Shown here: one piece after another, positions 1 to 64,000 of the stretch
Layout of the letters: every line of letters begins with the position of its first letter
Numbering within the stretch: the first letter of the stretch is position 1
Assembly (NCBI RefSeq): GCF_030813515.1
Contig: NZ_JAUSUK010000001.1
Coordinates: forward strand, 806,001-870,000
Direction: 5' to 3'
Length of the DNA: 64,000 nucleotides
Source of the DNA: Rhodopseudomonas julia
GTDB lineage: Bacteria > Pseudomonadota > Alphaproteobacteria > Rhizobiales > Afifellaceae
The notes under the pieces: generated by a model
The model's database searches: none
Told to the model about the DNA's origin: nothing
What the model saw: only the letters and a program-made list of their open reading frames with translations
Program-made: the position numbers and the translations under genes

Positions 1-200
1 TCGGCGCGGTAGCGCACCAAAGGCTCGTAGACCATGTTCTGCGCGAACATCTGATTCGGGGAATAAAGATGCGGGTTGAGCCACCCGACATTCACGGGCC
101 ATGAAAAGTTGAGAGTCGCACCGGCCCAAGCCGAGGTACTCGGCACGAGGGAAAGGGCTGCGCCCACACAGAACGCGATCACGCGGAGAGTTTTAAACAT
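1..200 (-). CDS. nikA: Nickel ABC transporter substrate-binding protein NikA, N-terminal fragment
   Basis: The reverse strand from 200 encodes 66 codons before the window edge. A signal peptide of about 26 residues (MFKTLRVIAFCVGAALSLVP, ending near SAWA) precedes a mature start with FSWPVNVGWLNPHLYSPNQM and FAQNMVYEPLVRY. This strongly resembles the N-terminus of NikA, the periplasmic nickel-chelate binding protein of the NikABCDE importer (peptide/nickel binding family 5). The rest of the gene and presumably nikBCDE lie to the left of the window. A NikR-type operator lies 25-51 bases upstream of the ATG and nikR is next door, so nickel repression is expected. Truncation is only the window edge. 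Confidence 0.85.
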   Translation of the reverse strand, partial: MFKTLRVIAFCVGAALSLVPSTSAWAGATLNFSWPVNVGWLNPHLYSPNQMFAQNMVYEPLVRYRA

Positions 201-224
201 CGGCCTTGAGGGGAGAAGGACGGA

Positions 225-251
225 GTATGAACTATTCCAGTACCCTCATAC
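225..251. promoter_or_regulatory. NikR-type operator, GTATGA-N15-TCATAC
   Basis: GTATGA at 225-230 and TCATAC at 246-251 form a perfect inverted repeat, extendable by one A/T pair to 224-252. These half-sites equal the known E. coli NikR operator halves (GTATGA-N16-TCATAC), but the spacer here is 15 bases. The site sits just upstream of the nikA start and between nikA and nikR, where nickel-dependent repression of uptake would act. A GC-rich stretch without other clear signals fills 252-425. Confidence 0.8.
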
Positions 252-425
252 TTCCCCTACGTGTCAACCCCGCCGGCGGGACCCAGCCCTGCATGTTCGC
301 CGGAAAAAGGCATGGCGTTTCGTCGGGTCAAACCGCCGCCCCGCCGCCCCGCCGCTTTCCTCATGCCGACGTCTCGGACCTCAGCCTTCACACGGACGGA
401 ATGTCGCTATCGGCGCACCGGCGCC

Positions 426-929
426 TCAGTGATCGTGATCATCATGCGATCCGCCGGAATGCGGGGAACCGTCCCCGCCGCTTGCCAGAGCTCCCGTCAG
501 GGGTCCGCTCAGCCGGCCGATCAGCGGTATGATGTGGAGTTTGCCATAGCGCACGCCCCGCTGGCTGCTGACGCTGTCGGCAAATTTGCGCAGATCGCCC
601 GCGGTGCCGGCGAGGAGCGACACCTCAAGGCAGTTCTGTGCATTGATGTGCACATGCGTCGTGGCGATCGACAGCGCATGATGGGCGTGATGATTGTCCG
701 TGAGCCGGTTCGGCAGGTCGCGGATCTCGTGATCGTACACATAGGTGAGAGAGCCGTAACAGAGCTGGTCGTTGCCGAGCGGCTCTCCTGATTCGATCGC
801 CTCGCGCGCCAGAACCTCGCGGGCCATGTCGCGCAACGCCTCGGAGCGGCTCTGATAGCCGCGCTCTTCGCTCAAAGCATCGATCTCCCTGAGGAGGTCT
901 TCTTCGAGAGTGATGGTGATCCGTTCCAT
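426..929 (-). CDS. nikR: Nickel-responsive transcriptional regulator NikR
   Basis: A 167-residue ribbon-helix-helix repressor. The N-terminal DNA-binding strand and helices are MERITITLEEDLLREIDALS, followed by the ACT-like nickel-binding domain. The expected high-affinity nickel ligands are visible: His81 in the NHHAHH stretch, His92 and His94 in THVHIN, and Cys100. Residues 137-167 extend beyond the usual length of about 133 and end in an acidic, His-rich tail (HSGGSHDDHDH) that could bind extra metal (inference). The ATG at 929 places the conserved ERITITL motif at the N-terminus; an in-frame ATG at 941 is possible. It is the likely repressor of the neighbouring nikA operon through the site at 225-251. 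Confidence 0.93.
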   Translation of the reverse strand: MERITITLEEDLLREIDALSEERGYQSRSEALRDMAREVLAREAIESGEPLGNDQLCYGSLTYVYDHEIRDLPNRLTDNHHAHHALSIATTHVHINAQNCLEVSLLAGTAGDLRKFADSVSSQRGVRYGKLHIIPLIGRLSGPLTGALASGGDGSPHSGGSHDDHDH

Positions 930-1326
930 ACCGCCTGCCATTGGCGCCTTTTGTCCGGCACTATGCCCCAGGAATAGACGCCACCGCATCTGAAAACGAC
1001 CCCGCAACGGATCACCGTCAACCGTTGGGAAGCGATGGCGGACGAAAGCCGCGCCGAAGCGACCGGATCGGCCGTCCCAACAGACGGTCGGACCGCCTCG
1101 CCAGATAATATGATTTAAAAACGCATATTTTATTTGCTTGCCCGGGTTTCGGTGATATGGGGTGCCAGTCGCGATCCCGCGCGCATCGCCAGCGACCGTT
1201 TCGACGGATGCGGGGCGCGAACCATGCGCCGGCCGTCTCTCCGACACGCAGACAGGGGCGGCCGGCGCACTCTCCCCAGCTGGTTTGCCTGCCGGCTGCA
1301 CCTTCGTTGCAAGAGGATAGGTTCCC
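930..1326. other. Intergenic region between nikR and the siderophore-interacting protein gene
   Basis: Divergent promoter region of about 400 bases. It is GC-rich except for an AT-rich patch at 1104-1136 that contains the inverted repeat listed separately. A ribosome binding site (AAGAGGATAGG) precedes the gene at 1327. Reading frames through this stretch upstream of nikR do not resemble any protein I recognise. Confidence 0.6.
1107..1129. promoter_or_regulatory. Inverted repeat AATATG-N11-CATATT, candidate operator
   Basis: AATATG at 1107-1112 and CATATT at 1124-1129 form a 6-bp inverted repeat in the only AT-rich patch of the nikR/SIP divergent region. The adjacent gene at 1327 belongs to iron-siderophore use, so an iron-responsive operator is plausible, but the sequence does not match a Fur, Irr or RirA consensus that I can name with confidence. 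Confidence 0.35.
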
Positions 1327-2406
1327 ATGAGCAATCTGAGAGCCAGAGCCGTCGTCTCGGTCGCCGACCCCGAGCCGATCATTGCAGCCGTCTGCACCTA
1401 TCTCGCCGAATATGACACAGACGTCCGCCGTGACGGCAGCTTCCATCGGATTTTCTACGATTTCGGGAACGGTTCCCTGCGCGCTTTGCGTGAAGCCATC
1501 GAGCTCGAAGCAGAAGCTCGGGACATCTCGGGTCTCTTTTACATGCGCATGGCGCTTGCCGCCCATCTCAAGGAATTCGCCGGCGCGCCGTCGCCCGAAA
1601 TCGTCTGGGCGGGGGATGGCGACGATATCGAAACGCCGCCGAACTTCCGCCCCGTCAGCGTCCGCAAGATGCACGACATCACCCAGCACATGCGCCGGAT
1701 CACCTTTGCGGGTGAGGATCTCGAGCGCTTCGCCGATGACGACAATCTGCATCTCGGCCTGATCATCCCACCCGAGGGCGGCAAACTGATCTGGCCGAAA
1801 GTCGGGCGAGACGGCCTCCTGCAATGGGACCCGGAAACACCCACACCCGCAATGCGGCGCTACACGGTGCGGCGCTGCAACCCGGCCACAGGCGAAATCG
1901 ACATCGACTTCGTTCTCCATGACGACGCTGGTCCCGGCACGGCATTCGCCGTGCACGCACAACCCGGAGTGATGGCGGGGCTTGCCGGTCCCTCAGGAGG
2001 CAGCATCGTGCGCGGTCGCGATTGGTATCTTCTTGCCGGCGACGAAACGGCGCTTCCTGCCATCAGCCGTTTCCTGGAGATTCTTCCCGCCGACACGCCG
2101 GGCCGCGTTTTGATCGAGGTTGCGGGCGCTGAGGACGAGCAGCCGATGGGCGGTGGTGCGATTGAGGTCGAATGGATCCACCGCGGCGCCGACAGGCCGG
2201 GCCTTCGCCTGAGCGAGGCCGTCCGTGCCGTCGAATTCCCGCCCGATGCCGCCTCTCCCTATGTCTGGGCGGCTTGCGAGTTCAACGCCTTTAAGGCGAT
2301 CCGCAACCATCTGCGCACCGAGCGCGGGCTGAAGAAACAGGATCACCTCGTGGTCGCTTATTGGCGGCAGGGTGAGCCAGAGGATACGGCGCCAGGGAAC
2401 GATTGA
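1327..2406 (+). CDS. DUF2218-siderophore-interacting flavoprotein fusion (ferric-siderophore reductase)
   Basis: A 359-residue protein with two parts. Residues 1-95 look like DUF2218 (VCTYLAEYDTDVRRDG, LFYMRMALAAHLKEF). Residues 107-350 are a siderophore-interacting protein: FAD-binding barrel with the flavin motif RRYTVR (177-182), then a pyridine-nucleotide part with LLAGDETALPAISRFLE near 235-251 and a terminal segment with YVWAACEF. SIP proteins release iron from ferric siderophores by NAD(P)H- or ferredoxin-dependent reduction in the cytoplasm. The ATG follows AAGAGGATAGG. It is divergent from nikR, and no siderophore transporter is adjacent. Confidence 0.88.
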   Translation: MSNLRARAVVSVADPEPIIAAVCTYLAEYDTDVRRDGSFHRIFYDFGNGSLRALREAIELEAEARDISGLFYMRMALAAHLKEFAGAPSPEIVWAGDGDDIETPPNFRPVSVRKMHDITQHMRRITFAGEDLERFADDDNLHLGLIIPPEGGKLIWPKVGRDGLLQWDPETPTPAMRRYTVRRCNPATGEIDIDFVLHDDAGPGTAFAVHAQPGVMAGLAGPSGGSIVRGRDWYLLAGDETALPAISRFLEILPADTPGRVLIEVAGAEDEQPMGGGAIEVEWIHRGADRPGLRLSEAVRAVEFPPDAASPYVWAACEFNAFKAIRNHLRTERGLKKQDHLVVAYWRQGEPEDTAPGND

Positions 2407-2499
2407 CGAGCGAGCCAAGCCCGTCCCCAAGCCTGGCCTCCAGCCTCGCCGCTGACAACCTCATCCGACTTGCGGCATCTCCTCAACCCCGAAAAGCGC

Positions 2500-3306
2500 T
2501 CAGGCGATCGCGACCGGGCGGTGGTTCTCGTCGACGGCGACCATCACGAACGTCCCCTTGCCGCACAGCCTGCGGTTCTCCGACAGGAGCGCCTCGGCAA
2601 CCATGGTCACCTCGACGGTCATCGAGGAGCGCCCCGTCGCCACGATCGCGGGCTGCAGCTCGATCATCTCGCCGGTCGATACCTGATCCATGAAATCGAC
2701 ACGTTGAGAGGACGCCATGACGACGATCTTCCGGCAATGGCGGGTCGCCGCGACAAACGCCGATTTGCCCATCGCGGCGAGCACATGGCCGCCATAGAGG
2801 CTGCCGTAATGGCTCGTCTGATCGGGAAAGACGATCTCGGTCGAGCCGCTTTGAGGCGTCGGCATTTCCGGCCCGTCCGACAAGGGGGGCAGCGCCCCGC
2901 CATATCGCTCCAGCGTATCGGCGGCCACCATGTTGAAGACGCCACGCGTCGACAAGCGCCGTTCGCCGGACAGCGGCGCTTCGGCGACGAGATCGACTTC
3001 AACGCTGAGCGAACGGCGGCCGACGCGAACGACCTTTCCCGTCAGCTCGACGATTTCGCCCACATGCGCCGGGACATGAAAATCGATGCGTTCGCAGGAG
3101 GCGGTGACGAAATCGACATGCGCGTAGCGCGAGGCGACGAGAAAGGCGACCTTGTCCATATGCGCAAGGCCGATGCCGCCGAAGAGCGTGCCGTGGTGAT
3201 TGGCGTCGCCGGGAAAGACGATGTCGATCAGCCTGGTGAAGCCGTTCGCAGGGCGCTCCAACCCATTCTCTTGCCCATTCTCCAGCCCAATCTCCGGCAC
3301 GTTCAT
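2500..3306 (-). CDS. Acyl-CoA thioesterase with two tandem hotdog domains
   Basis: A 268-residue protein made of two similar hotdog domains: residues about 22-135, with FPGDANHHGTLFGG, and about 155-265, with FPDQTSHYGSLYGG. Each carries the Asn/Asp-His-His-Gly pattern of the BACH/BFIT-type 4HBT family, which hydrolyses acyl-CoA to free acid and CoA. Most bacterial relatives have one domain and dimerise; the tandem form gives a fused dimer. The chosen ATG at 3306 follows a GGGGGGAG ribosome binding site. The gene is alone on its strand here and ends 93 bases from the convergent gene at 1327-2406. Confidence 0.88.
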   Translation of the reverse strand: MNVPEIGLENGQENGLERPANGFTRLIDIVFPGDANHHGTLFGGIGLAHMDKVAFLVASRYAHVDFVTASCERIDFHVPAHVGEIVELTGKVVRVGRRSLSVEVDLVAEAPLSGERRLSTRGVFNMVAADTLERYGGALPPLSDGPEMPTPQSGSTEIVFPDQTSHYGSLYGGHVLAAMGKSAFVAATRHCRKIVVMASSQRVDFMDQVSTGEMIELQPAIVATGRSSMTVEVTMVAEALLSENRRLCGKGTFVMVAVDENHRPVAIA

Positions 3307-3727
3307 CGCGCTCCCCCCGCGCTCTCAACGCGCAAAGCCTTAGCTGCCATGACCATGTCGAAAACCTCCCGATAGCGCAAAGCACCGCCCCCAGATCGCA
3401 AATGCCGGGCCCCGGATCGCGGACGTGCCTGGGCACCTTCCCGGCTCAAGCGCACCGCGAAGCAAGACGTCAAGGCGGACTTTCTTCCGATCACTCGGAA
3501 GGAAGCCCGGCTTCGCCGAAAGTCGCTATGAGCCCCCGTGGCCTGGTCCTCTTCTGCGGCCTTTTGCCATTCTCGCCCTGCCTCAATTGAAGCCGCGGGA
3601 ACCTCGTCCGCAAAGGCGCCGGCTGCCTCCAATCGCCTCTCGCGACTGCGAAAGCGCCTTCCCATCAAGTCCATGCGCCTGCAATTCATCTTGACGACAC
3701 AGGCGAGATCGTGGTCCGCTCTCTCTG
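3307..3727. other. Intergenic region before the cobalamin riboswitch
   Basis: About 420 bases between the thioesterase start and the riboswitch. Open frames exist on both strands, including one whose stop overlaps the thioesterase ATG (TCAT at 3303-3306), but none resembles a known protein. The promoter for the B12 operon should lie here; a TTGACG at 3691-3696 is a possible -35 element without a good -10. Confidence 0.4.
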
Positions 3728-3899
3728 ACGGTGCCTCCTTGGAGGCTGAAAAGGGAACGCGGTGCGGGCTATGCTCAAATCCGCGACTGTCCCCGCAACT
3801 GTGAGCGGCGAATCGCTCGTCACAATGCCACTGGCCCCGAGGGTACCGGGAAGGCGGCGACGCGATCATGACCCGCAAGTCAGGAGACCTGCCGTCAAC
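3728..3899 (+). ncRNA. Cobalamin (adenosylcobalamin) riboswitch
   Basis: The typical aptamer landmarks occur in order: GGTGCC at 3730, GGCTGAAAAGGGAA near 3744-3757, a second GGTG, the B12 box region with CCGCGACTGTCCCCGCAACT from about 3781, CACTGG, GGGAAGG, and GACCCGCAAGTCAGGAGACC near 3870-3889. The gene downstream is a BtuB-type receptor, which fits B12 repression by the riboswitch. The 3' edge is approximate. About 130 bases separate the aptamer from the GTG at 4027 and probably hold the expression platform. Confidence 0.95.
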
Positions 3900-4026
3900 C
3901 GTGGTCACGCGCGGTCACGTCGGTCGGGGATGTGCCGATGGGATAGACTTCATGAGCACCCGCGCATGAAGCGTCCTCGATCGCGGTGATGTGCCAACCG
4001 GCCGTGCGCCGCCTTGAGGTCATCTC

Positions 4027-5988
4027 GTGTTTTTCTCTCGCCCCTCGCGTGAAGGCGTTCCGCCGCAACGCTTCATTGCCGTTTGCGCCGGCCTTCTTGT
4101 CTCCGCCGGAATGTCTCCGGCTGCCGCGCAGGACGATGACGTCGTCGAACTCCCCGAACTGTCCGTCACGGCGAACCTGACGGCGACGCCCCTCACGCAG
4201 GTCGGCAGCGCGGTGACGGTCATCACCGGCGAAGAGCTGCAGGCGCAGAATATCCATGACGCCGCGGAGGCGCTGCGCCAGGTGCCGGGCGTTTCAATCA
4301 ATGCGGCCGGCCCGCGCGGCCAGTTCACGCAGCTCAGAATCCGGGGCTCTGAAGGCAACCAGACCAAGATTTTCGTCGACGGCATCCCCGTCAACGATCC
4401 CGCCCGGGGCTCGGAATTCGATTTCGCGCATCTTCTTGCCGACAACATCGAACGCATCGAGGTGCTGCGGGGACCGCAGAGCGCGCTCTACGGCTCCGAC
4501 GCGATCGGCGGCGTCGTCAACATCATCACCCGCCGCGCCGAACCCGGCACGCATCTGACGGCCCGCCTTGAAGCCGGCTCGCACAAGACGCTGAGCGGCA
4601 ACGCCACCGTTGGCACGGCGGGCGCCAACTACGATTTTCTCGCCGGCGCCTCCGGCGTGCGCACCGACGGCGTCTCCGTTGCGGACAAACGGCTCGGCAA
4701 CACGGAAGACGACGGCTACGAAAACGGCACGCTCTTCGCCAAGGGCGGCGTCGACGTCACCGACTGGCTGAACCTTTCAGGCGTTGCACGCTACACGCGC
4801 CTGCGCACGGATCTCGATTCGGAAGGCTTCCTGCCCTCCGTCGGCCATACCGGCCCGCTCGATTCCAACCAGGACATGAAGGGCGACCAGCTTTTCACGC
4901 GCGCCCAGGCGAAGGTGACGCTCCTCGACGGGCATTGGGAACAGCTCGCCGGCATCTCCTATACCGATCAGAACCGCGATTATCGCGATCTCGATCCGAC
5001 CACGGTCACGAGCACTTACGAAGGCGAGCGGCTGCAGTTCGATTACCGCTCGACCTTCATGTTCGATACGCCCGCCATCGCCAATGCCGGGCATACGCTC
5101 ACCCTAGGCGTGGAGCGGGGCGAAGACAGCGCCGTCTCGGACAGTGCCTGGTCCTCCTTCGATCGCTCCATCACCTCGACGGGCTTCATCGGCCAGTATC
5201 AGCTGAGCCTGTTTGAGGATCTGTCGCTGACGGCCGGCCTCCGCCACGACCAGAACGACGTCTTCGAAGATGCCACCACCTACCGGCTGACCGGCGCCTA
5301 CAATTTCCGCCAGACCGGCACCAAGCTGCATGCTTCCTACGGCACCGGCGTAAAGAACCCGACGCTCTTCGAACTCTACGGCTACACCAACACCTATCGT
5401 GGCAATCCCGATCTCGAGCCGGAAGAGGCGAAGGGCTTCGACGTCGGCGTCACGCAGGCGTTCTGGGCGAACCGCGCCTCGTTCGATGTCACTTATTTCA
5501 ATCAGGAGATCTCGAACCTCATCACCGGCTCGGGGCAGACCTCGATCAACCAGCCGGGTGAATCCAAGATCGATGGTGTGGAAGTCGCGCTGACGGTGGA
5601 GCCGCTCGACAATGTGACGGTGACCGGCTCCTACACCTATACGGACGGCGAGGACGCGACCGGCAACGACTTGATCCGCCGGCCGCAAAACGTCGCCAGC
5701 CTCGTCGTCAACTACGCCTTCCTTCAAGGCCGTGCCAACGTCAACGTCTCGGTCGACTACAACGGCGAGCAGAAGGACTGGGTGTGGACCGACGCCTTCT
5801 ACATCAACCGCGAGACGATCACTCTCGATCCCTATACCCTCGTCGATGTCGCCGCCTCCTACGACATCACCGACAACACCCAGATCTTCGGCCGGGTCGA
5901 AAACCTCCTCGACGAGAAGGCCTATGATCTGTGGGGCTATGACCGGGAAGGCGTCAGCGCCTATGCCGGAGTTCGGCTGACCTTCTGA
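4027..5988 (+). CDS. btuB: TonB-dependent vitamin B12 receptor BtuB
   Basis: A 653-residue outer-membrane receptor. A signal peptide ends near SPAAAQ, a TonB-box-like ELPELSVTAN follows, then the plug domain (residues about 45-160, with VPGVSINAAGPRGQFTQLRI and VLRGPQSALYGSDAIGGVVN) and a beta-barrel ending in a C-terminal aromatic (VRLTF). The start is a GTG with GAGG seven bases upstream. The preceding cobalamin riboswitch and following btuFCD genes make cobalamin or related corrinoids the likely ligand. The stop overlaps the btuF start (TGATG). Confidence 0.93.
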   Translation: MFFSRPSREGVPPQRFIAVCAGLLVSAGMSPAAAQDDDVVELPELSVTANLTATPLTQVGSAVTVITGEELQAQNIHDAAEALRQVPGVSINAAGPRGQFTQLRIRGSEGNQTKIFVDGIPVNDPARGSEFDFAHLLADNIERIEVLRGPQSALYGSDAIGGVVNIITRRAEPGTHLTARLEAGSHKTLSGNATVGTAGANYDFLAGASGVRTDGVSVADKRLGNTEDDGYENGTLFAKGGVDVTDWLNLSGVARYTRLRTDLDSEGFLPSVGHTGPLDSNQDMKGDQLFTRAQAKVTLLDGHWEQLAGISYTDQNRDYRDLDPTTVTSTYEGERLQFDYRSTFMFDTPAIANAGHTLTLGVERGEDSAVSDSAWSSFDRSITSTGFIGQYQLSLFEDLSLTAGLRHDQNDVFEDATTYRLTGAYNFRQTGTKLHASYGTGVKNPTLFELYGYTNTYRGNPDLEPEEAKGFDVGVTQAFWANRASFDVTYFNQEISNLITGSGQTSINQPGESKIDGVEVALTVEPLDNVTVTGSYTYTDGEDATGNDLIRRPQNVASLVVNYAFLQGRANVNVSVDYNGEQKDWVWTDAFYINRETITLDPYTLVDVAASYDITDNTQIFGRVENLLDEKAYDLWGYDREGVSAYAGVRLTF

Positions 5989-6833
5989 TGCCTGGGCGTT
6001 GGCTCACGTATTGTCTGGCAGCCGTTGCGGTCCTCGCCGTCGCCGACGCTCCTCCGGCGCAGGCGAGGCCGCAGCACATCGTCTCGATCAATCTGTGCGC
6101 CGACCAGCTTTTGATGCGGCTTGCCGATCCCGATCAGATCGCCTCTCTCAGCTATTTCTCGCGCGATGCCTCCATGTCGAACCTGGCCGAAAAGGCCCGC
6201 GCATTTCCGCGCAATCGCGGCCTTGCCGAAGAGGTGATGCGCGACAAGCCCGACATGGTCTTTGCCGGACGCTACACGAAGCGCGTGACTGTCGATCTTT
6301 TGAAGCGCATCGGCGTCGACGTCGTGGAACTCGACGTGCCGCGCTCGATCCCCGATGTGGAAGCCCAGATCCGTCGTGTCGGCGCAGCCCTCGGCCAGGA
6401 TGAGCGGGCGGAAGAGATGGTGCGCGAGATGGAGGCGCGGCTTGCAACCGAAGAGGTGCCGGCCTCCGAGCGCCCATCCGCGATCGTTTACGAACCGAAC
6501 GGTTATACGGTCGGTTCCGGTTCGCTCATCAACGTGCTGATCTCGCTCGCCGGGCTTGAAAATCTCGCTGCCGAAAAAGGCCTTGAAAGCTACAGCCGGC
6601 TGCCGCTCGAAAAGCTCGTGGCCCTGTCTCCCGATGTGCTCGTCGTCGGCGACTATCGCGACGCGCCGGCCGTCGCCAACGAGATCCTGCACCATCCGGT
6701 GCTCTCGCGCATGCCGCGGCCGATGGAGATCGTTTCCGTCCCACAGCGTTTGTGGATGTGCGGCGGACCGGACATTTTCAAGGCCGTCGAGGCCTTGCGC
6801 CAGGCAGCCGACAAAGCGCGGGAGCTCAAATGA
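5988..6833 (+). CDS. btuF: Cobalamin ABC transporter periplasmic binding protein BtuF
   Basis: A 281-residue class III (helical-backbone) binding protein. A signal peptide (about residues 1-26, ending PAQA) is followed by HIVSINLCADQLLMRLADPD, the characteristic start of the BtuF/FepB fold, and by DMVFAGRYT and VLVVGDY segments typical of corrinoid or metal-chelate binders. It delivers cobalamin from BtuB to the inner-membrane BtuCD transporter. The ATG overlaps the btuB stop, and the stop overlaps the btuC start (ATGA), so the four genes are translationally coupled. Confidence 0.9.
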   Translation: MPGRWLTYCLAAVAVLAVADAPPAQARPQHIVSINLCADQLLMRLADPDQIASLSYFSRDASMSNLAEKARAFPRNRGLAEEVMRDKPDMVFAGRYTKRVTVDLLKRIGVDVVELDVPRSIPDVEAQIRRVGAALGQDERAEEMVREMEARLATEEVPASERPSAIVYEPNGYTVGSGSLINVLISLAGLENLAAEKGLESYSRLPLEKLVALSPDVLVVGDYRDAPAVANEILHHPVLSRMPRPMEIVSVPQRLWMCGGPDIFKAVEALRQAADKARELK

Positions 6834-7855
6834 GCGAAATCGCGCTTCAGGCCGAGCGATCGGCGTCCGGCTACCGCAGGCTTCTCGGCGCTCTGTCGCT
6901 CACGGTCGCTATCGCCTTCGTCCTGTCGCTTGCGATCGGCTACGGCCCCTTCGATTTCGGCGCCGCGCTCAAGAGCGCACTCTCCGGAAAAGACGATCTC
7001 GGCGCCCTCGTTCTCGTCGAAATCCGGCTTCCCCGCGCCCTTCTCGGCCTCTTGGTCGGCTTCGCGCTCGGTCTCGCCGGTGCCGTGATGCAGGCGTTTT
7101 TGCGCAATCCGCTCGCCGAACCTGGCATCATCGGCATTTCGGGGGCTGCCGCCTTCGGCGCCGTCGTCATCTTCTATTCGGGGCTTGCGGCCGTCTCCTC
7201 GCTGCTTCTGCCCATCGGCGGGATCGTGGCGGCCCTTGCGGCTGGCCTGCTTCTCTTCGCCGTCGCCGGGCGCAACGCCAACACGGCGACGCTCATTCTC
7301 GCCGGCATTGCGGTGAACAGCCTCGCCGGCGCCCTCGTCTCGCTCGTTCTCAACCTGTCGCCCAACCCCTTCGCAGCCACGGAAATCATGTTCTGGCTGA
7401 TGGGCTCGTTCGCCGATCGCAGCCTGACACATGTCGCCATCGCGCTTCCACCAATCCTGGCCGGCTGCATTGCGCTCTTTTTCACGTCGCGGGCACTCGA
7501 CGCGCTGGCGCTCGGAGAGGATACGGCCACGAGCCTCGGCTTCGATCTGCGGATCACGCGCGCCCTCCTCGTCGGCGGCGTGGCACTCGCGGTCGGCGGT
7601 GCCGTGGCCGTCAGCGGCACGATCGGCTTCGTCGGCCTCGTCGTGCCACATCTCCTGCGCCCCTTCGTCGCCTACCGCCCCAGCTTGCTCCTGCCGGCAA
7701 GCGCGCTCGGCGGCGCGATCCTGACGCTTTCCGCCGACATCGCCGTCCGTCTCCTGCCGACACAGCCGGAACTGAAACTCGGCGTCGTGACGGCCGTTAT
7801 CGGGGCACCCTTCCTGTTCTCGCTCGTCTGGCGCATGCGTGGAGACCTCAGATGA
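6830..7855 (+). CDS. btuC: Cobalamin ABC transporter permease BtuC
   Basis: A 341-residue FecCD-family permease with about ten hydrophobic helices. Diagnostic stretches are IRLPRALLGLLVGFALGLAG, MQAFLRNPLAEPGIIGISGA and, near the C-terminus, GTIGFVGLVVPHLLRPF (the coupling region to the ATPase). It forms the inner-membrane channel for the cobalamin importer. I start it at the ATG at 6830, which overlaps the btuF stop, rather than further upstream. The end overlaps the btuD start at 7852. Confidence 0.92.
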   Translation: MSEIALQAERSASGYRRLLGALSLTVAIAFVLSLAIGYGPFDFGAALKSALSGKDDLGALVLVEIRLPRALLGLLVGFALGLAGAVMQAFLRNPLAEPGIIGISGAAAFGAVVIFYSGLAAVSSLLLPIGGIVAALAAGLLLFAVAGRNANTATLILAGIAVNSLAGALVSLVLNLSPNPFAATEIMFWLMGSFADRSLTHVAIALPPILAGCIALFFTSRALDALALGEDTATSLGFDLRITRALLVGGVALAVGGAVAVSGTIGFVGLVVPHLLRPFVAYRPSLLLPASALGGAILTLSADIAVRLLPTQPELKLGVVTAVIGAPFLFSLVWRMRGDLR

Positions 7856-8739
7856 TCATCTCAGCCTCCGGCATCGGCGTGAAAAGAGGTGAGGCGACGA
7901 TCCTGCAGAGCGTCGACTTCGTCGCTCGCGCCGGCGAAATGGTCGGGCTCATCGGCCCGAACGGCGCCGGCAAATCGACCTTGCTTGAAGTCATCGCCGG
8001 TCTGCGCAAACCGGAACTCGGCCACGTCTTCTACGATGGCAAGCTTGCCGCCTCGGTGTCACGCCGCAGCCTGGCGCGCCGTCTCGCCTATCTGAAGCAG
8101 GATGCAACCGTCGACTGGCCGCTCTCAGTCGAAAAGGTCGTCGCTCTCGGCCGCCTGCCCTATGCGGGGGTCTTCGCCACACGCGACAGGCGGGCGGATG
8201 CAAAGGCCATCCACACCGCGATGGAGACCGCCGGCATCGCCCACTTCGCCGAGCGCAATGTGCAGACGCTGTCCGGCGGCGAACGCGCCCGGGTTCTCCT
8301 CGCCCGCGCGCTCGCCGTCGAGGCGGAGACGCTTCTCGCCGACGAGCCCGTCGATGCGCTCGACCCCCTGCATCAGCTCAATGTCATGGAGCTTTTGCGC
8401 AGCACCAGCGAGCGCGGAACCGGCATCGTCGTGGTGCTGCACGACCTCACCCTCGCCTCGCGCTTTTGCGACCGTCTCGTGCTTCTTCATCGCGGCCGGG
8501 TCGCGGCCGAAGGTGCGCCCCAGGACGTCCTGACGGACGAGATCATCGCCGAATGCTACGGCGTGCGCGCCTTGACCGGCATCCATGCGGGAGGGCGTTT
8601 CATCGTGCCCTGGCAGAAAGCCTCACAACAATCGCATGATTTGAAGACGGACCGCCTCGCCCCGCCTTTGGTCGCCAACGGGCACGGCCGTATCGTGCCC
8701 TTCAATGCCGCTCAACAACGCAGAACCCTCGATTCCTGA
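7852..8739 (+). CDS. btuD: Cobalamin ABC transporter ATP-binding protein BtuD
   Basis: A 295-residue ABC ATPase. Walker A is GPNGAGKST (about residues 37-45), the signature is LSGGERARVLLARAL (about 141-155), Walker B is ETLLADEP, and the switch His is in VVLHDLTLASRF. It energises BtuC. The last 45 or so residues (from about KASQQSHDL) are an extra tail beyond the usual ATPase end. Last gene of the riboswitch-controlled operon; the following gene starts 37 bases later with its own ribosome binding site. Confidence 0.9.
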   Translation: MIISASGIGVKRGEATILQSVDFVARAGEMVGLIGPNGAGKSTLLEVIAGLRKPELGHVFYDGKLAASVSRRSLARRLAYLKQDATVDWPLSVEKVVALGRLPYAGVFATRDRRADAKAIHTAMETAGIAHFAERNVQTLSGGERARVLLARALAVEAETLLADEPVDALDPLHQLNVMELLRSTSERGTGIVVVLHDLTLASRFCDRLVLLHRGRVAAEGAPQDVLTDEIIAECYGVRALTGIHAGGRFIVPWQKASQQSHDLKTDRLAPPLVANGHGRIVPFNAAQQRRTLDS

Positions 8740-8776
8740 AGGCCATTCCCCCCAGGCCGTTTGACGAAGGATCAGA

Positions 8777-9682
8777 ATGAACAACTTTCAAGGAATTCCT
8801 GACCTCTCCGCCACCGCCTCGTCGCGGCGCCCCGTAAGCCCGTGCATCGGGGTCTGTGAGATCGACACTGCGAGCGGCTTTTGTCGCGGCTGTGCTCGAA
8901 GCAGCGACGAGATCGCCATCTGGAGCCGCGCGCCCGATGACCTCTTGCGCAAGATCACCGCGGTGCTGCCGGCGCGGCGCGCCCAGCTCGGCATCAAGAT
9001 CGCCCGTCTCGACTGGGACGAGGAGGAGATCGGACGGTTCATGCGCGATACGCTGCGTCCGGGAAAGGGTCGCTGGGTCTTCGGCATCGATGGCGCCTTC
9101 GGCGAATTCGCGATCGGAGCCGGCGAACAGCCCGAGGTCAAGAACGCTCTCACCGTCGCCACACATGCGGGCGCGGTCCGCCTGCGGCTGCCGGAAAAAC
9201 TGCGTGCTTTCGCCTGGGAGGAAGGGGAAGCCATCGTCATGGCGCTTCCCCGCGGCAGGCTGCAGCCGCCTGCGGGCGTGACGCTCGCCGCGGCCGGACC
9301 CGACCAGGGCGCCATTCGCGAAGGCGATCGCGATGCTCTCGCTTTCGAGCTCGGCTTCGGCAGCCCCGTTGCACGCTTCTTTATCCGCACGAATGATCCA
9401 GCGCTCCAAAGGCGACTTCAGGTGCTGGAAGGAAAGCCGTGGCAGCAGGCTCTCGCCGAAGCCGGCAGCGAGATCCGGGAAGGCTCCGCCGACCGCATCA
9501 TCCTGACATCGATTGGTCGCATGGAAATCTATTCTCCGTCCGCCACATCCGATCACCGCGCGCAGGAAAGCGCGCGCACGCAGCTTTCGCCGGAGGCGAT
9601 CGCAGGCGGGCAGGAGATGCCGGCAGAGATCGAACTTCCGAAAGCCTATGCGCCCTGCGCCATCTTCTATCCGGCCCGCTAG
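8777..9682 (+). CDS. DUF1289 domain protein with long C-terminal extension
   Basis: A 301-residue protein of unknown function. Residues 19-50 carry the DUF1289 cysteine pattern: Cys23, Cys27, Cys36, Cys39 (PVSPCIGVCEID and GFCRGCARSSDEI), a probable metal or iron-sulfur site. Many DUF1289 proteins are under 100 residues; here about 240 more residues follow, with no motif I recognise. GAAGGA precedes the ATG. It follows btuD at 37 bases and could be read through from the B12 operon. A terminator-like hairpin lies 9 bases after the stop. Confidence 0.75.
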   Translation: MNNFQGIPDLSATASSRRPVSPCIGVCEIDTASGFCRGCARSSDEIAIWSRAPDDLLRKITAVLPARRAQLGIKIARLDWDEEEIGRFMRDTLRPGKGRWVFGIDGAFGEFAIGAGEQPEVKNALTVATHAGAVRLRLPEKLRAFAWEEGEAIVMALPRGRLQPPAGVTLAAAGPDQGAIREGDRDALAFELGFGSPVARFFIRTNDPALQRRLQVLEGKPWQQALAEAGSEIREGSADRIILTSIGRMEIYSPSATSDHRAQESARTQLSPEAIAGGQEMPAEIELPKAYAPCAIFYPAR

Positions 9683-9690
9683 GCGACACG

Positions 9691-9717
9691 GTCAGCGCCG
9701 ATTCTCTCGGCGCTGAC
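9691..9717 (+). terminator. Terminator-like hairpin after the DUF1289 gene
   Basis: GTCAGCGCCGA (9691-9701) pairs perfectly with TCGGCGCTGAC (9707-9717) around a 5-base loop. The 11-bp stem is strong, but no T-run follows, so termination may be Rho-assisted or the hairpin may mainly protect the 3' end. Confidence 0.6.
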
Positions 9718-9912
9718 GCGGCCGGCAATTTGCCGCGCCCCGACTGATCGTTTCCTGACACTCTCCGCCTGCCTCCGTCAGCTCGTCGTAAGGCAGGGGG
9801 CGCATCGCTTTGCCCAGACGCCCGCGCGGGACACCGCAGCGCGGCGCCGAAGCGAAGACACCCAAGCCGGAGACAAGGGCCCAAGCCGGCCCGGTCCTGT
9901 CAGGAGATTTCA

Positions 9913-10413
9913 ATGCCCTCCCTCTTCAACCGTTACGCGACGCCCTTCATCACGGGTCTTTTCATCGTTTCCCTGGTTTCAGGGATCGCCCTCTTCTTCC
10001 ATGTCGGCCCGCGCGGCTTTCACGGCATGCACGAATGGCTGAGCATGGTGCTCATCCTGCCCTTCGTCCTGCACATCTGGAAAAACTGGCGGCCGCTGAC
10101 GAACTATTTCAAGCGCTCGCCCATGGTGATCGCTCTTGCCGTCTCGCTGCTCATTTCTCTGCCTTTCCTCATGCCGACGAGCGGTGAAACGCGCAAAGGC
10201 CCTCCGCCCTTCGCCTTTTCGCATCAGATCCTGACGAATTCGGCCGATGCCGTCGCGCCGCTTCTTGGCATGACGGGCGAGGACGTGGCGGCCCGGTTGC
10301 GCGCAGCCGGCGTCGAGATCTCAGATCCCGACCAGTCGATTTCCGATGCGATCTCCAAGAGCGGGGCCAACGAGATGAAGGCGATCGGCGCGCTCCTGAC
10401 GCCGGCAAGCTGA
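9913..10413 (+). CDS. DUF4405 membrane protein (cytochrome b561-like)
   Basis: A 166-residue membrane protein with about three helices. The N-terminal half (YATPFITGLFIVSLVSGIAL, HGMHEWLSMVLILPFVLHIW, KNWRPLTNYF) has the paired histidines of DUF4405, a family related to b-type cytochromes. The C-terminal half (residues about 100-166) is soluble and repeats helix-like GMTGEDVAARLRAAG segments. CAGGAG precedes the ATG. The direct partner is unknown; it converges on the secreted protein at 10505 across a shared terminator. Confidence 0.78.
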   Translation: MPSLFNRYATPFITGLFIVSLVSGIALFFHVGPRGFHGMHEWLSMVLILPFVLHIWKNWRPLTNYFKRSPMVIALAVSLLISLPFLMPTSGETRKGPPPFAFSHQILTNSADAVAPLLGMTGEDVAARLRAAGVEISDPDQSISDAISKSGANEMKAIGALLTPAS

Positions 10414-10450
10414 CGCCGACTTCTTCCCAAACGGACCTCCTCAAACAAAG

Positions 10451-10484
10451 GGGCCCGACGCGATCCGCGCCGGGCCCTTTTTCA
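10451..10484. terminator. Strong, probably bidirectional, intrinsic terminator
   Basis: GGGCCCG (10451-10457) pairs with CGGGCCC (10471-10477), with more GC pairing inside and an A-rich 5' side and TTTTT 3' side. It lies between convergent genes (ends 10413 and 10505), so it can serve both. Confidence 0.88.
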
Positions 10485-10504
10485 ATTCGTCTCGGTGAGA
10501 CAGC

Positions 10505-10972
10505 TCAGATATTGCCGAAATAGCTGCTCGGCGATGCGCCACCGTTCGGAGCCGACGGCCGGCGATCGTTGCGGCGATCGTCGGGGCGGTCGTAGCCCGG
10601 CCGCTGGTCGTTGCGGCGATCGAAACCGGGCCGCTGATCATTGTTGCGACCGTTCATGCCTTGCTGGGAACTGCCCGGCCTGGTGCGATCGAAGTTGCGG
10701 CTGCAGACGCTGCCGTCGCACGTGCCGTTGCGGGTATCGTTGCGCGGGCGGGCCTGCGCGCCGTGCTTCCCATGCTTCTGATAGGCGTTGGAGCGATATT
10801 GCTGGTTGGAACGGCCCCAATCGGAACGCGGGTTGCAGTCGCCGTTGCGATTGGCCGTCTGCTGCATCGCGACCGGCGAGGCGCCGTCTGGCGATGCGGC
10901 CATGCTTGCCACGGGGACGAACAAGGTGGCGGCCGCAAGCACGCCGGCGAGAAGGGTCTTTCTGGATGTCAT
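10505..10972 (-). CDS. Secreted low-complexity protein, function unknown
   Basis: A 155-residue protein with a clear signal peptide (MTSRKTLLAGVLAAATLFVP ending near SMAA) and a mature part that is rich in Asn, Arg, Asp, Gly and Pro, with near-repeats such as RRNDQRPG and DRRNDRRP between residues about 115 and 145. Four or so cysteines in the middle (GDCNP, GTCDGSVCSRN) could form disulfides. I chose the ATG at 10972 because GGAGAAAG lies just before it; a start at 10984 is possible. It is divergent from the two-component system and may be one of its targets (inference). Confidence 0.7.
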   Translation of the reverse strand: MTSRKTLLAGVLAAATLFVPVASMAASPDGASPVAMQQTANRNGDCNPRSDWGRSNQQYRSNAYQKHGKHGAQARPRNDTRNGTCDGSVCSRNFDRTRPGSSQQGMNGRNNDQRPGFDRRNDQRPGYDRPDDRRNDRRPSAPNGGASPSSYFGNI

Positions 10973-11028
10973 TTCTTTCTCCATGACGATGTTGATGTCA
11001 TGAAGATCGGCGTGTCGTCTGATCACTT

Positions 11029-11076
11029 GCTGACGGCGCGCCGAAAATGCCGTCAGCTTCCTGTCAGGCAGGTCAA
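11029..11076. promoter_or_regulatory. Inverted repeat and GTCAG direct repeats in the two-component promoter region
   Basis: GCTGACGGC (11029-11037) and GCCGTCAGC (11049-11057) form a perfect 9-bp inverted repeat with an 11-base spacer. GTCAG recurs at 11052-11056 and 11063-11067 (11-bp period), with GTCA again at 11072. An 11-bp direct repeat is the spacing bound by OmpR/PhoB-type regulators, and the site lies between the response regulator and the divergent secreted protein, so autoregulation is likely. Confidence 0.55.
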
Positions 11077-11112
11077 GCAGAACGTCGGAAGCAAAACAGA
11101 AGGTGGATAAGA

Positions 11113-11772
11113 ATGCGCGTCCTTCTCATCGAGGACGACACGGTTCTGGGTGCTGCGGTGCGAGATCAGATCAAGGCCGACGGCCATTCCGTCGACTGGG
11201 TCGCACGTCTTGACGACGCCCGCGACACGCTTTCCGCCGGCGTCTTCGATCTCATCCTCCTCGACCTCATGCTGCCGGACGGGCGCGGCGTGCCGTTTCT
11301 CAAGAACCTACGCACCAGCGGGGCCGTCACACCCGTCATCATCCTGACGGCGCTCGATCAGATTTCCGACCGCATTGACGGGCTCAATGCCGGTGCCGAC
11401 GATTACATCGTCAAGCCGTTCGACCTCGACGAACTCTCCGCACGGATCGGCTCCGTCGCCCGCCGTTATTCGGGAAATCCCAATCCCATCGTGACGATCG
11501 GGCCCCTCGACATCGACCTCGCGGCCCGCAGCATCCATCGCGACGGCAAGGCGGTGGCGCTGACGGCGCGCGAATGGGCGCTGTTTGAAGCTTTTGTGCA
11601 GCGTCCGGGCCAGCTCCTCTCCAAGGCGCAGTTGGAGGAGCGGCTTTATTCCTTCGACGATACGGTCGACAGCAACGCCATCGAGGTGCATGTCAGCCGT
11701 CTTCGCAAGAAGCTCGGCCGCGACATCATCGAGACCGAACGCGGCCTCGGCTACCGTCTCGGCCATCCATGA
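11113..11772 (+). CDS. OmpR/PhoB-family response regulator
   Basis: A 219-residue two-domain regulator. The receiver has acidic Asp8/Asp9-type residues (IEDD), phospho-acceptor Asp51 (LILLDLMLPDGRG), Thr79-region ILTA and Lys101 (IVKPFD). The C-terminal winged helix (residues about 125-218) has LTAREWALFEAF and the recognition region EVHVSRLRKKLG. It resembles the QseB/PmrA/TctD branch. ATG at 11113 follows AGGTGG. The stop overlaps the kinase start (ATGA), a coupled pair. The signal sensed is not evident from the sequence. Confidence 0.92.
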   Translation: MRVLLIEDDTVLGAAVRDQIKADGHSVDWVARLDDARDTLSAGVFDLILLDLMLPDGRGVPFLKNLRTSGAVTPVIILTALDQISDRIDGLNAGADDYIVKPFDLDELSARIGSVARRYSGNPNPIVTIGPLDIDLAARSIHRDGKAVALTAREWALFEAFVQRPGQLLSKAQLEERLYSFDDTVDSNAIEVHVSRLRKKLGRDIIETERGLGYRLGHP

Positions 11773-13157
11773 ACGCGCCGCGCTCATTGCAGCTTCGCCT
11801 TGCGCTTGCTCTGGGTCTCGCCGTCACGGTCCTGTGGCTCGCGGCGGCAAGCTTCACGGCCGAAAAGCTGCGTCACGAAATGGACGGGCTCTTCGACGCG
11901 GCTCTCGAGGATGCGGCCCAACGCATCCTGCCGCTTGCCGTGCACAGCACCCGAGAGCACCGGCGCGACGAGGAATTCCGCGAGGACAAGCGTCCTGAGC
12001 GGCGTGGCGGGCCGGCAAGAGCGGAACGCATCGCACGGCTGCACAAGGACGACCGCTTCTTCACCTGGGTGGTGCGCGACCGCAAGGGCGAGACGGTGCT
12101 GCGCTCGGCCAATGCCGAGAAGGAGGCCTTTCCGCCCTTCACCGGCGAGGGCTTCCGGCAGACCGCGACGCACCGCCTTTATTACGACGCGGCCGGTCGC
12201 GACGGACTGACGATCGCGGTTGCCGAGCCCCTGTCTCACCGCACCTCCATGGCGCGCGAGATGCTTCTTTCTCTCGGGCTGCCATTGCTCATCGTCATCC
12301 CGCTCAGCCTGGCTGCGATCTTCTTTGCCGTGCGCACCAGCCTGCGGCCGGTGCGGCGGCTGCGCGCCGATCTCTCGCAACGCGGCGCCCGCAATCTCGC
12401 GGCACTTTCCGATCAGGGCCTGCCGAGCGAGCTTGAGCCGATCGTGCAGGGCATGAACCAGCTTCTCGACCGGCTGCGTGCCGCCTTCGAGGCGGAACGG
12501 AGTTTTGCTGCCAATGCGGCGCATGAATTGCGCACGCCCGTCGCCGGCGCGATCGCGCAGGCCCAAAGACTGCGCGCCGAAACCAAGGACGCCAGTGCAG
12601 CCGAGCGCGCGAAGGAGATCGAGACGACGCTGAAGCGGCTCAATCTCCTGTCGGAAAAACTCATGCAGCTCGCACGCGCCGAGGGCGCCAGGTTGCGCAC
12701 CGACACCCCCGCCGACATGCGGCCGATCCTGAAACTGATCGTGGACGATTTCGCCCGCATCGGTGCCGCACCCCGCCTTCACCTTGAGATGCCGGACGAG
12801 CCGGTCCTGTCCGATCTGGAACGCGACGCCTTCGGCATTCTCTGCCGCAACCTCATCGAAAACGCTCTGAAGCACGGACGCACGGGCGAAGCCGTCGATA
12901 TCACGCTGTCGCCGACCGGCGTTCTGACGGTCGCCAATGCCTGCCCGCCCGTTGCCGACGAGGATCTTGCACGCCTCACGACCCGCTTTGCGCGTGCAAC
13001 CGACAAAAAAGATGGCAGCGGGCTCGGCCTTGCCATCGTGCGAACCATCGCCGAGCGCGGCGGGGGCGAACTCGCCTTCGCCTCGCCGATCCCCGGCCGA
13101 GACGAAGGTTTCGAGGTGCGTTTCACCCTGCCCCGCTCCGACGCCGGATCGGAGTGA
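11769..13157 (+). CDS. Sensor histidine kinase, QseC-like
   Basis: A 462-residue membrane kinase. Helix 1 spans about residues 10-30 and helix 2 about 166-190; the periplasmic region between them has an unusually charged stretch (EHRRDEEFREDKRPERRGG, 63-81). A HAMP region precedes the HisKA box with His252 (FAANAAHELRTPVAGA). The catalytic domain has an N-box (RNLIENALKHG) and a G-box (DGSGLGLAIV). It should phosphorylate the regulator encoded just upstream. The charged, Arg/Glu-rich sensor loop could respond to metal cations (inference only). Confidence 0.9.
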   Translation: MNAPRSLQLRLALALGLAVTVLWLAAASFTAEKLRHEMDGLFDAALEDAAQRILPLAVHSTREHRRDEEFREDKRPERRGGPARAERIARLHKDDRFFTWVVRDRKGETVLRSANAEKEAFPPFTGEGFRQTATHRLYYDAAGRDGLTIAVAEPLSHRTSMAREMLLSLGLPLLIVIPLSLAAIFFAVRTSLRPVRRLRADLSQRGARNLAALSDQGLPSELEPIVQGMNQLLDRLRAAFEAERSFAANAAHELRTPVAGAIAQAQRLRAETKDASAAERAKEIETTLKRLNLLSEKLMQLARAEGARLRTDTPADMRPILKLIVDDFARIGAAPRLHLEMPDEPVLSDLERDAFGILCRNLIENALKHGRTGEAVDITLSPTGVLTVANACPPVADEDLARLTTRFARATDKKDGSGLGLAIVRTIAERGGGELAFASPIPGRDEGFEVRFTLPRSDAGSE

Positions 13158-13196
13158 AACGCAGGCAGAAACCAGCCGCATGCGGTGCGATTGCGC

Positions 13197-13237
13197 GATT
13201 GTTCTTTGGCGGATTGTTCTTTTAGTTCGCTAAAAGA
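13197..13237. promoter_or_regulatory. Direct repeats and perfect hairpin upstream of the 13.3-23.3 kb catabolic cluster
   Basis: GATTGTTCTTT occurs at 13197-13207 and again at 13212-13222. The second copy runs into a perfect 8-bp inverted repeat, TCTTTTAG (13218-13225), loop TTCG, CTAAAAGA (13230-13237). No T-run follows. It lies 69 bases before the enolase-superfamily gene and after the kinase stop, so it may be a weak terminator of the kinase or an operator for the catabolic cluster. Confidence 0.5.
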
Positions 13238-13305
13238 CTGGCCAAACCGGTGATCACAACCGACACTGACAGCAACCTCATCATCACAAAGCGGCAATCT
13301 CGATC

Positions 13306-14475
13306 ATGTTTTTGAAGTCTGCTGAAATCTTCGCGCTCAAAAGCGGCGGCATCAATCCGGTCCTCCTGCGCCTGACGACCGACAGCGGGGAGGTCGGCCT
13401 CGGAGAAGCCGCCGTCGCCTATGGCGTCGGCGCCAAAGCGTCCGCTGCGATGCTGCAGGAGCTCGCCGAGCGCTTTCTGCGCGGCGGTGTCGATCCCTAT
13501 CGCGCCGAAAGCGTCGCCGCGAGCATCAAGGATTTCAGCTTCTGGGCGAAGGGCGGCGGGCCGATCCTGCATGCGGGATTGAGCGCCATCGAACAGGCGC
13601 TCATCGACATCAAGGCACGCAGCCTCGGCATTCCCGTTTACGAGCTCTTGGGCGGGCGCATGCGCGACACGCTGAGGACCTACGCCAACGGCTGGTATTT
13701 CGGCTGCAGTTCGGATCGGGAGCTGCCGGACGCTGCCGAAAAGACCGTCGCGGACGGCTATTCCAGCCTGAAATTCTATCCCTTCGCAGAAATCCTCGAC
13801 GGCGGACGCCTCCGCCATCCCTCCCTGCGCGGCAGCGACGATCCCGACCTCGTCAAGCGCGGGGTCGCCCTCGTCGCCGCGGTGCGCGAAGCGGTCGGAC
13901 CGGACGTCGAATTGCTGCTCGACCTTTCCGCCGGCCTCACGCCCTTCGATGCGATCCGCTTCTGCCACGAGATCGAAAAATACGATGTCGCCTTCGTCGA
14001 AGAGCCGACCGAGCCCGACGATTTGAACGCGCTCAAGCTCATCTCGGAGCGCGTGCAGCAACCCATTGCCGTCGGCGAGCGGCTCTATGGCCGCCAGGGT
14101 TTTCGCGATCTTCTTGAAAGCCGCAGCGTCGCTATCCTGCAGCCCGATCTCGGCAATACCGGCGGCATCTGGGAGGCCCGCAAGATCGCCGCGATGGCCG
14201 AGGCCTACGGCCTCAAGGTTCAGCCGCATATCTGCGCCAGCTCACTGTCGACAGCGATCGGTGCGCATTTCAGCGCCTCGATCCCGAATTTCTACGTTCA
14301 GGAGCATTTCCCTTATTGGGGGCAGGTGCCGGGCTATGTGGAGGTGTTGAAAGACCCCCTCGAGCCGCGGGTCGTGAACGGCCGCCTTCCCATCGACGCG
14401 CAACCGGGCTTTGGCGTCGAGCTCAATGATGAGAAGATTGCCGACTTCTTGTACTGTCGGATCGACCTCACCTGA
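13306..14475 (+). CDS. Mandelate racemase/galactonate dehydratase-type enolase-superfamily enzyme
   Basis: A 389-residue enolase-superfamily protein. The capping domain covers about residues 1-125 and the barrel follows. The metal ligands Asp206 (LLLDLSAG), Glu232 (FVEEPTEP) and Glu258 (VGERL) are present, and His308 (KVQPHICA) matches the catalytic His of the mandelate racemase group. At the KxK position the sequence is LKFYPF, so one Lys (156) is kept and the second is Tyr. The NFYVQEHF segment near 328 resembles galactonate dehydratase relatives. The reaction is either acid-sugar dehydration or racemisation of a carboxylate; the neighbours (amino-acid importer, demethylase-like flavoprotein) favour an amino-acid or betaine substrate (inference). 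Confidence 0.82.
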   Translation: MFLKSAEIFALKSGGINPVLLRLTTDSGEVGLGEAAVAYGVGAKASAAMLQELAERFLRGGVDPYRAESVAASIKDFSFWAKGGGPILHAGLSAIEQALIDIKARSLGIPVYELLGGRMRDTLRTYANGWYFGCSSDRELPDAAEKTVADGYSSLKFYPFAEILDGGRLRHPSLRGSDDPDLVKRGVALVAAVREAVGPDVELLLDLSAGLTPFDAIRFCHEIEKYDVAFVEEPTEPDDLNALKLISERVQQPIAVGERLYGRQGFRDLLESRSVAILQPDLGNTGGIWEARKIAAMAEAYGLKVQPHICASSLSTAIGAHFSASIPNFYVQEHFPYWGQVPGYVEVLKDPLEPRVVNGRLPIDAQPGFGVELNDEKIADFLYCRIDLT

Positions 14476-14487
14476 AATGAGGCTGTC

Positions 14488-15390
14488 TTGAACCTTCAGC
14501 AGCTTGCAGCGTTCCGTGCCGTCATGATGACGGGCACCGTCAGCGGTGCAGCCGAAGTTCTGGGGCGCAGCCAGCCGGCGGTGAGCCGCATGCTGGACCG
14601 CCTCGAGGCGGATCTCGGCCTCGCTCTCTTCGAGCGCCGCAAGGGTCTGATCATGCCGATGCCGCAGGCGCGCCGGCTGCTCGACGAGGTCGAGCGTGCC
14701 TATGTCTCGCTCGATTCCCTGCAGGCGCTGGCGACACGGCTCGCCAAGGGCCAGGGCGATCAGGTCAATCTCGCAATCCTGCCCGCCCTCGGCCTCAGCT
14801 TCATGCCGCGCGTCATCGCCAAATTCCGTGAGGAGCGGCCGGGCACCCGCGTCAGTCTCGCCATTCGCATGTCCCCCACTGTGGAGGAATGGGCGGCGGG
14901 CCAGCAGGTGGATTTCGGCTTTGCCGAAATGCCGGTTCGCCGAACCGGCTTCGATACGGAGATCTTCTCCGATTCCCCTTATATCGCGGCGGTGCCGAGT
15001 GATCACGAGCTGGCGGATCGCTCATGCCTCGGCCCGAGCGATCTTGCCACGGGGCCGGTCATCTACTGGACGCCCTTCGTGGCGGCCCGTCATCTTCTCG
15101 ATCAGGCCCTCATCACGTCAGGCGTACGCGTCGAAGCGCTCTGCGAAACGAGCCTCTCGGGCGCCGCCTATGAGATGGTGAAGCAGGGCCTCGGCATTGC
15201 CATCATCGACCCCTACACCGCCGTCCTGCAGCACGACGCCCGCATCCGTCTCATCCCCTTCCGCCCGGCCATCCCTTTCAGCGTCGCATTGCTTCGGCCG
15301 CAATTTCGCCCCGCGAGCCCGGCGATCGAGCGCATGCTCGCCCTGGCAAAAGTGGAACGGGACAAAGTGCTTGCCGAGGTCCCGTCCTGA
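14488..15390 (+). CDS. LysR-family transcriptional regulator
   Basis: A 300-residue LysR protein: winged helix-turn-helix in residues 1-60 (LQQLAAFRAVMMTGTVSGAA, QPAVSRMLDRLEADLG) and a periplasmic-binding-like effector domain from about 90. The start is TTG, supported by GAGG seven bases upstream; no better start exists. It lies 12 bases after the enolase-superfamily gene on the same strand, so it is embedded within the cluster it probably controls rather than divergent from it, which is less usual for LysR genes. Confidence 0.9.
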   Translation: MNLQQLAAFRAVMMTGTVSGAAEVLGRSQPAVSRMLDRLEADLGLALFERRKGLIMPMPQARRLLDEVERAYVSLDSLQALATRLAKGQGDQVNLAILPALGLSFMPRVIAKFREERPGTRVSLAIRMSPTVEEWAAGQQVDFGFAEMPVRRTGFDTEIFSDSPYIAAVPSDHELADRSCLGPSDLATGPVIYWTPFVAARHLLDQALITSGVRVEALCETSLSGAAYEMVKQGLGIAIIDPYTAVLQHDARIRLIPFRPAIPFSVALLRPQFRPASPAIERMLALAKVERDKVLAEVPS

Positions 15391-15511
15391 TCTCTCCGCC
15401 GCACCCCAACTCGGTATGCTCTTTGCGCATATCTATCGGCATATTTTTAATTTTGAACATTTCGAGGCTATCGACATAGTCGCGACAGAACGTCGCCTCA
15501 CCGGGAAGTAT

Positions 15512-17119
15512 ATGCCGAGCACCCTTGCGAACCTTGACGGGCTTGAATGCGATGTCGCTGTCATCGGAGCTGGGATCAACGGAGCAAGTGCCGCTCGCGA
15601 ACTGACCGAAGCGGGTTATTCTGTCCTTCTCTGCGACAAGGAAGATTTCGCCGCCGGAGCGAGCAGCCGATCTTCGCGGATGCTGCATTGCGGCCTGCGT
15701 TACTTTGAGGCCGAAAATCCGGTCGCGACCTTCGGTCTGCATCCGCTGCGCTTCATGCAGGCCTTGAAGATGGCGCGCGCCGGCATGGAGGCCCGCCACG
15801 AGATCGCCGCAACCGCCGCCGACGGCGTGAAGCCGTTCACGATGTGCTTCCCAGTCTATCCGGAAAGCCCGGTGAAGCGCTGGCATCTCGATGTCGGCCT
15901 CAGGCTCCTGGAGCGGATCGGCCCCGGTGCGCCGCCTCTCGAATATCGCAAAATCACCCGCGATTTCGAACAGCACCTGCCCTTTGCGGCTGATCTGCGC
16001 GATCTTGACCGCCTCAAGGCTGTGGCGACTTACCGCGAATACGTCTTCGACTGGCCGGAGCGCTTCTGCGTCGATGCCGCCCTTCAAGCGGAAGCGGAGG
16101 GCGCCGTGGTCAAAAACTTCTGCCGCGCTGAACTCGTCGCGCGGGATGACGCGAAACGCTGGCTCCTGCGGCTCGTCGCCAAGGACGGCACCACCGCGAC
16201 GGCAAAAGCCCGCCTCGTCTTCAACATGGCGGGGACCTGGATCGATGAGGTCAATGCGAAGGCCGCCGACAGCTCGCATGAAGAACCCGGCCGACTGATC
16301 CGTGGCACCAAGGGCGCGCATATGGTGGTGCGCCTGCCTGAGAGGTATCAAGGCTACGGCATCGCCACCATGCACCGGCAGGGCATGCCCTTCTACGCCC
16401 TGCCCTCGCATGACGACTTCTTCTACTTCGGACCGACGGAAACGCCATTCGACGGCGACGCCAAGGATCTTTCCGCAACCGATGACGAGATCGACTTCCT
16501 TCTCGGCGAGGCCAACCATCTCCTGCCGGGGCTGAACCTCAAGCGCGCAGACATCGCCTTCACTTGGGCGGGCGTGCGGCCCCTCACTTTCGACGAAGAG
16601 CTGCCGATGGGGCGCCGCTCGCGCGAGATCCACGATCTTTCGCAGGCTGGCATGCCGAACGTCTTCGCCATGACCGCAGGCCCGGTGATGTCGCATCGCA
16701 GCGCCGGCCGGGTGCTGCGCGAACGTGCCGAGGCAGCACTCGGTCCCGCACCCTACGCCACCGGGAAGACCGCTTCGCTCTGGCAGATCTCCAAGACATC
16801 GCCGCGCCTGTCGCAGCCGGAACCCGCCGGCAACGCCAGGCGTGCTGCCTTCCGCCATGCCGTCACGCACGAACATGCACGCGATCTCAAAGGCATTCTT
16901 TACACGCGGACGGCGCTTGCCTGGCGCCGTCATCTGTCGCGCGAGGACGTGGAGGAGGCTGCCCGGTCGGTGGCCGATCTCCTCGAATGGACGCCCGAAC
17001 GAACCGCCGAAGAAGTCGAGGGCTTCCTAAATTACCAGCGGACGGTGTTTCGCACCGGTCAGCGCCCGAATGATCGATCGACCGCAATGCCAGCCTCAAC
17101 CGGAGACATGCAGCCATGA
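15512..17119 (+). CDS. GlpD-like FAD-dependent glycerol-3-phosphate dehydrogenase family protein
   Basis: A 535-residue flavoprotein. The FAD dinucleotide-binding motif is VIGAGINGASAARELTEAG (about residues 15-33), followed by the GlpD-type signature SSRSSRMLHCGLRYFE (about 50-65), where GlpD usually has SSKLIHGGLRYLE. The C-terminal helical domain (ARDLKGILYTRTALAW and VADLLEWTPER) is the DAO_C domain of the GlpD family. ATG at 15512 follows GGGAAG. Its last codons overlap the binding-protein gene at 17116, so it is coupled to the importer. Because of this context, the substrate may be another hydroxy or amino compound rather than glycerol-3-phosphate. Confidence 0.82.
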   Translation: MPSTLANLDGLECDVAVIGAGINGASAARELTEAGYSVLLCDKEDFAAGASSRSSRMLHCGLRYFEAENPVATFGLHPLRFMQALKMARAGMEARHEIAATAADGVKPFTMCFPVYPESPVKRWHLDVGLRLLERIGPGAPPLEYRKITRDFEQHLPFAADLRDLDRLKAVATYREYVFDWPERFCVDAALQAEAEGAVVKNFCRAELVARDDAKRWLLRLVAKDGTTATAKARLVFNMAGTWIDEVNAKAADSSHEEPGRLIRGTKGAHMVVRLPERYQGYGIATMHRQGMPFYALPSHDDFFYFGPTETPFDGDAKDLSATDDEIDFLLGEANHLLPGLNLKRADIAFTWAGVRPLTFDEELPMGRRSREIHDLSQAGMPNVFAMTAGPVMSHRSAGRVLRERAEAALGPAPYATGKTASLWQISKTSPRLSQPEPAGNARRAAFRHAVTHEHARDLKGILYTRTALAWRRHLSREDVEEAARSVADLLEWTPERTAEEVEGFLNYQRTVFRTGQRPNDRSTAMPASTGDMQP

Positions 17120-17973
17120 AATCGATAGCCAAAGTCCTAAGCCTACCCGTCCTCGCCGCACTGGCGGGAGCGACCTTCCTCGCAGCCACTGCGCCAGCCC
17201 AGGCGGCTGACGACCGCCTGCAGGAAATCCTCGAACGCGGGACGGTGCGCGTCGGCGTGCTCGGTGCCTTCAAGCCGTGGTCGTTCCCGTCCACCGACGG
17301 CACCCAGGAGGGCATCGAAATCGACCTCGCGAAGAGCGTGGCCGATACGCTCGGCGTCGATCTCGAACCGGTCGTCGTCACCTCCGCAAACCGCATGCAG
17401 TTCCTGCAGCAGGGCAAGATCGATGTGATCATCGGCGGCATGTACGACACCGCCGAACGCCGCAAGATCATCGGCATCATCGAGCCGGCCTACTGGACCT
17501 CCGGCCCGACGCTGATGGCCAAGGAAGGGGCCATTACGAGCTGGGAAGACATCAAGGACAAGCCGGTCTGCGCCAAGCAGGGCGCCAATTACAACAAGCA
17601 GGTCCAGCGCGAATACGGGCCGCGTCTCGTCGCCTTCACCGGCAACACGGAAGGCAAGGCCGCACTCCGAGCCGGCAAATGCGTCGCCTGGCTCTATGAC
17701 GATGCCTCCATCATGGCCGACCTCGCCTCCGGCGAATGGGACGGCTACGAGATGCCCGTCTCCGTCCTCTTCAACAATCCCTGGGCCTCGGCCGTGCCGA
17801 TCGAAGAGCTCGACAAGCCCTGGGGCGTTTTCATGACCGGCATGGCCTATCGCTGGCAAGCCGACGGCAAGCTCGTCGAGCTCGAAAAGAAGTGGGGCGT
17901 GAAGCCGTCCGATTGGCTCGCCGAACAGCACAAGCGTCTCGAATGGGACGAAAGCTACCTCGACGGCCAATAA
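17116..17973 (+). CDS. Polar amino-acid ABC transporter substrate-binding protein (family 3)
   Basis: A 285-residue periplasmic binding protein. The signal peptide ends near residue 30 (APAQA), followed by LQEILERGTVRVGVLGAFKP and EGIEIDLAKSVADTLGVDLE, the hallmark start of the family-3 fold (lysine/glutamine/arginine binders). Later NRMQFLQQGKIDVIIGGMYD matches the family. The ATG overlaps the flavoprotein stop (ATGA). It is the first of four importer genes in the order binding protein, permease, permease, ATPase. Confidence 0.9.
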   Translation: MKSIAKVLSLPVLAALAGATFLAATAPAQAADDRLQEILERGTVRVGVLGAFKPWSFPSTDGTQEGIEIDLAKSVADTLGVDLEPVVVTSANRMQFLQQGKIDVIIGGMYDTAERRKIIGIIEPAYWTSGPTLMAKEGAITSWEDIKDKPVCAKQGANYNKQVQREYGPRLVAFTGNTEGKAALRAGKCVAWLYDDASIMADLASGEWDGYEMPVSVLFNNPWASAVPIEELDKPWGVFMTGMAYRWQADGKLVELEKKWGVKPSDWLAEQHKRLEWDESYLDGQ

Positions 17974-18008
17974 GAGCCTGTGTCCGAGCCAAGGAAAGTC
18001 AGTCTTAA

Positions 18009-18770
18009 TTGCAGGGCATAAGCTTGTTCAGCCTCATCGCACCGTTGTTCCAGCGTCTCTACGACGAGACGGGTCTCAACTTCATCATCTTCTACGATCG
18101 CTATGAATACGACCGCTTCGTCTCCGGAATTGCGATTTCGCTGCAGCTCATTTTCTGGTCCATTCTGCTTTCCCTTGTCATCGGGGTTTTGGGCGCGTGG
18201 GTGCAGACCTCGCGCTCGAGACTTCTGAGGGGCGTCGTCAACGGCTACATCCAGCTCTTCCGCAACACGCCGCCCCTCATCCAACTCCTGTTCTTCTATT
18301 TCGGCCTCGGCGCCTTCACGCCTCAGGTCGATATGGGCGGCTATTACGCGCCGCTCATCTCCTCCTTCAGCTGGGCGATCCTGTCGCTCGGCATTTTCGG
18401 CGGCGCCTTCAACGTCGAGATCTTCCGGTCGGGCATCGAGGCGGTGCCGAAATCGACGGCGGAAGCCGCGGAAAGCCTGTGCTTCTCGCGCTGGCAGACC
18501 TACGCCTACGTCACCCTGCCTCTCGCCTTCCGCATCAGCCTGCCGGCGCTCACCAACAACCTCGTCAGCCTCGCGAAGACGACCTCGCTCGCCTACGTGA
18601 TCTCGGTTCCGGAGATGACCTACACGCTCAACCAGGTCTGGTCGGACAACATCAACGTGCCGGAGATGATGCTCGTCCTCTTCCTCTTCTACGTCATTAT
18701 CGTCAGCCTGATCGCGGCCGGGCTCCACTGGCTCGAGAAACGACTGGCGCTGCCGGGATACGGACGATGA
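18009..18770 (+). CDS. Amino-acid ABC transporter permease (HisM/GlnP type)
   Basis: A 253-residue inner-membrane permease with about five helices. The coupling motif EAAESLCFSRWQTYAYVTLP (EAA loop) and the N-terminal GYIQLFRNTPPLIQLLFFY segment are diagnostic for the HisMQ family. The start is TTG at 18009, with AAGGAAAG upstream at some distance, so the exact start is less sure. Its end overlaps the second permease (ATGA), which probably forms the heterodimer partner. Confidence 0.88.
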   Translation: MQGISLFSLIAPLFQRLYDETGLNFIIFYDRYEYDRFVSGIAISLQLIFWSILLSLVIGVLGAWVQTSRSRLLRGVVNGYIQLFRNTPPLIQLLFFYFGLGAFTPQVDMGGYYAPLISSFSWAILSLGIFGGAFNVEIFRSGIEAVPKSTAEAAESLCFSRWQTYAYVTLPLAFRISLPALTNNLVSLAKTTSLAYVISVPEMTYTLNQVWSDNINVPEMMLVLFLFYVIIVSLIAAGLHWLEKRLALPGYGR

Positions 18771-19609
18771 AAACAGCCCGGCCCTTCCGCATCGACGCCG
18801 AAACCCTCTCGGCCTTCCTGCCCAGTCGCTCGATCCGCGGCTGGCACGGCCTCGTCCTCGTCGGCATCTTTCTCGCAAGTCTCGCGGCGGCGCAGGCTCA
18901 AGGCCTCGCAGCGCCCCAGACACCCTCCGCCATTGCCACACTCATCGCGTGGATGCCCTTCATCCTGAAAGGCTTCGTCCTCAATCTCGTGATGAGCTTC
19001 CTGGCGATGGGGATAGCGACGGTGCTCGGGATTGCGCTCGGCATGCTCCAGCTCAGCCATAGCCGCCTTGTGCGCGCACCGGCCTGGATCATCACGCATC
19101 TCTTCCGCAATTCGCCCTGGCTCGTCATCCTCTTCGTCGTCATGCTCCTCGTCCCCTTCGAAGTGGAGCTGCCGGGCGGACGGAACGTCATCCTCTCCGA
19201 CTGGATCAAGGCGACGATCGCCTTCTCGCTGCCGGTGATGGCGAATATCAGCGAGATCGTGCGCGGCGCCATCGTCTCCATTCCGCGCGGGCAGTGGGAA
19301 TCAGCTGAGAGCCTCGCCTTCACCCGCGGCCAGACGCTGCGCTGGATCATCCTGCCGCAATGCGTCAAGCGGGCGATCCCGCCCTGGATGAACTGGTACG
19401 CGCTCCTCGCCATGGCGACGCCGATGGCCTCTATCCTCGGCGTGCGCGAAGCCGTCGGAAATGCGCAGGCGGCGATGGAAGCGGCAGGCGCGCGGCCGGA
19501 ACTTCTCGTGCCGTTCTATCTGTTCCTGCTGCTTCTCTTCTTCGCCTACATCTATCCGATTTCCATTTGGACCCGAGCGATCGAGCGGAAATATGCTGTC
19601 GAGACCTAA
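18767..19609 (+). CDS. Amino-acid ABC transporter permease, second subunit
   Basis: A 280-residue permease of the same HisMQ family. It has an extra N-terminal segment and hydrophobic helix (residues about 1-45), then [16 protein letters not shown]-like sequence ([19 protein letters not shown]) and the EAA loop [20 protein letters not shown]. The ATG at 18767 overlaps the previous gene by four bases; its end overlaps the ATPase start by 17 bases (19593-19609). The difference between the two permeases supports a heterodimeric channel. Confidence 0.88.
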
Positions 19610-20381
19610 GAAAACTGCGCCTGGCGCGGCCGCACCGGCCTGGACGCCGGACATGCCGCTCGTCGAGGTGCACGACGTTCACAAATCCTTCGGCGACCTC
19701 GAAGTGCTGAAGGGCGTCAGCTTCAACGTCAGCCAGGGTGAGGTCGTCTGCATCATCGGCCCGTCGGGCTCCGGCAAGTCGACGCTCATCCGCTGCATCA
19801 ACGGCCTCAACAACATCCAGCAGGGCTCGATCAAGGTCGAAGGCCAGGAGGTCAACGACCCCAACCTCAACCTTCTGGAACTGCGCAAAAAAGTCGGCAT
19901 CGTCTTCCAGCAGTACAATCTCTTCCCCCACAAGACGGCGCTCGAAAACGTCATGATGGCGCCGGTGAAGGTTCTGAAAGAACCGAAGAAAGAGGTTGAA
20001 GAACGCGCCCGCGCGCTCATCGCCAAAGTGCGCCTCGGCGGCAAGGAGGACGTCTATCCCGGTCATCTTTCCGGCGGACAACAGCAGCGCGTGGCGATCG
20101 CGCGCAGCCTCGCCATGCGCCCCGACGTCATGCTCTTCGACGAGGTGACGGCAGCCCTCGATCCGGAAACGGTCAAGGAAGTGCTCCTCACCATCAAGGA
20201 GCTCGCGGCCGAAGGCATGACCTGCATTCTCGTGACCCATGAAATGGGCTTTGCCCGGGAGGTGGCGGACCACGTGTATTTCACCGACCGCGGTGTGATC
20301 GTCGAGCACGGTCCACCGGAAGAGCTTTTCACCAGAGCCAAGGACGAGCGCACCCAGCGCTTCCTTAGCCAAGTCATCTAG
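19593..20381 (+). CDS. Amino-acid ABC transporter ATP-binding protein (GlnQ type)
   Basis: A 262-residue ABC ATPase. Walker A is GPSGSGKST (about residues 55-63), the Q-loop is [19 protein letters not shown], the signature [16 protein letters not shown] and Walker [14 protein letters not shown] (Val rather than the usual Pro after DE, as is common in GlnQ homologues: DEVTSALDPE). It drives the importer at 17116-19609. The first 20 residues are a Pro/Ala-rich lead before the ATPase fold. The ATG at 19593 lies inside the preceding permease gene. Confidence 0.92.
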
Positions 20382-20471
20382 CCGCATCGCCGTCGGCCTA
20401 GCGGTCGCAACGGCGTGACGTGTCTCGTCGCGCCGATCGGATAGCTGTGCCTTCGTCAGAGAAAGAAAACG

Positions 20472-22538
20472 ATGTCTGAAACCGCACTTCGCGCAAGACC
20501 GCTGCAACCGGACCCGTCGCACAAGGATCCGCTCCTGCGCCCGTTGCGCATCAAGCATGTCGAATTCCGCAACCGGATCATGAGCACGAGCCATGCCTGC
20601 GGGCTGGAATCCGGCGGCATGCCGCAGGAGGCCTACCAGCTCTATCATCTGGAAAAGGCCAAGGGCGGCATCGGACTTTCCATGTTCGGCGGCTCGTCCA
20701 ACATCGATCGCGATTCCCCGAACATTTTTCGCCAGCTCAATGTCGGCGACGACGCGATCATTCCGCATTTGCGGCGCTTCAGCGAACGTATGCACGGCGA
20801 AGGTGCCGCGCTCATGTGCCAGATCACGCATCTCGGCCGCCGCGGCGATCCCTATGCCGGCGACTGGTTGCCGACGATCGCCCCCTCACCGTTGCGCGAG
20901 ACCCTGCATCGCAGCATCCCCAAGGAGATGGACGAACACGACATCGAGCGTATCGTGAAGGCCTATGCCGCCGCCGCACGGCGCTGCAAGGAGGGCGGGC
21001 TCGACGGCATCGAGACGCTCGCGGCCGGCCATCTGATCGGTCAGTTCCTGTCGCCGCTCACCAACCGGCGCACGGACCGCTTCGGCGGCAGCCTGGAAAA
21101 CCGCTGCCGCTTTGCCGTGATGGTGCATACGGCGATGCGCGAGGCGGTCGGAGACGATTTCCTGATCGGCATCCGCTACGTGGTCGACGAAGCGACGAAA
21201 GGCGGCCTCAGCTTCGACGATTGCGTCGAGGCGGCGCTCCTTTTGAAACGCGAGGGCGCCGTCGATTTCTTCAACGCCATCTACGGCACGATGGACACGA
21301 CGCGCGCGCTTGCGGAAGAGAACATGCCGGGCATGGGCTCCAAGCTCGCGCCATGGGTGGAACCGGTCGGGGCCTTCAAGGCAGAAATCGGCCTGCCGGT
21401 CTTCCATGCGGCCCGCATCGCCGACATCTCTTCGGCGCGCTTTGCCGTTGCCGAAGGCAAGCTCGACATGGCGGGGATGACGCGGGCACAGATTGCCGAT
21501 CCCCATCTCGTCGCCAAGCTCGCCGCCGGCCGCGAAGACGAAGTCCGCCCCTGCGTCGGTGCCACGCATTGCCAGTCGCCCTACCGCCCCTCCTGCCTGC
21601 ACAATCCCGTCACCGGCCGGGAAACGACACTGAGCCATGTCATCCGACCGACAAAGGGACTGAAGCGCAAGGTCGTCGTCGTCGGCGGCGGTCCGGCGGG
21701 GCTCGAAGCGGCGCGCGTCGCGGCCGAGCGCGGCCATGAGGTCGAGCTCTACGAAGCTGCGGCCAATGTCGGCGGACAGATCCTTCTCGGCGCGACCGGC
21801 TCCTGGCGCCGCGATCTCATCGGCATCGTGGAATGGCGCGTCGCGCAGCTTGCGCGCCTCGGCGTCGGCATCCACACCAACGCCTATATGGAGGCCGACG
21901 ACATTACGGCGCTCACCCCCGACGTCGTCATTCTCGCCACCGGCGGCCTGCCGCAGATCGACCTTCTTGAAGGCGACGATCTCTGCGTCAGCACCTGGGA
22001 CGTTCTTTCAGGCCAGGTGCCGATCGGGCGCGACGTCCTCGTCTATGACGGCACCGGCCGTCATCCAGGCCCTCTTTCCGCCGAAAAGGCGAAGGAGGCC
22101 GGCGCGAATGTGACCTATGCCACGATCGACGCGACGATTTCCGAAGAGCTCACCTATGCGGAGAGGCTGCGGTGGAAGAAGCGCTTTCTCGCCCTCGGCA
22201 TCGCCCCCATTTCGGAGACCCGCCTCGTCGGAGTGCGTCGTAAGGACAACCGGCTCGAAGCCGTTCTCCTCAACGAGATCTCGCGAGAGGAGACCTCCAT
22301 TCTCGTCGACCAGGTGATCGTCGAGCAGGGCAGCATCCCGATGAACGAGCTCTTCGAGGAGCTGCGCTCCACCTCGAAGAACGATGGCGTGACCGATATC
22401 GAAACCTTCATCCACCTGGAACCGCAGCCGTTTCGCGATGAGGCCGGATTCGAACTCCATCGCATCGGCGACGCCGTCTCAAGCCGCAACATCCATGCCG
22501 CCGTGCTCGACGCGGTCCGCATCTGCAGCCCGCTTTGA
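20472..22538 (+). CDS. Old Yellow Enzyme-type NADH:flavin oxidoreductase with C-terminal FAD domain (demethylase-like)
   Basis: A 688-residue two-domain flavoprotein. Residues about 18-350 are an FMN-binding TIM barrel (LTNRRTDRFGGSLENR at 196-211 is the OYE signature); residues about 398 to the end hold a dinucleotide-binding domain (VVVVGGGPAGLEAARVAAER, 401-420). The linking iron-sulfur region reads CVGATHCQSPYRPSC: Cys361, Cys367 and Cys375 are present, but Ala364 replaces the second Cys of the CxxCxxC motif seen in 2,4-dienoyl-CoA reductase and trimethylamine dehydrogenase. The same CVGA form occurs, as I recall, in dimethylglycine and N-methylproline demethylases, so oxidative N-demethylation is the best guess. 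It is 90 bases after the importer ATPase. Confidence 0.82.
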   Translation: MSETALRARPLQPDPSHKDPLLRPLRIKHVEFRNRIMSTSHACGLESGGMPQEAYQLYHLEKAKGGIGLSMFGGSSNIDRDSPNIFRQLNVGDDAIIPHLRRFSERMHGEGAALMCQITHLGRRGDPYAGDWLPTIAPSPLRETLHRSIPKEMDEHDIERIVKAYAAAARRCKEGGLDGIETLAAGHLIGQFLSPLTNRRTDRFGGSLENRCRFAVMVHTAMREAVGDDFLIGIRYVVDEATKGGLSFDDCVEAALLLKREGAVDFFNAIYGTMDTTRALAEENMPGMGSKLAPWVEPVGAFKAEIGLPVFHAARIADISSARFAVAEGKLDMAGMTRAQIADPHLVAKLAAGREDEVRPCVGATHCQSPYRPSCLHNPVTGRETTLSHVIRPTKGLKRKVVVVGGGPAGLEAARVAAERGHEVELYEAAANVGGQILLGATGSWRRDLIGIVEWRVAQLARLGVGIHTNAYMEADDITALTPDVVILATGGLPQIDLLEGDDLCVSTWDVLSGQVPIGRDVLVYDGTGRHPGPLSAEKAKEAGANVTYATIDATISEELTYAERLRWKKRFLALGIAPISETRLVGVRRKDNRLEAVLLNEISREETSILVDQVIVEQGSIPMNELFEELRSTSKNDGVTDIETFIHLEPQPFRDEAGFELHRIGDAVSSRNIHAAVLDAVRICSPL

Positions 22539-22587
22539 GCGGGCTTCGCAGTCTCTTCCCATGTCAACTTCCAAGGACACCTGCCCC

Positions 22588-23301
22588 ATGACTTTTGCGC
22601 ATTTCAAGGTTCTCACATTCGACGTCGTCGGAACGCTCATCGATTTCGAGAAGGGCCTGCTCGACGGATTTCGTATGTTCGGCGGACCGGCAGCCCGCGA
22701 CCTCAGCGACGACGACCTCTTCGTTCCCTACATCGAGGCCCGCCACATTCATCCCGGCCGCGCCAGCCAGGTCATGGGAGAGGTCTATCAGCATGTCGCC
22801 GGCAAGCTCGGGCTCGACCCCAGCGAGGGCGCAGCCGCCGCGTTCCAGGCCCATGCCCTGAAATGGCCGGCCTTCCAGGATTCGGTTGCCGCGCTGAAGC
22901 GGCTGCGCAAGCGCTTCCGCCTCGTGGCGATGACGAATGCCGACCGTGTGATCTTCTCCAGCTACTCCCACACCCTCGACAATCCCTTCCATGACAGCGT
23001 CACCCTGGACGATGTCGGCGTCGCGAAACCCAATCCGCGCTTCTTCGACTTCAACCGCGGCCGCCAGTCGGCCTTCGGCTACAAGCAGGACGAGATTCTC
23101 CACGTTGCGCAGAGCCAGTATCACGACATCGGCGTGGCTCGGGAGCTTGGTTATTCCGTCTGCTGGATCGAGCGGCGTCAGGGCCAGGAAGGCTTCGGCG
23201 GCACGCCAGTGCCGAAGGAGGTGACGAAGCCGGACTTCCATTTCGCGACGCTGGCTGAGCTCGCCGATGCGATCGACGAGGATTTCGCCGCAAACCGCTG
23301 A
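22588..23301 (+). CDS. HAD-superfamily hydrolase (haloacid dehalogenase type II-like)
   Basis: A 237-residue HAD protein. Motif I is VLTFDVVGTLIDFE (nucleophile Asp near residue 10), motif II MTNADR near 115, and the Lys plus acidic motif III/IV region is GVAKPNPRFFDF with LHVAQSQYHDIG. The motif I sequence DVVGTLID and the YHD motif are typical of subfamily IA hydrolases close to 2-haloacid dehalogenases, but many act as phosphatases. I chose the ATG at 22588, which has AAGGA ten bases upstream; an ATG at 22561 is an alternative. It is the last gene of the catabolic cluster, 49 bases after the OYE gene. Confidence 0.82.
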   Translation: MTFAHFKVLTFDVVGTLIDFEKGLLDGFRMFGGPAARDLSDDDLFVPYIEARHIHPGRASQVMGEVYQHVAGKLGLDPSEGAAAAFQAHALKWPAFQDSVAALKRLRKRFRLVAMTNADRVIFSSYSHTLDNPFHDSVTLDDVGVAKPNPRFFDFNRGRQSAFGYKQDEILHVAQSQYHDIGVARELGYSVCWIERRQGQEGFGGTPVPKEVTKPDFHFATLAELADAIDEDFAANR

Positions 23302-23369
23302 AGCGGTCGAGCGCGTTTGAATGCTGCAGGCCGGCTCCGGCCGACCTGCCTCCACCCACACTTCGGGGC

Positions 23370-24830
23370 TCAGCGGAAGGGCGGCTCGTCGAAGGCGCGC
23401 AGCTTGCGCGAATGCAACCTGTCGCCCTCCTTGCGCAGGAGCTCGACGGCGCGGATGCCAATCTGCAGATGCTCCGAGATCGCCCCTTCATAGAAGCGGT
23501 TCGCCTGCCCCGGCAGCTTGATCTCGCCATGCAGAGGCTTGTCGGAAACGCAAAGAAGCGTTCCGTAAGGCACGCGGAAACGGTAGCCCTGCGCGGCGAT
23601 CGTCGCGCTCTCCATATCGACGGCGACAGCGCGGCTCTGGTTCAAGCGATGCGCCGAGGCGGTGTAGCGAAGCTCCCAATTGCGATCGTCGGTGGTGACG
23701 ACGGTGCCGGTTCTGAGCCGCAGCTTCACCTCTTCCCCATGCATGCCGCTCACCTGCTTGGTGGCGTCGTAGAGCGCCCGCTGCACCTCGGCGAGGCTCG
23801 GGATCGGAATATCCGGCGGCAACACGGCATCGAGAACATGGTCGTCGCGCAGATAGGCGTGAGCGAGCACGTAATCGCCGATCGACTGGCTTTCGCGCAC
23901 CCCGGCGCAATGACCGATCATCAGCCAGGCATGCGGGCGCAGCACCGCCAGATGATCGCAGATCGTCTTCGCATTCGACGGCCCGACGCCGATATTGACG
24001 AGGGTGATGCCACCGCGGCCGGCCCCCATCAGATGATAGGCCGGCATCTGGTGCTTCTTCCAGGCAAGCTCGGAGATCGCCCGCTCCGGATCCTCCGTCT
24101 CCTTCGTCACAAGGCTGCCGCCGGCGCAGGAGAGCGCCTCATAGGGGCTCTCCGGATCGCGCACCTGCCGGCACGCCCACCGGATGAACTCATCGACGTA
24201 GCGGCTGTAATTGGTGAAGAGAATGAACGGCTGAACATGTTCGGCCGGCGTGCCCATGTAATGCTTCAGCCGCGCCAGCGAAAAATCCGTCCGCAGCGCA
24301 TCGAAATGCGACAGCGGGATCTCCTGGGCGGAGGCAAACAGCCCGTCGGAGACTTCATCGCCGATCAGGGCAAGTTCCGTCGTCGGAAAATGCCGGATCA
24401 TTTCGAGCGTCGTCGCCCGGTCGAGCACGAGATCCCCGTCCTCCAGGACATAGGGAAAGGGGATCTCCTGGGCCGAGGGCCGCACGCTCAGATGCACGCG
24501 GTGGTCTTCGGCCAGGATGGCGAGCTGATCGGCAAGATAATTGCGAAAGAGAGCCGGCCGCGTGATCGTTGTCGTGTAGCCGCCCGGACGCGTGAAACGC
24601 CCATAAGCGCGCGGCTTGAAGCTGCGCGGCGGCGCACCGTCCCAGCTGACGTGCAGCTCCGGATAACAGAAAAGGCCGGCCTCGCGGGCCGCCGGATCGG
24701 GCGGCGTTCCGTCTTTGGCGAAGAGCGCGATGGCGTCCCGCAGCTCTTGGACGGCCCCGTCGTAAAGCTGCTCCAGGCGATTCAGCGCGTCTTCGACGCC
24801 GGCTATGTCGGTTGTCCTGTCGTCTTTCAT
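23370..24830 (-). CDS. amn: AMP nucleosidase
   Basis: A 486-residue protein matching AMP nucleosidase in length and layout: an N-terminal regulatory domain (PRAYGRFTRPGGYTTTITRP near 80-100) and a C-terminal nucleoside-phosphorylase-like catalytic domain (GGITLVNIGVGPSNAKTICD, RPHAWLMIGHCAGVRESQ, AVDMESATIAAQGYRFRVPY). It hydrolyses AMP to adenine and ribose 5-phosphate in the cytoplasm. The ATG at 24830 follows GGAAGGAAG; an upstream in-frame start at 24857 is less well placed. It lies 45 bases after the osmoprotectant permease on the same strand and may be co-transcribed. Confidence 0.93.
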   Translation of the reverse strand: MKDDRTTDIAGVEDALNRLEQLYDGAVQELRDAIALFAKDGTPPDPAAREAGLFCYPELHVSWDGAPPRSFKPRAYGRFTRPGGYTTTITRPALFRNYLADQLAILAEDHRVHLSVRPSAQEIPFPYVLEDGDLVLDRATTLEMIRHFPTTELALIGDEVSDGLFASAQEIPLSHFDALRTDFSLARLKHYMGTPAEHVQPFILFTNYSRYVDEFIRWACRQVRDPESPYEALSCAGGSLVTKETEDPERAISELAWKKHQMPAYHLMGAGRGGITLVNIGVGPSNAKTICDHLAVLRPHAWLMIGHCAGVRESQSIGDYVLAHAYLRDDHVLDAVLPPDIPIPSLAEVQRALYDATKQVSGMHGEEVKLRLRTGTVVTTDDRNWELRYTASAHRLNQSRAVAVDMESATIAAQGYRFRVPYGTLLCVSDKPLHGEIKLPGQANRFYEGAISEHLQIGIRAVELLRKEGDRLHSRKLRAFDEPPFR

Positions 24831-24875
24831 CACACTTCCTTCCGCCGGGAAGGGCATATCGCAAGATGCCTTCGT

Positions 24876-25610
24876 TTAGCTACGGGCGGCCGTCATGCGG
24901 GAAACCTCGCCGAGACCGTCATAGAGGATGACGGCGAGCGCGCCGGTCAAAAGGCCGCCCTGCAGCACGAAGGCGAGATTGTTGGAGTTGAGCCCGGCGA
25001 TGATCACCTCGCCCAGGCCTTTGGCGGCGACCGTGGAGCCGATCGTCGCCGTCGAAAGCGCGATGACGAGCGAAATGCGCACGCCTTCGAGAATCACCGG
25101 CAGAGCGAGCGGCAGCTCCACCTGAAAAAGCCTCTGACGTCCTGTCATGCCCGTCCCCTTGGCCGCCTCGGCGACAGCGGGCTGCAGACCGGTGAGGCCC
25201 GCGAGCGTGTTCTCGAAGATCGGCAGAAGCCCGTAGAGAAAGAGCGCGATCAGGGTCGGCCAGGTCCCGAAGCCGACGACCGGCACGGCAAGCGCCAGCA
25301 CCGCGACGGGCGGAAAGGTCTGGCCGATATTCACGATGGCGCGCGACAGGGGCAGAAATTCCGCGCCGATCGGCCGGCTCACCAGGATTGCGAGCGCCAC
25401 GCTGATGAGCGTCGCCGGCACGATCGCCGCCACCACGATCAGAAGATGCGAGATGGTGAGGTCGAGAAGGCTCGCGCGGTCATAGATCGCCGGCGCGCCC
25501 ACGGGTGCAAACGGCTCAAGCAACGGCCTGAACGCCTCCGGGACGAAGAGGAAGGCGAGCACCAGCGCGACGAGCGCAAGCCGCAGGAGAAGGACGAAAG
25601 GCCGGCTCAT
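24876..25610 (-). CDS. Osmoprotectant ABC transporter permease (YehW/OpuCB type)
   Basis: A 244-residue permease with about six helices and the EAA-type coupling loop AVAEAAKGTGMTGRQRLFQV. It resembles OpuBB/YehW permeases of glycine-betaine/choline-type importers. Its ATG overlaps the ATPase stop (TCAT at 25607-25610). Together with the other permease at 26542 it forms the channel of the four-gene importer at 24876-28609. Confidence 0.87.
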   Translation of the reverse strand: MSRPFVLLLRLALVALVLAFLFVPEAFRPLLEPFAPVGAPAIYDRASLLDLTISHLLIVVAAIVPATLISVALAILVSRPIGAEFLPLSRAIVNIGQTFPPVAVLALAVPVVGFGTWPTLIALFLYGLLPIFENTLAGLTGLQPAVAEAAKGTGMTGRQRLFQVELPLALPVILEGVRISLVIALSTATIGSTVAAKGLGEVIIAGLNSNNLAFVLQGGLLTGALAVILYDGLGEVSRMTAARS

Positions 25611-26545
25611 GCCACCGATCGCGCTGCATCGAGAAGCGCCCCTCGCCGCACGAGACCACGCGCCGTCCCGTCTTTACCGACCACGGGCAGAACCTCGCGA
25701 CCGCTCCAGATCATTTCCGCCAGCGCATCATACAGCGAGCGGTCGGCGGCAATCGGCGTTCCTTCCGCGGTTCCTTCTTCGGTCCGCTCGCTGACCGGAA
25801 TGAGCGAGAGATAGCGGAACGGCCGGTCGTCGTCGCCGACGAGATTGCGGACGTTATCGCTTGCCGGATGGGTCAAGATTTCGGCCGGCGGTGCGAGCTG
25901 CTCCACCCGCCCCTCGCTCATCACGGCGATGCGGTCGCCGAGCCTGATCGCCTCCGCCATATCGTGGGTGACGAGCAGGATGGTGGAGCCGAGGCGTTCT
26001 TGGATGCTCTTGAGATCGGCCTGCGCCTTCGCACGGATGACCGGATCGAGCGCGCCGAAGGGCTCGTCCATCAAGAGCATGTCGGGACGGGCCGCAAGTG
26101 CGCGGGCGACGCCGACGCGCTGCGCCTGACCGCCCGAGAGCTGGTGCGGATAGCGCGGCGCGATCTCATCGGGATCGAGCTGCAGGAGTTCCAGAAGCTC
26201 GTGCACGCGCGCGTCGATCTTCTTGCGGTCCCAGCCGAGAAGCTTCGGCACGGTGGCGATGTTGCGAGCCACCGTCCAATGCGGAAAAAGCCCGTGATCC
26301 TGGATCGCATAGCCGATGCGGCGGCGGAGCTCATAGGCCTTCATCTCACGCGTATCGGTGCCGTCGATCTCCACCAGCCCCCGTGTCGGCTCGACGAGCC
26401 GATTGATCATCCGCAGGAAGGTCGACTTGCCCGAGCCGGAGGTGCCGACGATCACCGTGATCGTCGCCGCCTCGATCTCCATCGACACGTCCCGGACAAC
26501 GGCATTGCCGGCATATTCCTTGGTGAGGCCTTCGATGCGGATCAT
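25607..26545 (-). CDS. Osmoprotectant ABC transporter ATP-binding protein (YehX/OpuCA type)
   Basis: A 312-residue ATPase. Walker A is GTSGSGKST, the Q-loop region is YAIQDHGLFPHWTVARN, the signature LSGGQAQRVGVARAL and Walker B MLLMDEPFGALDP. After the ATPase core, residues about 240-312 carry a C-terminal extension like a single CBS-type module (AADRSLYDALAEMIWSGREV, LPVVGKDGTARGLVRRGALL), as in OpuA-like transporters that sense ionic strength; here it is only one half of the usual tandem. Start and stop both overlap neighbouring permease genes by four bases. Confidence 0.9.
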   Translation of the reverse strand: MIRIEGLTKEYAGNAVVRDVSMEIEAATITVIVGTSGSGKSTFLRMINRLVEPTRGLVEIDGTDTREMKAYELRRRIGYAIQDHGLFPHWTVARNIATVPKLLGWDRKKIDARVHELLELLQLDPDEIAPRYPHQLSGGQAQRVGVARALAARPDMLLMDEPFGALDPVIRAKAQADLKSIQERLGSTILLVTHDMAEAIRLGDRIAVMSEGRVEQLAPPAEILTHPASDNVRNLVGDDDRPFRYLSLIPVSERTEEGTAEGTPIAADRSLYDALAEMIWSGREVLPVVGKDGTARGLVRRGALLDAARSVA

Positions 26546-27690
26546 GCCTTTGCTCCGGGCAGAACGTCGATGACGGCGTCGAGCACGACGGCGGCGGCAA
26601 ATGCCAGCGCCACCGTCGGCAGCGCGCCGAGAAGAATGAGGTCGGTCGCCGTCTGGCCGAGCCCCTGGAAGACAAAGGTGCCGAAACCGCCCCCGCCGAT
26701 GAGCGCGGCGATCGTGGTGAGGCCGATATTCTGCACGAGCACGATGCGCACGCCCGTCAAAATGACCGGCAGGGCAAGCGGCAGTTCGACGGAGATGAGC
26801 CGCTGGCGGCTCGTCAGACCCATGCCGGCGGCCGCTTCGGTGACGCTCGCCGACACGCCGGAAAGCCCTGCTGCCGTGTTCGCCACCATCGGCAAGAGCG
26901 AATAGAGAAAGAGCGCGACGAAAGCCGGCGCCATGCCGATGCCGCGGATACCGATCTCGGAGGCGCCCGGCACATTCGCCGCCACCCAGCTCAAGGGCAC
27001 GATCAGCATGCCGAAGAGCGCGATCGAGGGGATCGTCTGGATGAGGCTCAAAGTGCTGAGGATCGGGCCTTTCAGCCGTTCGGAGCGATGGATCAGAATG
27101 CCGATCGGCACACCTGCGGCAATGGCGGCGGCGAGCGAGCCGAAGGCGAGCTGCAGATGATGCGCCCCCTCCCGCCAGAAGGTCGCCGCATGGCCGCGAT
27201 ATTCGGCGAGGATCGACAAGGCGTCCCACTCGCCCGTCACCAGGATCGCGGCGATCGCGGCCGCGGCGAGCGCAAAGACGCCGAGACGCAGCAAGGGCCC
27301 CGGCCGTAGCCGCACGATCGCATCGGTGATCAGGATCGAGAGCGCAAAGCCCGCGAGCCAAAACCCCGTCCCCGGCGCCACGCGTGCGAAATCGGCGCCA
27401 TCGGCCATCAGCATACGCGCCGAGACGCCGATCGCGATCAAGAGGAGAAGCAGGGTGAGCGCCGGCACGGCGAGGCGGATCGCCGGCGGACGCACGAAGA
27501 GCGCCACCGCTATCGTGGCGAGCGCGCCGGCGAGAAGCGCAAAGGCCCAGACGGCGGGCAACGCCTCGAAAAGGCCGCGCGCCTCGGCGAGCGCGATCCG
27601 GTTCGCCCGGTAACTCGAAAGCGGCAGAGCGAGCGCAAACGCCAGCAGCGCGCCCATGGGCGCGCCGAGCTTGTCAGGACGCGGGATCAC
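26542..27690 (-). CDS. Osmoprotectant ABC transporter permease with long N-terminal membrane region (YehY type)
   Basis: About 382 residues if the GTG at 27690 is used; an ATG at 27657 would give 371. The N-terminal 170 residues form about five extra helices (PLSSYRANRIALAEARG near the start is like YehY), and the C-terminal 200 residues are a standard permease domain with EAAAGMGLTSRQRLISVELP. Neither start has a strong ribosome binding site; GTG lies ten bases after the binding-protein stop, favouring coupling. Partner of the permease at 24876. Confidence 0.85.
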   Translation of the reverse strand: MIPRPDKLGAPMGALLAFALALPLSSYRANRIALAEARGLFEALPAVWAFALLAGALATIAVALFVRPPAIRLAVPALTLLLLLIAIGVSARMLMADGADFARVAPGTGFWLAGFALSILITDAIVRLRPGPLLRLGVFALAAAAIAAILVTGEWDALSILAEYRGHAATFWREGAHHLQLAFGSLAAAIAAGVPIGILIHRSERLKGPILSTLSLIQTIPSIALFGMLIVPLSWVAANVPGASEIGIRGIGMAPAFVALFLYSLLPMVANTAAGLSGVSASVTEAAAGMGLTSRQRLISVELPLALPVILTGVRIVLVQNIGLTTIAALIGGGGFGTFVFQGLGQTATDLILLGALPTVALAFAAAVVLDAVIDVLPGAKA

Positions 27691-27700
27691 AAAGCCCGGC

Positions 27701-28609
27701 TCAGCCGTCGATGAAATCGTGCGAGACGAGGAATTCATGGGCCACATCGGCCGCCGGCTGGCCCTCGACCTGCACCTGGCCGTTGAGCTTCTGCAGCGTT
27801 TCGAGCGTCAGAGCTTCGAAGACGGGCTTCAAGAGATCGGCGATCTCCGGATGCTCGTCGAGAACGGGCTTTCTGATGATCGCCGTCGGCTGATAGACGG
27901 GCTGCACGCCCTTGTCGTCTTCCAGAACCTGCAGGCCGGCCGCCTGGATCGCGCCGTCGGTGCCGTAGACCATCGCTGCATTGGCGCCGTTCGTCTCTCG
28001 CGCCGCCGCGCGGATCGTCGCCGCCGTATCGCCGCCCGAGAGCACGATGAGCTGATCGGAATTGAGCTTGAAGTCATAGGCCTTCTGGAAGGCCGGCAGA
28101 GCCGCGGCGGAGTTCACGAATTCCGAGGAGGCGACCAGCTTGACGTCGCCGCCATCCTTCACCCATTTCCCGAAATCGGAGAAGGTCGTGATGCCGTTCT
28201 CCTCTGCCACATCGCTTCTGAGCGCCACGGCCCAGGTGTTGTTGGCCGGCGCCGGCGTCAGCCAGACGATGTCGTTTTCCTCTCCGTCGAGCTTCTTGGC
28301 CATGTCGTAGGCCTTCTCGGCATCCGTCCAGACCGGCTCGTCGGCGCGATTGAAGAAGAAGGCCGCGTTGCCGGTATATTCCGGATAGATGTCGATCTCG
28401 CCGGCGGTGATCGCCTTGCGCACCACGGGCGTCGCGCCGAGCTGCAGACGGTTCTCCGTCTCGATACCGGCATCGTTCAGGACTTCCAGAATGATGTTGC
28501 CGATGACGCCGCCTTCGGTGTCGATCTTGGAGGAGACGACCACCTGGGCGGAGGCGCTACTGGCGGCGAACGTTCCGGCCGCGACAGCCAGGGCGATGAG
28601 AATTTTCAT
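27701..28609 (-). CDS. osmF: Osmoprotectant-binding protein (OsmF/YehZ family)
   Basis: A 302-residue periplasmic protein: signal peptide MKILIALAVAAGTFAASSAS cleaved near SAQ, then VVVSSKIDTEGGVIGNIILE and EIDIYPEYTGNAAFFF, the latter the conserved glycine-betaine-type binding signature of the OpuAC/ProX-QAT family. GGAGATCGTCC precedes the ATG. First gene of the osmF-permease-ATPase-permease operon. E. coli YehZ/OsmF binds glycine betaine weakly, so the true ligand in this family is uncertain. Confidence 0.9.
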   Translation of the reverse strand: MKILIALAVAAGTFAASSASAQVVVSSKIDTEGGVIGNIILEVLNDAGIETENRLQLGATPVVRKAITAGEIDIYPEYTGNAAFFFNRADEPVWTDAEKAYDMAKKLDGEENDIVWLTPAPANNTWAVALRSDVAEENGITTFSDFGKWVKDGGDVKLVASSEFVNSAAALPAFQKAYDFKLNSDQLIVLSGGDTAATIRAAARETNGANAAMVYGTDGAIQAAGLQVLEDDKGVQPVYQPTAIIRKPVLDEHPEIADLLKPVFEALTLETLQKLNGQVQVEGQPAADVAHEFLVSHDFIDG

Positions 28610-28835
28610 GGACGATCTCCAAAATCTCCGACGATGGGTGACGCGACCATCGGCGCGCGGTGCGAACGCCGGAAAATCCGAAGCATCGAGGCAAGCTCCC
28701 CGGATTGCATCCTTTCCCCCCGCAGCTCGATCAACGGTCGACCATCAGCTAGGTACCGCAGGTGAACGCCTTGTCCATGATGGAAGCTCCAAAAGTCGTG
28801 CCGGAAGCCGCGATTGCGGCGGATTCGTCGCGCCT

Positions 28836-29876
28836 TCAGAGCGTCTTCTTCGGCGCCGAACCTGTCTCGCCAGCCGATCGGGGCTCAGGCTTTCTCGCCT
28901 CGCGGCGGAACTCGCCCGGGCTCTTGCCGGTCCATCGGCGAAAGGCGCGATGAAAGGCGCTCGGCTCGGAAAAGCCGAGATCGGCGGCAAGCTCGCCGAC
29001 CTTCGAATGGCCGTGGAGAAGCTCCTGCGTCGCCACCGCCATGCGCAGCTCGTCCTTGATGTCGTTGTAGGTCTGGCCTTCGAGACGCAGTTTCCGCCGC
29101 AAGGTGGAGGCGGGCAGACGCATCTGCGCCGCAAGTTCCTCGAAGCCCGGCCAGGCCGAGGGCGGCATCGCCCGCAGGCGCTCGCGCAGCCGCGCCGCCT
29201 GCCCCGCATCGTGGCGGTAGCGCACCAGAATATTGGCGGGCGCCTGGCGCAGGAATTCGCGCAACGCCCGCTCGTCGCGGATCGGCGCGAGCTTCAGAAA
29301 ATCGGCATCGAAGACGAGCCGGCTTTCCGGCTGATCGAAACGCACGGGCGCGCCGAAGAACAGCCGGTATTCGGCCTCGTGCGGCGGCGGAGGTCCGCGA
29401 AAATCCACCCGGCGGAGCGGGATGCGCCGCCCGATCAGCCAGCAGGAGAGCCCGTGCACCATGATCCAATAGGTGCGGTAGGCGAAGGCGGAACGCGGGC
29501 CGGCTTTGTCCTTGAGGACGATCTCGGCAAGTCCGTCCGAGACGCAGAGCTCGCCATAAGGGTCTTCCAGAACGACCCGCAGAAAACGCAGCGCCCGCCT
29601 CAGGGCCTGCTCCAGGCTTTTGGCCGACAGGATCGCATGGCACAAAAGGGTGAAACTGCCGCGCGGCATTGGCCTTGCCGCCTCGCCGAAGAACTCGTCA
29701 TCGACCGCCAGCGCGACCGCGAGCCAGAGCGCCCCATATTGCTCCGCTGACACCGGCTCCACCACGATTGCGGGCATGCCGGCGTGGCGCAGGAGCGGCT
29801 CTCGGTCGATGCCGCGCCGGTCGAGACAGGCGAGCGCGTCTTCGACGAAACACGGGGCGATCATGCGCCGTTCCAA
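28836..29876 (-). CDS. AraC-family transcriptional regulator
   Basis: A 346-residue regulator. The N-terminal domain (about 1-230) is of the arabinose-binding-like type found in OruR/ArgR-like AraC proteins (AILSAKSLEQALRRALRFLR). The C-terminal double helix-turn-helix includes STLRRKLRLEGQTYNDIKDE and VGELAADLGFSEPSAFHRAF followed by RRWTGKSPGEFR. TTG at 29876 has GGGGAG nine bases upstream; an ATG at 29864 is an alternative. It is divergent from the acyl-CoA synthetase at 30024 and likely controls it. Confidence 0.9.
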   Translation of the reverse strand: MERRMIAPCFVEDALACLDRRGIDREPLLRHAGMPAIVVEPVSAEQYGALWLAVALAVDDEFFGEAARPMPRGSFTLLCHAILSAKSLEQALRRALRFLRVVLEDPYGELCVSDGLAEIVLKDKAGPRSAFAYRTYWIMVHGLSCWLIGRRIPLRRVDFRGPPPPHEAEYRLFFGAPVRFDQPESRLVFDADFLKLAPIRDERALREFLRQAPANILVRYRHDAGQAARLRERLRAMPPSAWPGFEELAAQMRLPASTLRRKLRLEGQTYNDIKDELRMAVATQELLHGHSKVGELAADLGFSEPSAFHRAFRRWTGKSPGEFRREARKPEPRSAGETGSAPKKTL

Positions 29877-30023
29877 TTAAGCCCACTCCCCGAAAGTGGC
29901 AAAACCGATCACGAAATTAGAGCAATTCGGTCATCGCACGCCATATCTCTTCGTCGCTAACCTGCCTTCACAAAAGAACACGGTTCCTCCGCCGCAGCGG
30001 AAAGGAACCCAGGGAGGACAGAC

Positions 30024-31700
30024 ATGGCCGCGCCTTCTGGCAGCGAAGACCGCGACGATTATGCCGACGCGATCGCAAACTTTCGTCTCGACGACATTAC
30101 GAAGTTTCTCTCGGGCGATCTCGAGAATGGGCTCAACGCCTGTGTCGAATGCTGCGACCGGCATGTCGCAGGTGGCGGCACCGCGCTCCAATGGATCAGC
30201 GCCGATGGCCGTCACGAGACGTACAGCTTCGAGCAGATGCAAAAGCTCTCGGCTCGCTTTGCCAATCTTCTCACAGAGGAAGGCGTCAAGCCCGGCGATG
30301 TCGTTGCCGGCATGCTGCCGCGCACGCCGGCACTCCTTGCCATCATTCTCGGAACCTGGCGGGCGGGGGGCGTCTACCAGCCGCTTTTCACGGCCTTTGG
30401 CCCGAAGGCGATCGAGCACCGGCTCCAAATGTCGGACGCCCGCCTCGTCGTGACCGACACGGCCAATCGCGGCAAGCTCGAGGGGATCGCGGCTCTTCCC
30501 CGCGTCGTCCTGGTCGGTGGTGGGGAGAGCACGGCTTCTTCATCGGGAGACCTCGACTTCGACAGCGCCATGGCGCGCCAGTCGGAGGAATTCGAACCGG
30601 TGATGCGCCGTGGCGATGATCTCTTCCTGATGATGTCCACGTCCGGCACGACGGGGCTCCCCAAGGGTGTGCCGGTGCCGCTCAAGGCGCTCGCCGCCTT
30701 CCTCGTCTATATGCGCGACGCCGTGGAATTGCGGGCGGACGACGTCTTCTGGAACATCGCCGATCCGGGCTGGGCCTACGGCCTTTATTACGCCGTCACC
30801 GGCCCGCTCGTCCTCGGTCATGCGACCACTTTCTATGACGGGCCGTTCACGGCGGCGAGCACCTACGACATCATCAAACGCTACGGCATCACCAATCTCG
30901 CCGGCTCGCCGACCGCCTTCCGACTGTTGATCGCGGCCGGGCCCGAGGCGGCCGCCGAGGTCAAAGGCCAGCTCCGCGCCGTCTCGAGCGCCGGAGAACC
31001 GCTCAACCCGGAAGTCATCCGCTGGTTCGCCGAGCATCTCGATGCACCGATCCACGATCATTACGGGCAGACCGAACTCGGCATGGTGGTGAACAACCAC
31101 CACCGCCTCCGTCACCATGTGCATCCGGGCTCCGCCGGCCATGCCATGCCCGGCTACCGCGTCGCCGTCCTCGATGATGCGGGCCGCGAGCTGCCGGCGC
31201 ACAAGCCAGGCATTCTTGCCGTCGACATCGCCAAGTCGCCGCTTCTCTGGTTCTCCGGCTACTGGCAGCAGCCGACGCCGGCGATCGCCGAAGGCTATTA
31301 CCGCACCGGCGACACGGTGGAGATGGAAGAGGACGGGCGCATCAGCTTCGTCGGCCGAGCGGACGACGTGATCACCTCGTCGGGCTATCGCATCGGTCCC
31401 TTCGACGTGGAAAGCGCGCTCATCGAGCATCCGGCCGTCATCGAGGTGGCAGTCATCGGCAAGCCCGATCCAGAGCGCACCGAAATCGTCAAGGCCTACG
31501 TCGTGCTGCGCGAGGGGGCCCAAGCCTCGACGGAGCTCGCCGAAGAGCTGCGCCTCTACGTCAAGGAGCGTCTTTCCGCGCATGCCTATCCGCGCGAGAT
31601 CGAGTTCACCGAGGCGCTGCCGAAGACGCCGAGCGGCAAGCTGCAGCGCTTCATGCTGCGCAACCGTGAGAAGGCGAAGACCGAGAGCGACGCCGCCTGA
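30024..31700 (+). CDS. AMP-forming acyl-CoA (acetyl/medium-chain type) synthetase
   Basis: A 558-residue adenylate-forming enzyme that activates a carboxylic acid with ATP and CoA. The P-loop is STSGTTGLPKG (about residue 210), the adenylation motifs are HDHYGQTELG and YYRTGDTVEM, and the C-terminal lid carries TPSGKLQRF with the catalytic Lys. Length and layout fit acetyl-CoA or medium-chain acyl-CoA synthetases; the substrate is not fixed by sequence. GGGAGG precedes the ATG. It is divergent from the AraC regulator and followed after 118 bases by a thiolase. Confidence 0.87.
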   Translation: MAAPSGSEDRDDYADAIANFRLDDITKFLSGDLENGLNACVECCDRHVAGGGTALQWISADGRHETYSFEQMQKLSARFANLLTEEGVKPGDVVAGMLPRTPALLAIILGTWRAGGVYQPLFTAFGPKAIEHRLQMSDARLVVTDTANRGKLEGIAALPRVVLVGGGESTASSSGDLDFDSAMARQSEEFEPVMRRGDDLFLMMSTSGTTGLPKGVPVPLKALAAFLVYMRDAVELRADDVFWNIADPGWAYGLYYAVTGPLVLGHATTFYDGPFTAASTYDIIKRYGITNLAGSPTAFRLLIAAGPEAAAEVKGQLRAVSSAGEPLNPEVIRWFAEHLDAPIHDHYGQTELGMVVNNHHRLRHHVHPGSAGHAMPGYRVAVLDDAGRELPAHKPGILAVDIAKSPLLWFSGYWQQPTPAIAEGYYRTGDTVEMEEDGRISFVGRADDVITSSGYRIGPFDVESALIEHPAVIEVAVIGKPDPERTEIVKAYVVLREGAQASTELAEELRLYVKERLSAHAYPREIEFTEALPKTPSGKLQRFMLRNREKAKTESDAA

Positions 31701-31818
31701 GCCATCGGCCCCCGGCCCAGCTGCAGGCTTGCGGCGTTCACGGCTCTTGTCCGAACTCAGTCCGTGCGCCTTGGCGCACGGCATGTCCGACGCCCCGCTT
31801 CAGAAAGCGAGACATTCC

Positions 31819-33009
31819 ATGCAAAATCCCGATCCCATCGTCATCGTCGGTGCCGCCCGCACGCCCATGGGCGGCTTTCAGGGCGACCTCAAGGATGCGA
31901 GAGCGCCAGAGCTTGGTGCAGCCGCCCTTAAAGCTTCTCTGGAGCGGGCTGGTGTTACGCCGGAGGACATCGAGGAGGTGATCTTCGGCTGCGTCCTCAG
32001 CGCCGGCCAGGGTCAGGCGCCGGCCCGTCAGGCGGCGCTCGCTGCGGGTCTGCCGCTCGCCACCGGCGCCACCACCGTCAACAAGATGTGCGGCTCCGGC
32101 ATGAAGGCGGCGATGCTCGCCCATGACGCAATCCTCGCCGGCTCTGCCGAGGTGGCGGCGGCCGGCGGCATGGAGAGCATGACGAACGCTCCCTATCTCC
32201 TCGACCGGGCGCGCTCCGGCTACCGCATGGGCCATCAGAAGGTCATCGACCACATGTTCCTCGACGGCCTGGAAGACGCCTATGACAAGGGCCGGCTCAT
32301 GGGCACCTTCGCGGAGGATTGCGCCGAAGCCTATCAGTTCACCCGCGCCGCCCAGGATGCCTTTGCCATCGCCTCGCTGGAAAAAGCCCAAAAGGCGATC
32401 GCCGACGGCAGCTTTGAAGAAGAGATCGCCCCGGTCACGGTGAAGACCCGCAAGGGCGAGGAAACCGTGCGCCAGGACGAGCAGCCGCCCAAGGCGAGGA
32501 TCGACAAGATCCCGAGCCTGAAGCCCGCCTTCCGCGAGGGCGGTACGGTGACGGCCGCAAATTCCTCGTCGATCTCAGACGGCGCGGCCTCGCTCATTCT
32601 CATGAGACGTTCGGAAGCGGAAAGGCGCGGCCTCACCCCGCTCGCCGTCATCGTCGGGCACGCCACCCACGCCCAGGCGCCCAATCTCTTTCCGACGGCG
32701 CCGATCGGCGCGATCGAGAAGCTCGTCCAACGCACCGGCTGGGATCTGCGCGACGTCGATCTCTTCGAGATCAACGAGGCCTTCGCCGTCGTGGCGATGG
32801 CAGCGATGCGGGATCTCGACCTGCCGCAGGACAAGGTCAACGTGCATGGCGGCGCCTGCGCCCTCGGCCACCCGATCGGGGCCTCCGGGGCGCGAGTTTT
32901 GGTGACCCTTCTGGCCGCGATGCGCCAATACGATATGAAGCGCGGTATCGCCTCCTTGTGCATCGGCGGTGGCGAGGCGACCGCGATGGCGATCGAACGG
33001 CCGGCCTGA
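31819..33009 (+). CDS. Acetyl-CoA acetyltransferase (thiolase)
   Basis: A 396-residue thiolase. Cys91 (NKMCGSGMKA) is the nucleophile, NEAFAV and GGACALGHPIGASGAR carry the catalytic His region, and CIGGGEATA holds the second catalytic Cys. It interconverts two acetyl-CoA with acetoacetyl-CoA. The ATG at 31819 agrees with the family start; an in-frame ATG at 31783 would add 12 residues. With the upstream synthetase it forms an acyl-CoA metabolism unit; no PHB reductase is adjacent. Confidence 0.93.
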   Translation: MQNPDPIVIVGAARTPMGGFQGDLKDARAPELGAAALKASLERAGVTPEDIEEVIFGCVLSAGQGQAPARQAALAAGLPLATGATTVNKMCGSGMKAAMLAHDAILAGSAEVAAAGGMESMTNAPYLLDRARSGYRMGHQKVIDHMFLDGLEDAYDKGRLMGTFAEDCAEAYQFTRAAQDAFAIASLEKAQKAIADGSFEEEIAPVTVKTRKGEETVRQDEQPPKARIDKIPSLKPAFREGGTVTAANSSSISDGAASLILMRRSEAERRGLTPLAVIVGHATHAQAPNLFPTAPIGAIEKLVQRTGWDLRDVDLFEINEAFAVVAMAAMRDLDLPQDKVNVHGGACALGHPIGASGARVLVTLLAAMRQYDMKRGIASLCIGGGEATAMAIERPA

Positions 33010-33016
33010 GCGCGAA

Positions 33017-33036
33017 AGCCCGGATCGGGCTCTTTC
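33017..33036 (+). terminator. Terminator-like hairpin after the thiolase
   Basis: AGCCCG (33017-33022), loop GAT, CGGGCT (33026-33031), then CTTTC. The hairpin starts 8 bases after the stop; the T-run is short, so moderate confidence. Confidence 0.55.
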
Positions 33037-33161
33037 AGACGGGGTCAGAAAAAAATGGTGTGCAGGCCCATCGCGCGTCAAAAGCGCCTTTGCTTTGACA
33101 TACCTCGGGAACACTCTCGGCAGACGGCGTGTATTGCCGGCCCACGACTTGGGAGTGAACA

Positions 33162-33638
33162 ATGCGATTGAAGGGCCTCACGGTCAAAGTTTGCTGCCTT
33201 GCCATCGGTCTTGCCTGGAGCATGCCGTCGGCCTCGGCGGCGTCGATTGCGGCACCCGCCGTCGCATCGCCTGACGCGGCACAAATCGTTCAGCCGGTGC
33301 AATGGGGACCCCCACCTCCCCGGCGCTATGGACCGCCCCCTTATGGGCCGCCTCGTTACGGGCCGCCGCCTTACGGACCACCTCGCTACGGACCACCTCG
33401 CTACGGGCCACCTCGCTACGGACCACCTCGGTATGGGCCGCCTCCCCGTTGGCGCCGGCCACCGCCGCCGGGATGGGGGCCGCGCCCGCGCTACTATGGG
33501 CCGCCGCCGGCTCGCTACGGCGCGCCGCGCCCGTGGACGCGCGAATGGTATGCCTATTGTTCGTCGAAATATCGCAGCTTCGACCCGCGCACGGGCACCT
33601 ACCGCCCCTATAACGGGCCGCGCAGGCTCTGCCGCTGA
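33162..33638 (+). CDS. Secreted proline-rich repeat protein with BA14K-like C-terminus
   Basis: A 158-residue exported protein. The signal peptide covers about residues 1-26 (CLAIGLAWSMPSASA). Residues 56-95 are eight tandem YGPP-x pentapeptides, then a further Pro/Arg/Tyr-rich stretch, and residues 126-157 (TREWYAYCSSKYRSFDPRTG, ending RRLC) match the BA14K-like domain found in Hyphomicrobiales, with its paired cysteines. The Brucella BA14K protein is an immunoreactive lectin-like membrane protein; the role here is unknown. It is preceded by 150 bases and flanked by hairpins, so it is monocistronic. Confidence 0.82.
   Translation: MRLKGLTVKVCCLAIGLAWSMPSASAASIAAPAVASPDAAQIVQPVQWGPPPPRRYGPPPYGPPRYGPPPYGPPRYGPPRYGPPRYGPPRYGPPPRWRRPPPPGWGPRPRYYGPPPARYGAPRPWTREWYAYCSSKYRSFDPRTGTYRPYNGPRRLCR
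33327..33446 (+). repeat. Eight tandem 15-bp repeats encoding YGPP-x
   Basis: Within the BA14K-like gene, eight consecutive units encode Tyr-Gly-Pro-Pro plus Arg or Pro. Units are highly similar at DNA level (TACGGGCCGCCTCGT and close variants), so copy number could change by slippage between strains. Confidence 0.9.
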
Positions 33639-33654
33639 GGCGAACGGCAAGGTT

Positions 33655-33677
33655 CGGGCGGAGACATGCTCCGCCCG
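33655..33677 (+). terminator. Hairpin after the BA14K-like gene
   Basis: CGGGCGGAG (33655-33663), loop ACATG, CTCCGCCCG (33669-33677), followed by GATTTGT. A perfect 9-bp stem 17 bases after the stop; likely terminator for the plus-strand gene. Confidence 0.65.
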
Positions 33678-33702
33678 GATTTGTCGGCGATTTGGATGAG
33701 AG

Positions 33703-33725
33703 AGCCGGCGTGCTCGACGCCGGCT
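33703..33725 (-). terminator. Hairpin directly after the DUF1206 gene
   Basis: AGCCGGCGT (33703-33711), loop GCTCG, ACGCCGGCT (33717-33725). The stem begins one base after the minus-strand stop codon (33726-33728) and probably terminates or stabilises that transcript. Confidence 0.6.
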
Positions 33726-34616
33726 TTACTGGGGCATCGGGTCAGAGACGGTGACGGAGCCCATGCGGATGCGACGGAAGGCAGCTTCCACGAAGCAATA
33801 GCCGGCGAAGGCGACGAGGCCGAGGGCCACCAGGAAAAGCAGCACGGCGCCGAAGGGCAAACCCTGAATGTAACTCAACGCGTCTTCGAGACCTGGCGCG
33901 CTCGACGCATCGTAAATGCCGCCCGCATAAAAGGCGAGGACGCCGATCACGATGAAGATGATGCCGCGGGCGATCAGTCCCAGCGAACAGACGGGCTTCA
34001 CCATCTTCATCTTGTCGCTGTCGAGGTCGAGGTATTTTTCGTAGCCGGCACACCAGCCCTTGTAGAGATGGGCGAGGCCGATACCGACCGGCACGAGGCA
34101 AAGACCGAGCGCCACCCAGCGCCCCCAGGCCTGGCCGAAGAGCCAGGTCAGCCAGCCGGCGGTCGGATCGCCGGAGCCGCCGTCCCCACCGTCGATTGCG
34201 AAGAGCAGGCTCACCACAAATGCGGCAAGCCCCATATGGATGACACCGCTGCAGAACAGGAAGAAGCGGAGAAGCAGGCCCTTGGCATCATTGCCGTGAT
34301 CGTCGAGATCGCCGATCGACTGGGCGAAGCGCCAGAGGCCGAAAGCGGCAAGGCCGATGCCGACCACGACGAGAAGCACGCCACCGAGCGGCTGCGTGAG
34401 GATTTCCCGCAGTGCGCCGCGCGTGTTCTCCGCCTGCGTGGAGCCGATCGCGGCAAGAACCGCCAGGATGCCGACCACCAGATAGACGACGCCGCGGGCC
34501 GCATAGCCACCGCGCGTGCCCCATTTCAACTGTTGCGAGATTTCCGCTGCGATGGTCGCCCCCCTCGGTTTCGCCTCGACAACGTCAGATGGCGAGGCCG
34601 GTTCCGAGAGACGCAT
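33726..34616 (-). CDS. DUF1206 membrane protein
   Basis: A 296-residue protein with about six helices arranged as three similar pairs, each opening with an Arg-Gly-type segment: TRGGYAARGVVYLVVGILAV, LRFFLFCSGVIHMGLAAFVV and SLGLIARGIIFIVIGVLAFY. This internal threefold repeat is typical of DUF1206. The function is unknown. I start at the ATG at 34616 because upstream sequence looks non-coding. It follows the TRAP permease by about 80 bases on the same strand. Confidence 0.8.
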   Translation of the reverse strand: MRLSEPASPSDVVEAKPRGATIAAEISQQLKWGTRGGYAARGVVYLVVGILAVLAAIGSTQAENTRGALREILTQPLGGVLLVVVGIGLAAFGLWRFAQSIGDLDDHGNDAKGLLLRFFLFCSGVIHMGLAAFVVSLLFAIDGGDGGSGDPTAGWLTWLFGQAWGRWVALGLCLVPVGIGLAHLYKGWCAGYEKYLDLDSDKMKMVKPVCSLGLIARGIIFIVIGVLAFYAGGIYDASSAPGLEDALSYIQGLPFGAVLLFLVALGLVAFAGYCFVEAAFRRIRMGSVTVSDPMPQ

Positions 34617-34698
34617 CGCAATCGTCCGATGCCGAAGACACCCGATGCCGAAGGCGGCCAGCAAGCCGGAGCTCGCGCGTGCGACCGACTGCGGCCTC

Positions 34699-36468
34699 TT
34701 ACACGCTGACGAACACAAACAAGAGGCCGGCAAGGACCAGCGGGGCGCGCAACATCAAGGGGCGGGCCGCAATGATGCCGTAGGAGAGCATGGCGAGCCC
34801 CGCCCCCATCTTCACGAAGGCGAAAAGAGCCGCAAGCGGGCTCACTCCGAGCGCGAGAAGAGACGGATTGGCGATCATGCCGAGCGGGATCACGTAAAGC
34901 CCGATACCGAGGAGCATCGCCTTTCCCGCAACCTTCAGCCAGTTCTCGCCGATCATGCCGGCGGCGATGAAGACGGCGCCGCAGACGGGGGGCGTGATCG
35001 TCGACAACAGCGCAAACCAAAAGACGAAGAGATGCGCGACGAGCGGCTTCAGCCCAAGGGCTGCAAGCGCTGGACCGGCGACGGAGATGCAGATGACATA
35101 GGCCGCCGTCGTCGGCACCTCCATGCCGAGGATGAGACAGGCGAGCGCCGTCAGGAGAAGCGCGGGCCACAAGGAATCATTGGCGACAGAGAGGATGGTC
35201 GACGTGACCTTCACGCCGAGCCCGGTCAACGACAAAACCCCGATGACGATCGAGGCGCAGATGATGATGGAGCCGATCATCGCCACCTGGCGGCCGGCGG
35301 TCACCGCGGCAATCGCCAGCCTGTCGCCGAAATGGCGGAAGGAAAAGCGCAGGCGCACATCGAAGAAGAGCAGGATTGTGCCGGCCAGAATGGCGACGGA
35401 GGCGGCATATTGCGGCGTGAAGCCCGCACCGAAAATCGCCGCAAGCAGCGCCAGAAACGGCACGGCGAAGAACATCGAGGTGATCAGTGCCTCGCGACGC
35501 GCCGGCTGATCGGCACTCTCCACAGGGCGCAGATCGTAGCGCGTGGCAAAGGCGTCGACGCCCACCCAGACGGTTAGAAAATAGAGGATCGCCGGCGGCA
35601 GGGCGGCGGCCATGATCTGCGTGTAGGGCGTGCCGGTCAGCTCCACCATGACGAAGGCGCCCGCCCCCATCAGAGGCGGCATGATCTGGCCGCCCGAGGA
35701 GGCGACGGCTTCAACGGCGCCGGCGAGCGATTTCGGATAGCCGAGCTTCGTCATCGCCGGAATGGTGATCGCGCCGGTCGAGGCGACATTGGCGGAGGCT
35801 GAGCCCGAAATGGATCCGAACAGCGCGGACGATAAGGTCGCGACTTTTGCCGCGCCGCCCTTGAGACGGCCCGCGACCACGGTCGCAACATTCATGAAGC
35901 CCTTGCCGGCCTCGCCCGCATTCAACACCGCGCCCAAGATGACGAAGATCGCCACGACATTGACGGAGACGCCGGTGAGCTGCCCCCAGAGGCCGCCCTC
36001 GGCAAGCGTCATGGTCCCCAAAAAGCTCTCGAGCGGAAGTCCGGGATGGCCGAATTCGCCCGGCACATATTGCCCGAAGAGCCCATAGGCCAAGGTGATG
36101 AGTGCGACGAGCGGCAGCGGCCAGCCGATGGCGCGCCGCGCCGTCTCCAGTGCCACGGCGATGAGGAGCACGGCGAGCCCCATCTGAAATGGCCCGTCGA
36201 TGAAGCCATACTGATCGGCGATGTCGGAGGCGTTGACCGCGATATAGAGACAACCGCCGATGCCGAGGAGGCTGAGCGCCCAGCCGCTCCACCGCTGCCA
36301 CGGCGTCTTCGCCGGCAGGATCAGCATCCACGGCAGGAGAAGCGCCATATGGATCGGACGCGCCGCCAGCGCCGGCGCAAGTCCGTAAAAGATCAGGCCG
36401 ATATGGAAGGCGATCGAGACGAGCCCGAGCGCCACCCATGGCCAATGTTTCGCCGGCGGATCGTCCAC
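34699..36468 (-). CDS. TRAP transporter fused permease (TAXI type, DctQM-like)
   Basis: A 589-residue membrane protein with many helices. The first four or five helices (residues about 1-125) correspond to the small DctQ-like subunit and the rest to the large DctM subunit, with FGSISGSASANVASTGAITI and VASSGGQIMPPLMGAGAFVM as family landmarks. The fused form goes with TAXI binding proteins. GTG start with AGGTGA upstream. Substrate unknown; TRAP-TAXI systems often import small carboxylates using a sodium gradient. Confidence 0.92.
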   Translation of the reverse strand: MDDPPAKHWPWVALGLVSIAFHIGLIFYGLAPALAARPIHMALLLPWMLILPAKTPWQRWSGWALSLLGIGGCLYIAVNASDIADQYGFIDGPFQMGLAVLLIAVALETARRAIGWPLPLVALITLAYGLFGQYVPGEFGHPGLPLESFLGTMTLAEGGLWGQLTGVSVNVVAIFVILGAVLNAGEAGKGFMNVATVVAGRLKGGAAKVATLSSALFGSISGSASANVASTGAITIPAMTKLGYPKSLAGAVEAVASSGGQIMPPLMGAGAFVMVELTGTPYTQIMAAALPPAILYFLTVWVGVDAFATRYDLRPVESADQPARREALITSMFFAVPFLALLAAIFGAGFTPQYAASVAILAGTILLFFDVRLRFSFRHFGDRLAIAAVTAGRQVAMIGSIIICASIVIGVLSLTGLGVKVTSTILSVANDSLWPALLLTALACLILGMEVPTTAAYVICISVAGPALAALGLKPLVAHLFVFWFALLSTITPPVCGAVFIAAGMIGENWLKVAGKAMLLGIGLYVIPLGMIANPSLLALGVSPLAALFAFVKMGAGLAMLSYGIIAARPLMLRAPLVLAGLLFVFVSV

Positions 36469-36521
36469 GGGCTCACCTTTCGGTCAATCGCCGGAAAAAA
36501 GAGAGAGCGGCAGCCGGGCCG

Positions 36522-37493
36522 TTATTTCAGTTGCTCCGGCACGTCGATGCCCGCTTCCTCGTAATAGCGCAAAGCGCCCTCGTGGAGTTTTCCCTCGACC
36601 TCAGAGAGAAGCTCGGGCGACACAGCCTTCCACCACGGCGCCGTCTCGGACAGGCGCGCCTTTTCTTCCCAGAACGTCTTCGTCACCAGATAGGCCGTGT
36701 CAGCGTCCATCGCCGTCGTCGTATAGGCGATGACGGGAAGCGAGGTCGTCACCACGTCCTCGTCGACGCCCGCATAGGTGCCGGCGGGAATGACGGCGCG
36801 GGTGCGGCCGGTTTTCTCGACTTCCTCATCCGTCATGGAGACGAGCCCGATATCGGCGCTTGCGGCCGTTTCCACGACGTTCGGAGCCGGAAACGAGCCG
36901 GAGGTGACGAAGGCGTCGATCTGCCCGTTCTTCAGGGCATCGGCGGCATTGCCGAGCTCGGCGTTGGCGATCGTCACCTTGTCCTTGAGATCGAAGAGCT
37001 CGAGATATTTCTCGCCCTCGCGCGCACCGAACGAGCCCTTGCCGAGAAGCACCGACTTGCCCTCAAGAGCGCTCAAGGGCAGCACCGCCTCGTCGCCGGC
37101 GATGACGAAATGCATGGTGAGCGACGGGATCGGAAAGAGGGCGCGAACGTCCTTGAACTTCTCGCTCGGCCGTTTTTCGAAGGCCCCCTTGCCGGCCTGG
37201 GCGAGGCCCACGAGCGCCGGCGGCGTGGTGAAGATGAAGCTTCCCGGGCGGACCGCCGCTTCCATGACGTTCTGAACCGAGCCCTGGCTCTCCTCGACCG
37301 TCAGGATCACATCGCCGTCCGTGCCCTGCTTGATCGCCTCGGAGAGCTCCACCCCCATCTGATAATAGGAGGTACCGGCCTTCGCCGACTTATAGGTGAT
37401 GCGGGTCTCCGCCTGCGCTCCACCAGCGATCACGGCCGCGGCGACCAGCGCTCCGCCGGCCGCCCATGCACGCCATCCGGCTTTGTTCCTCAT
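36522..37493 (-). CDS. TAXI-family TRAP transporter solute-binding protein
   Basis: A 323-residue periplasmic protein: signal peptide to about residue 28 (AGGAQA), then ITYKSAKAGTSYYQMGVELS, KAGTSYYQMG being the TAXI-type glycine/tyrosine signature region, and LFPIPSLTMHFVI. GGGGAGGATCGGAC precedes the ATG. It lies 53 bases before the fused permease on the same strand, forming a complete two-gene TRAP-TAXI transporter. Confidence 0.9.
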   Translation of the reverse strand: MRNKAGWRAWAAGGALVAAAVIAGGAQAETRITYKSAKAGTSYYQMGVELSEAIKQGTDGDVILTVEESQGSVQNVMEAAVRPGSFIFTTPPALVGLAQAGKGAFEKRPSEKFKDVRALFPIPSLTMHFVIAGDEAVLPLSALEGKSVLLGKGSFGAREGEKYLELFDLKDKVTIANAELGNAADALKNGQIDAFVTSGSFPAPNVVETAASADIGLVSMTDEEVEKTGRTRAVIPAGTYAGVDEDVVTTSLPVIAYTTTAMDADTAYLVTKTFWEEKARLSETAPWWKAVSPELLSEVEGKLHEGALRYYEEAGIDVPEQLK

Positions 37494-37883
37494 GTCCGAT
37501 CCTCCCCTTCAAATTCCCCTTGATCCGGCTCTGGACAACGCCGAACCGGCTGAGGGCAAACGCCTATTCGATCCCTTCCGCCGCGGCAAGCTTCGCAAGC
37601 CCTGATGCGGCAGTGTCTCGTCATCGAGAAGAAGAACAATCCACCCCCCACGCTCTCTTCGCTCGCCGCGGTCCCGTCGCGATAGCCTCTCGAAAACACA
37701 CGGGGCGCCGATTACGCAAATTTTGCCCCGTCCCCCTGCGACAATTTTGATACGCCCTTGAGACGGCGAGAGAAATGCAATCCGCCGTCGACCCCTTTCG
37801 GGCAAGACGAGAGCATTCTCACGGTTGGATTTAGGACTTCTCAACTCCTGTAGCCCATTCGCCGTGAAGGCGGGGGCGGAGCT
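37494..37883. other. Intergenic region between the TAXI gene and the GGDEF gene
   Basis: About 390 bases between divergent genes. I see no RNA motif, convincing operator or recognisable small protein. Open frames on the minus strand cross it without family resemblance. The GGGGGCGGAG ribosome binding site for the GGDEF gene ends it. Confidence 0.5.
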
Positions 37884-39032
37884 ATGACGGCAGCAACGAT
37901 GCTCATATCGCGAAGCGACGGCGAGGACACGATCCTCCTGCATCTGCTCGATCTCGTCTACGGCTCCTTGCCGTCCATAACCCTCATTCTGATCGGGTTC
38001 GTCGTCGCCGGAACGATCGCTACGGTGGATACGGGCGACCAGCTTCTCGGTCTCATCACCATCCTGGGGTTTCTCATCGGCCTGGCGCGTATCGCCATAT
38101 GCCTGTTTTACCGGCGCTGGCGCCGAAGCGCTCCGCTGATTGTCGGCGAATGGCATCGCTGGGAGTTCGCCTACATGGCCGGCGGATGGTTTTTTTCCGC
38201 CTGTCTCGGGGCGTTGGCGGCGCGCACCCTCGTCTTCCAGAACCACATGGCCGATGTCCTCGTGATGACGCTCACGATGGCTTACTTCACCGGCATCGTC
38301 GTACGCGTCGTGCGGCCGCGGATCGCCGTTGCACAGCTCCTGCTCGTGCTCCTGCCGGTCGTCGCCATGTCGCTGACGCTCGGCGGGCCAAGTTACATCG
38401 CTCTCGCCTTCATCGAGATCCTGTTCGCGATCGGGGCCATCCAGCTCATCATCTACAATTCGCAGACGATGGTCGCGCGGCTTCAGGCGGAGCGTTCCTT
38501 AAGCCTGCTTGCGCGCCACGATCATCTCACGAAGCTGCCGAACCGCGCCTATTTCGAAGAGAAGATGGCCGTGGCAATCTGCGAGGCGGGCACCAGAGGC
38601 GAGGGCTTCGCGCTGATCCTCCTCGATCTCGACGGCTTCAAACCGGTCAACGACACGTTCGGCCACATCATCGGCGATCAGCTTCTGCGCGCCTCGGCTG
38701 AGCGTATTCGCACCTCCCTGCCATCTGAGGCTTTCGCCGCGCGGATCGGCGGCGACGAATTCGCCGTCATCATGCCGGTCGGCATGGGGCGCGCGGAAGC
38801 CTTCGCACGAGGCAAAGCGATCCTCGCGGCCGTCGCTCAGCCTTTCACTCTCGGGCACGAGGACATCCGCATCGGCGCAAGCGCCGGCCTTGCAACCTTC
38901 GTCTCCGGCGAGCTCGGCGCCCAGCAGCTTTACACCATGGCGGATCAGGCCCTTTACCAGGCGAAACGCCAGGGGAGAGCCGATATCTGCGTCTACCAGG
39001 AAGGTTCGCTCGTCGCCCAGCGCGCAGCTTGA
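37884..39032 (+). CDS. Membrane-bound diguanylate cyclase (GGDEF)
   Basis: A 382-residue protein. Residues about 25-195 contain roughly six helices and the GGDEF domain follows (about 208-375). The active-site motif RIGGDEF is intact (GGDEF at 289-293), and DHLTKLPNRAYF begins the domain. The usual RxxD inhibitory site five residues before GGDEF is replaced by SEAF, so product feedback inhibition is probably absent. It makes cyclic-di-GMP from GTP; no EAL domain is present. The sensed signal is unknown. The following gene belongs to polysaccharide precursor synthesis, a common c-di-GMP output. Confidence 0.9.
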   Translation: MTAATMLISRSDGEDTILLHLLDLVYGSLPSITLILIGFVVAGTIATVDTGDQLLGLITILGFLIGLARIAICLFYRRWRRSAPLIVGEWHRWEFAYMAGGWFFSACLGALAARTLVFQNHMADVLVMTLTMAYFTGIVVRVVRPRIAVAQLLLVLLPVVAMSLTLGGPSYIALAFIEILFAIGAIQLIIYNSQTMVARLQAERSLSLLARHDHLTKLPNRAYFEEKMAVAICEAGTRGEGFALILLDLDGFKPVNDTFGHIIGDQLLRASAERIRTSLPSEAFAARIGGDEFAVIMPVGMGRAEAFARGKAILAAVAQPFTLGHEDIRIGASAGLATFVSGELGAQQLYTMADQALYQAKRQGRADICVYQEGSLVAQRAA

Positions 39033-40551
39033 GCGCCAAGAAGCGCTCCTTGCATAAGTTGTGAAAACCTGCGATCGCTACCTGGGGTTCAGGGGGATGA
39101 ACCGATGGGGGCAATCGTTCCGCTCGTTTTGTGCGGAGGGGCAGGCACGCGCCTTTGGCCGGCCTCTCGCGAATCCGCACCTAAGCAATTCATCAACTTC
39201 CTGGGCGAGCGCTCAACCTTCCAAGAGACGATCCAACGCATCAGCACACCGGATATCTTCGCGCCACCGGTGATCGTCACGGCCGCCCGCTATCGCCACA
39301 TGGTCGCGGAGCAATTGGCGGCCCTCGACCTCAGCGCCACCATCCTGCTCGAACCCGAAGGCCGTGATTCCGGACCGGCGGTCGCCGCCGGAAGCCATTT
39401 CATCGCCGGGCACGATCCCCATGCGGTCGTCATGATGCTCGCCGCCGACCATGTGGTGGAGGATGTGGCAAGCTTCCGGGCGGCCGCTCAGAAGGCCGCA
39501 GCCAGCGCGCAGAACGGCCATATCGTGACCTTCGGCGTGCGCCCCGACCATCCTGCCACCGGCTATGGCTACATTCGGCCCGATGGCGCCGGGGAAACGC
39601 CGGACATCCGCGCCGTCGCCGCTTTCGTCGAAAAGCCCGACGCCGCGGCGGCGGAGGAATATGTCGCCGCCGGCTATTTCTGGAACTCCGGCAATCTCGT
39701 CTTTCGCGCCGATCAGCTCCTTGCCGAATACGCCCGCTTCGATCCGGAAACGGTTGCGGCCACCGCCGAGGCCGTGGCGGGTGCGCGGAGCGATTGCGGC
39801 TTCCTTCGGCTTGAGGAGACGAGTTTCGCGCGCACGACAGCCGCTTCCATCGAGATCGCCGTCCTGGAGAAGACAATCCACACACGCGTTCTTCCCGTCT
39901 CCATGGGGTGGCGGGATATCGGCTCCTGGGACGCACTCTGGTCGCTCACGGAGAAGGACGCCGCCGGCAATGCAGCACGCGGCGAGGCCCTCTTCGTCGA
40001 GGCTAAGGACAATTATGTCCTCGGCGACAACCTCGTCGCCATCGTCGGCCTGTCGGGCCTCGCGGTCGTGCAGACGCGGGATGCGACGCTCGTCATCGAC
40101 CGATCGAGAGCGGAGGCGATCCGGCCGCTCATTGCCATGCTCAAGGAAAGCGGCCGGCCGCAGATCGAAGAGCCCGCCTATGTCTATCGCCCTTGGGGAA
40201 GCTATCAGGCGATCGATCGCGGCGAACGTTTCCAGGTCAAGCGCATCGAGGTGAAGCCGGGCGGGCGGCTCTCCCTGCAACGGCACTTTCACCGCGCCGA
40301 GCACTGGATCGTGGTCCGCGGCACGGCTCTCGTCACGATAGGAGAGACCGAAAGGCTCCTCTACGAGAACGAATCGACGTTCATCCCGATCGGCGCCGTC
40401 CACCGGCTCGAAAACCCCGGAAAGATCCCGCTCGAGCTGATCGAGGTGCAATCCGGCACCTATCTCGCCGAAGACGACGTGATACGGCTCGATGACGATT
40501 ACGACCGGCTTCGCGACGACTGGGAACGCCGCGCCTATGCCGCAGAACCGG

Positions 40552-41841
<1,290 letters not shown>

Positions 41842-42047
41842 GCGATGGTCACGATCAGGCAGGGGGGCGATGTGTCGGCGACCGTCCTCCAGATGCTAGG
41901 CGACACGCCTACAAGCGGCGGGTTTTCCGGTCAACGGCGGGACATGCTCTCGGTTGTGGCGAGACGGTGCCGGATGATGTCCCGGATGTCCCGGATGCCG
42001 CGCCCGCCTGGTCCGCGTGGGCGGCACCACGTGCCACGAAGGGTTCC

Positions 42048-42482
42048 TCAGAAATTCAGAACGCGGGTGTTCTCCGCCAGAAGACGCTCCGCCATCTGCG
42101 GCGGCTGTGCCACACCGACGCCCTCGATCAGCGCATCCTCGTTCAGCCCCTTATTGGGCAGATAGAGGGCGCAGACATCGACGGCCGTCTCCGTCTTTTG
42201 CAGGATGGTCTGCATCAGCCCCTTCGGGCTCATGCCTTTCGGCTTCTGCAAGGCCATCGCACTCGCTGGCGCGTTTTTGAGAGCGATATCGGCCGCCGGC
42301 CCGCACAGAAGTACTTGCGCCTTCGCCCCCTGCTGAACCGATTGCATGGTGAGCACCATCGCCATCAGCTGCGTTTGCGGCTCAGGCGATGTCACGACGG
42401 TCACGAGCGACGGCTTTTGCTGCGCCATGGCGGGCGTGGCGAAAACCAGGACGAGGCTTGCGAGGACTAGGATCTTGCGCAT
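42048..42482 (-). CDS. Exported DsrE-like protein
   Basis: A 144-residue protein. A signal peptide (MRKILVLASLVLVFATPAMA) is followed by a DsrE/F-like fold: SLVTVVTSPEPQTQLMAMVL, AQVLLCGPAADIAL and CALYLPNKGL, with Cys residues at about 65 and 108. DsrE-like proteins carry or sense sulfur; exported versions are of unknown role. GGAG precedes the ATG at 42482 by nine bases. A perfect 12-bp inverted repeat sits directly upstream of the ribosome binding site. The gene is single, between the dehydrogenase and glpK. Confidence 0.7.
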   Translation of the reverse strand: MRKILVLASLVLVFATPAMAQQKPSLVTVVTSPEPQTQLMAMVLTMQSVQQGAKAQVLLCGPAADIALKNAPASAMALQKPKGMSPKGLMQTILQKTETAVDVCALYLPNKGLNEDALIEGVGVAQPPQMAERLLAENTRVLNF

Positions 42483-42494
42483 CGGGGGGATCTC

Positions 42495-42536
42495 CAAAAA
42501 TCATCACATTCATTTTCAGGAATATGATGATTTTTG
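42495..42536. promoter_or_regulatory. 12-bp inverted repeat upstream of the DsrE-like gene
   Basis: CAAAAATCATCA (42495-42506) and TGATGATTTTTG (42525-42536) are perfect inverted copies separated by 18 bases. The site lies immediately upstream of the Shine-Dalgarno of the DsrE-like gene and is AT-rich against a GC-rich background, so it is a strong operator candidate. As RNA it could also form a 12-bp hairpin with an 18-base loop. Confidence 0.65.
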
Positions 42537-42634
42537 TCCAGCCCGAACGCCGCGCTCCTTCGCCGCGCCCCAATCGTATTTTGACCAGCCGCCGCGCTGT
42601 CGCGCGGCAGCCGGCACCTTTGGAGACCTCGTGG

Positions 42635-44128
42635 TCAGTCCTGCCGTGTCAGCGTCCGGCGCACGGCATCGCGCCATCCGGCGAGCTTTTCGTTGCGCAT
42701 CTCCTCGGAAATCTGCGGCGTGAAGCGGCGTTCGGGGCGCCAGGCCTTGGCGAACTCCTCCTCATGCGGCCACACGCCGGCCTGGCGGCCGGCAAGCCAC
42801 GCCGCCCCAAGGGCAGTCGTTTCCAGAACCACCGGCCGATCGACCGGCGCATCGAGGAGATCGGCGAGACGCTGCATCGTCCAGTCGCTCGCCACCATGC
42901 CGCCGTCGACGCGCAGCACCGGATCGTCGGCGCCCTGCCAGTCACGCTGCATGGCGGAGATGAGGTCGGCCGTCTGGAAGCAGACCGATTCAAGTGCCGC
43001 CCGGGCCAGTTCGGCCGGGCCCGTCGCCCGCGTCAGGCCGAAGAGGGCGCCCCGCGCATCGGAATCCCACCAGGGCGCGCCGAGCCCGGTGAAGGCCGGC
43101 ACGAGATAGACGTCCTGGCCGTCATCGGCGCGGCCGGCGAGTTCGCCCGATTCTTCGGCGCGGTCGATCATTTTGAGCCCGTCGCGCAACCATTGCACGG
43201 CCGCACCGGCGACGAAGATCGAGCCCTCGATGGCGTAGGTGGTGCGCCCGTCGAGGCGATAGGCGATCGTGGTCAGAAGCTTGTTCTTGGAGCGGACGAA
43301 ATCCTCACCCGTATTGAGGACGGCAAAGCAGCCCGTCCCGTAGGTCGACTTCACCATGCCGGGCGTGAAACAGGCCTGGCCGAGGGTGGCGGCGTGCTGG
43401 TCGCCGGCAACGCCGCGGATCGGGATCGCCGTGCCGAAGATCGCAGGATCCGTCTCGCCGAATTCCGCCGCGCTGTCCTTCACCTCCGGCAGCATGGAGC
43501 GCGGCACGCCGAGCATGGCGAGAAGCTCGTCGTCCCATTCGTTGCGGCGAATGTCGAACATCAGCGTCCGTGCCGCATTGGTCGCGTCGGTCGCGTGCAC
43601 GCGGCCCCCGGTCAGTTTCCAGATGAGCCAGGTGTCGACCGTGCCGAAGAGAAGGTCGCCCGCTTCTGCGCGCGCTCTCGCGCCTTCGACATTGTCGAGA
43701 ATCCAGTTCACCTTGGTGCCGGAGAAATAGCTGTCGATCAGAAGACCGGTCTTCTCGGCGACAGGCTCTGCATGACCGTCCTTGATGAGCCGCTCGCAAA
43801 GCCGTGCCGTCCGGCGATCCTGCCAGACGATGGCGTTGTGGACCGGCTTGCCTGTCTTGCGATCCCAAACGAGCGTCGTCTCGCGCTGATTGGTGATGCC
43901 GATGCCGGCGAGATCCGGTGCGGAAAGCCGGGCTTCGGCCAAGGCGCGGCGCACGGTCTCCACCGTGGTGCGCCACAGATCTTCCGGATTGTGCTCCACC
44001 CAGCCGGAGCGCGGGAAATGCTGCTGGAATTCCAGCTGCCCGACGCCCATGACGTGGGCGCGGTCGTCAAAGACGATCGCTCGTGTCGATGTCGTGCCCT
44101 GATCGATGGCGAGGACGTAACCGCCCAT
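42635..44128 (-). CDS. glpK: Glycerol kinase
   Basis: A 497-residue FGGY-family kinase. The start [18 protein letters not shown], the glycerol kinase signatures [20 protein letters not shown] and [15 protein letters not shown], and [20 protein letters not shown] are diagnostic. It phosphorylates glycerol to glycerol-3-phosphate in the cytoplasm. AAGGAAGGG precedes the ATG. No glpF or glpD lies adjacent; the GlpD-like flavoprotein at 15512 is 25 kb away. Confidence 0.96.
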
Positions 44129-44326
44129 ATCCTACCCTTCCTTGTTTTTCGTCCCGACCTTTATTGGGCGAGCGCCCGCCATGCTCAAGGGCGAAGGCAG
44201 GATAGAGGGAAGGAAATCGGGGCGCGGCGGGCAAACGCCCGGAAATCCGCATCTTCTGAATGCAATACGCCAGATCCGACAACTCGAATCCGGCGTCTTG
44301 CAAGATCAGTCAGTGGCGAAAGGCGG

Positions 44327-44536
44327 TCAGTGGCGCGCGGCCATTTTCTTGGTGCCGCACAGGCGCTCGAACGCGTCGGCCGGGGCGTGCCCGGTCGCTT
44401 CCGCTTCGGCTGCGAGATCGCAGGCGGTGGCAAAGGTCGACATCATCTGAGCGAACGAGCGGCCCTGACGTGCCAGCGCGTCGTGCCAGTGCGCTCCAGC
44501 GAGATGGGGTTGGGGGGTTGAGGGGGATGTGCGCAT
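44327..44536 (-). CDS. Small protein of 69 residues, unknown function
   Basis: A 69-codon reading frame with an excellent ribosome binding site (AGGAGT six bases before the ATG at 44536). The middle (RQGRSFAQMMSTFATACDLA) looks like an amphipathic helix and the end carries one further Cys (RLCGTKKM). No family is recognised. It lies 198 bases upstream of glpK on the same strand. Confidence 0.5.
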   Translation of the reverse strand: MRTSPSTPQPHLAGAHWHDALARQGRSFAQMMSTFATACDLAAEAEATGHAPADAFERLCGTKKMAARH

Positions 44537-44728
44537 GGGATCACTCCTGCTTTGACCCTTCTATTCTTGGCGCTGACCTACGCCCGGATGCCGCACCGCA
44601 CAACGCACCTTACGCGATAGCAGCCATCGCGAATTCGGGAGGCTCCGGCTGGAGATAGCGGAAACTCTGTTAATCCCTTTGAAGTCCGCCGGAGCCAGTG
44701 TTGCAGGGGCCGGCCAGGAAGGCGCGGA

Positions 44729-45358
44729 GTGGAACCCGCCCTCCTCTCCACCCGTTCGGCGGTCATGGAATCCAATCCCCGCAACACGACCGAAGTCGTC
44801 GATCGGCTCGCTGAAACGGCACGCCGGCACGAGCGCGTCTCGATCGGGCAGATGATGGACACGTTCGGCCACCGCAGTTACGGCCCCTTCCTGTTGGTCC
44901 CCGCCCTGATCGAGCTCTCACCGATCGGCGGAATACCGGGCGTTCCCACTTTCCTCGCCGCCATCATCGCGCTCTTCGCCGGCCAGATGCTTTTTGGTCG
45001 CGATCATTTCTGGATCCCCGACTTCCTGTCGCGCCAAAGCGTCTCCGCCAGGAAACTGGGCGAGGCCACGCAGTCCATGCGCGCCTTCTCACGCCGCCTC
45101 GATCGCTGGTTCCACGGTCGGCTCACCCGCTACGCCAAAGGCCCCTTCGTGCGGGTGGCGGCCTTCATCTCCATCCTGATGACGCTGACGGTCCCGCCCC
45201 TGGAACTCATCCCGTTCGCAAGCAGCGCACCGATGGGCGCCATCGCGCTCTTCGGGCTCGCACTCCTTGTCTGTGACGGCGCCTTGATGATCGCCGCCAC
45301 AGGCCTTGCCGGCGTCGCGTTGGCAGTAACGGCAAGCGTCTTCGCGCCGGCGCTGTAA
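44729..45358 (+). CDS. ExoD-family membrane protein
   Basis: A 209-residue protein with about four helices in the pattern of ExoD (exopolysaccharide synthesis) family: VSIGQMMDTFGHRSYGPFLL, LSPIGGIPGVPTFLAAIIAL and PLELIPFASSAPMGAIALFG. In Sinorhizobium meliloti, exoD mutants have altered exopolysaccharide and alkaline sensitivity; the biochemical role is unknown. The GTG at 44729 has AGGAAGG six bases upstream; an ATG at 44765 is the alternative. It is the gene upstream of the RiPP-like locus. Confidence 0.85.
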   Translation: MEPALLSTRSAVMESNPRNTTEVVDRLAETARRHERVSIGQMMDTFGHRSYGPFLLVPALIELSPIGGIPGVPTFLAAIIALFAGQMLFGRDHFWIPDFLSRQSVSARKLGEATQSMRAFSRRLDRWFHGRLTRYAKGPFVRVAAFISILMTLTVPPLELIPFASSAPMGAIALFGLALLVCDGALMIAATGLAGVALAVTASVFAPAL

Positions 45359-45577
45359 AGGGCACCTCCACGCATGGGCGGCTGCCGACGACCTGTTCGT
45401 CTTATCTCGCTGTCCAAATAGCAGCCACACATCCACGCGACTGAAACCGGCACAGATCAGCATCTCCGCACCTATACTCATTTTGCATAAAAATGTAACT
45501 ATAGAATTATTGTACGACCATCTTCAATAAGAGCGAAGTATTACTCTTTTTCAATATTTGATCATAAGCATTTCTAC

Positions 45578-45607
45578 TTGACTCTCGAATTCTTCTAGTC
45601 CGTTATT
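45578..45607 (+). promoter_or_regulatory. Candidate sigma70-type promoter of the RiPP-like precursor gene
   Basis: TTGACT at 45578-45583 matches five of six bases of the -35 consensus, and GTTATT at 45602-45607 (18-base spacer) is a partial -10; CGTTAT gives a 17-base spacer. Transcription would start near 45613-45616, about 30 bases before the precursor ATG. Confidence 0.5.
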
Positions 45608-45631
45608 CTCGTGTTGCGTCACGCACACGAG
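45608..45631 (+). promoter_or_regulatory. Leader hairpin touching the precursor ribosome binding site
   Basis: CTCGTGT (45608-45614) pairs with ACACGAG (45625-45631), and after one bulged T (45615) GCG (45616-45618) pairs with CGC (45622-45624) around loop TCA. The 3' end of the stem merges into the strong ribosome binding site GAGGAGGAAG (45630-45638), so the structure could tune translation, or as DNA it could be an operator. Confidence 0.5.
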
Positions 45632-45643
45632 GAGGAAGTCGTT

Positions 45644-45829
45644 ATGGCAACTGAAGCCGGACATCTGCATCAGCCCGACTATTTGCGTGGCCTCGCCAAG
45701 CAGTTGCGCGAGGAAGCGGACCGGGCGGAGGCCCGCGCCAAGAACCTGGAAACCGGAAAGGAAGCCGTCGGATGCGACCCCGGCTGCTGGAACGTCCTTT
45801 CCACCTGCATTCAGGTGCAACCGCTTTGA
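45644..45829 (+). CDS. Candidate RiPP precursor peptide, 61 residues, three core cysteines
   Basis: A 61-residue peptide with a very strong ribosome binding site (GAGGAGGAAG, then TCGTT and ATG). Residues 13-36 form a charged amphipathic helix (LRGLAKQLREEADRAEARAK) typical of a leader, and the C-terminal segment from Gly43 is compositionally different: GCDPGCWNVLSTCIQVQPL, with Cys44, Cys48 and Cys55 (C-x3-C-x6-C). A radical SAM/SPASM enzyme gene follows after a hairpin. This is the standard layout of sactipeptide/ranthipeptide-type precursors. No cleavage motif such as double glycine is evident. I do not recognise the family, and the modification is inferred, not seen. Confidence 0.8.
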   Translation: MATEAGHLHQPDYLRGLAKQLREEADRAEARAKNLETGKEAVGCDPGCWNVLSTCIQVQPL

Positions 45830-45838
45830 CATGAAGCG

Positions 45839-45864
45839 TCCGGCGTCCGTTCGCGGACGCCGGA
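45839..45864 (+). terminator. Strong hairpin between precursor and radical SAM gene (attenuator)
   Basis: TCCGGCGTCCG (45839-45849), loop TTCG, CGGACGCCGGA (45854-45864): a perfect 11-bp stem closed by a tetraloop, followed by TCTTTCT. It starts 10 bases after the precursor stop. The weak T-tract suggests partial termination, which would make more precursor than maturase mRNA and protect the precursor transcript's 3' end. Confidence 0.75.
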
Positions 45865-45935
45865 TCTTTCTCCGCCTCACGCCGCCTTTCGTGCGGTGAA
45901 GGCGGGCCCAATTCGCACGCCGGGAGGAGGCCACA

Positions 45936-47342
45936 ATGGGCGTTGAAGCGAAGCACTCCGTTCCTGTCCTGAAGGACAATGTGCGGCTGAAGCCGATGCA
46001 GGGTTATGCGCTGGCGCATGGCTACCATCCTTCGCTTATTCGGATGATCCATCCCTCCCATGCGTTTTTTCTGTCGCTCTGCCACGGCCGCATGACCGCC
46101 GCCGAAATCGCCTTTCTCTACGGCGAAACCTACGGGCTTTCGTCGACGAAAGCCCGATCGCAGGTGATCCGGCTGATCGAGCAAAACCGGATGTTTCTGA
46201 CGGAGGATGATCTGTCCATCGGAGAGCCGGGGCCCGATCCGCAGGTCAAACCGCGTTTCGAACCGAAGAGCTTTCTTTATCCCGGAGACGACGCGATCAT
46301 CGCGAGCGCCGCCCATGGGCAATGGCCGGTGCCCGCCGGCATCAACATCACGCTCACCTTCAAGTGCAATTTCGACTGCACCTATTGCTACCAGGACCTC
46401 CGGCAAAAGGGAGACCCGCGCTGGGACCTGACGAAGTGCCTGAAGGTGGTCGACGAGGCCGCCGATTGGGGTGTCGTTTTTCTCGGCCTCACGGGCGGCG
46501 AACCCACTCTTTTCAAGGGCTGGCTGGAGGTCATCGAACACGGCCTCCGCCTCGGCATGATCCCGACAATCACCAGCAATGGCACGGTGATCGGCTCTGA
46601 CCCCAGGATCGCGCAACGTCTCGCCAAAGCGGGAATGGAGGAGATCACCATTTCCTTCGATGCGCCGACGGCAGAGCTTCACGACGCGGTGACGCGTTCG
46701 CGCGGTCAATTCCAGCGCGTGCTCAACGCCATCCACTACCTCACCGATGCCGGCATCAAGGTCATCGTGAAGAGCGTGCTCACACCCAAGACACAAGACG
46801 GCGTCGAGACGATGATCGACCTTCTCGTCACGCTCGGGGTCGCGGAAATCGGCATCTCCTACATGGAGACCGGCGCCATCCATTCCGGCGCCAATTCAGA
46901 GACAAACGTCACGGACGAAGAGCTTGCGCGGGTCCGCCAGAAGGTGGCGAAGAAGCGCGACGATTATGCCGCTCTATGCCGCGTTCATCCCCCCAAAGAC
47001 ACCAGCCGCAAATGGAGTGAAGACGACTGGTATCCCTGTGGCGGTATCAATATGGGCATGTCGATCTTTCCGACCGGCGATGTCTCCGTCTGCGACAAGA
47101 TGCATGGCGTGAAAGACTTCACCTACGGCAACGTCTTCGAGGCCGGACTGAAAGCCATCTGGAATGGGGACGCATTCGCGGCGCTGCGTGAGCGCACAGT
47201 GGCGCCTGCGCTGATCGATCCGGAATGCGCACACTGCTCCAAGCTCTATGCCTGCCGCACCTCTTGTTTCGTGGATTCGTTCAACGCCACCGGCAGCTAC
47301 TACGCCAAGGACCCACATTGCGGCGGGCCTTTTTTCACCTGA
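45936..47342 (+). CDS. Radical SAM/SPASM peptide maturase
   Basis: A 468-residue enzyme. Residues about 35-95 (SHAFFLSLCHGRMTAAEIAF and the helices after it) resemble a PqqD-type winged helix (RRE) that binds leader peptides. The radical SAM core has CNFDCTYC (Cys144, Cys148, Cys151) for the SAM-binding cluster and TGGEPTL at 186-192. The C-terminus has the full seven-cysteine SPASM pattern: Cys368, then Gly381-x4-Cys386, then Cys431-x2-Cys434-x5-Cys440-x3-Cys444, then Cys462, implying two auxiliary 4Fe-4S clusters. GGGAGGAGG precedes the ATG. Such enzymes make thioether or C-C crosslinks in peptides; the substrate is probably the 61-residue peptide upstream. Confidence 0.93.
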   Translation: MGVEAKHSVPVLKDNVRLKPMQGYALAHGYHPSLIRMIHPSHAFFLSLCHGRMTAAEIAFLYGETYGLSSTKARSQVIRLIEQNRMFLTEDDLSIGEPGPDPQVKPRFEPKSFLYPGDDAIIASAAHGQWPVPAGINITLTFKCNFDCTYCYQDLRQKGDPRWDLTKCLKVVDEAADWGVVFLGLTGGEPTLFKGWLEVIEHGLRLGMIPTITSNGTVIGSDPRIAQRLAKAGMEEITISFDAPTAELHDAVTRSRGQFQRVLNAIHYLTDAGIKVIVKSVLTPKTQDGVETMIDLLVTLGVAEIGISYMETGAIHSGANSETNVTDEELARVRQKVAKKRDDYAALCRVHPPKDTSRKWSEDDWYPCGGINMGMSIFPTGDVSVCDKMHGVKDFTYGNVFEAGLKAIWNGDAFAALRERTVAPALIDPECAHCSKLYACRTSCFVDSFNATGSYYAKDPHCGGPFFT

Positions 47343-47385
47343 GCAAGCTCCAGGACCACCGCCCCTCCCCCGAAAGGCCAAACCC

Positions 47386-48054
47386 ATGTCCGTGAAATTC
47401 GACATCAACTACCATGCCGAACTGACCGCAGAGGCCAATGACGGCGTCCTCGATGAAGAGCAACTCGGCTATGTGGTTCTCGCCAATATGGCGCAAGATC
47501 TGCTGCAGACGAAAAGCTATGTGCACTTCGACAATTGCGATTTCCCCGGCGGCATCCAGCATATCGCCGAGGAATGGAACCTCATCGACACGATCGGCGA
47601 CAAGTACGGAGATCCCGCGCTTGCCGCTTTTGGCGCACTCCTTCACACGACGCAGGACTTCTACGCGCATTCGAACTGGATCGAATTGCATGTGAACGAC
47701 GCGCCGATTCCGGTCTGGGATCAAACGCTGCAGACCCTGCCCGCAGATATCGTCAGCGGCACCTGGGCGCTCGGCTCGCCGAAACTGTGCGGACCCAACG
47801 CACCGAGCCACAGCCAGCTCAACAAGGACAGCCCGAGCTCGACGGAGGGGAGCAAAATCGTCGATAGCGGCCCGAACGAGGGCAAGAGCTTGTTCGAGCT
47901 TGCCTATGCGACCGCGCTGTCGGCCACCAAGGTGCAGTACGCCCGCTTCAAGACGGTCAAACTGGCAGCGGGCGACCTGCGCACGGCGCGCACCGAAGGC
48001 GAGACATTGATGTATATGATAAAGGCGAACGCCGAATTGCGCCGCGTCTTCTGA
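47386..48054 (+). CDS. Het-C-like (zinc-dependent phospholipase C-like) protein linked to the RiPP locus
   Basis: A 222-residue protein. YVHFDNCDF (45-53) and ALLHTTQDFYAHSNWIEL (84-101) match the HFDN and H-x3-D-x3-H motifs of Het-C-type proteins, related to zinc-dependent phospholipase C/P1 nuclease folds; His47, His87, Asp91 and His95 are probable metal ligands. No signal peptide or membrane segment is seen. GAAAGG precedes the ATG, which is 43 bases after the maturase stop on the same strand. It is not a recognised RiPP enzyme, so its role (hydrolase on the peptide, effector or immunity) is open. Confidence 0.72.
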   Translation: MSVKFDINYHAELTAEANDGVLDEEQLGYVVLANMAQDLLQTKSYVHFDNCDFPGGIQHIAEEWNLIDTIGDKYGDPALAAFGALLHTTQDFYAHSNWIELHVNDAPIPVWDQTLQTLPADIVSGTWALGSPKLCGPNAPSHSQLNKDSPSSTEGSKIVDSGPNEGKSLFELAYATALSATKVQYARFKTVKLAAGDLRTARTEGETLMYMIKANAELRRVF

Positions 48055-48086
48055 CGTTCGCCAAACTCACCTGCTCCCCAATTCCC

Positions 48087-50045
<1,959 letters not shown>

Positions 50046-50173
50046 CAGCGTTTCCTCGGCTCGTGTTCTGTAAAGGCGGTCTTGCCTCACGAAGGAAGGC
50101 GTGCAGAAAGCCCCAAACGCCTTGCCTTCGGTCGGCAAAGCCCCTATCGCGATGACAACGGAGATAGGTTCCC

Positions 50174-51919
50174 ATGATGCGGCGGCTGCTTATCGCCCTC
50201 GGCCTCCTGGTCATGATCGTGGGCGGGCTGGCATTTCTTGTTAGCCAACTCGTCTCGCCCGAAGACGTCAAGCGTCGGGTCGCCGAGCAGATATCGGCCT
50301 GGACCGGGCGGGAAGTCTCGCTCGAAGGCGAGGCTGTCATCACGCTCCTGCCGCGCCTCAGCGTCAAGCTCAAGGACGTGGAGATCGCCGGACCTGCGGG
50401 TGACGACGCGCCTTTCGTCCAGATGGCCTTCCTCAAAGCCTCGGTGCGCCTCCTGCCGCTTCTCATCGGCGAGGTCGAAATCGAGGATTTCACCATCGTT
50501 TCTCCCGTGATTTCGTTGCGCCGGGCCGCCGATGGGGCGGAGAGCTGGGATTTCGACACGAGTGCGGCCGCACTGCAACTGGCCTTTGCAGGTGATGTGC
50601 GCCTCGGCTCCTTCGTCATCCAGGACGGACGGATCGTCTACAGCGATGAACTGAGTGGTCGTCGCGAAATTTTCTCCAAGGTCAACCTCAATTTGCAATG
50701 GGACAGCGTCAGAAAACCGATCGAAGTCTCCGGCCGCTTCGTGCGCCATGGCGAAGAGATGCGCATCACCGCCTCCGCGCAGCAGCCCTACCGCTTCATT
50801 AGAGCCGGCGAAACGACGCTCAATCTCGATGTGCAGGCGAAAAGCCTCAACGCCTCCTTCAGCGGCACGGTGCGCGACCCGCGCGATCCGCATCTCCTCG
50901 GCAGGCTCGCTCTCAACCTCGAAGACGCACCCAAAGTGCTTTCCTGGTTCAGCGGCCGTTTTGCAGAAGCCTCGCCCTTCCAGACCATCCGCCTCGACAG
51001 CGACGCCGACATCGCCGGCAATATGGCGACCTTTTCCGACGCCACCCTCAATCTGAACGGCGTTTCGGGAAAGGGTGCCTTGCGGCTCGATTTCGCCGGC
51101 ACGCCCTCCGTGTCGGGGACGCTCGCCTTCCCCTCCTTCGATACGACGCCGGTCCTGCATCATCTCTTCCGCGTCGAGGACGGCGAGGCGCCGAAAATCC
51201 TCAAGGCGCGTCTCACCACCGGCTGGCTCGACGATTTCAAGGCGGATCTTCGCGTCTCGGCCGGCGAAGTTCGGGTCGATGCGGCACGCCTGCAGCGGGT
51301 CGGGGCCTCGCTTCTCGTCCAGAACGGCCATGCCCTTCTGACGATCGGAGAGGCTGAGCTTTACGGCGGGCGCCTCAGCGGCAACATCACGCTCGACGTG
51401 GACCGGGGCCTGCCGCGTCTGCAGACGGCCCTGCGCGCCCATGAGCTCAAAACCGCCAATCTCACCTCCATGCTCGGCATCGCGCCGATCGAGGGGACGG
51501 CCGATATCATGGTCGAATTGGCCGGCTCCGGAGAAGATATCGACGCCATGCTGCAGGCCGTGACCGGGCGCCTGACCGTCGACGCCAAGAACGGCCGCCT
51601 GCCCTATCTCGACCTTGAAGCGGCGGCGAAGGCACCTTCCGGCGAGGCGCAGCCTCTCCTCAATGCCAGCGCGAGCACCCCGTTCACGGCGCTCAAGGCG
51701 GCCCTCACCTTCGCCAACGGGCAGGGAGAACTCACCGACAGCCTGGTGGAGACATCGCGCTACACCGTCTCCCTTGCCGGCGAGATCGGTCTTCATAACC
51801 GTCGCCTCGCCCTGTCCGGAACGCTGACGCCCAAAACGGATCAGCCGGCGATACCGGTCGAGATCATCGGCAAGCTGGCAAGTCCGGAACTGACCTCGAG
51901 CGCGCCAGCCTCGAACTGA
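50174..51919 (+). CDS. AsmA-family protein
   Basis: A 581-residue protein anchored by an N-terminal helix ([20 protein letters not shown]). The N-terminal AsmA segment has [20 protein letters not shown] and LKDVEIAG, and the C-terminal AsmA_2-like region has [20 protein letters not shown] and [20 protein letters not shown]. AsmA-like proteins bridge the periplasm and are linked to phospholipid transport to the outer membrane. It is divergent from the acetoacetyl-CoA synthetase and converges on the polyamine operon with 19 bases between stops. Confidence 0.88.
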
Positions 51920-51938
51920 GGCACAGCAGCGACCGCGA

Positions 51939-52730
51939 CTAAGGTGCCCGCGCCGGGGCGCGGGCCTTGCCGATGATCGAGGCCGTCAACACCCCCATCG
52001 TCACCAGTGCCACGAGGATGGTGCACACCGCATTGATTTCCGGCGTCACGCCGCGCCGGACCTGGCTGTAGATCTTCATCGGCAGGGTGGTGGCGCCCGG
52101 GCCCGTCGTAAAACTCGCAATGACGAGATCGTCGAGCGACAGCGAGAAGGCGAGCATCCAACCGGCGACGACGGCGGGCGCGATCAAAGGCAGTGTAACC
52201 GCGAAGAAGGTCTTCACCGGCGTCGCCCCGAGATCGAGCGCCGCCTCTTCCAGCGAGCGGTCGAAGGAGAGAAGCCGCGACTGTACGACGACGGCGACGA
52301 AGCACATCGAAAAGGTGATATGCGCGATCGTCACGGTCCAGAAGCCGCGGTCGAAATTGATCGCCACGAAGAGAAGCAGGAGCGACAGGCCGGTGATCAC
52401 TTCCGGCATGACGAGGGGCGCGAAGACCATGCCGGAGAAGAGCGTGCGCCCCCAAAACCGCCCCCCGCGCACAAGCGCGAGCGCCGCGAGCGTCCCGAGG
52501 AAAGTGGCGATCGTCGCGGATAAGAGCCCCACACGCAAAGTCACCCAGGCCGCATCGAGAATGCTCTCATTGTGCATGAGCTCGACATACCAGCGCGTGG
52601 AAAAACCGCCCCAGACGGTGACGATGCGCGAGGCATTGAAGGAATAGATGATCAGAATGAGGATCGGCAGATAGAGAAAGGCAAAGCCGAAGACGAGCGC
52701 GACCAGATTGAAAGAGGTGAAGCGACGCAT
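51939..52730 (-). CDS. potI: Polyamine ABC transporter permease (PotI/PotC type)
   Basis: A 263-residue permease with about six helices. The coupling loop is LEEAALDLGATPVKTFFAVT and LPMKIYSQVRRGVTPEINAV is a PotC/PotI-type C-terminal stretch. Its ATG overlaps the upstream permease stop. Last gene of the potFGHI-type operon; ligand likely putrescine or spermidine by family. Confidence 0.9.
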   Translation of the reverse strand: MRRFTSFNLVALVFGFAFLYLPILILIIYSFNASRIVTVWGGFSTRWYVELMHNESILDAAWVTLRVGLLSATIATFLGTLAALALVRGGRFWGRTLFSGMVFAPLVMPEVITGLSLLLLFVAINFDRGFWTVTIAHITFSMCFVAVVVQSRLLSFDRSLEEAALDLGATPVKTFFAVTLPLIAPAVVAGWMLAFSLSLDDLVIASFTTGPGATTLPMKIYSQVRRGVTPEINAVCTILVALVTMGVLTASIIGKARAPARAP

Positions 52731-53623
52731 CAGCTCGACGCCCTTTGCTGCATCTTCTGAAAGATGACGATCGGCACGACCAGGAGCAGCAGGAGCACGA
52801 TCGCCACCGCGCTCGCGACCGGCCAGTCGCGGTTGTAGAAGAACTCGACCCAGAGCGTGCGCCCGATCATCAACGTGTCGGAGCCGCCGAGCAGATCCGG
52901 GATGACGAACTCGCCGACGGCGGGAATGAAGACGAGCAGCGATCCCGCCAGAATGCCCGGCACCGACAGAGGCACGGTGATCTTCCAGAACGCGCCGAAG
53001 GGCGTCGCGCCGAGATCGTTCGCGGCCTCGATCAGCCGGTAATCCATCTTTTCAAGGGTGGCGTAGAGCGGCAGCACCATGAAGGGCAGGTAGGAATAGA
53101 CGATGCCGATATAGACCGCCCAATCCGTGTTGATGATGGTGAGGGGCTGGTCGATGAGGCCGAGGGACAAGAGCAGCTGGTTCAACAGCCCCTCGGGCTT
53201 CAGAATGCCGATCCAGGCATAGACGCGGATCAGGAACGAGGTCCAAAACGGCAGGATGATCGCCATCAGGAGGATGGGACGGATGCGGTCCGGCGCGCGT
53301 GCCATGGCAAGCGCCAGAGGGTAGCCGATGAAGAGCGTGATCACCGTCGAGATGAGCGCGATCTTCACCGAGGAGAGATAGGCTTTGATGTAAAGCGCAT
53401 CCTCCGTCAGCCAGACATAATTGTCGAAGGAGAGATCCTGCACCCTCTCCCACAGGGTCGCCAGCCCATCGAAGACCGGCGTGTAGGGCGGCATGGCGAT
53501 GGCGGTCGCCGAAAACGAGATTTTCAGGACGATCAGAAACGGGGCCAGGAAGAAGACGGCAAGCCACAGATAAGGGATGGCGATGACGACGCGGCGGGCG
53601 AGAAAGCTGCGCAAAGCGTGCAC
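52730..53623 (-). CDS. potH: Polyamine ABC transporter permease (PotH/PotB type)
   Basis: A 297-residue permease. A cytoplasmic start is followed by IAIPYLWLAVFFLAPFLIVL, the loop LIEAANDLGATPFGAFWKIT, and IPAVGEFVIPDLLGGSDTLM with IGRTLWVEFFYNRDWPVASA, all typical of PotB/PotH. The start is GTG at 53623 with GGGGG just upstream. It lies 9 bases after the ATPase stop. Confidence 0.9.
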   Translation of the reverse strand: MHALRSFLARRVVIAIPYLWLAVFFLAPFLIVLKISFSATAIAMPPYTPVFDGLATLWERVQDLSFDNYVWLTEDALYIKAYLSSVKIALISTVITLFIGYPLALAMARAPDRIRPILLMAIILPFWTSFLIRVYAWIGILKPEGLLNQLLLSLGLIDQPLTIINTDWAVYIGIVYSYLPFMVLPLYATLEKMDYRLIEAANDLGATPFGAFWKITVPLSVPGILAGSLLVFIPAVGEFVIPDLLGGSDTLMIGRTLWVEFFYNRDWPVASAVAIVLLLLLVVPIVIFQKMQQRASS

Positions 53624-53632
53624 GCAGGCCCC

Positions 53633-54790
53633 CTATCGTACCAGGACGGTGCCGGCGTCCGGCCGCCAGGAGAGAAAAACCCGGTCTTCCCAGGTGATCG
53701 GCCGCTCCACTTCGCGCGAGGCGTTGAGCCGCGTCGCACGCACCACGTCTCCGGAATCGAGCTTGACGTTGTAGATCGAGACATCGCCCAGATAGCCGAT
53801 ATCCCAGACCTCACCCTCGATCAGATTGGTGGTGGCGTTCTGCGGGCGCTCATGGCTGATCACCATCTTTTCAGGGCGAATGGCGAACCAGATCGTCTCG
53901 CCGGCCTGCGGGCGGGCCACGCCTTGGGGCATCTCCGCCACTTCGACGGTGAAGCCGGCCGCCGTCGTCATCGTCAGGCCGCCGTTCTCCAAATGCGCGA
54001 TGCGACCTTCGAAAATGTTCACGTCGCCGACGAAATCGGCGATGTAGCGCGAGGCCGGCGCCTCGTAGATGACGGCCGGCGTCGCCACCTGGATGACGCG
54101 GCCATGATCCATGACGGCGATGCGGTCGGCCATGGTCATCGCCTCCTCCTGGTCATGCGTGACGATGAGGAAGGTGAGGCCCAGACTCTCCTGGAGATCG
54201 GTCAATTCGAACTGCGTCTCCTCGCGCAGCTTCTTGTCGAGCGCGCCGAGCGGCTCGTCGAGAAGCAACACTTTCGGCCGCTTGGCGAGCGCACGGGCAA
54301 GTGCCACGCGCTGCTGCTGGCCGCCGGACAATTGCGCCGGCTTGCGGCGGGCGAAATCCTGCAATTTGACGAGGCGCAGCATCTCTTCGACGCGCACCGC
54401 CATATCGGCCTTCGCCATCCCCTCCTGCTTCAGGCCGAAGGCGATGTTGTCGGCGACGTTCATATGCGGGAAGAGCGCGTAGGACTGGAACATCATGTTG
54501 ACGGGCCGCTTGTGCGGCGGCACGCCTGTCAACGGCCGACCATCCAGAAAAATCTCGCCCTCGCTCGGCTCTTCGAAGCCGGCCAGCATCCGCAACAAGG
54601 TGGTCTTGCCGCAACCGGACGGCCCGAGCAGGGCGTAGAATTCGCGCTCGTAGACGGTGATCGACTGATTATCGACGGCGGTGAAATCGCCGAAGCGTTT
54701 GGTGACGTTCCTGAATTCGATGAAGGGCGGCTGGCTCGGATCGTTCCACGGCTGAAAAGCGCGCCTCACGGGCCCAAGCATTTTAGCCAT
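53633..54790 (-). CDS. potG: Polyamine ABC transporter ATP-binding protein (PotG/PotA type)
   Basis: A 385-residue ATPase. Walker A GPSGCGKTT, signature [15 protein letters not shown], Walker B VLLLDEPLGALD and the switch THDQEEAMTMADRI are intact. The C-terminal TOBE regulatory domain (about 290-385) includes IWFAIRPEKMVIS and YLGDVSIYNVKL. AAGGGAAGGG precedes the ATG. A strong hairpin separates it from the upstream binding-protein gene. Confidence 0.92.
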   Translation of the reverse strand: MAKMLGPVRRAFQPWNDPSQPPFIEFRNVTKRFGDFTAVDNQSITVYEREFYALLGPSGCGKTTLLRMLAGFEEPSEGEIFLDGRPLTGVPPHKRPVNMMFQSYALFPHMNVADNIAFGLKQEGMAKADMAVRVEEMLRLVKLQDFARRKPAQLSGGQQQRVALARALAKRPKVLLLDEPLGALDKKLREETQFELTDLQESLGLTFLIVTHDQEEAMTMADRIAVMDHGRVIQVATPAVIYEAPASRYIADFVGDVNIFEGRIAHLENGGLTMTTAAGFTVEVAEMPQGVARPQAGETIWFAIRPEKMVISHERPQNATTNLIEGEVWDIGYLGDVSIYNVKLDSGDVVRATRLNASREVERPITWEDRVFLSWRPDAGTVLVR

Positions 54791-54812
54791 ACATAACCCT
54801 TCCCTTGTTAAA

Positions 54813-54837
54813 GGCCGGGCAGGATGCCTGCCCGGCC
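54813..54837 (-). terminator. Intra-operon hairpin between potF and potG
   Basis: GGCCGGGCAGG (54813-54823), loop ATG, CCTGCCCGGCC (54827-54837): a perfect 11-bp stem read on the minus strand 13 bases after the potF stop, followed there by TTTAAC. It probably acts as a partial terminator or 3' stabiliser that keeps the binding protein more abundant than the other subunits. Confidence 0.7.
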
Positions 54838-54850
54838 ATTTTCCGGCCTC

Positions 54851-55945
54851 TTACTGCCCGGTCTTGACGCTCGTCCAGGCGCGCGTGATGAGCCTCTGCG
54901 CCTTGGGCTTGTACGGGTCGACGGTGTAGAGCTTGTCCATCACGTCCTTCGGCGGATAAATCGCCGGATCGCCGATGATCTCTTCGTCGAGATATTGCTG
55001 CGAATCCTTGTTGCCGTTGGCATAGAAGACATAATTCGATGCCTTGGCGATGACATCGGGACGCAGCACGTAATTGATGAAGGCATGGGCGTTGTCGGGA
55101 TGCGGCGCGTCGGCCGGGATCGACATCTGGTCGAACCACATCTGGGCGCCCTCCTTCGGGATCACGTATTTGACGTTCACCCCTTCGGCCTCCGCGTCGA
55201 TCGCCTGGAAGACATCGCCCGACCAGCCGACTGCCATGCAGATGTCGCCATTGGCGAGCGCATCGATGTAGGCGGAGGAGTGGAACTTCTGGATGTAGGG
55301 GCGGATCGCCTGCAGGGCCTCTTCCGCCTTGTCGATGTCGTCCGGATCGGTCGAATTCGGATCGAGGCCGAGATAATTGAGGGCGGCCGGGATCATCTCC
55401 GTCGGCGCGTCGAGCATATAGACGCCGCAATCCTGAAACTTCGAGATGACGTCAGGGTCGAAGACCATGTCCCAGGATTTCACCGGCGCATCGGGCATGC
55501 GCTCGTTGATCATATCGACATTGTAGCCGATGCCGGTGGTGCCCCACATGTAATTGACCGAGTATTCGTTGTCGGGATCGTATTTCGAAACCCGTTCGGC
55601 AATCGTGTCCCAGACATGGCTGAGATTGGGGAGTTTCGACTTGTCGAGCTTCTGCATGGCCCCGGCCTGGATCTCGCGGGCAAGAAACGGCGAGGCCGAA
55701 GGCAGGACGACATCATAGCCGGTGCCGCCGGACAGAAGCTTGGTTTCCAGGATCTCGTTGGAATCGTAGACGTCGTAGACGACTTTGATGCCGGTTTCCT
55801 TGGTGAAGTCTTCAAGGATGGATTCGTCGATATAGTCTGACCAATTGTAGACGTTGACGACTTTCTCCTCGTCCTGGGCAAGGGCCGGACTGCCTGAGGC
55901 AGCGACGATCGCCAGGGTGGAGACGAGACAAAGAGCTCTGAACAA
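54851..55945 (-). CDS. potF: Polyamine-binding periplasmic protein (PotF/PotD family)
   Basis: A 364-residue binding protein. The signal peptide ends near SPALAQ and the mature protein begins VNVYNWSDYIDESILEDFTK, with the family's NWSDYI signature; WGTTGIGYNVD and ICMAVGWSGDVFQA fit PotF/PotD. I start at a TTG (55945) because GGGAGG lies five bases before it; the upstream ATG at 56005 would put a charged stretch ahead of the signal. First gene of the importer. Confidence 0.92.
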   Translation of the reverse strand: MFRALCLVSTLAIVAASGSPALAQDEEKVVNVYNWSDYIDESILEDFTKETGIKVVYDVYDSNEILETKLLSGGTGYDVVLPSASPFLAREIQAGAMQKLDKSKLPNLSHVWDTIAERVSKYDPDNEYSVNYMWGTTGIGYNVDMINERMPDAPVKSWDMVFDPDVISKFQDCGVYMLDAPTEMIPAALNYLGLDPNSTDPDDIDKAEEALQAIRPYIQKFHSSAYIDALANGDICMAVGWSGDVFQAIDAEAEGVNVKYVIPKEGAQMWFDQMSIPADAPHPDNAHAFINYVLRPDVIAKASNYVFYANGNKDSQQYLDEEIIGDPAIYPPKDVMDKLYTVDPYKPKAQRLITRAWTSVKTGQ

Positions 55946-56098
55946 GAGCACCTCCCCTGTTGGTGGGCTTTCACTGCACGCATAGCGGCCATTCCCAGGC
56001 AACATAGGGGCAAGCCGCGGCAGGCTTCAATCGTCGCAGCGCCAAAAACGCCGCGTTTCTGCATAACGAAAGTCGCAGGCGCGTGGGGAATTTTCCTC

Positions 56099-57514
56099 TC
56101 AAGGAATCTCCCGGTCGGATTTGCCGATGCGGTAATCGTGCAGGCTCGCCGGCCGCGTCGCCGGTGGCTGGGCGCGATGGGCGCAGCCTTCCCGCTCGCA
56201 CAGCCGGCAGGTCACACCGACGGGTCGCGCCGGCGCGGAGCGCACGAAATCATAGACGGTCGCCTCGGCGAAGCGCTCGGGGAAGACGAGAAGCGTCGCC
56301 CGCAAAGGCGGCGGCAACGTCTTGTCGGCGAGCGCTTCGGATTCCCGCATCGCTAGCGCGAAGAAGGTCGCTCCGTCGGGAAAGGACAGACGGGCGGCGA
56401 GCACGCCGCTTTCCGTCCGTCGATCGAAAATCGGCAGGCGTCCACAGGCGGCGCCGAAACGGGCGAAGGGAAAGCCCGCCCCCCTGATGCGGGTGATCAC
56501 GGTGCCGGCGCCGTCGAGAACGACGAGCGCGGCCTCATCGACACCGCCCTCCGGATTGCCGGCAAGGGCCGCAAGCCGTGCCATGATGCGGGCATTGCGG
56601 GTCTGGAAGCGCTGGCTGAGGCCGGCGAGATCGAAGCGGAATTCGCGCGCCGCCGCGGCAAGGCGCGGGGCCGGGATCAGGATCGCATCGGCAAGACGGC
56701 GCGCGAAGCCCGCCCGCAGGAGACGCTGCGATTCCGTATCCTTCGGCGCGGCCTGGGCGGCAAGTTTGTTCAAAAGAGCCGCATGGCCGGAATAGGCGAC
56801 CTGCAGCGCGACGAGCCAGGCGCGATCGACGAGCGGCACGGATTCGGCAATAAAGAAGCGCATCGAATGGCGATCGAAGCGGGCGCGCTCGTCGGGCAGC
56901 GCATGGGCGGGCAGGATTCTCAGATCGATGCCGTGGCGCTCTCGCAGATGCGCCTTGAGCGCCGCAAAAGGATCATCGCGCGGGGTCAGCTCTTCCGCCA
57001 AAGCCGCGGCGGTGTCTTCCAGTTCGGGAAACCACGGCCCCGCCTCCTCGAACCAGGTCGCGACCCTATCGAAGGGCAGCCGCGCGCCCATCTCGGTGCG
57101 GATCTCGCCGCCCTCGGCCAGAAGCTGCGACAGTTCCGAAAGCCGTCCCGCGCCCTCCATATAGGCTTCGTAGAGACGCGAGATGCCGCGCACCACGTTG
57201 GGCGCCGCCTCCGCCACCTCTTCCAGCTCCGACGGGCTCGGCACTTCTGCGGCGAGAAGCGGATCGGCAAACACCGCCTTGATGGCATCGAGGTCGGCGC
57301 CTTCCTCGTCGAGCTTGAGCTCGGCGGCATTGATCTTGAATGCCGCCTGCAGCTTCAACAGCACCTGCACGGTCAGCGGGCGCTGGTTGCGCTCGATGAG
57401 GTTCAGATAGCTTGAAGAGATGCCCAGCGCCTCGGCCATGTCGGCCTGGGTCAGGCCGAGACCGTTTCTGACGCGCCTGATGCGCGGACCTGCGAATATC
57501 TTGCGTTCCGCCAC
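56099..57514 (-). CDS. ScfR/RamB-type (short-chain fatty acyl) transcriptional regulator
   Basis: A 471-residue regulator. The N-terminal XRE helix-turn-helix covers about residues 8-65 ([20 protein letters not shown]), then an IrrE/ImmA-like domain with degenerate metal motifs and a C-terminal ScfR domain. A Cys/His cluster ([15 protein letters not shown]) near the end could bind metal. Relatives include RamB, which represses the glyoxylate shunt genes in Corynebacterium. Here it is divergent from isocitrate lyase with palindromes between them, so it very likely controls aceA and itself in response to an acyl-CoA or acetate signal. Confidence 0.9.
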
Positions 57515-57572
57515 GATCGCCTCCCCCGTCGCGCCGCTTCAGCGAATGCAAGCTTAGCGCGCAGCGTTTCTC

Positions 57573-57589
57573 TTGTAAATATTTTACAA
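57573..57589. promoter_or_regulatory. Palindrome TTGTAAA-TAT-TTTACAA, candidate ScfR/RamB operator
   Basis: TTGTAAA (57573-57579) and TTTACAA (57583-57589) form a perfect 7-bp inverted repeat around TAT, just upstream of the regulator's start. Further half-sites follow in the same divergent region: TTACAAT from 57616 and TTGTAAA at 57678-57684 close to aceA. Repeated TTGTAA/TTACAA units between a regulator and its target suggest cooperative binding. Confidence 0.7.
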
Positions 57590-57736
57590 ACTCAACAAAA
57601 TCTCGAGTGCAGTCCTTACAATTTCACCCGTTTGGCGCGACTTTCCGGCTTTTTGCCCTGGCGTTTTGTGCGCCGCATTGTAAATGAGGCTCACAAAGAC
57701 GGGAACAGATACAAGAAGTCTAGTAAGGAGATTGAC

Positions 57737-59044
<1,308 letters not shown>

Positions 59045-59161
59045 CCGGGTTGATTTTCCGGTCAGAAGACGCGCAACCTAAAGGCCGCGGGAGAGCGATC
59101 CTCTCCCGCGGTCGCAATTGAGCCCGGCGACCGAACTGGGCGCGCAAAGAAAGTGGAGACG

Positions 59162-59395
59162 ATGTTGACCAAACCGCCGGTGAAGGAGCGCGCCGAAGCG
59201 CTTTCGTCCGAAATGACTGACGCGCAGCAGGCGGCCATCCGCGTGCTCGCCAACGAACTGCACCGGCTGAATCAGGCCGTAATCGGCTGCGTCGATGCCG
59301 GCCTTTCGGTCGAACTGCAGCGCACCGCCCGCCATCATTCCGAAGACGGCTTCTGGGGCGACCTGCTCGTGCCGATCGTGGTGAAGCAGCGCTAG
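59162..59395 (+). CDS. Small protein downstream of aceA, unknown function
   Basis: A 77-residue reading frame, mostly helical (ALSSEMTDAQQAAIRVLANE, LHRLNQAVIGCVDAGLSVEL), with one conserved-looking Cys. The GTGGAG before the ATG at 59162 is close; starts at 59153 (GTG) or 59165 (TTG) are possible. It lies 117 bases after aceA and ends near a large palindromic hairpin, so it may share the aceA transcript. I do not recognise the family. Confidence 0.55.
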   Translation: MLTKPPVKERAEALSSEMTDAQQAAIRVLANELHRLNQAVIGCVDAGLSVELQRTARHHSEDGFWGDLLVPIVVKQR

Positions 59396-61943
<2,548 letters not shown>

Positions 61944-62001
61944 CGCCCGGTCCAATCTCGCGGCTTCGCAACCCGAAGTGCGGAGCCGCGACGATCTCGG
62001 G

Positions 62002-62037
62002 AAGGGCACGATCGGCAGCGATCGTGCCCTTTTCTTA
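62002..62037 (+). terminator. Intrinsic terminator after katG
   Basis: GGGCACGATCG (62004-62014), loop GCAG, CGATCGTGCCC (62019-62029), with an AA/TT extension and TTTTCTT after it. A textbook terminator with an 11-13 bp stem. It also faces the convergent gene at 62062. Confidence 0.9.
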
Positions 62038-62061
62038 TGAGGCCCTCAACGAGCGCGGCGT

Positions 62062-62427
62062 TTACCCATCCTCTCGGTCGAGGCCCAGCTCCTTTTGCTT
62101 TTTCTTCGAAAGCCCCTTCGCCACCAGACGGTGAGAGGCGCGCAGATAGGCGCGGAGGTCTTCGTCGGAGAGGCCTTGTGAAAAATCCTGGATCCAGGTG
62201 AGGCCGCGTGAGGCGAGATAAGGCGCCGGACGCAGTCCCGGCTCATCCTTCAAAATCTCAAACGAGATCTCGGTCGTCTTGAAGGTGAAGGCCGGCTGGT
62301 CGTCGTGCCAGCCGCCGATCGCAAAAACCTTGCCGCCGACCTTCCAGACATCGGCCCCTCCCCATTGCACGACGTGGGTCGTTGCCGGCAGCGCGCCACA
62401 GAAAGCGTTGAATTCCTCGTAAGTCAC
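62062..62427 (-). CDS. MmcQ/YjbR family protein
   Basis: A 121-residue cytoplasmic protein of the MmcQ/YjbR family: start MTYEEFNAFCGALPATTHVV, then WGGADVWKVGGKVFAIGGW and a phenylalanine-rich strand (PAFTFKTTEISFEIL). It adopts a CyaY-like fold and its function is unknown; some are thought to bind DNA. The start is GTG at 62427, after GGGAGCGGGAT. Not operonic with neighbours. Confidence 0.82.
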   Translation of the reverse strand: MTYEEFNAFCGALPATTHVVQWGGADVWKVGGKVFAIGGWHDDQPAFTFKTTEISFEILKDEPGLRPAPYLASRGLTWIQDFSQGLSDEDLRAYLRASHRLVAKGLSKKKQKELGLDREDG

Positions 62428-62512
62428 ATCCCGCTCCCGGGCGACGGGACCGCCGCCTCACGGGCTTCGCCTAGCATGTCGCGGACGCCTGCGCAGCCAT
62501 ATCTCGACATTA

Positions 62513-62542
62513 AAACGAACGTTTGACTTAAACGAACGTTTG
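62513..62542. promoter_or_regulatory. Tandem dyads AAACGAACGTTTG, TetR-type operators
   Basis: AAACGAACGTTTG occurs at 62513-62525 and 62530-62542, with a 17-bp period. Each copy is itself an inverted repeat (AAACG, AA, CGTTT), and CGTTT-gactt-AAACG between copies makes a further dyad. The site lies about 45-75 bases upstream of the TetR-family gene and its HlyD partner, so it is a strong autoregulation candidate. Confidence 0.8.
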
Positions 62543-62585
62543 GCTGATGATCGCATCCGGATCGAAGGCGAGAAAGTCCTTATTC

Positions 62586-63365
62586 ATGAGCCGAAGCCCC
62601 CTGTCACAGCCCGAAGACGCAGCTCGCCGATCGAAGCGAGCGGAGACAGCCGACGGTGCGACCGAAGATCGGGCAACGCCGCGACGCTCCCCGGCGAGCC
62701 CGGCCAATGTGCCGGGCGACACGACGCGCGAGCGCATTCTCGATGCCGCTTTGGAGTTGTTCGGCGAACGCGGCCTGCACGCCGCCTCTGTGCGCGATGT
62801 CGCCAAGCTCGCCAAGGCCAATGTGGCCGCGATCTCCTATCACTTCGGCGGCAAGGAGGAGCTCTATCTCGCCGTCGCCGGCCATGTCGCAGAGATTATG
62901 GGGAGCCGGATTGCGGAACGCGCGCCACAGATCGTCGACGCAGCCCCTCCCGCAAACCCGCAAGACGCGCTTGCCCGCCTGGAGCTCGCCTTCGATACGA
63001 TCATCGACGTCATCGTCGGCAATGAGGACATGCGCCGCGTCGCCCGCTTCGTGTTGCGCGAACAAATGAGCCCGACGGCCGCCTTCGACATCATCTACGC
63101 GCAGGTGATGGAGCGCATGCACCGCACGGTCTGCCTCAATTTCGGCGTCGCCACGGGCCTCGATCCCGACAGCGAAGCCGTGCGTCTCAGAACGTTTCTT
63201 CTCATCGGCCAGGGCATTTTTCTGCGCGTCGCCGAGGCCGTGGTTCTGCGCCGGCTGGAGGCCGACCGGTATACCCCGCCGCTGCTCGACGAGATCAAAG
63301 CGATGCTCCGGACGCATCTTCATCTCGTCGTGGCGGACCTGCGCGGCCGCAAGGCGGAGGCATGA
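62586..63365 (+). CDS. TetR-family regulator, CecR (YbiH)-like
   Basis: A 259-residue regulator. A long, unstructured N-terminal part (about 45 residues) precedes the TetR helix-turn-helix (ERILDAALELFGERGLHAAS, NVAAISYHFGGKEELYLAVA). The C-terminal effector domain resembles DUF1956 as in E. coli CecR, which controls the ybhGFSR drug-efflux genes. The gene directly downstream (one base gap) is a YbhG-like adaptor, giving the same arrangement. The ATG at 62586 is my choice; 62547 is an alternative with no ribosome binding site. It is probably bound to the dyads at 62513-62542. Confidence 0.82.
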   Translation: MSRSPLSQPEDAARRSKRAETADGATEDRATPRRSPASPANVPGDTTRERILDAALELFGERGLHAASVRDVAKLAKANVAAISYHFGGKEELYLAVAGHVAEIMGSRIAERAPQIVDAAPPANPQDALARLELAFDTIIDVIVGNEDMRRVARFVLREQMSPTAAFDIIYAQVMERMHRTVCLNFGVATGLDPDSEAVRLRTFLLIGQGIFLRVAEAVVLRRLEADRYTPPLLDEIKAMLRTHLHLVVADLRGRKAEA

Positions 63366-63366
63366 G

Positions 63367-64000
63367 ATGCGTATCGCCGGCGTCCTTTTCGTCATCCTTG
63401 CGGCTGTCGCGGCCCTGTCCGCCTGCGGGCGTGCCGGCGAAGCCGATGCGCCTTCCCTGCAAGGCTATGTGGAAGGCGACTTCGTCTATGCCGCGCCGGA
63501 AATCGCCGGACGGCTTGCCGAAATAAAGGTCCAGGAAGGGGCGGACGTTGAGGCCGGCGCCCTCCTTTTCACCCTCGACCGCCAGACGATCGAAGCGGAG
63601 TTGCGCCAGTCGGAGGCGGAACTCGCCGCTGCCGAGGCCGAACTCGCCGACCGCCGCGAGGGGCAGCGCCCCGTCGAACTTTCCGTCATCGAGGCGCAGA
63701 TCGACAGGGCGCGCGCCTCCCGCGATCAGGCGGAAAAGGAGTTTCAGCGCCAGCAAGACCTCTTTCAACGCGGCGTCATCGCCAAGGCGCGCCTCGATCA
63801 GGCGAGCGAAACCCTGTCCGTCGCCGAAGCGCAACTTGCCGAGGCCCGGCGCCAGAAGGACGTCGCCACGCTGCCGGCCCGCAAAGCCCAGATCGAGACG
63901 GCGGAACGCCAGGTCGAGGCGGCGCGCGCCGGCGTCACGCAGGCCAAGACCAAGCTTGCGAAGACGAATGTCCGCGCCCCGGAAGCGGGCCTCATCGACG
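63367..64000 (+). CDS. HlyD-family efflux adaptor (YbhG-like), N-terminal part
   Basis: A partial gene, 211 codons to the window edge. The N-terminus has a lipoprotein-like signal (AAVAALSACGRAG, lipobox LSAC). Then a biotinyl-lipoyl-like half (GYVEGDFVYAAPEIAGRLAE, VQEGADVEAGALLFTLD), a long coiled-coil hairpin (about residues 75-185) and TNVRAPEAGLID where the lipoyl domain resumes. Such adaptors couple an inner-membrane ABC pump to TolC. ABC genes are expected to the right. Confidence 0.88.
   Translation, partial: MRIAGVLFVILAAVAALSACGRAGEADAPSLQGYVEGDFVYAAPEIAGRLAEIKVQEGADVEAGALLFTLDRQTIEAELRQSEAELAAAEAELADRREGQRPVELSVIEAQIDRARASRDQAEKEFQRQQDLFQRGVIAKARLDQASETLSVAEAQLAEARRQKDVATLPARKAQIETAERQVEAARAGVTQAKTKLAKTNVRAPEAGLID

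What the first reader, a model, noticed from the sequence alone, without database searches (positions are those of the whole stretch)
45578..48054. Compact RiPP-like locus: 61-residue Cys-core peptide, SPASM radical SAM enzyme and a Het-C-like protein
Seen: a 61-residue peptide with strong ribosome binding site, helical leader and C-x3-C-x6-C core; a downstream radical SAM enzyme with CNFDCTYC, a PqqD-like N-terminus and a full seven-Cys SPASM motif; then a Het-C-like protein 43 bases later. Known: this arrangement makes thioether-crosslinked peptides (sactipeptides, ranthipeptides). Inferred: the peptide is the substrate. I know of no described RiPP family that pairs such a maturase with a Het-C/zinc phospholipase-like partner, and no transporter or protease is adjacent.
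Basis: partly seen in the sequence, partly recalled or inferred. Interest (0 to 1): 0.88.

Follow-up and report, generated by a model that had tools for sequence, protein, structure and literature searches.

The report
Rhizobial-type radical-SAM peptide cassette plus hydrolase
A short cysteine-containing peptide and the iron-sulfur enzyme that probably modifies it form a conserved pair in this genus and on some rhizobial plasmids, and in this genus a third gene, a predicted metal-dependent hydrolase that lacks its relatives' export signal, stands beside them.

Summary
In detail: a 61-aa peptide gene (45644-45829), a radical SAM/SPASM enzyme (45936-47342) and a Het-C/VWA7-type hydrolase gene (47386-48054), in an Afifella relative. 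Orthologues of the enzyme (58-94% identical) turned up at 13 loci: 4 Afifella, 6 rhizobial plasmids, 3 unnamed order-mates. All 13 have a homologous peptide gene just upstream; intact class-A copies are under purifying selection. Nine cores keep CxxGCWNxLSTCI; three have a different two-Cys core that still holds GCWN; one is altered. The enzyme's N-terminus is predicted to fold like a leader-binding (RRE) domain; its closest solved structures are SuiB and SkfB. That the peptide is the substrate is well supported; the cross-link chemistry is unknown. The Het-C-like gene is not part of the conserved unit: it was seen only in Afifella (4 of 13 loci), and a fifth genome of the genus keeps it while the peptide is a remnant and the enzyme is gone. 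It carries the published Het-C metal-site motif but lacks the export signal of its relatives. Verdict: an apparently undescribed two-gene RiPP family with a genus-specific hydrolase added.

The parts
45630..45635 (+). ribosome-binding site (AGGAGG) of the peptide gene
   Evidence: sequence; an AGGAG-type site precedes the peptide ATG at all 10 loci printed
45644..45829 (+). precursor peptide, 61 aa: about 43-residue leader and, if it starts at Cys44, an 18-residue core CDPGCWNVLSTCIQVQPL
   Evidence: homologue upstream of the enzyme at 13 of 13 loci
45936..47342 (+). radical SAM/SPASM maturase, 468 aa, predicted N-terminal RRE-like domain (residues 17-83)
47386..48054 (+). Het-C/VWA7_N-type predicted metallohydrolase, 222 aa, no signal peptide

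Best explanation
A two-gene RiPP cassette. The maturase's N-terminal RRE (predicted) holds the leader of the 61-aa peptide, and its radical SAM and SPASM iron-sulfur clusters install one or more cross-links in the C-terminal core. The chemistry is centred on Gly-Cys-Trp-Asn and, in the common class, two further Cys. Shown here: the pairing, purifying selection, cluster ligands, and that core type and enzyme type change together. Inferred: leader binding, cross-linking, and removal of the leader by a peptidase encoded elsewhere. The nearly fixed core suggests one precise product (a signal, cofactor or metal ligand) rather than a diversifying antibiotic (inference). In Afifella a Het-C-type metallohydrolase without export signal has joined the operon. 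It most likely acts in the same cell compartment as the maturation, but it is an optional accessory that the cassette does not have elsewhere.
For: Peptide homologue upstream of the enzyme at 13 of 13 orthologous loci (11 of 11), same strand, gaps of 61-244 bases at the 11 loci measured. Nine of 13 cores keep CxxGCWNxLSTCI, although outside the closest Afifella the enzymes of these nine are 59-66% identical to the window's. dN/dS of the peptide is 0.03-0.20 for five pairs of intact class-A copies (some dS values saturated); two closer pairs have dN 0. Class-B cores go with class-B enzymes, which differ at 6 of the 193 residues shared by the other nine, two of them (372, 373) just after SPASM Cys368. 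Predicted RRE topology; Foldseek ranks SuiB first, then SkfB, TigE and PqqE, the SuiB alignments spanning 459-471 columns. Sequence profile: 13 PDB matches, led by PqqE, with SkfB and SuiB among them. In the family, 4 of 11 genomes have all three genes, 1 has the hydrolase plus a peptide remnant, 6 have none at the thresholds used.
Against: No experiment. No protease or exporter is conserved nearby. No RRE family was matched by sequence; the RRE rests on a model of mean pLDDT 73 (blocks of 68-87 between residues 11 and 90) from 10 sequences. Three of 13 cores lack two of the three Cys positions, and one (R. etli IE4803) has lost GCWN. Constraint is weaker outside class A: dN/dS 0.31 for the class-B pair CB3171-G1137 and 0.60 for G740-R. 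etli. The enzyme gene of Rhizobium CB3090 is split between two frames. The 6 class-B changes may only reflect that these enzymes form their own clade. The unit is rare: 3 of 384 genomes in the family of G740, 5 of 397 in the order sample at orthologue level, 1 of 385 in the class sample, the window's own.
Confidence: 0.75

Rival explanations
1. The product is a classical thioether RiPP: each of the three Cys is joined to a residue of the core (sactipeptide or ranthipeptide).
For: Three conserved Cys in 9 of 13 cores; NCBIfam's best score is StsB, a sactipeptide maturase, 111.7 bits; SkfB is the second-ranked solved enzyme.
Against: StsB's curated cut-off is 625 bits, so it is not a member. The class-B core keeps only one of the three Cys positions. 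The nearest structure is SuiB, treated with the C-C cyclases in PMC8326336 (passage). Known sactipeptides have leaders of 8-29 and cores of 26-44 residues (same source), against about 43 and 18 here.
Confidence: 0.4
2. The cross-link is made on Trp49 or Asn50 (C-C or Cys-Trp type) and the outer Cys serve metal binding or disulfide formation.
For: GCWN is the only core element shared by class A and class B (12 of 13 copies); SuiB (a Lys-Trp cross-linker, recalled) is the top fold match.
Against: No direct evidence; fold similarity does not give the bond type.
Confidence: 0.3
3. The Het-C-like hydrolase is the functional end of the Afifella operon: an intracellular effector whose activity or target is set by the modified peptide (toxin/inhibitor or enzyme/guide).
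For: Both appear within this genus and neither was found in the six other family genomes; gaps of 12-43 bases in 4 of 4 intact Afifella cassettes; Het-C motif kept; Het-C is described as a toxin domain (passages of PMC3482391); without a signal peptide it stays in the same compartment.
Against: G388 keeps the hydrolase intact without peptide or enzyme, hard to reconcile with the peptide being an essential antitoxin; dN/dS on the two pairs with G388 is still 0.22-0.28.
Confidence: 0.2
4. The Het-C-like gene is a hitch-hiker: acquired with or next to the cassette and unrelated in function.
For: Absent beside the enzyme at 9 of 13 loci; survives cassette loss in G388.
Against: Kept in order, close and under constraint in all 4 intact Afifella cassettes.
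Confidence: 0.35

Closest known systems
SuiB (streptide-type maturase)
   Same: RRE + radical SAM + SPASM; top Foldseek match, aligned over 459-471 columns
   Different: 16-18% identity in those alignments; different core; leader binding mode here unknown
StsB, SkfB and other sactisynthases
   Same: architecture; Cys-bearing cores; StsB is the best NCBIfam score
   Different: 111.7 bits against a cut-off of 625; longer leader and shorter core than in known sactipeptides; no conserved transporter
PqqE/PqqD/PqqA
   Same: PqqE is the best PDB sequence match (E 6e-19)
   Different: PqqD is a separate protein there; TIGR02109 109 bits against 381
Tox-HET-C / VWA7_N hydrolases (PF25107)
   Same: VWA7_N above cut-off; motif H, HxD, HxxxDxxxH, NxxE, SG
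   Different: export signal missing; small stand-alone protein beside a RiPP cassette

Membership tests
RiPP made by a radical SAM/SPASM maturase | short precursor gene conserved beside the maturase | tested here: met
   13 of 13 loci
RiPP made by a radical SAM/SPASM maturase | CxxxCxxC and seven-Cys SPASM | tested here: met
   10 Cys invariant in 12 sequences
RiPP made by a radical SAM/SPASM maturase | RRE (PqqD-like winged helix) on the maturase | tested here: inconclusive
   no Pfam match, but predicted beta3-alpha3 topology and SuiB/SkfB fold matches
RiPP made by a radical SAM/SPASM maturase | enzymatic modification of the peptide | not testable with these tools
   needs co-expression and mass spectrometry
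Sactipeptide/ranthipeptide | Cys thioether to a backbone or side-chain carbon | not testable with these tools
   needs mass spectrometry or NMR
Sactipeptide/ranthipeptide | maturase reaches a curated model (StsB, PapB and others) | tested here: not met
   none of the 25 best of 89 NCBIfam matches reaches its cut-off; the other 64 were not shown
Sactipeptide/ranthipeptide | leader 8-29 aa, core 26-44 aa (known sactipeptides, PMC8326336) | tested here: inconclusive
   about 43 and 18 aa if the core starts at Cys44, outside both ranges; the cleavage site is not known
Het-C (PF07217) | Pfam cut-off | tested here: not met
   16.5 bits against 21
VWA7_N / Het-C-like hydrolase (PF25107) | Pfam cut-off | tested here: met
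   43.3 bits against 27.5
VWA7_N / Het-C-like hydrolase (PF25107) | metal-site motif H, [DE], HxD, HxxxDxxxH, Nxx[DE], [ST]G (PMC3482391) | tested here: met
   H10, H47xD49, H87xxxD91xxxH95, N97xxE100, S124G125 invariant in 5 of 5 Afifella rows; the lone [DE] was not assigned to a residue
VWA7_N / Het-C-like hydrolase (PF25107) | secretion signal of its relatives | tested here: not met
   4 of 4 distant homologues (starts chosen by me) begin with a hydrophobic segment ending in LAF, peak hydropathy 1.98-2.78; 5 of 5 Afifella rows start after it, peak 1.12-1.52
VWA7_N / Het-C-like hydrolase (PF25107) | S1-P1/phospholipase C fold | tested here: inconclusive
   model mean pLDDT 44, too poor to search with

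The most novel reading that the evidence does not exclude
A Het-C/VWA7-type metallohydrolase, secreted in the relatives examined and toxin-related by family, has lost its export signal and become a dedicated intracellular partner of a RiPP: it either finishes the radical-SAM-modified peptide (for example by cutting off the leader) or is itself steered by it. This would be, as far as I know, the first Het-C-type hydrolase in a RiPP pathway.
Probability: 0.25. Interest if true: 0.75.

Novelty: new variant of a known kind. Interest (0 to 1): 0.52.

Why it matters
It defines a compact RiPP family (leader around GxLHxPxxLxxLAxQLRxEAxRAEARA, core CxxGCWNxLSTCI) for which I found no Pfam or NCBIfam model. 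It is carried by rhizobial plasmids, three of the six records being from nodule isolates, and has two core types that go with different enzymes, a natural experiment on specificity. The near-fixed core suggests a defined signal or cofactor. The Afifella version tests whether a Het-C-type hydrolase can belong to a RiPP pathway, and the genus offers intact, diverged and partly deleted copies for comparison.

Tried and rejected
Rejected: (1) that the peptide ORF is chance: conservation and dN/dS speak for the stated frame. (2) That the Het-C-like protein is the enzyme's substrate: loci lacking it keep the peptide. (3) That the Het-C-like gene belongs to the conserved cassette. (4) That the enzymes of G740 and G1194 are broken: the one stop reported for each is the terminal stop.

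Led nowhere: viral contigs (21 stretches matched a pattern, none a relative of the hydrolase; 17 relatives of the enzyme, best segments 24-34% identical, so no orthologue; 0); phages with the hydrolase (none); PDB sequence search with the hydrolase profile (0); AlphaFold of the hydrolase (pLDDT 44); Rfam over 44400-48200 (0); tRNA search of the window (0). The hydrolase profile in a phylum sample of 398 genomes hit the window's own and three distant ones. In one search, weak peptide matches (E 0.04-1) in nine genomes look like chance; only those of G000, G385, G386, G387 and the G388 remnant are used. Literature: searches listed no paper recognisable from title or abstract start as describing this family or a Het-C-type protein in a RiPP cluster; the lists show 10 of 84, 46, 63 and 129 papers, and only the held open-access library was searched. 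Papers: PMC3482391 and PMC8326336 were seen as passages, all others only as search listings. Sampling limits: whole-genome searches draw part of each group and score few candidates per genome, so counts are lower bounds; the empty answer comes without a positive control in the same call (the same profile finds G000).
Full report
WHAT IS THERE. Peptide gene 45644-45829, radical SAM/SPASM gene 45936-47342 and Het-C-like gene 47386-48054 are on the + strand with gaps of 106 and 43 bases. The flanks are ordinary: ExoD (44729-45358) upstream, an AMP-binding (acyl-CoA synthetase-type) enzyme (48087-50138, minus strand) downstream, an FGGY carbohydrate kinase further upstream (42635-44128, minus). 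No Rfam match over 44400-48200. The window is part of a 3.79-Mb genome whose two hits in the named collection are Afifella marina (enzyme 94% identical) and A. pfennigii (66%).

IS THE PEPTIDE A GENE. It is 100% identical in G385 and A. marina and 80% identical in A. pfennigii, with all three Cys kept. Synonymous change is well above non-synonymous: window-marina dN 0, dS 0.13; dN/dS window-pfennigii 0.12, window-Mesorhizobium 0.10, Mesorhizobium-S. fredii 0.18, G740-G1194 0.03, Mesorhizobium-G740 0.20. It is weaker for the class-B pair CB3171-G1137 (0.31) and for G740 against the altered R. etli copy (0.60) (60-65 codons, so rough, and dS is saturated in some pairs). An AGGAG-type ribosome-binding site lies before the ATG at all 10 loci printed. 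In the window it is the only one of 432 ORFs of 30-110 aa with the motif in its C-terminal half. The window's peptide has no Pfam match at E 1 and no NCBIfam match above cut-off; four homologues have no NCBIfam match at E 0.01.

THE CONSERVED UNIT IS PEPTIDE PLUS ENZYME. tblastn of the enzyme in 72,556 plasmid records gave 264 records; of the 40 listed, six lie at 58-63% identity over 95-99% of the length and the rest at 27% or less: Mesorhizobium loti 582 and M. huakuii 583 (same peptide sequence), Rhizobium etli IE4803, Rhizobium CB3171 and CB3090, Sinorhizobium fredii SMH12 (neighbourhoods). Whole-genome searches added G740 (order sample of 397: six matches, five of them orthologues, four being Afifella) and G1137 and G1194 (family of G740: 3 of 384 with G740). 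With four Afifella loci (window, G385, A. marina, A. pfennigii) this makes 13. A homologous peptide gene precedes the enzyme at all 13. In an all-against-all comparison of ORFs of 50 aa or more at 11 of these loci (M. huakuii and G385 not included; the G740 stretch is only 4 kb) peptide and enzyme, with antisense or alternative-frame shadows of them, recurred in all 11; the Het-C-like gene recurred in the three Afifella loci included; a group holding an annotated ABC-transporter ATPase recurred at 5 of 11, away from the cassette. Five of the six plasmid stretches have an annotated transposase or IS gene (all but R. etli).

CORES AND ENZYME CHANGE TOGETHER. Nine of 13 peptides hold CxxGCWNxLSTCI near the end (Afifella 4, Mesorhizobium 2, S. 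fredii, G740, G1194). Three (CB3171, CB3090, G1137) have a different end with two Cys that keeps PGCWN. R. etli IE4803 keeps the leader but its core is altered and lacks GCWN. The three class-B enzymes (one a partial piece) differ from the nine others compared, R. etli included, at 6 of the 193 positions that those nine share; two of these (372, 373) follow the first SPASM Cys. This may in part be plain clade divergence: in a tree of 11 orthologues and two outgroups the class-B pair groups at 83/100 and Afifella at 100/99. I read GCWN as the heart of the modified region (inference).

THE ENZYME. Radical_SAM and SPASM are above cut-off; all ten cluster Cys are invariant. Of 89 NCBIfam matches the 25 shown all fall below their cut-offs; the best scores are StsB 111.7 (cut-off 625) and PqqE 109.3 (cut-off 381). 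PDB profile search: 13 matches, led by PqqE, with SkfB and SuiB (5v1q, so named) among them; that 5wgg is CteB is recalled. The AlphaFold model (mean pLDDT 73, 10 sequences) shows beta-beta-beta-alpha-alpha-alpha at 17-83; that this is the RRE layout is recalled, one search gives a winged-helix RRE in the N-terminal part of such enzymes. Foldseek places SuiB first, then SkfB, TigE and PqqE. Residues 91-131 and 421-468 are poorly predicted.

THE HET-C-LIKE GENE. It was found in all five genomes of the genus that were searched and in none of the other 392 genomes of the order sample at E 1e-5, the six other family members included; the enzyme cassette is intact in four of the five. The remaining one, G388, keeps the hydrolase as an open frame (67% identical), with what reads as the same AMP-binding gene downstream. 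Upstream of it only a piece of the peptide leader remains (no start codon in place, no core) and the enzyme gene is gone from the locus; G388's best enzyme match elsewhere is a 25%-identical paralogue. The simplest reading is that the ancestor had the whole set and the hydrolase outlived the rest. dN/dS of the hydrolase is 0.10-0.28 over five pairs, the two highest (0.22, 0.28) being those with G388. Zhang et al. 2012 (PMC3482391, passages) give Tox-HET-C the motif H, [DE], HxD, HxxxDxxxH, Nxx[DE], [ST]G and relate it to phospholipase C and S1-P1 nuclease; apart from the lone [DE], which I did not assign, the elements are present and invariant in 5 of 5 rows. Aligned with four distant relatives (G868, G983, G1056, a Scytonema plasmid) the Afifella proteins begin where the others' export signal ends (signal read from the sequence and hydropathy, no dedicated predictor). 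The model was too poor for a fold search.

MECHANISM. Shown: gene pairing, constraint, cluster ligands, co-change, motif, missing signal. Inferred: the RRE holds the leader, the radical enzyme cross-links the core around GCWN, a general peptidase cuts the leader. Whether the bond is a thioether or a carbon-carbon link to Trp or Asn cannot be told. The near-invariant core argues for a precise product rather than an arms-race antibiotic (inference). The Afifella hydrolase acts, if it belongs, inside the cell; its survival in G388 argues against the peptide being its indispensable inhibitor.

NOVELTY. I found no curated family for peptide or enzyme and recognised no paper on it in ten searches of the held library (listed in Tried and rejected), which do not cover subscription journals. 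The architecture and the enzyme class are known; the precursor family, its core variants and the hydrolase neighbour are the new parts.

Noticed in passing
L041 8449-8757 (+) and L043 7482-7790 (+): About 102-aa Gly/Cys-repeat peptides (GGGDC... NESCLNASDGG...) just upstream of paralogous radical SAM/SPASM enzymes in A. pfennigii (G387) and G388; the L041 peptide has no NCBIfam match. Another probable RiPP.
   Followed up: partly
L042 8664-8876 (-): Short Cys-rich peptide (TCNEACFSGCAACCSSG) upstream of a further radical SAM/SPASM paralogue in A. pfennigii (G387); no NCBIfam match.
   Followed up: partly
L051 2999-6206 and L057 5556-8791: Small hypothetical gene next to two adjacent radical SAM genes on rhizobial plasmids, a different cassette type; on L051 about 1.3 kb from the peptide gene studied here.
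   Followed up: no
L048 and L053, 1-7086: Multicopper oxidase, tyrosinase, LodA-like CTQ oxidase and an FAD/NAD(P)-binding protein in a row about 0.6 kb upstream of the peptide gene on both Mesorhizobium plasmids; not annotated at the other four plasmid loci.
   Followed up: partly
L049 7721-7906 and L052 7983-9360: Apparently decaying copies: altered core in R. etli IE4803; enzyme gene split between two frames in Rhizobium CB3090.
   Followed up: no
window 44729-45358; L005 7715-9433; L039 4081-5346: The upstream neighbour differs within Afifella (ExoD in the window; BPD_transp permease in A. pfennigii and G388) while the downstream AMP-binding gene looks constant.
   Followed up: partly
   Followed up: no
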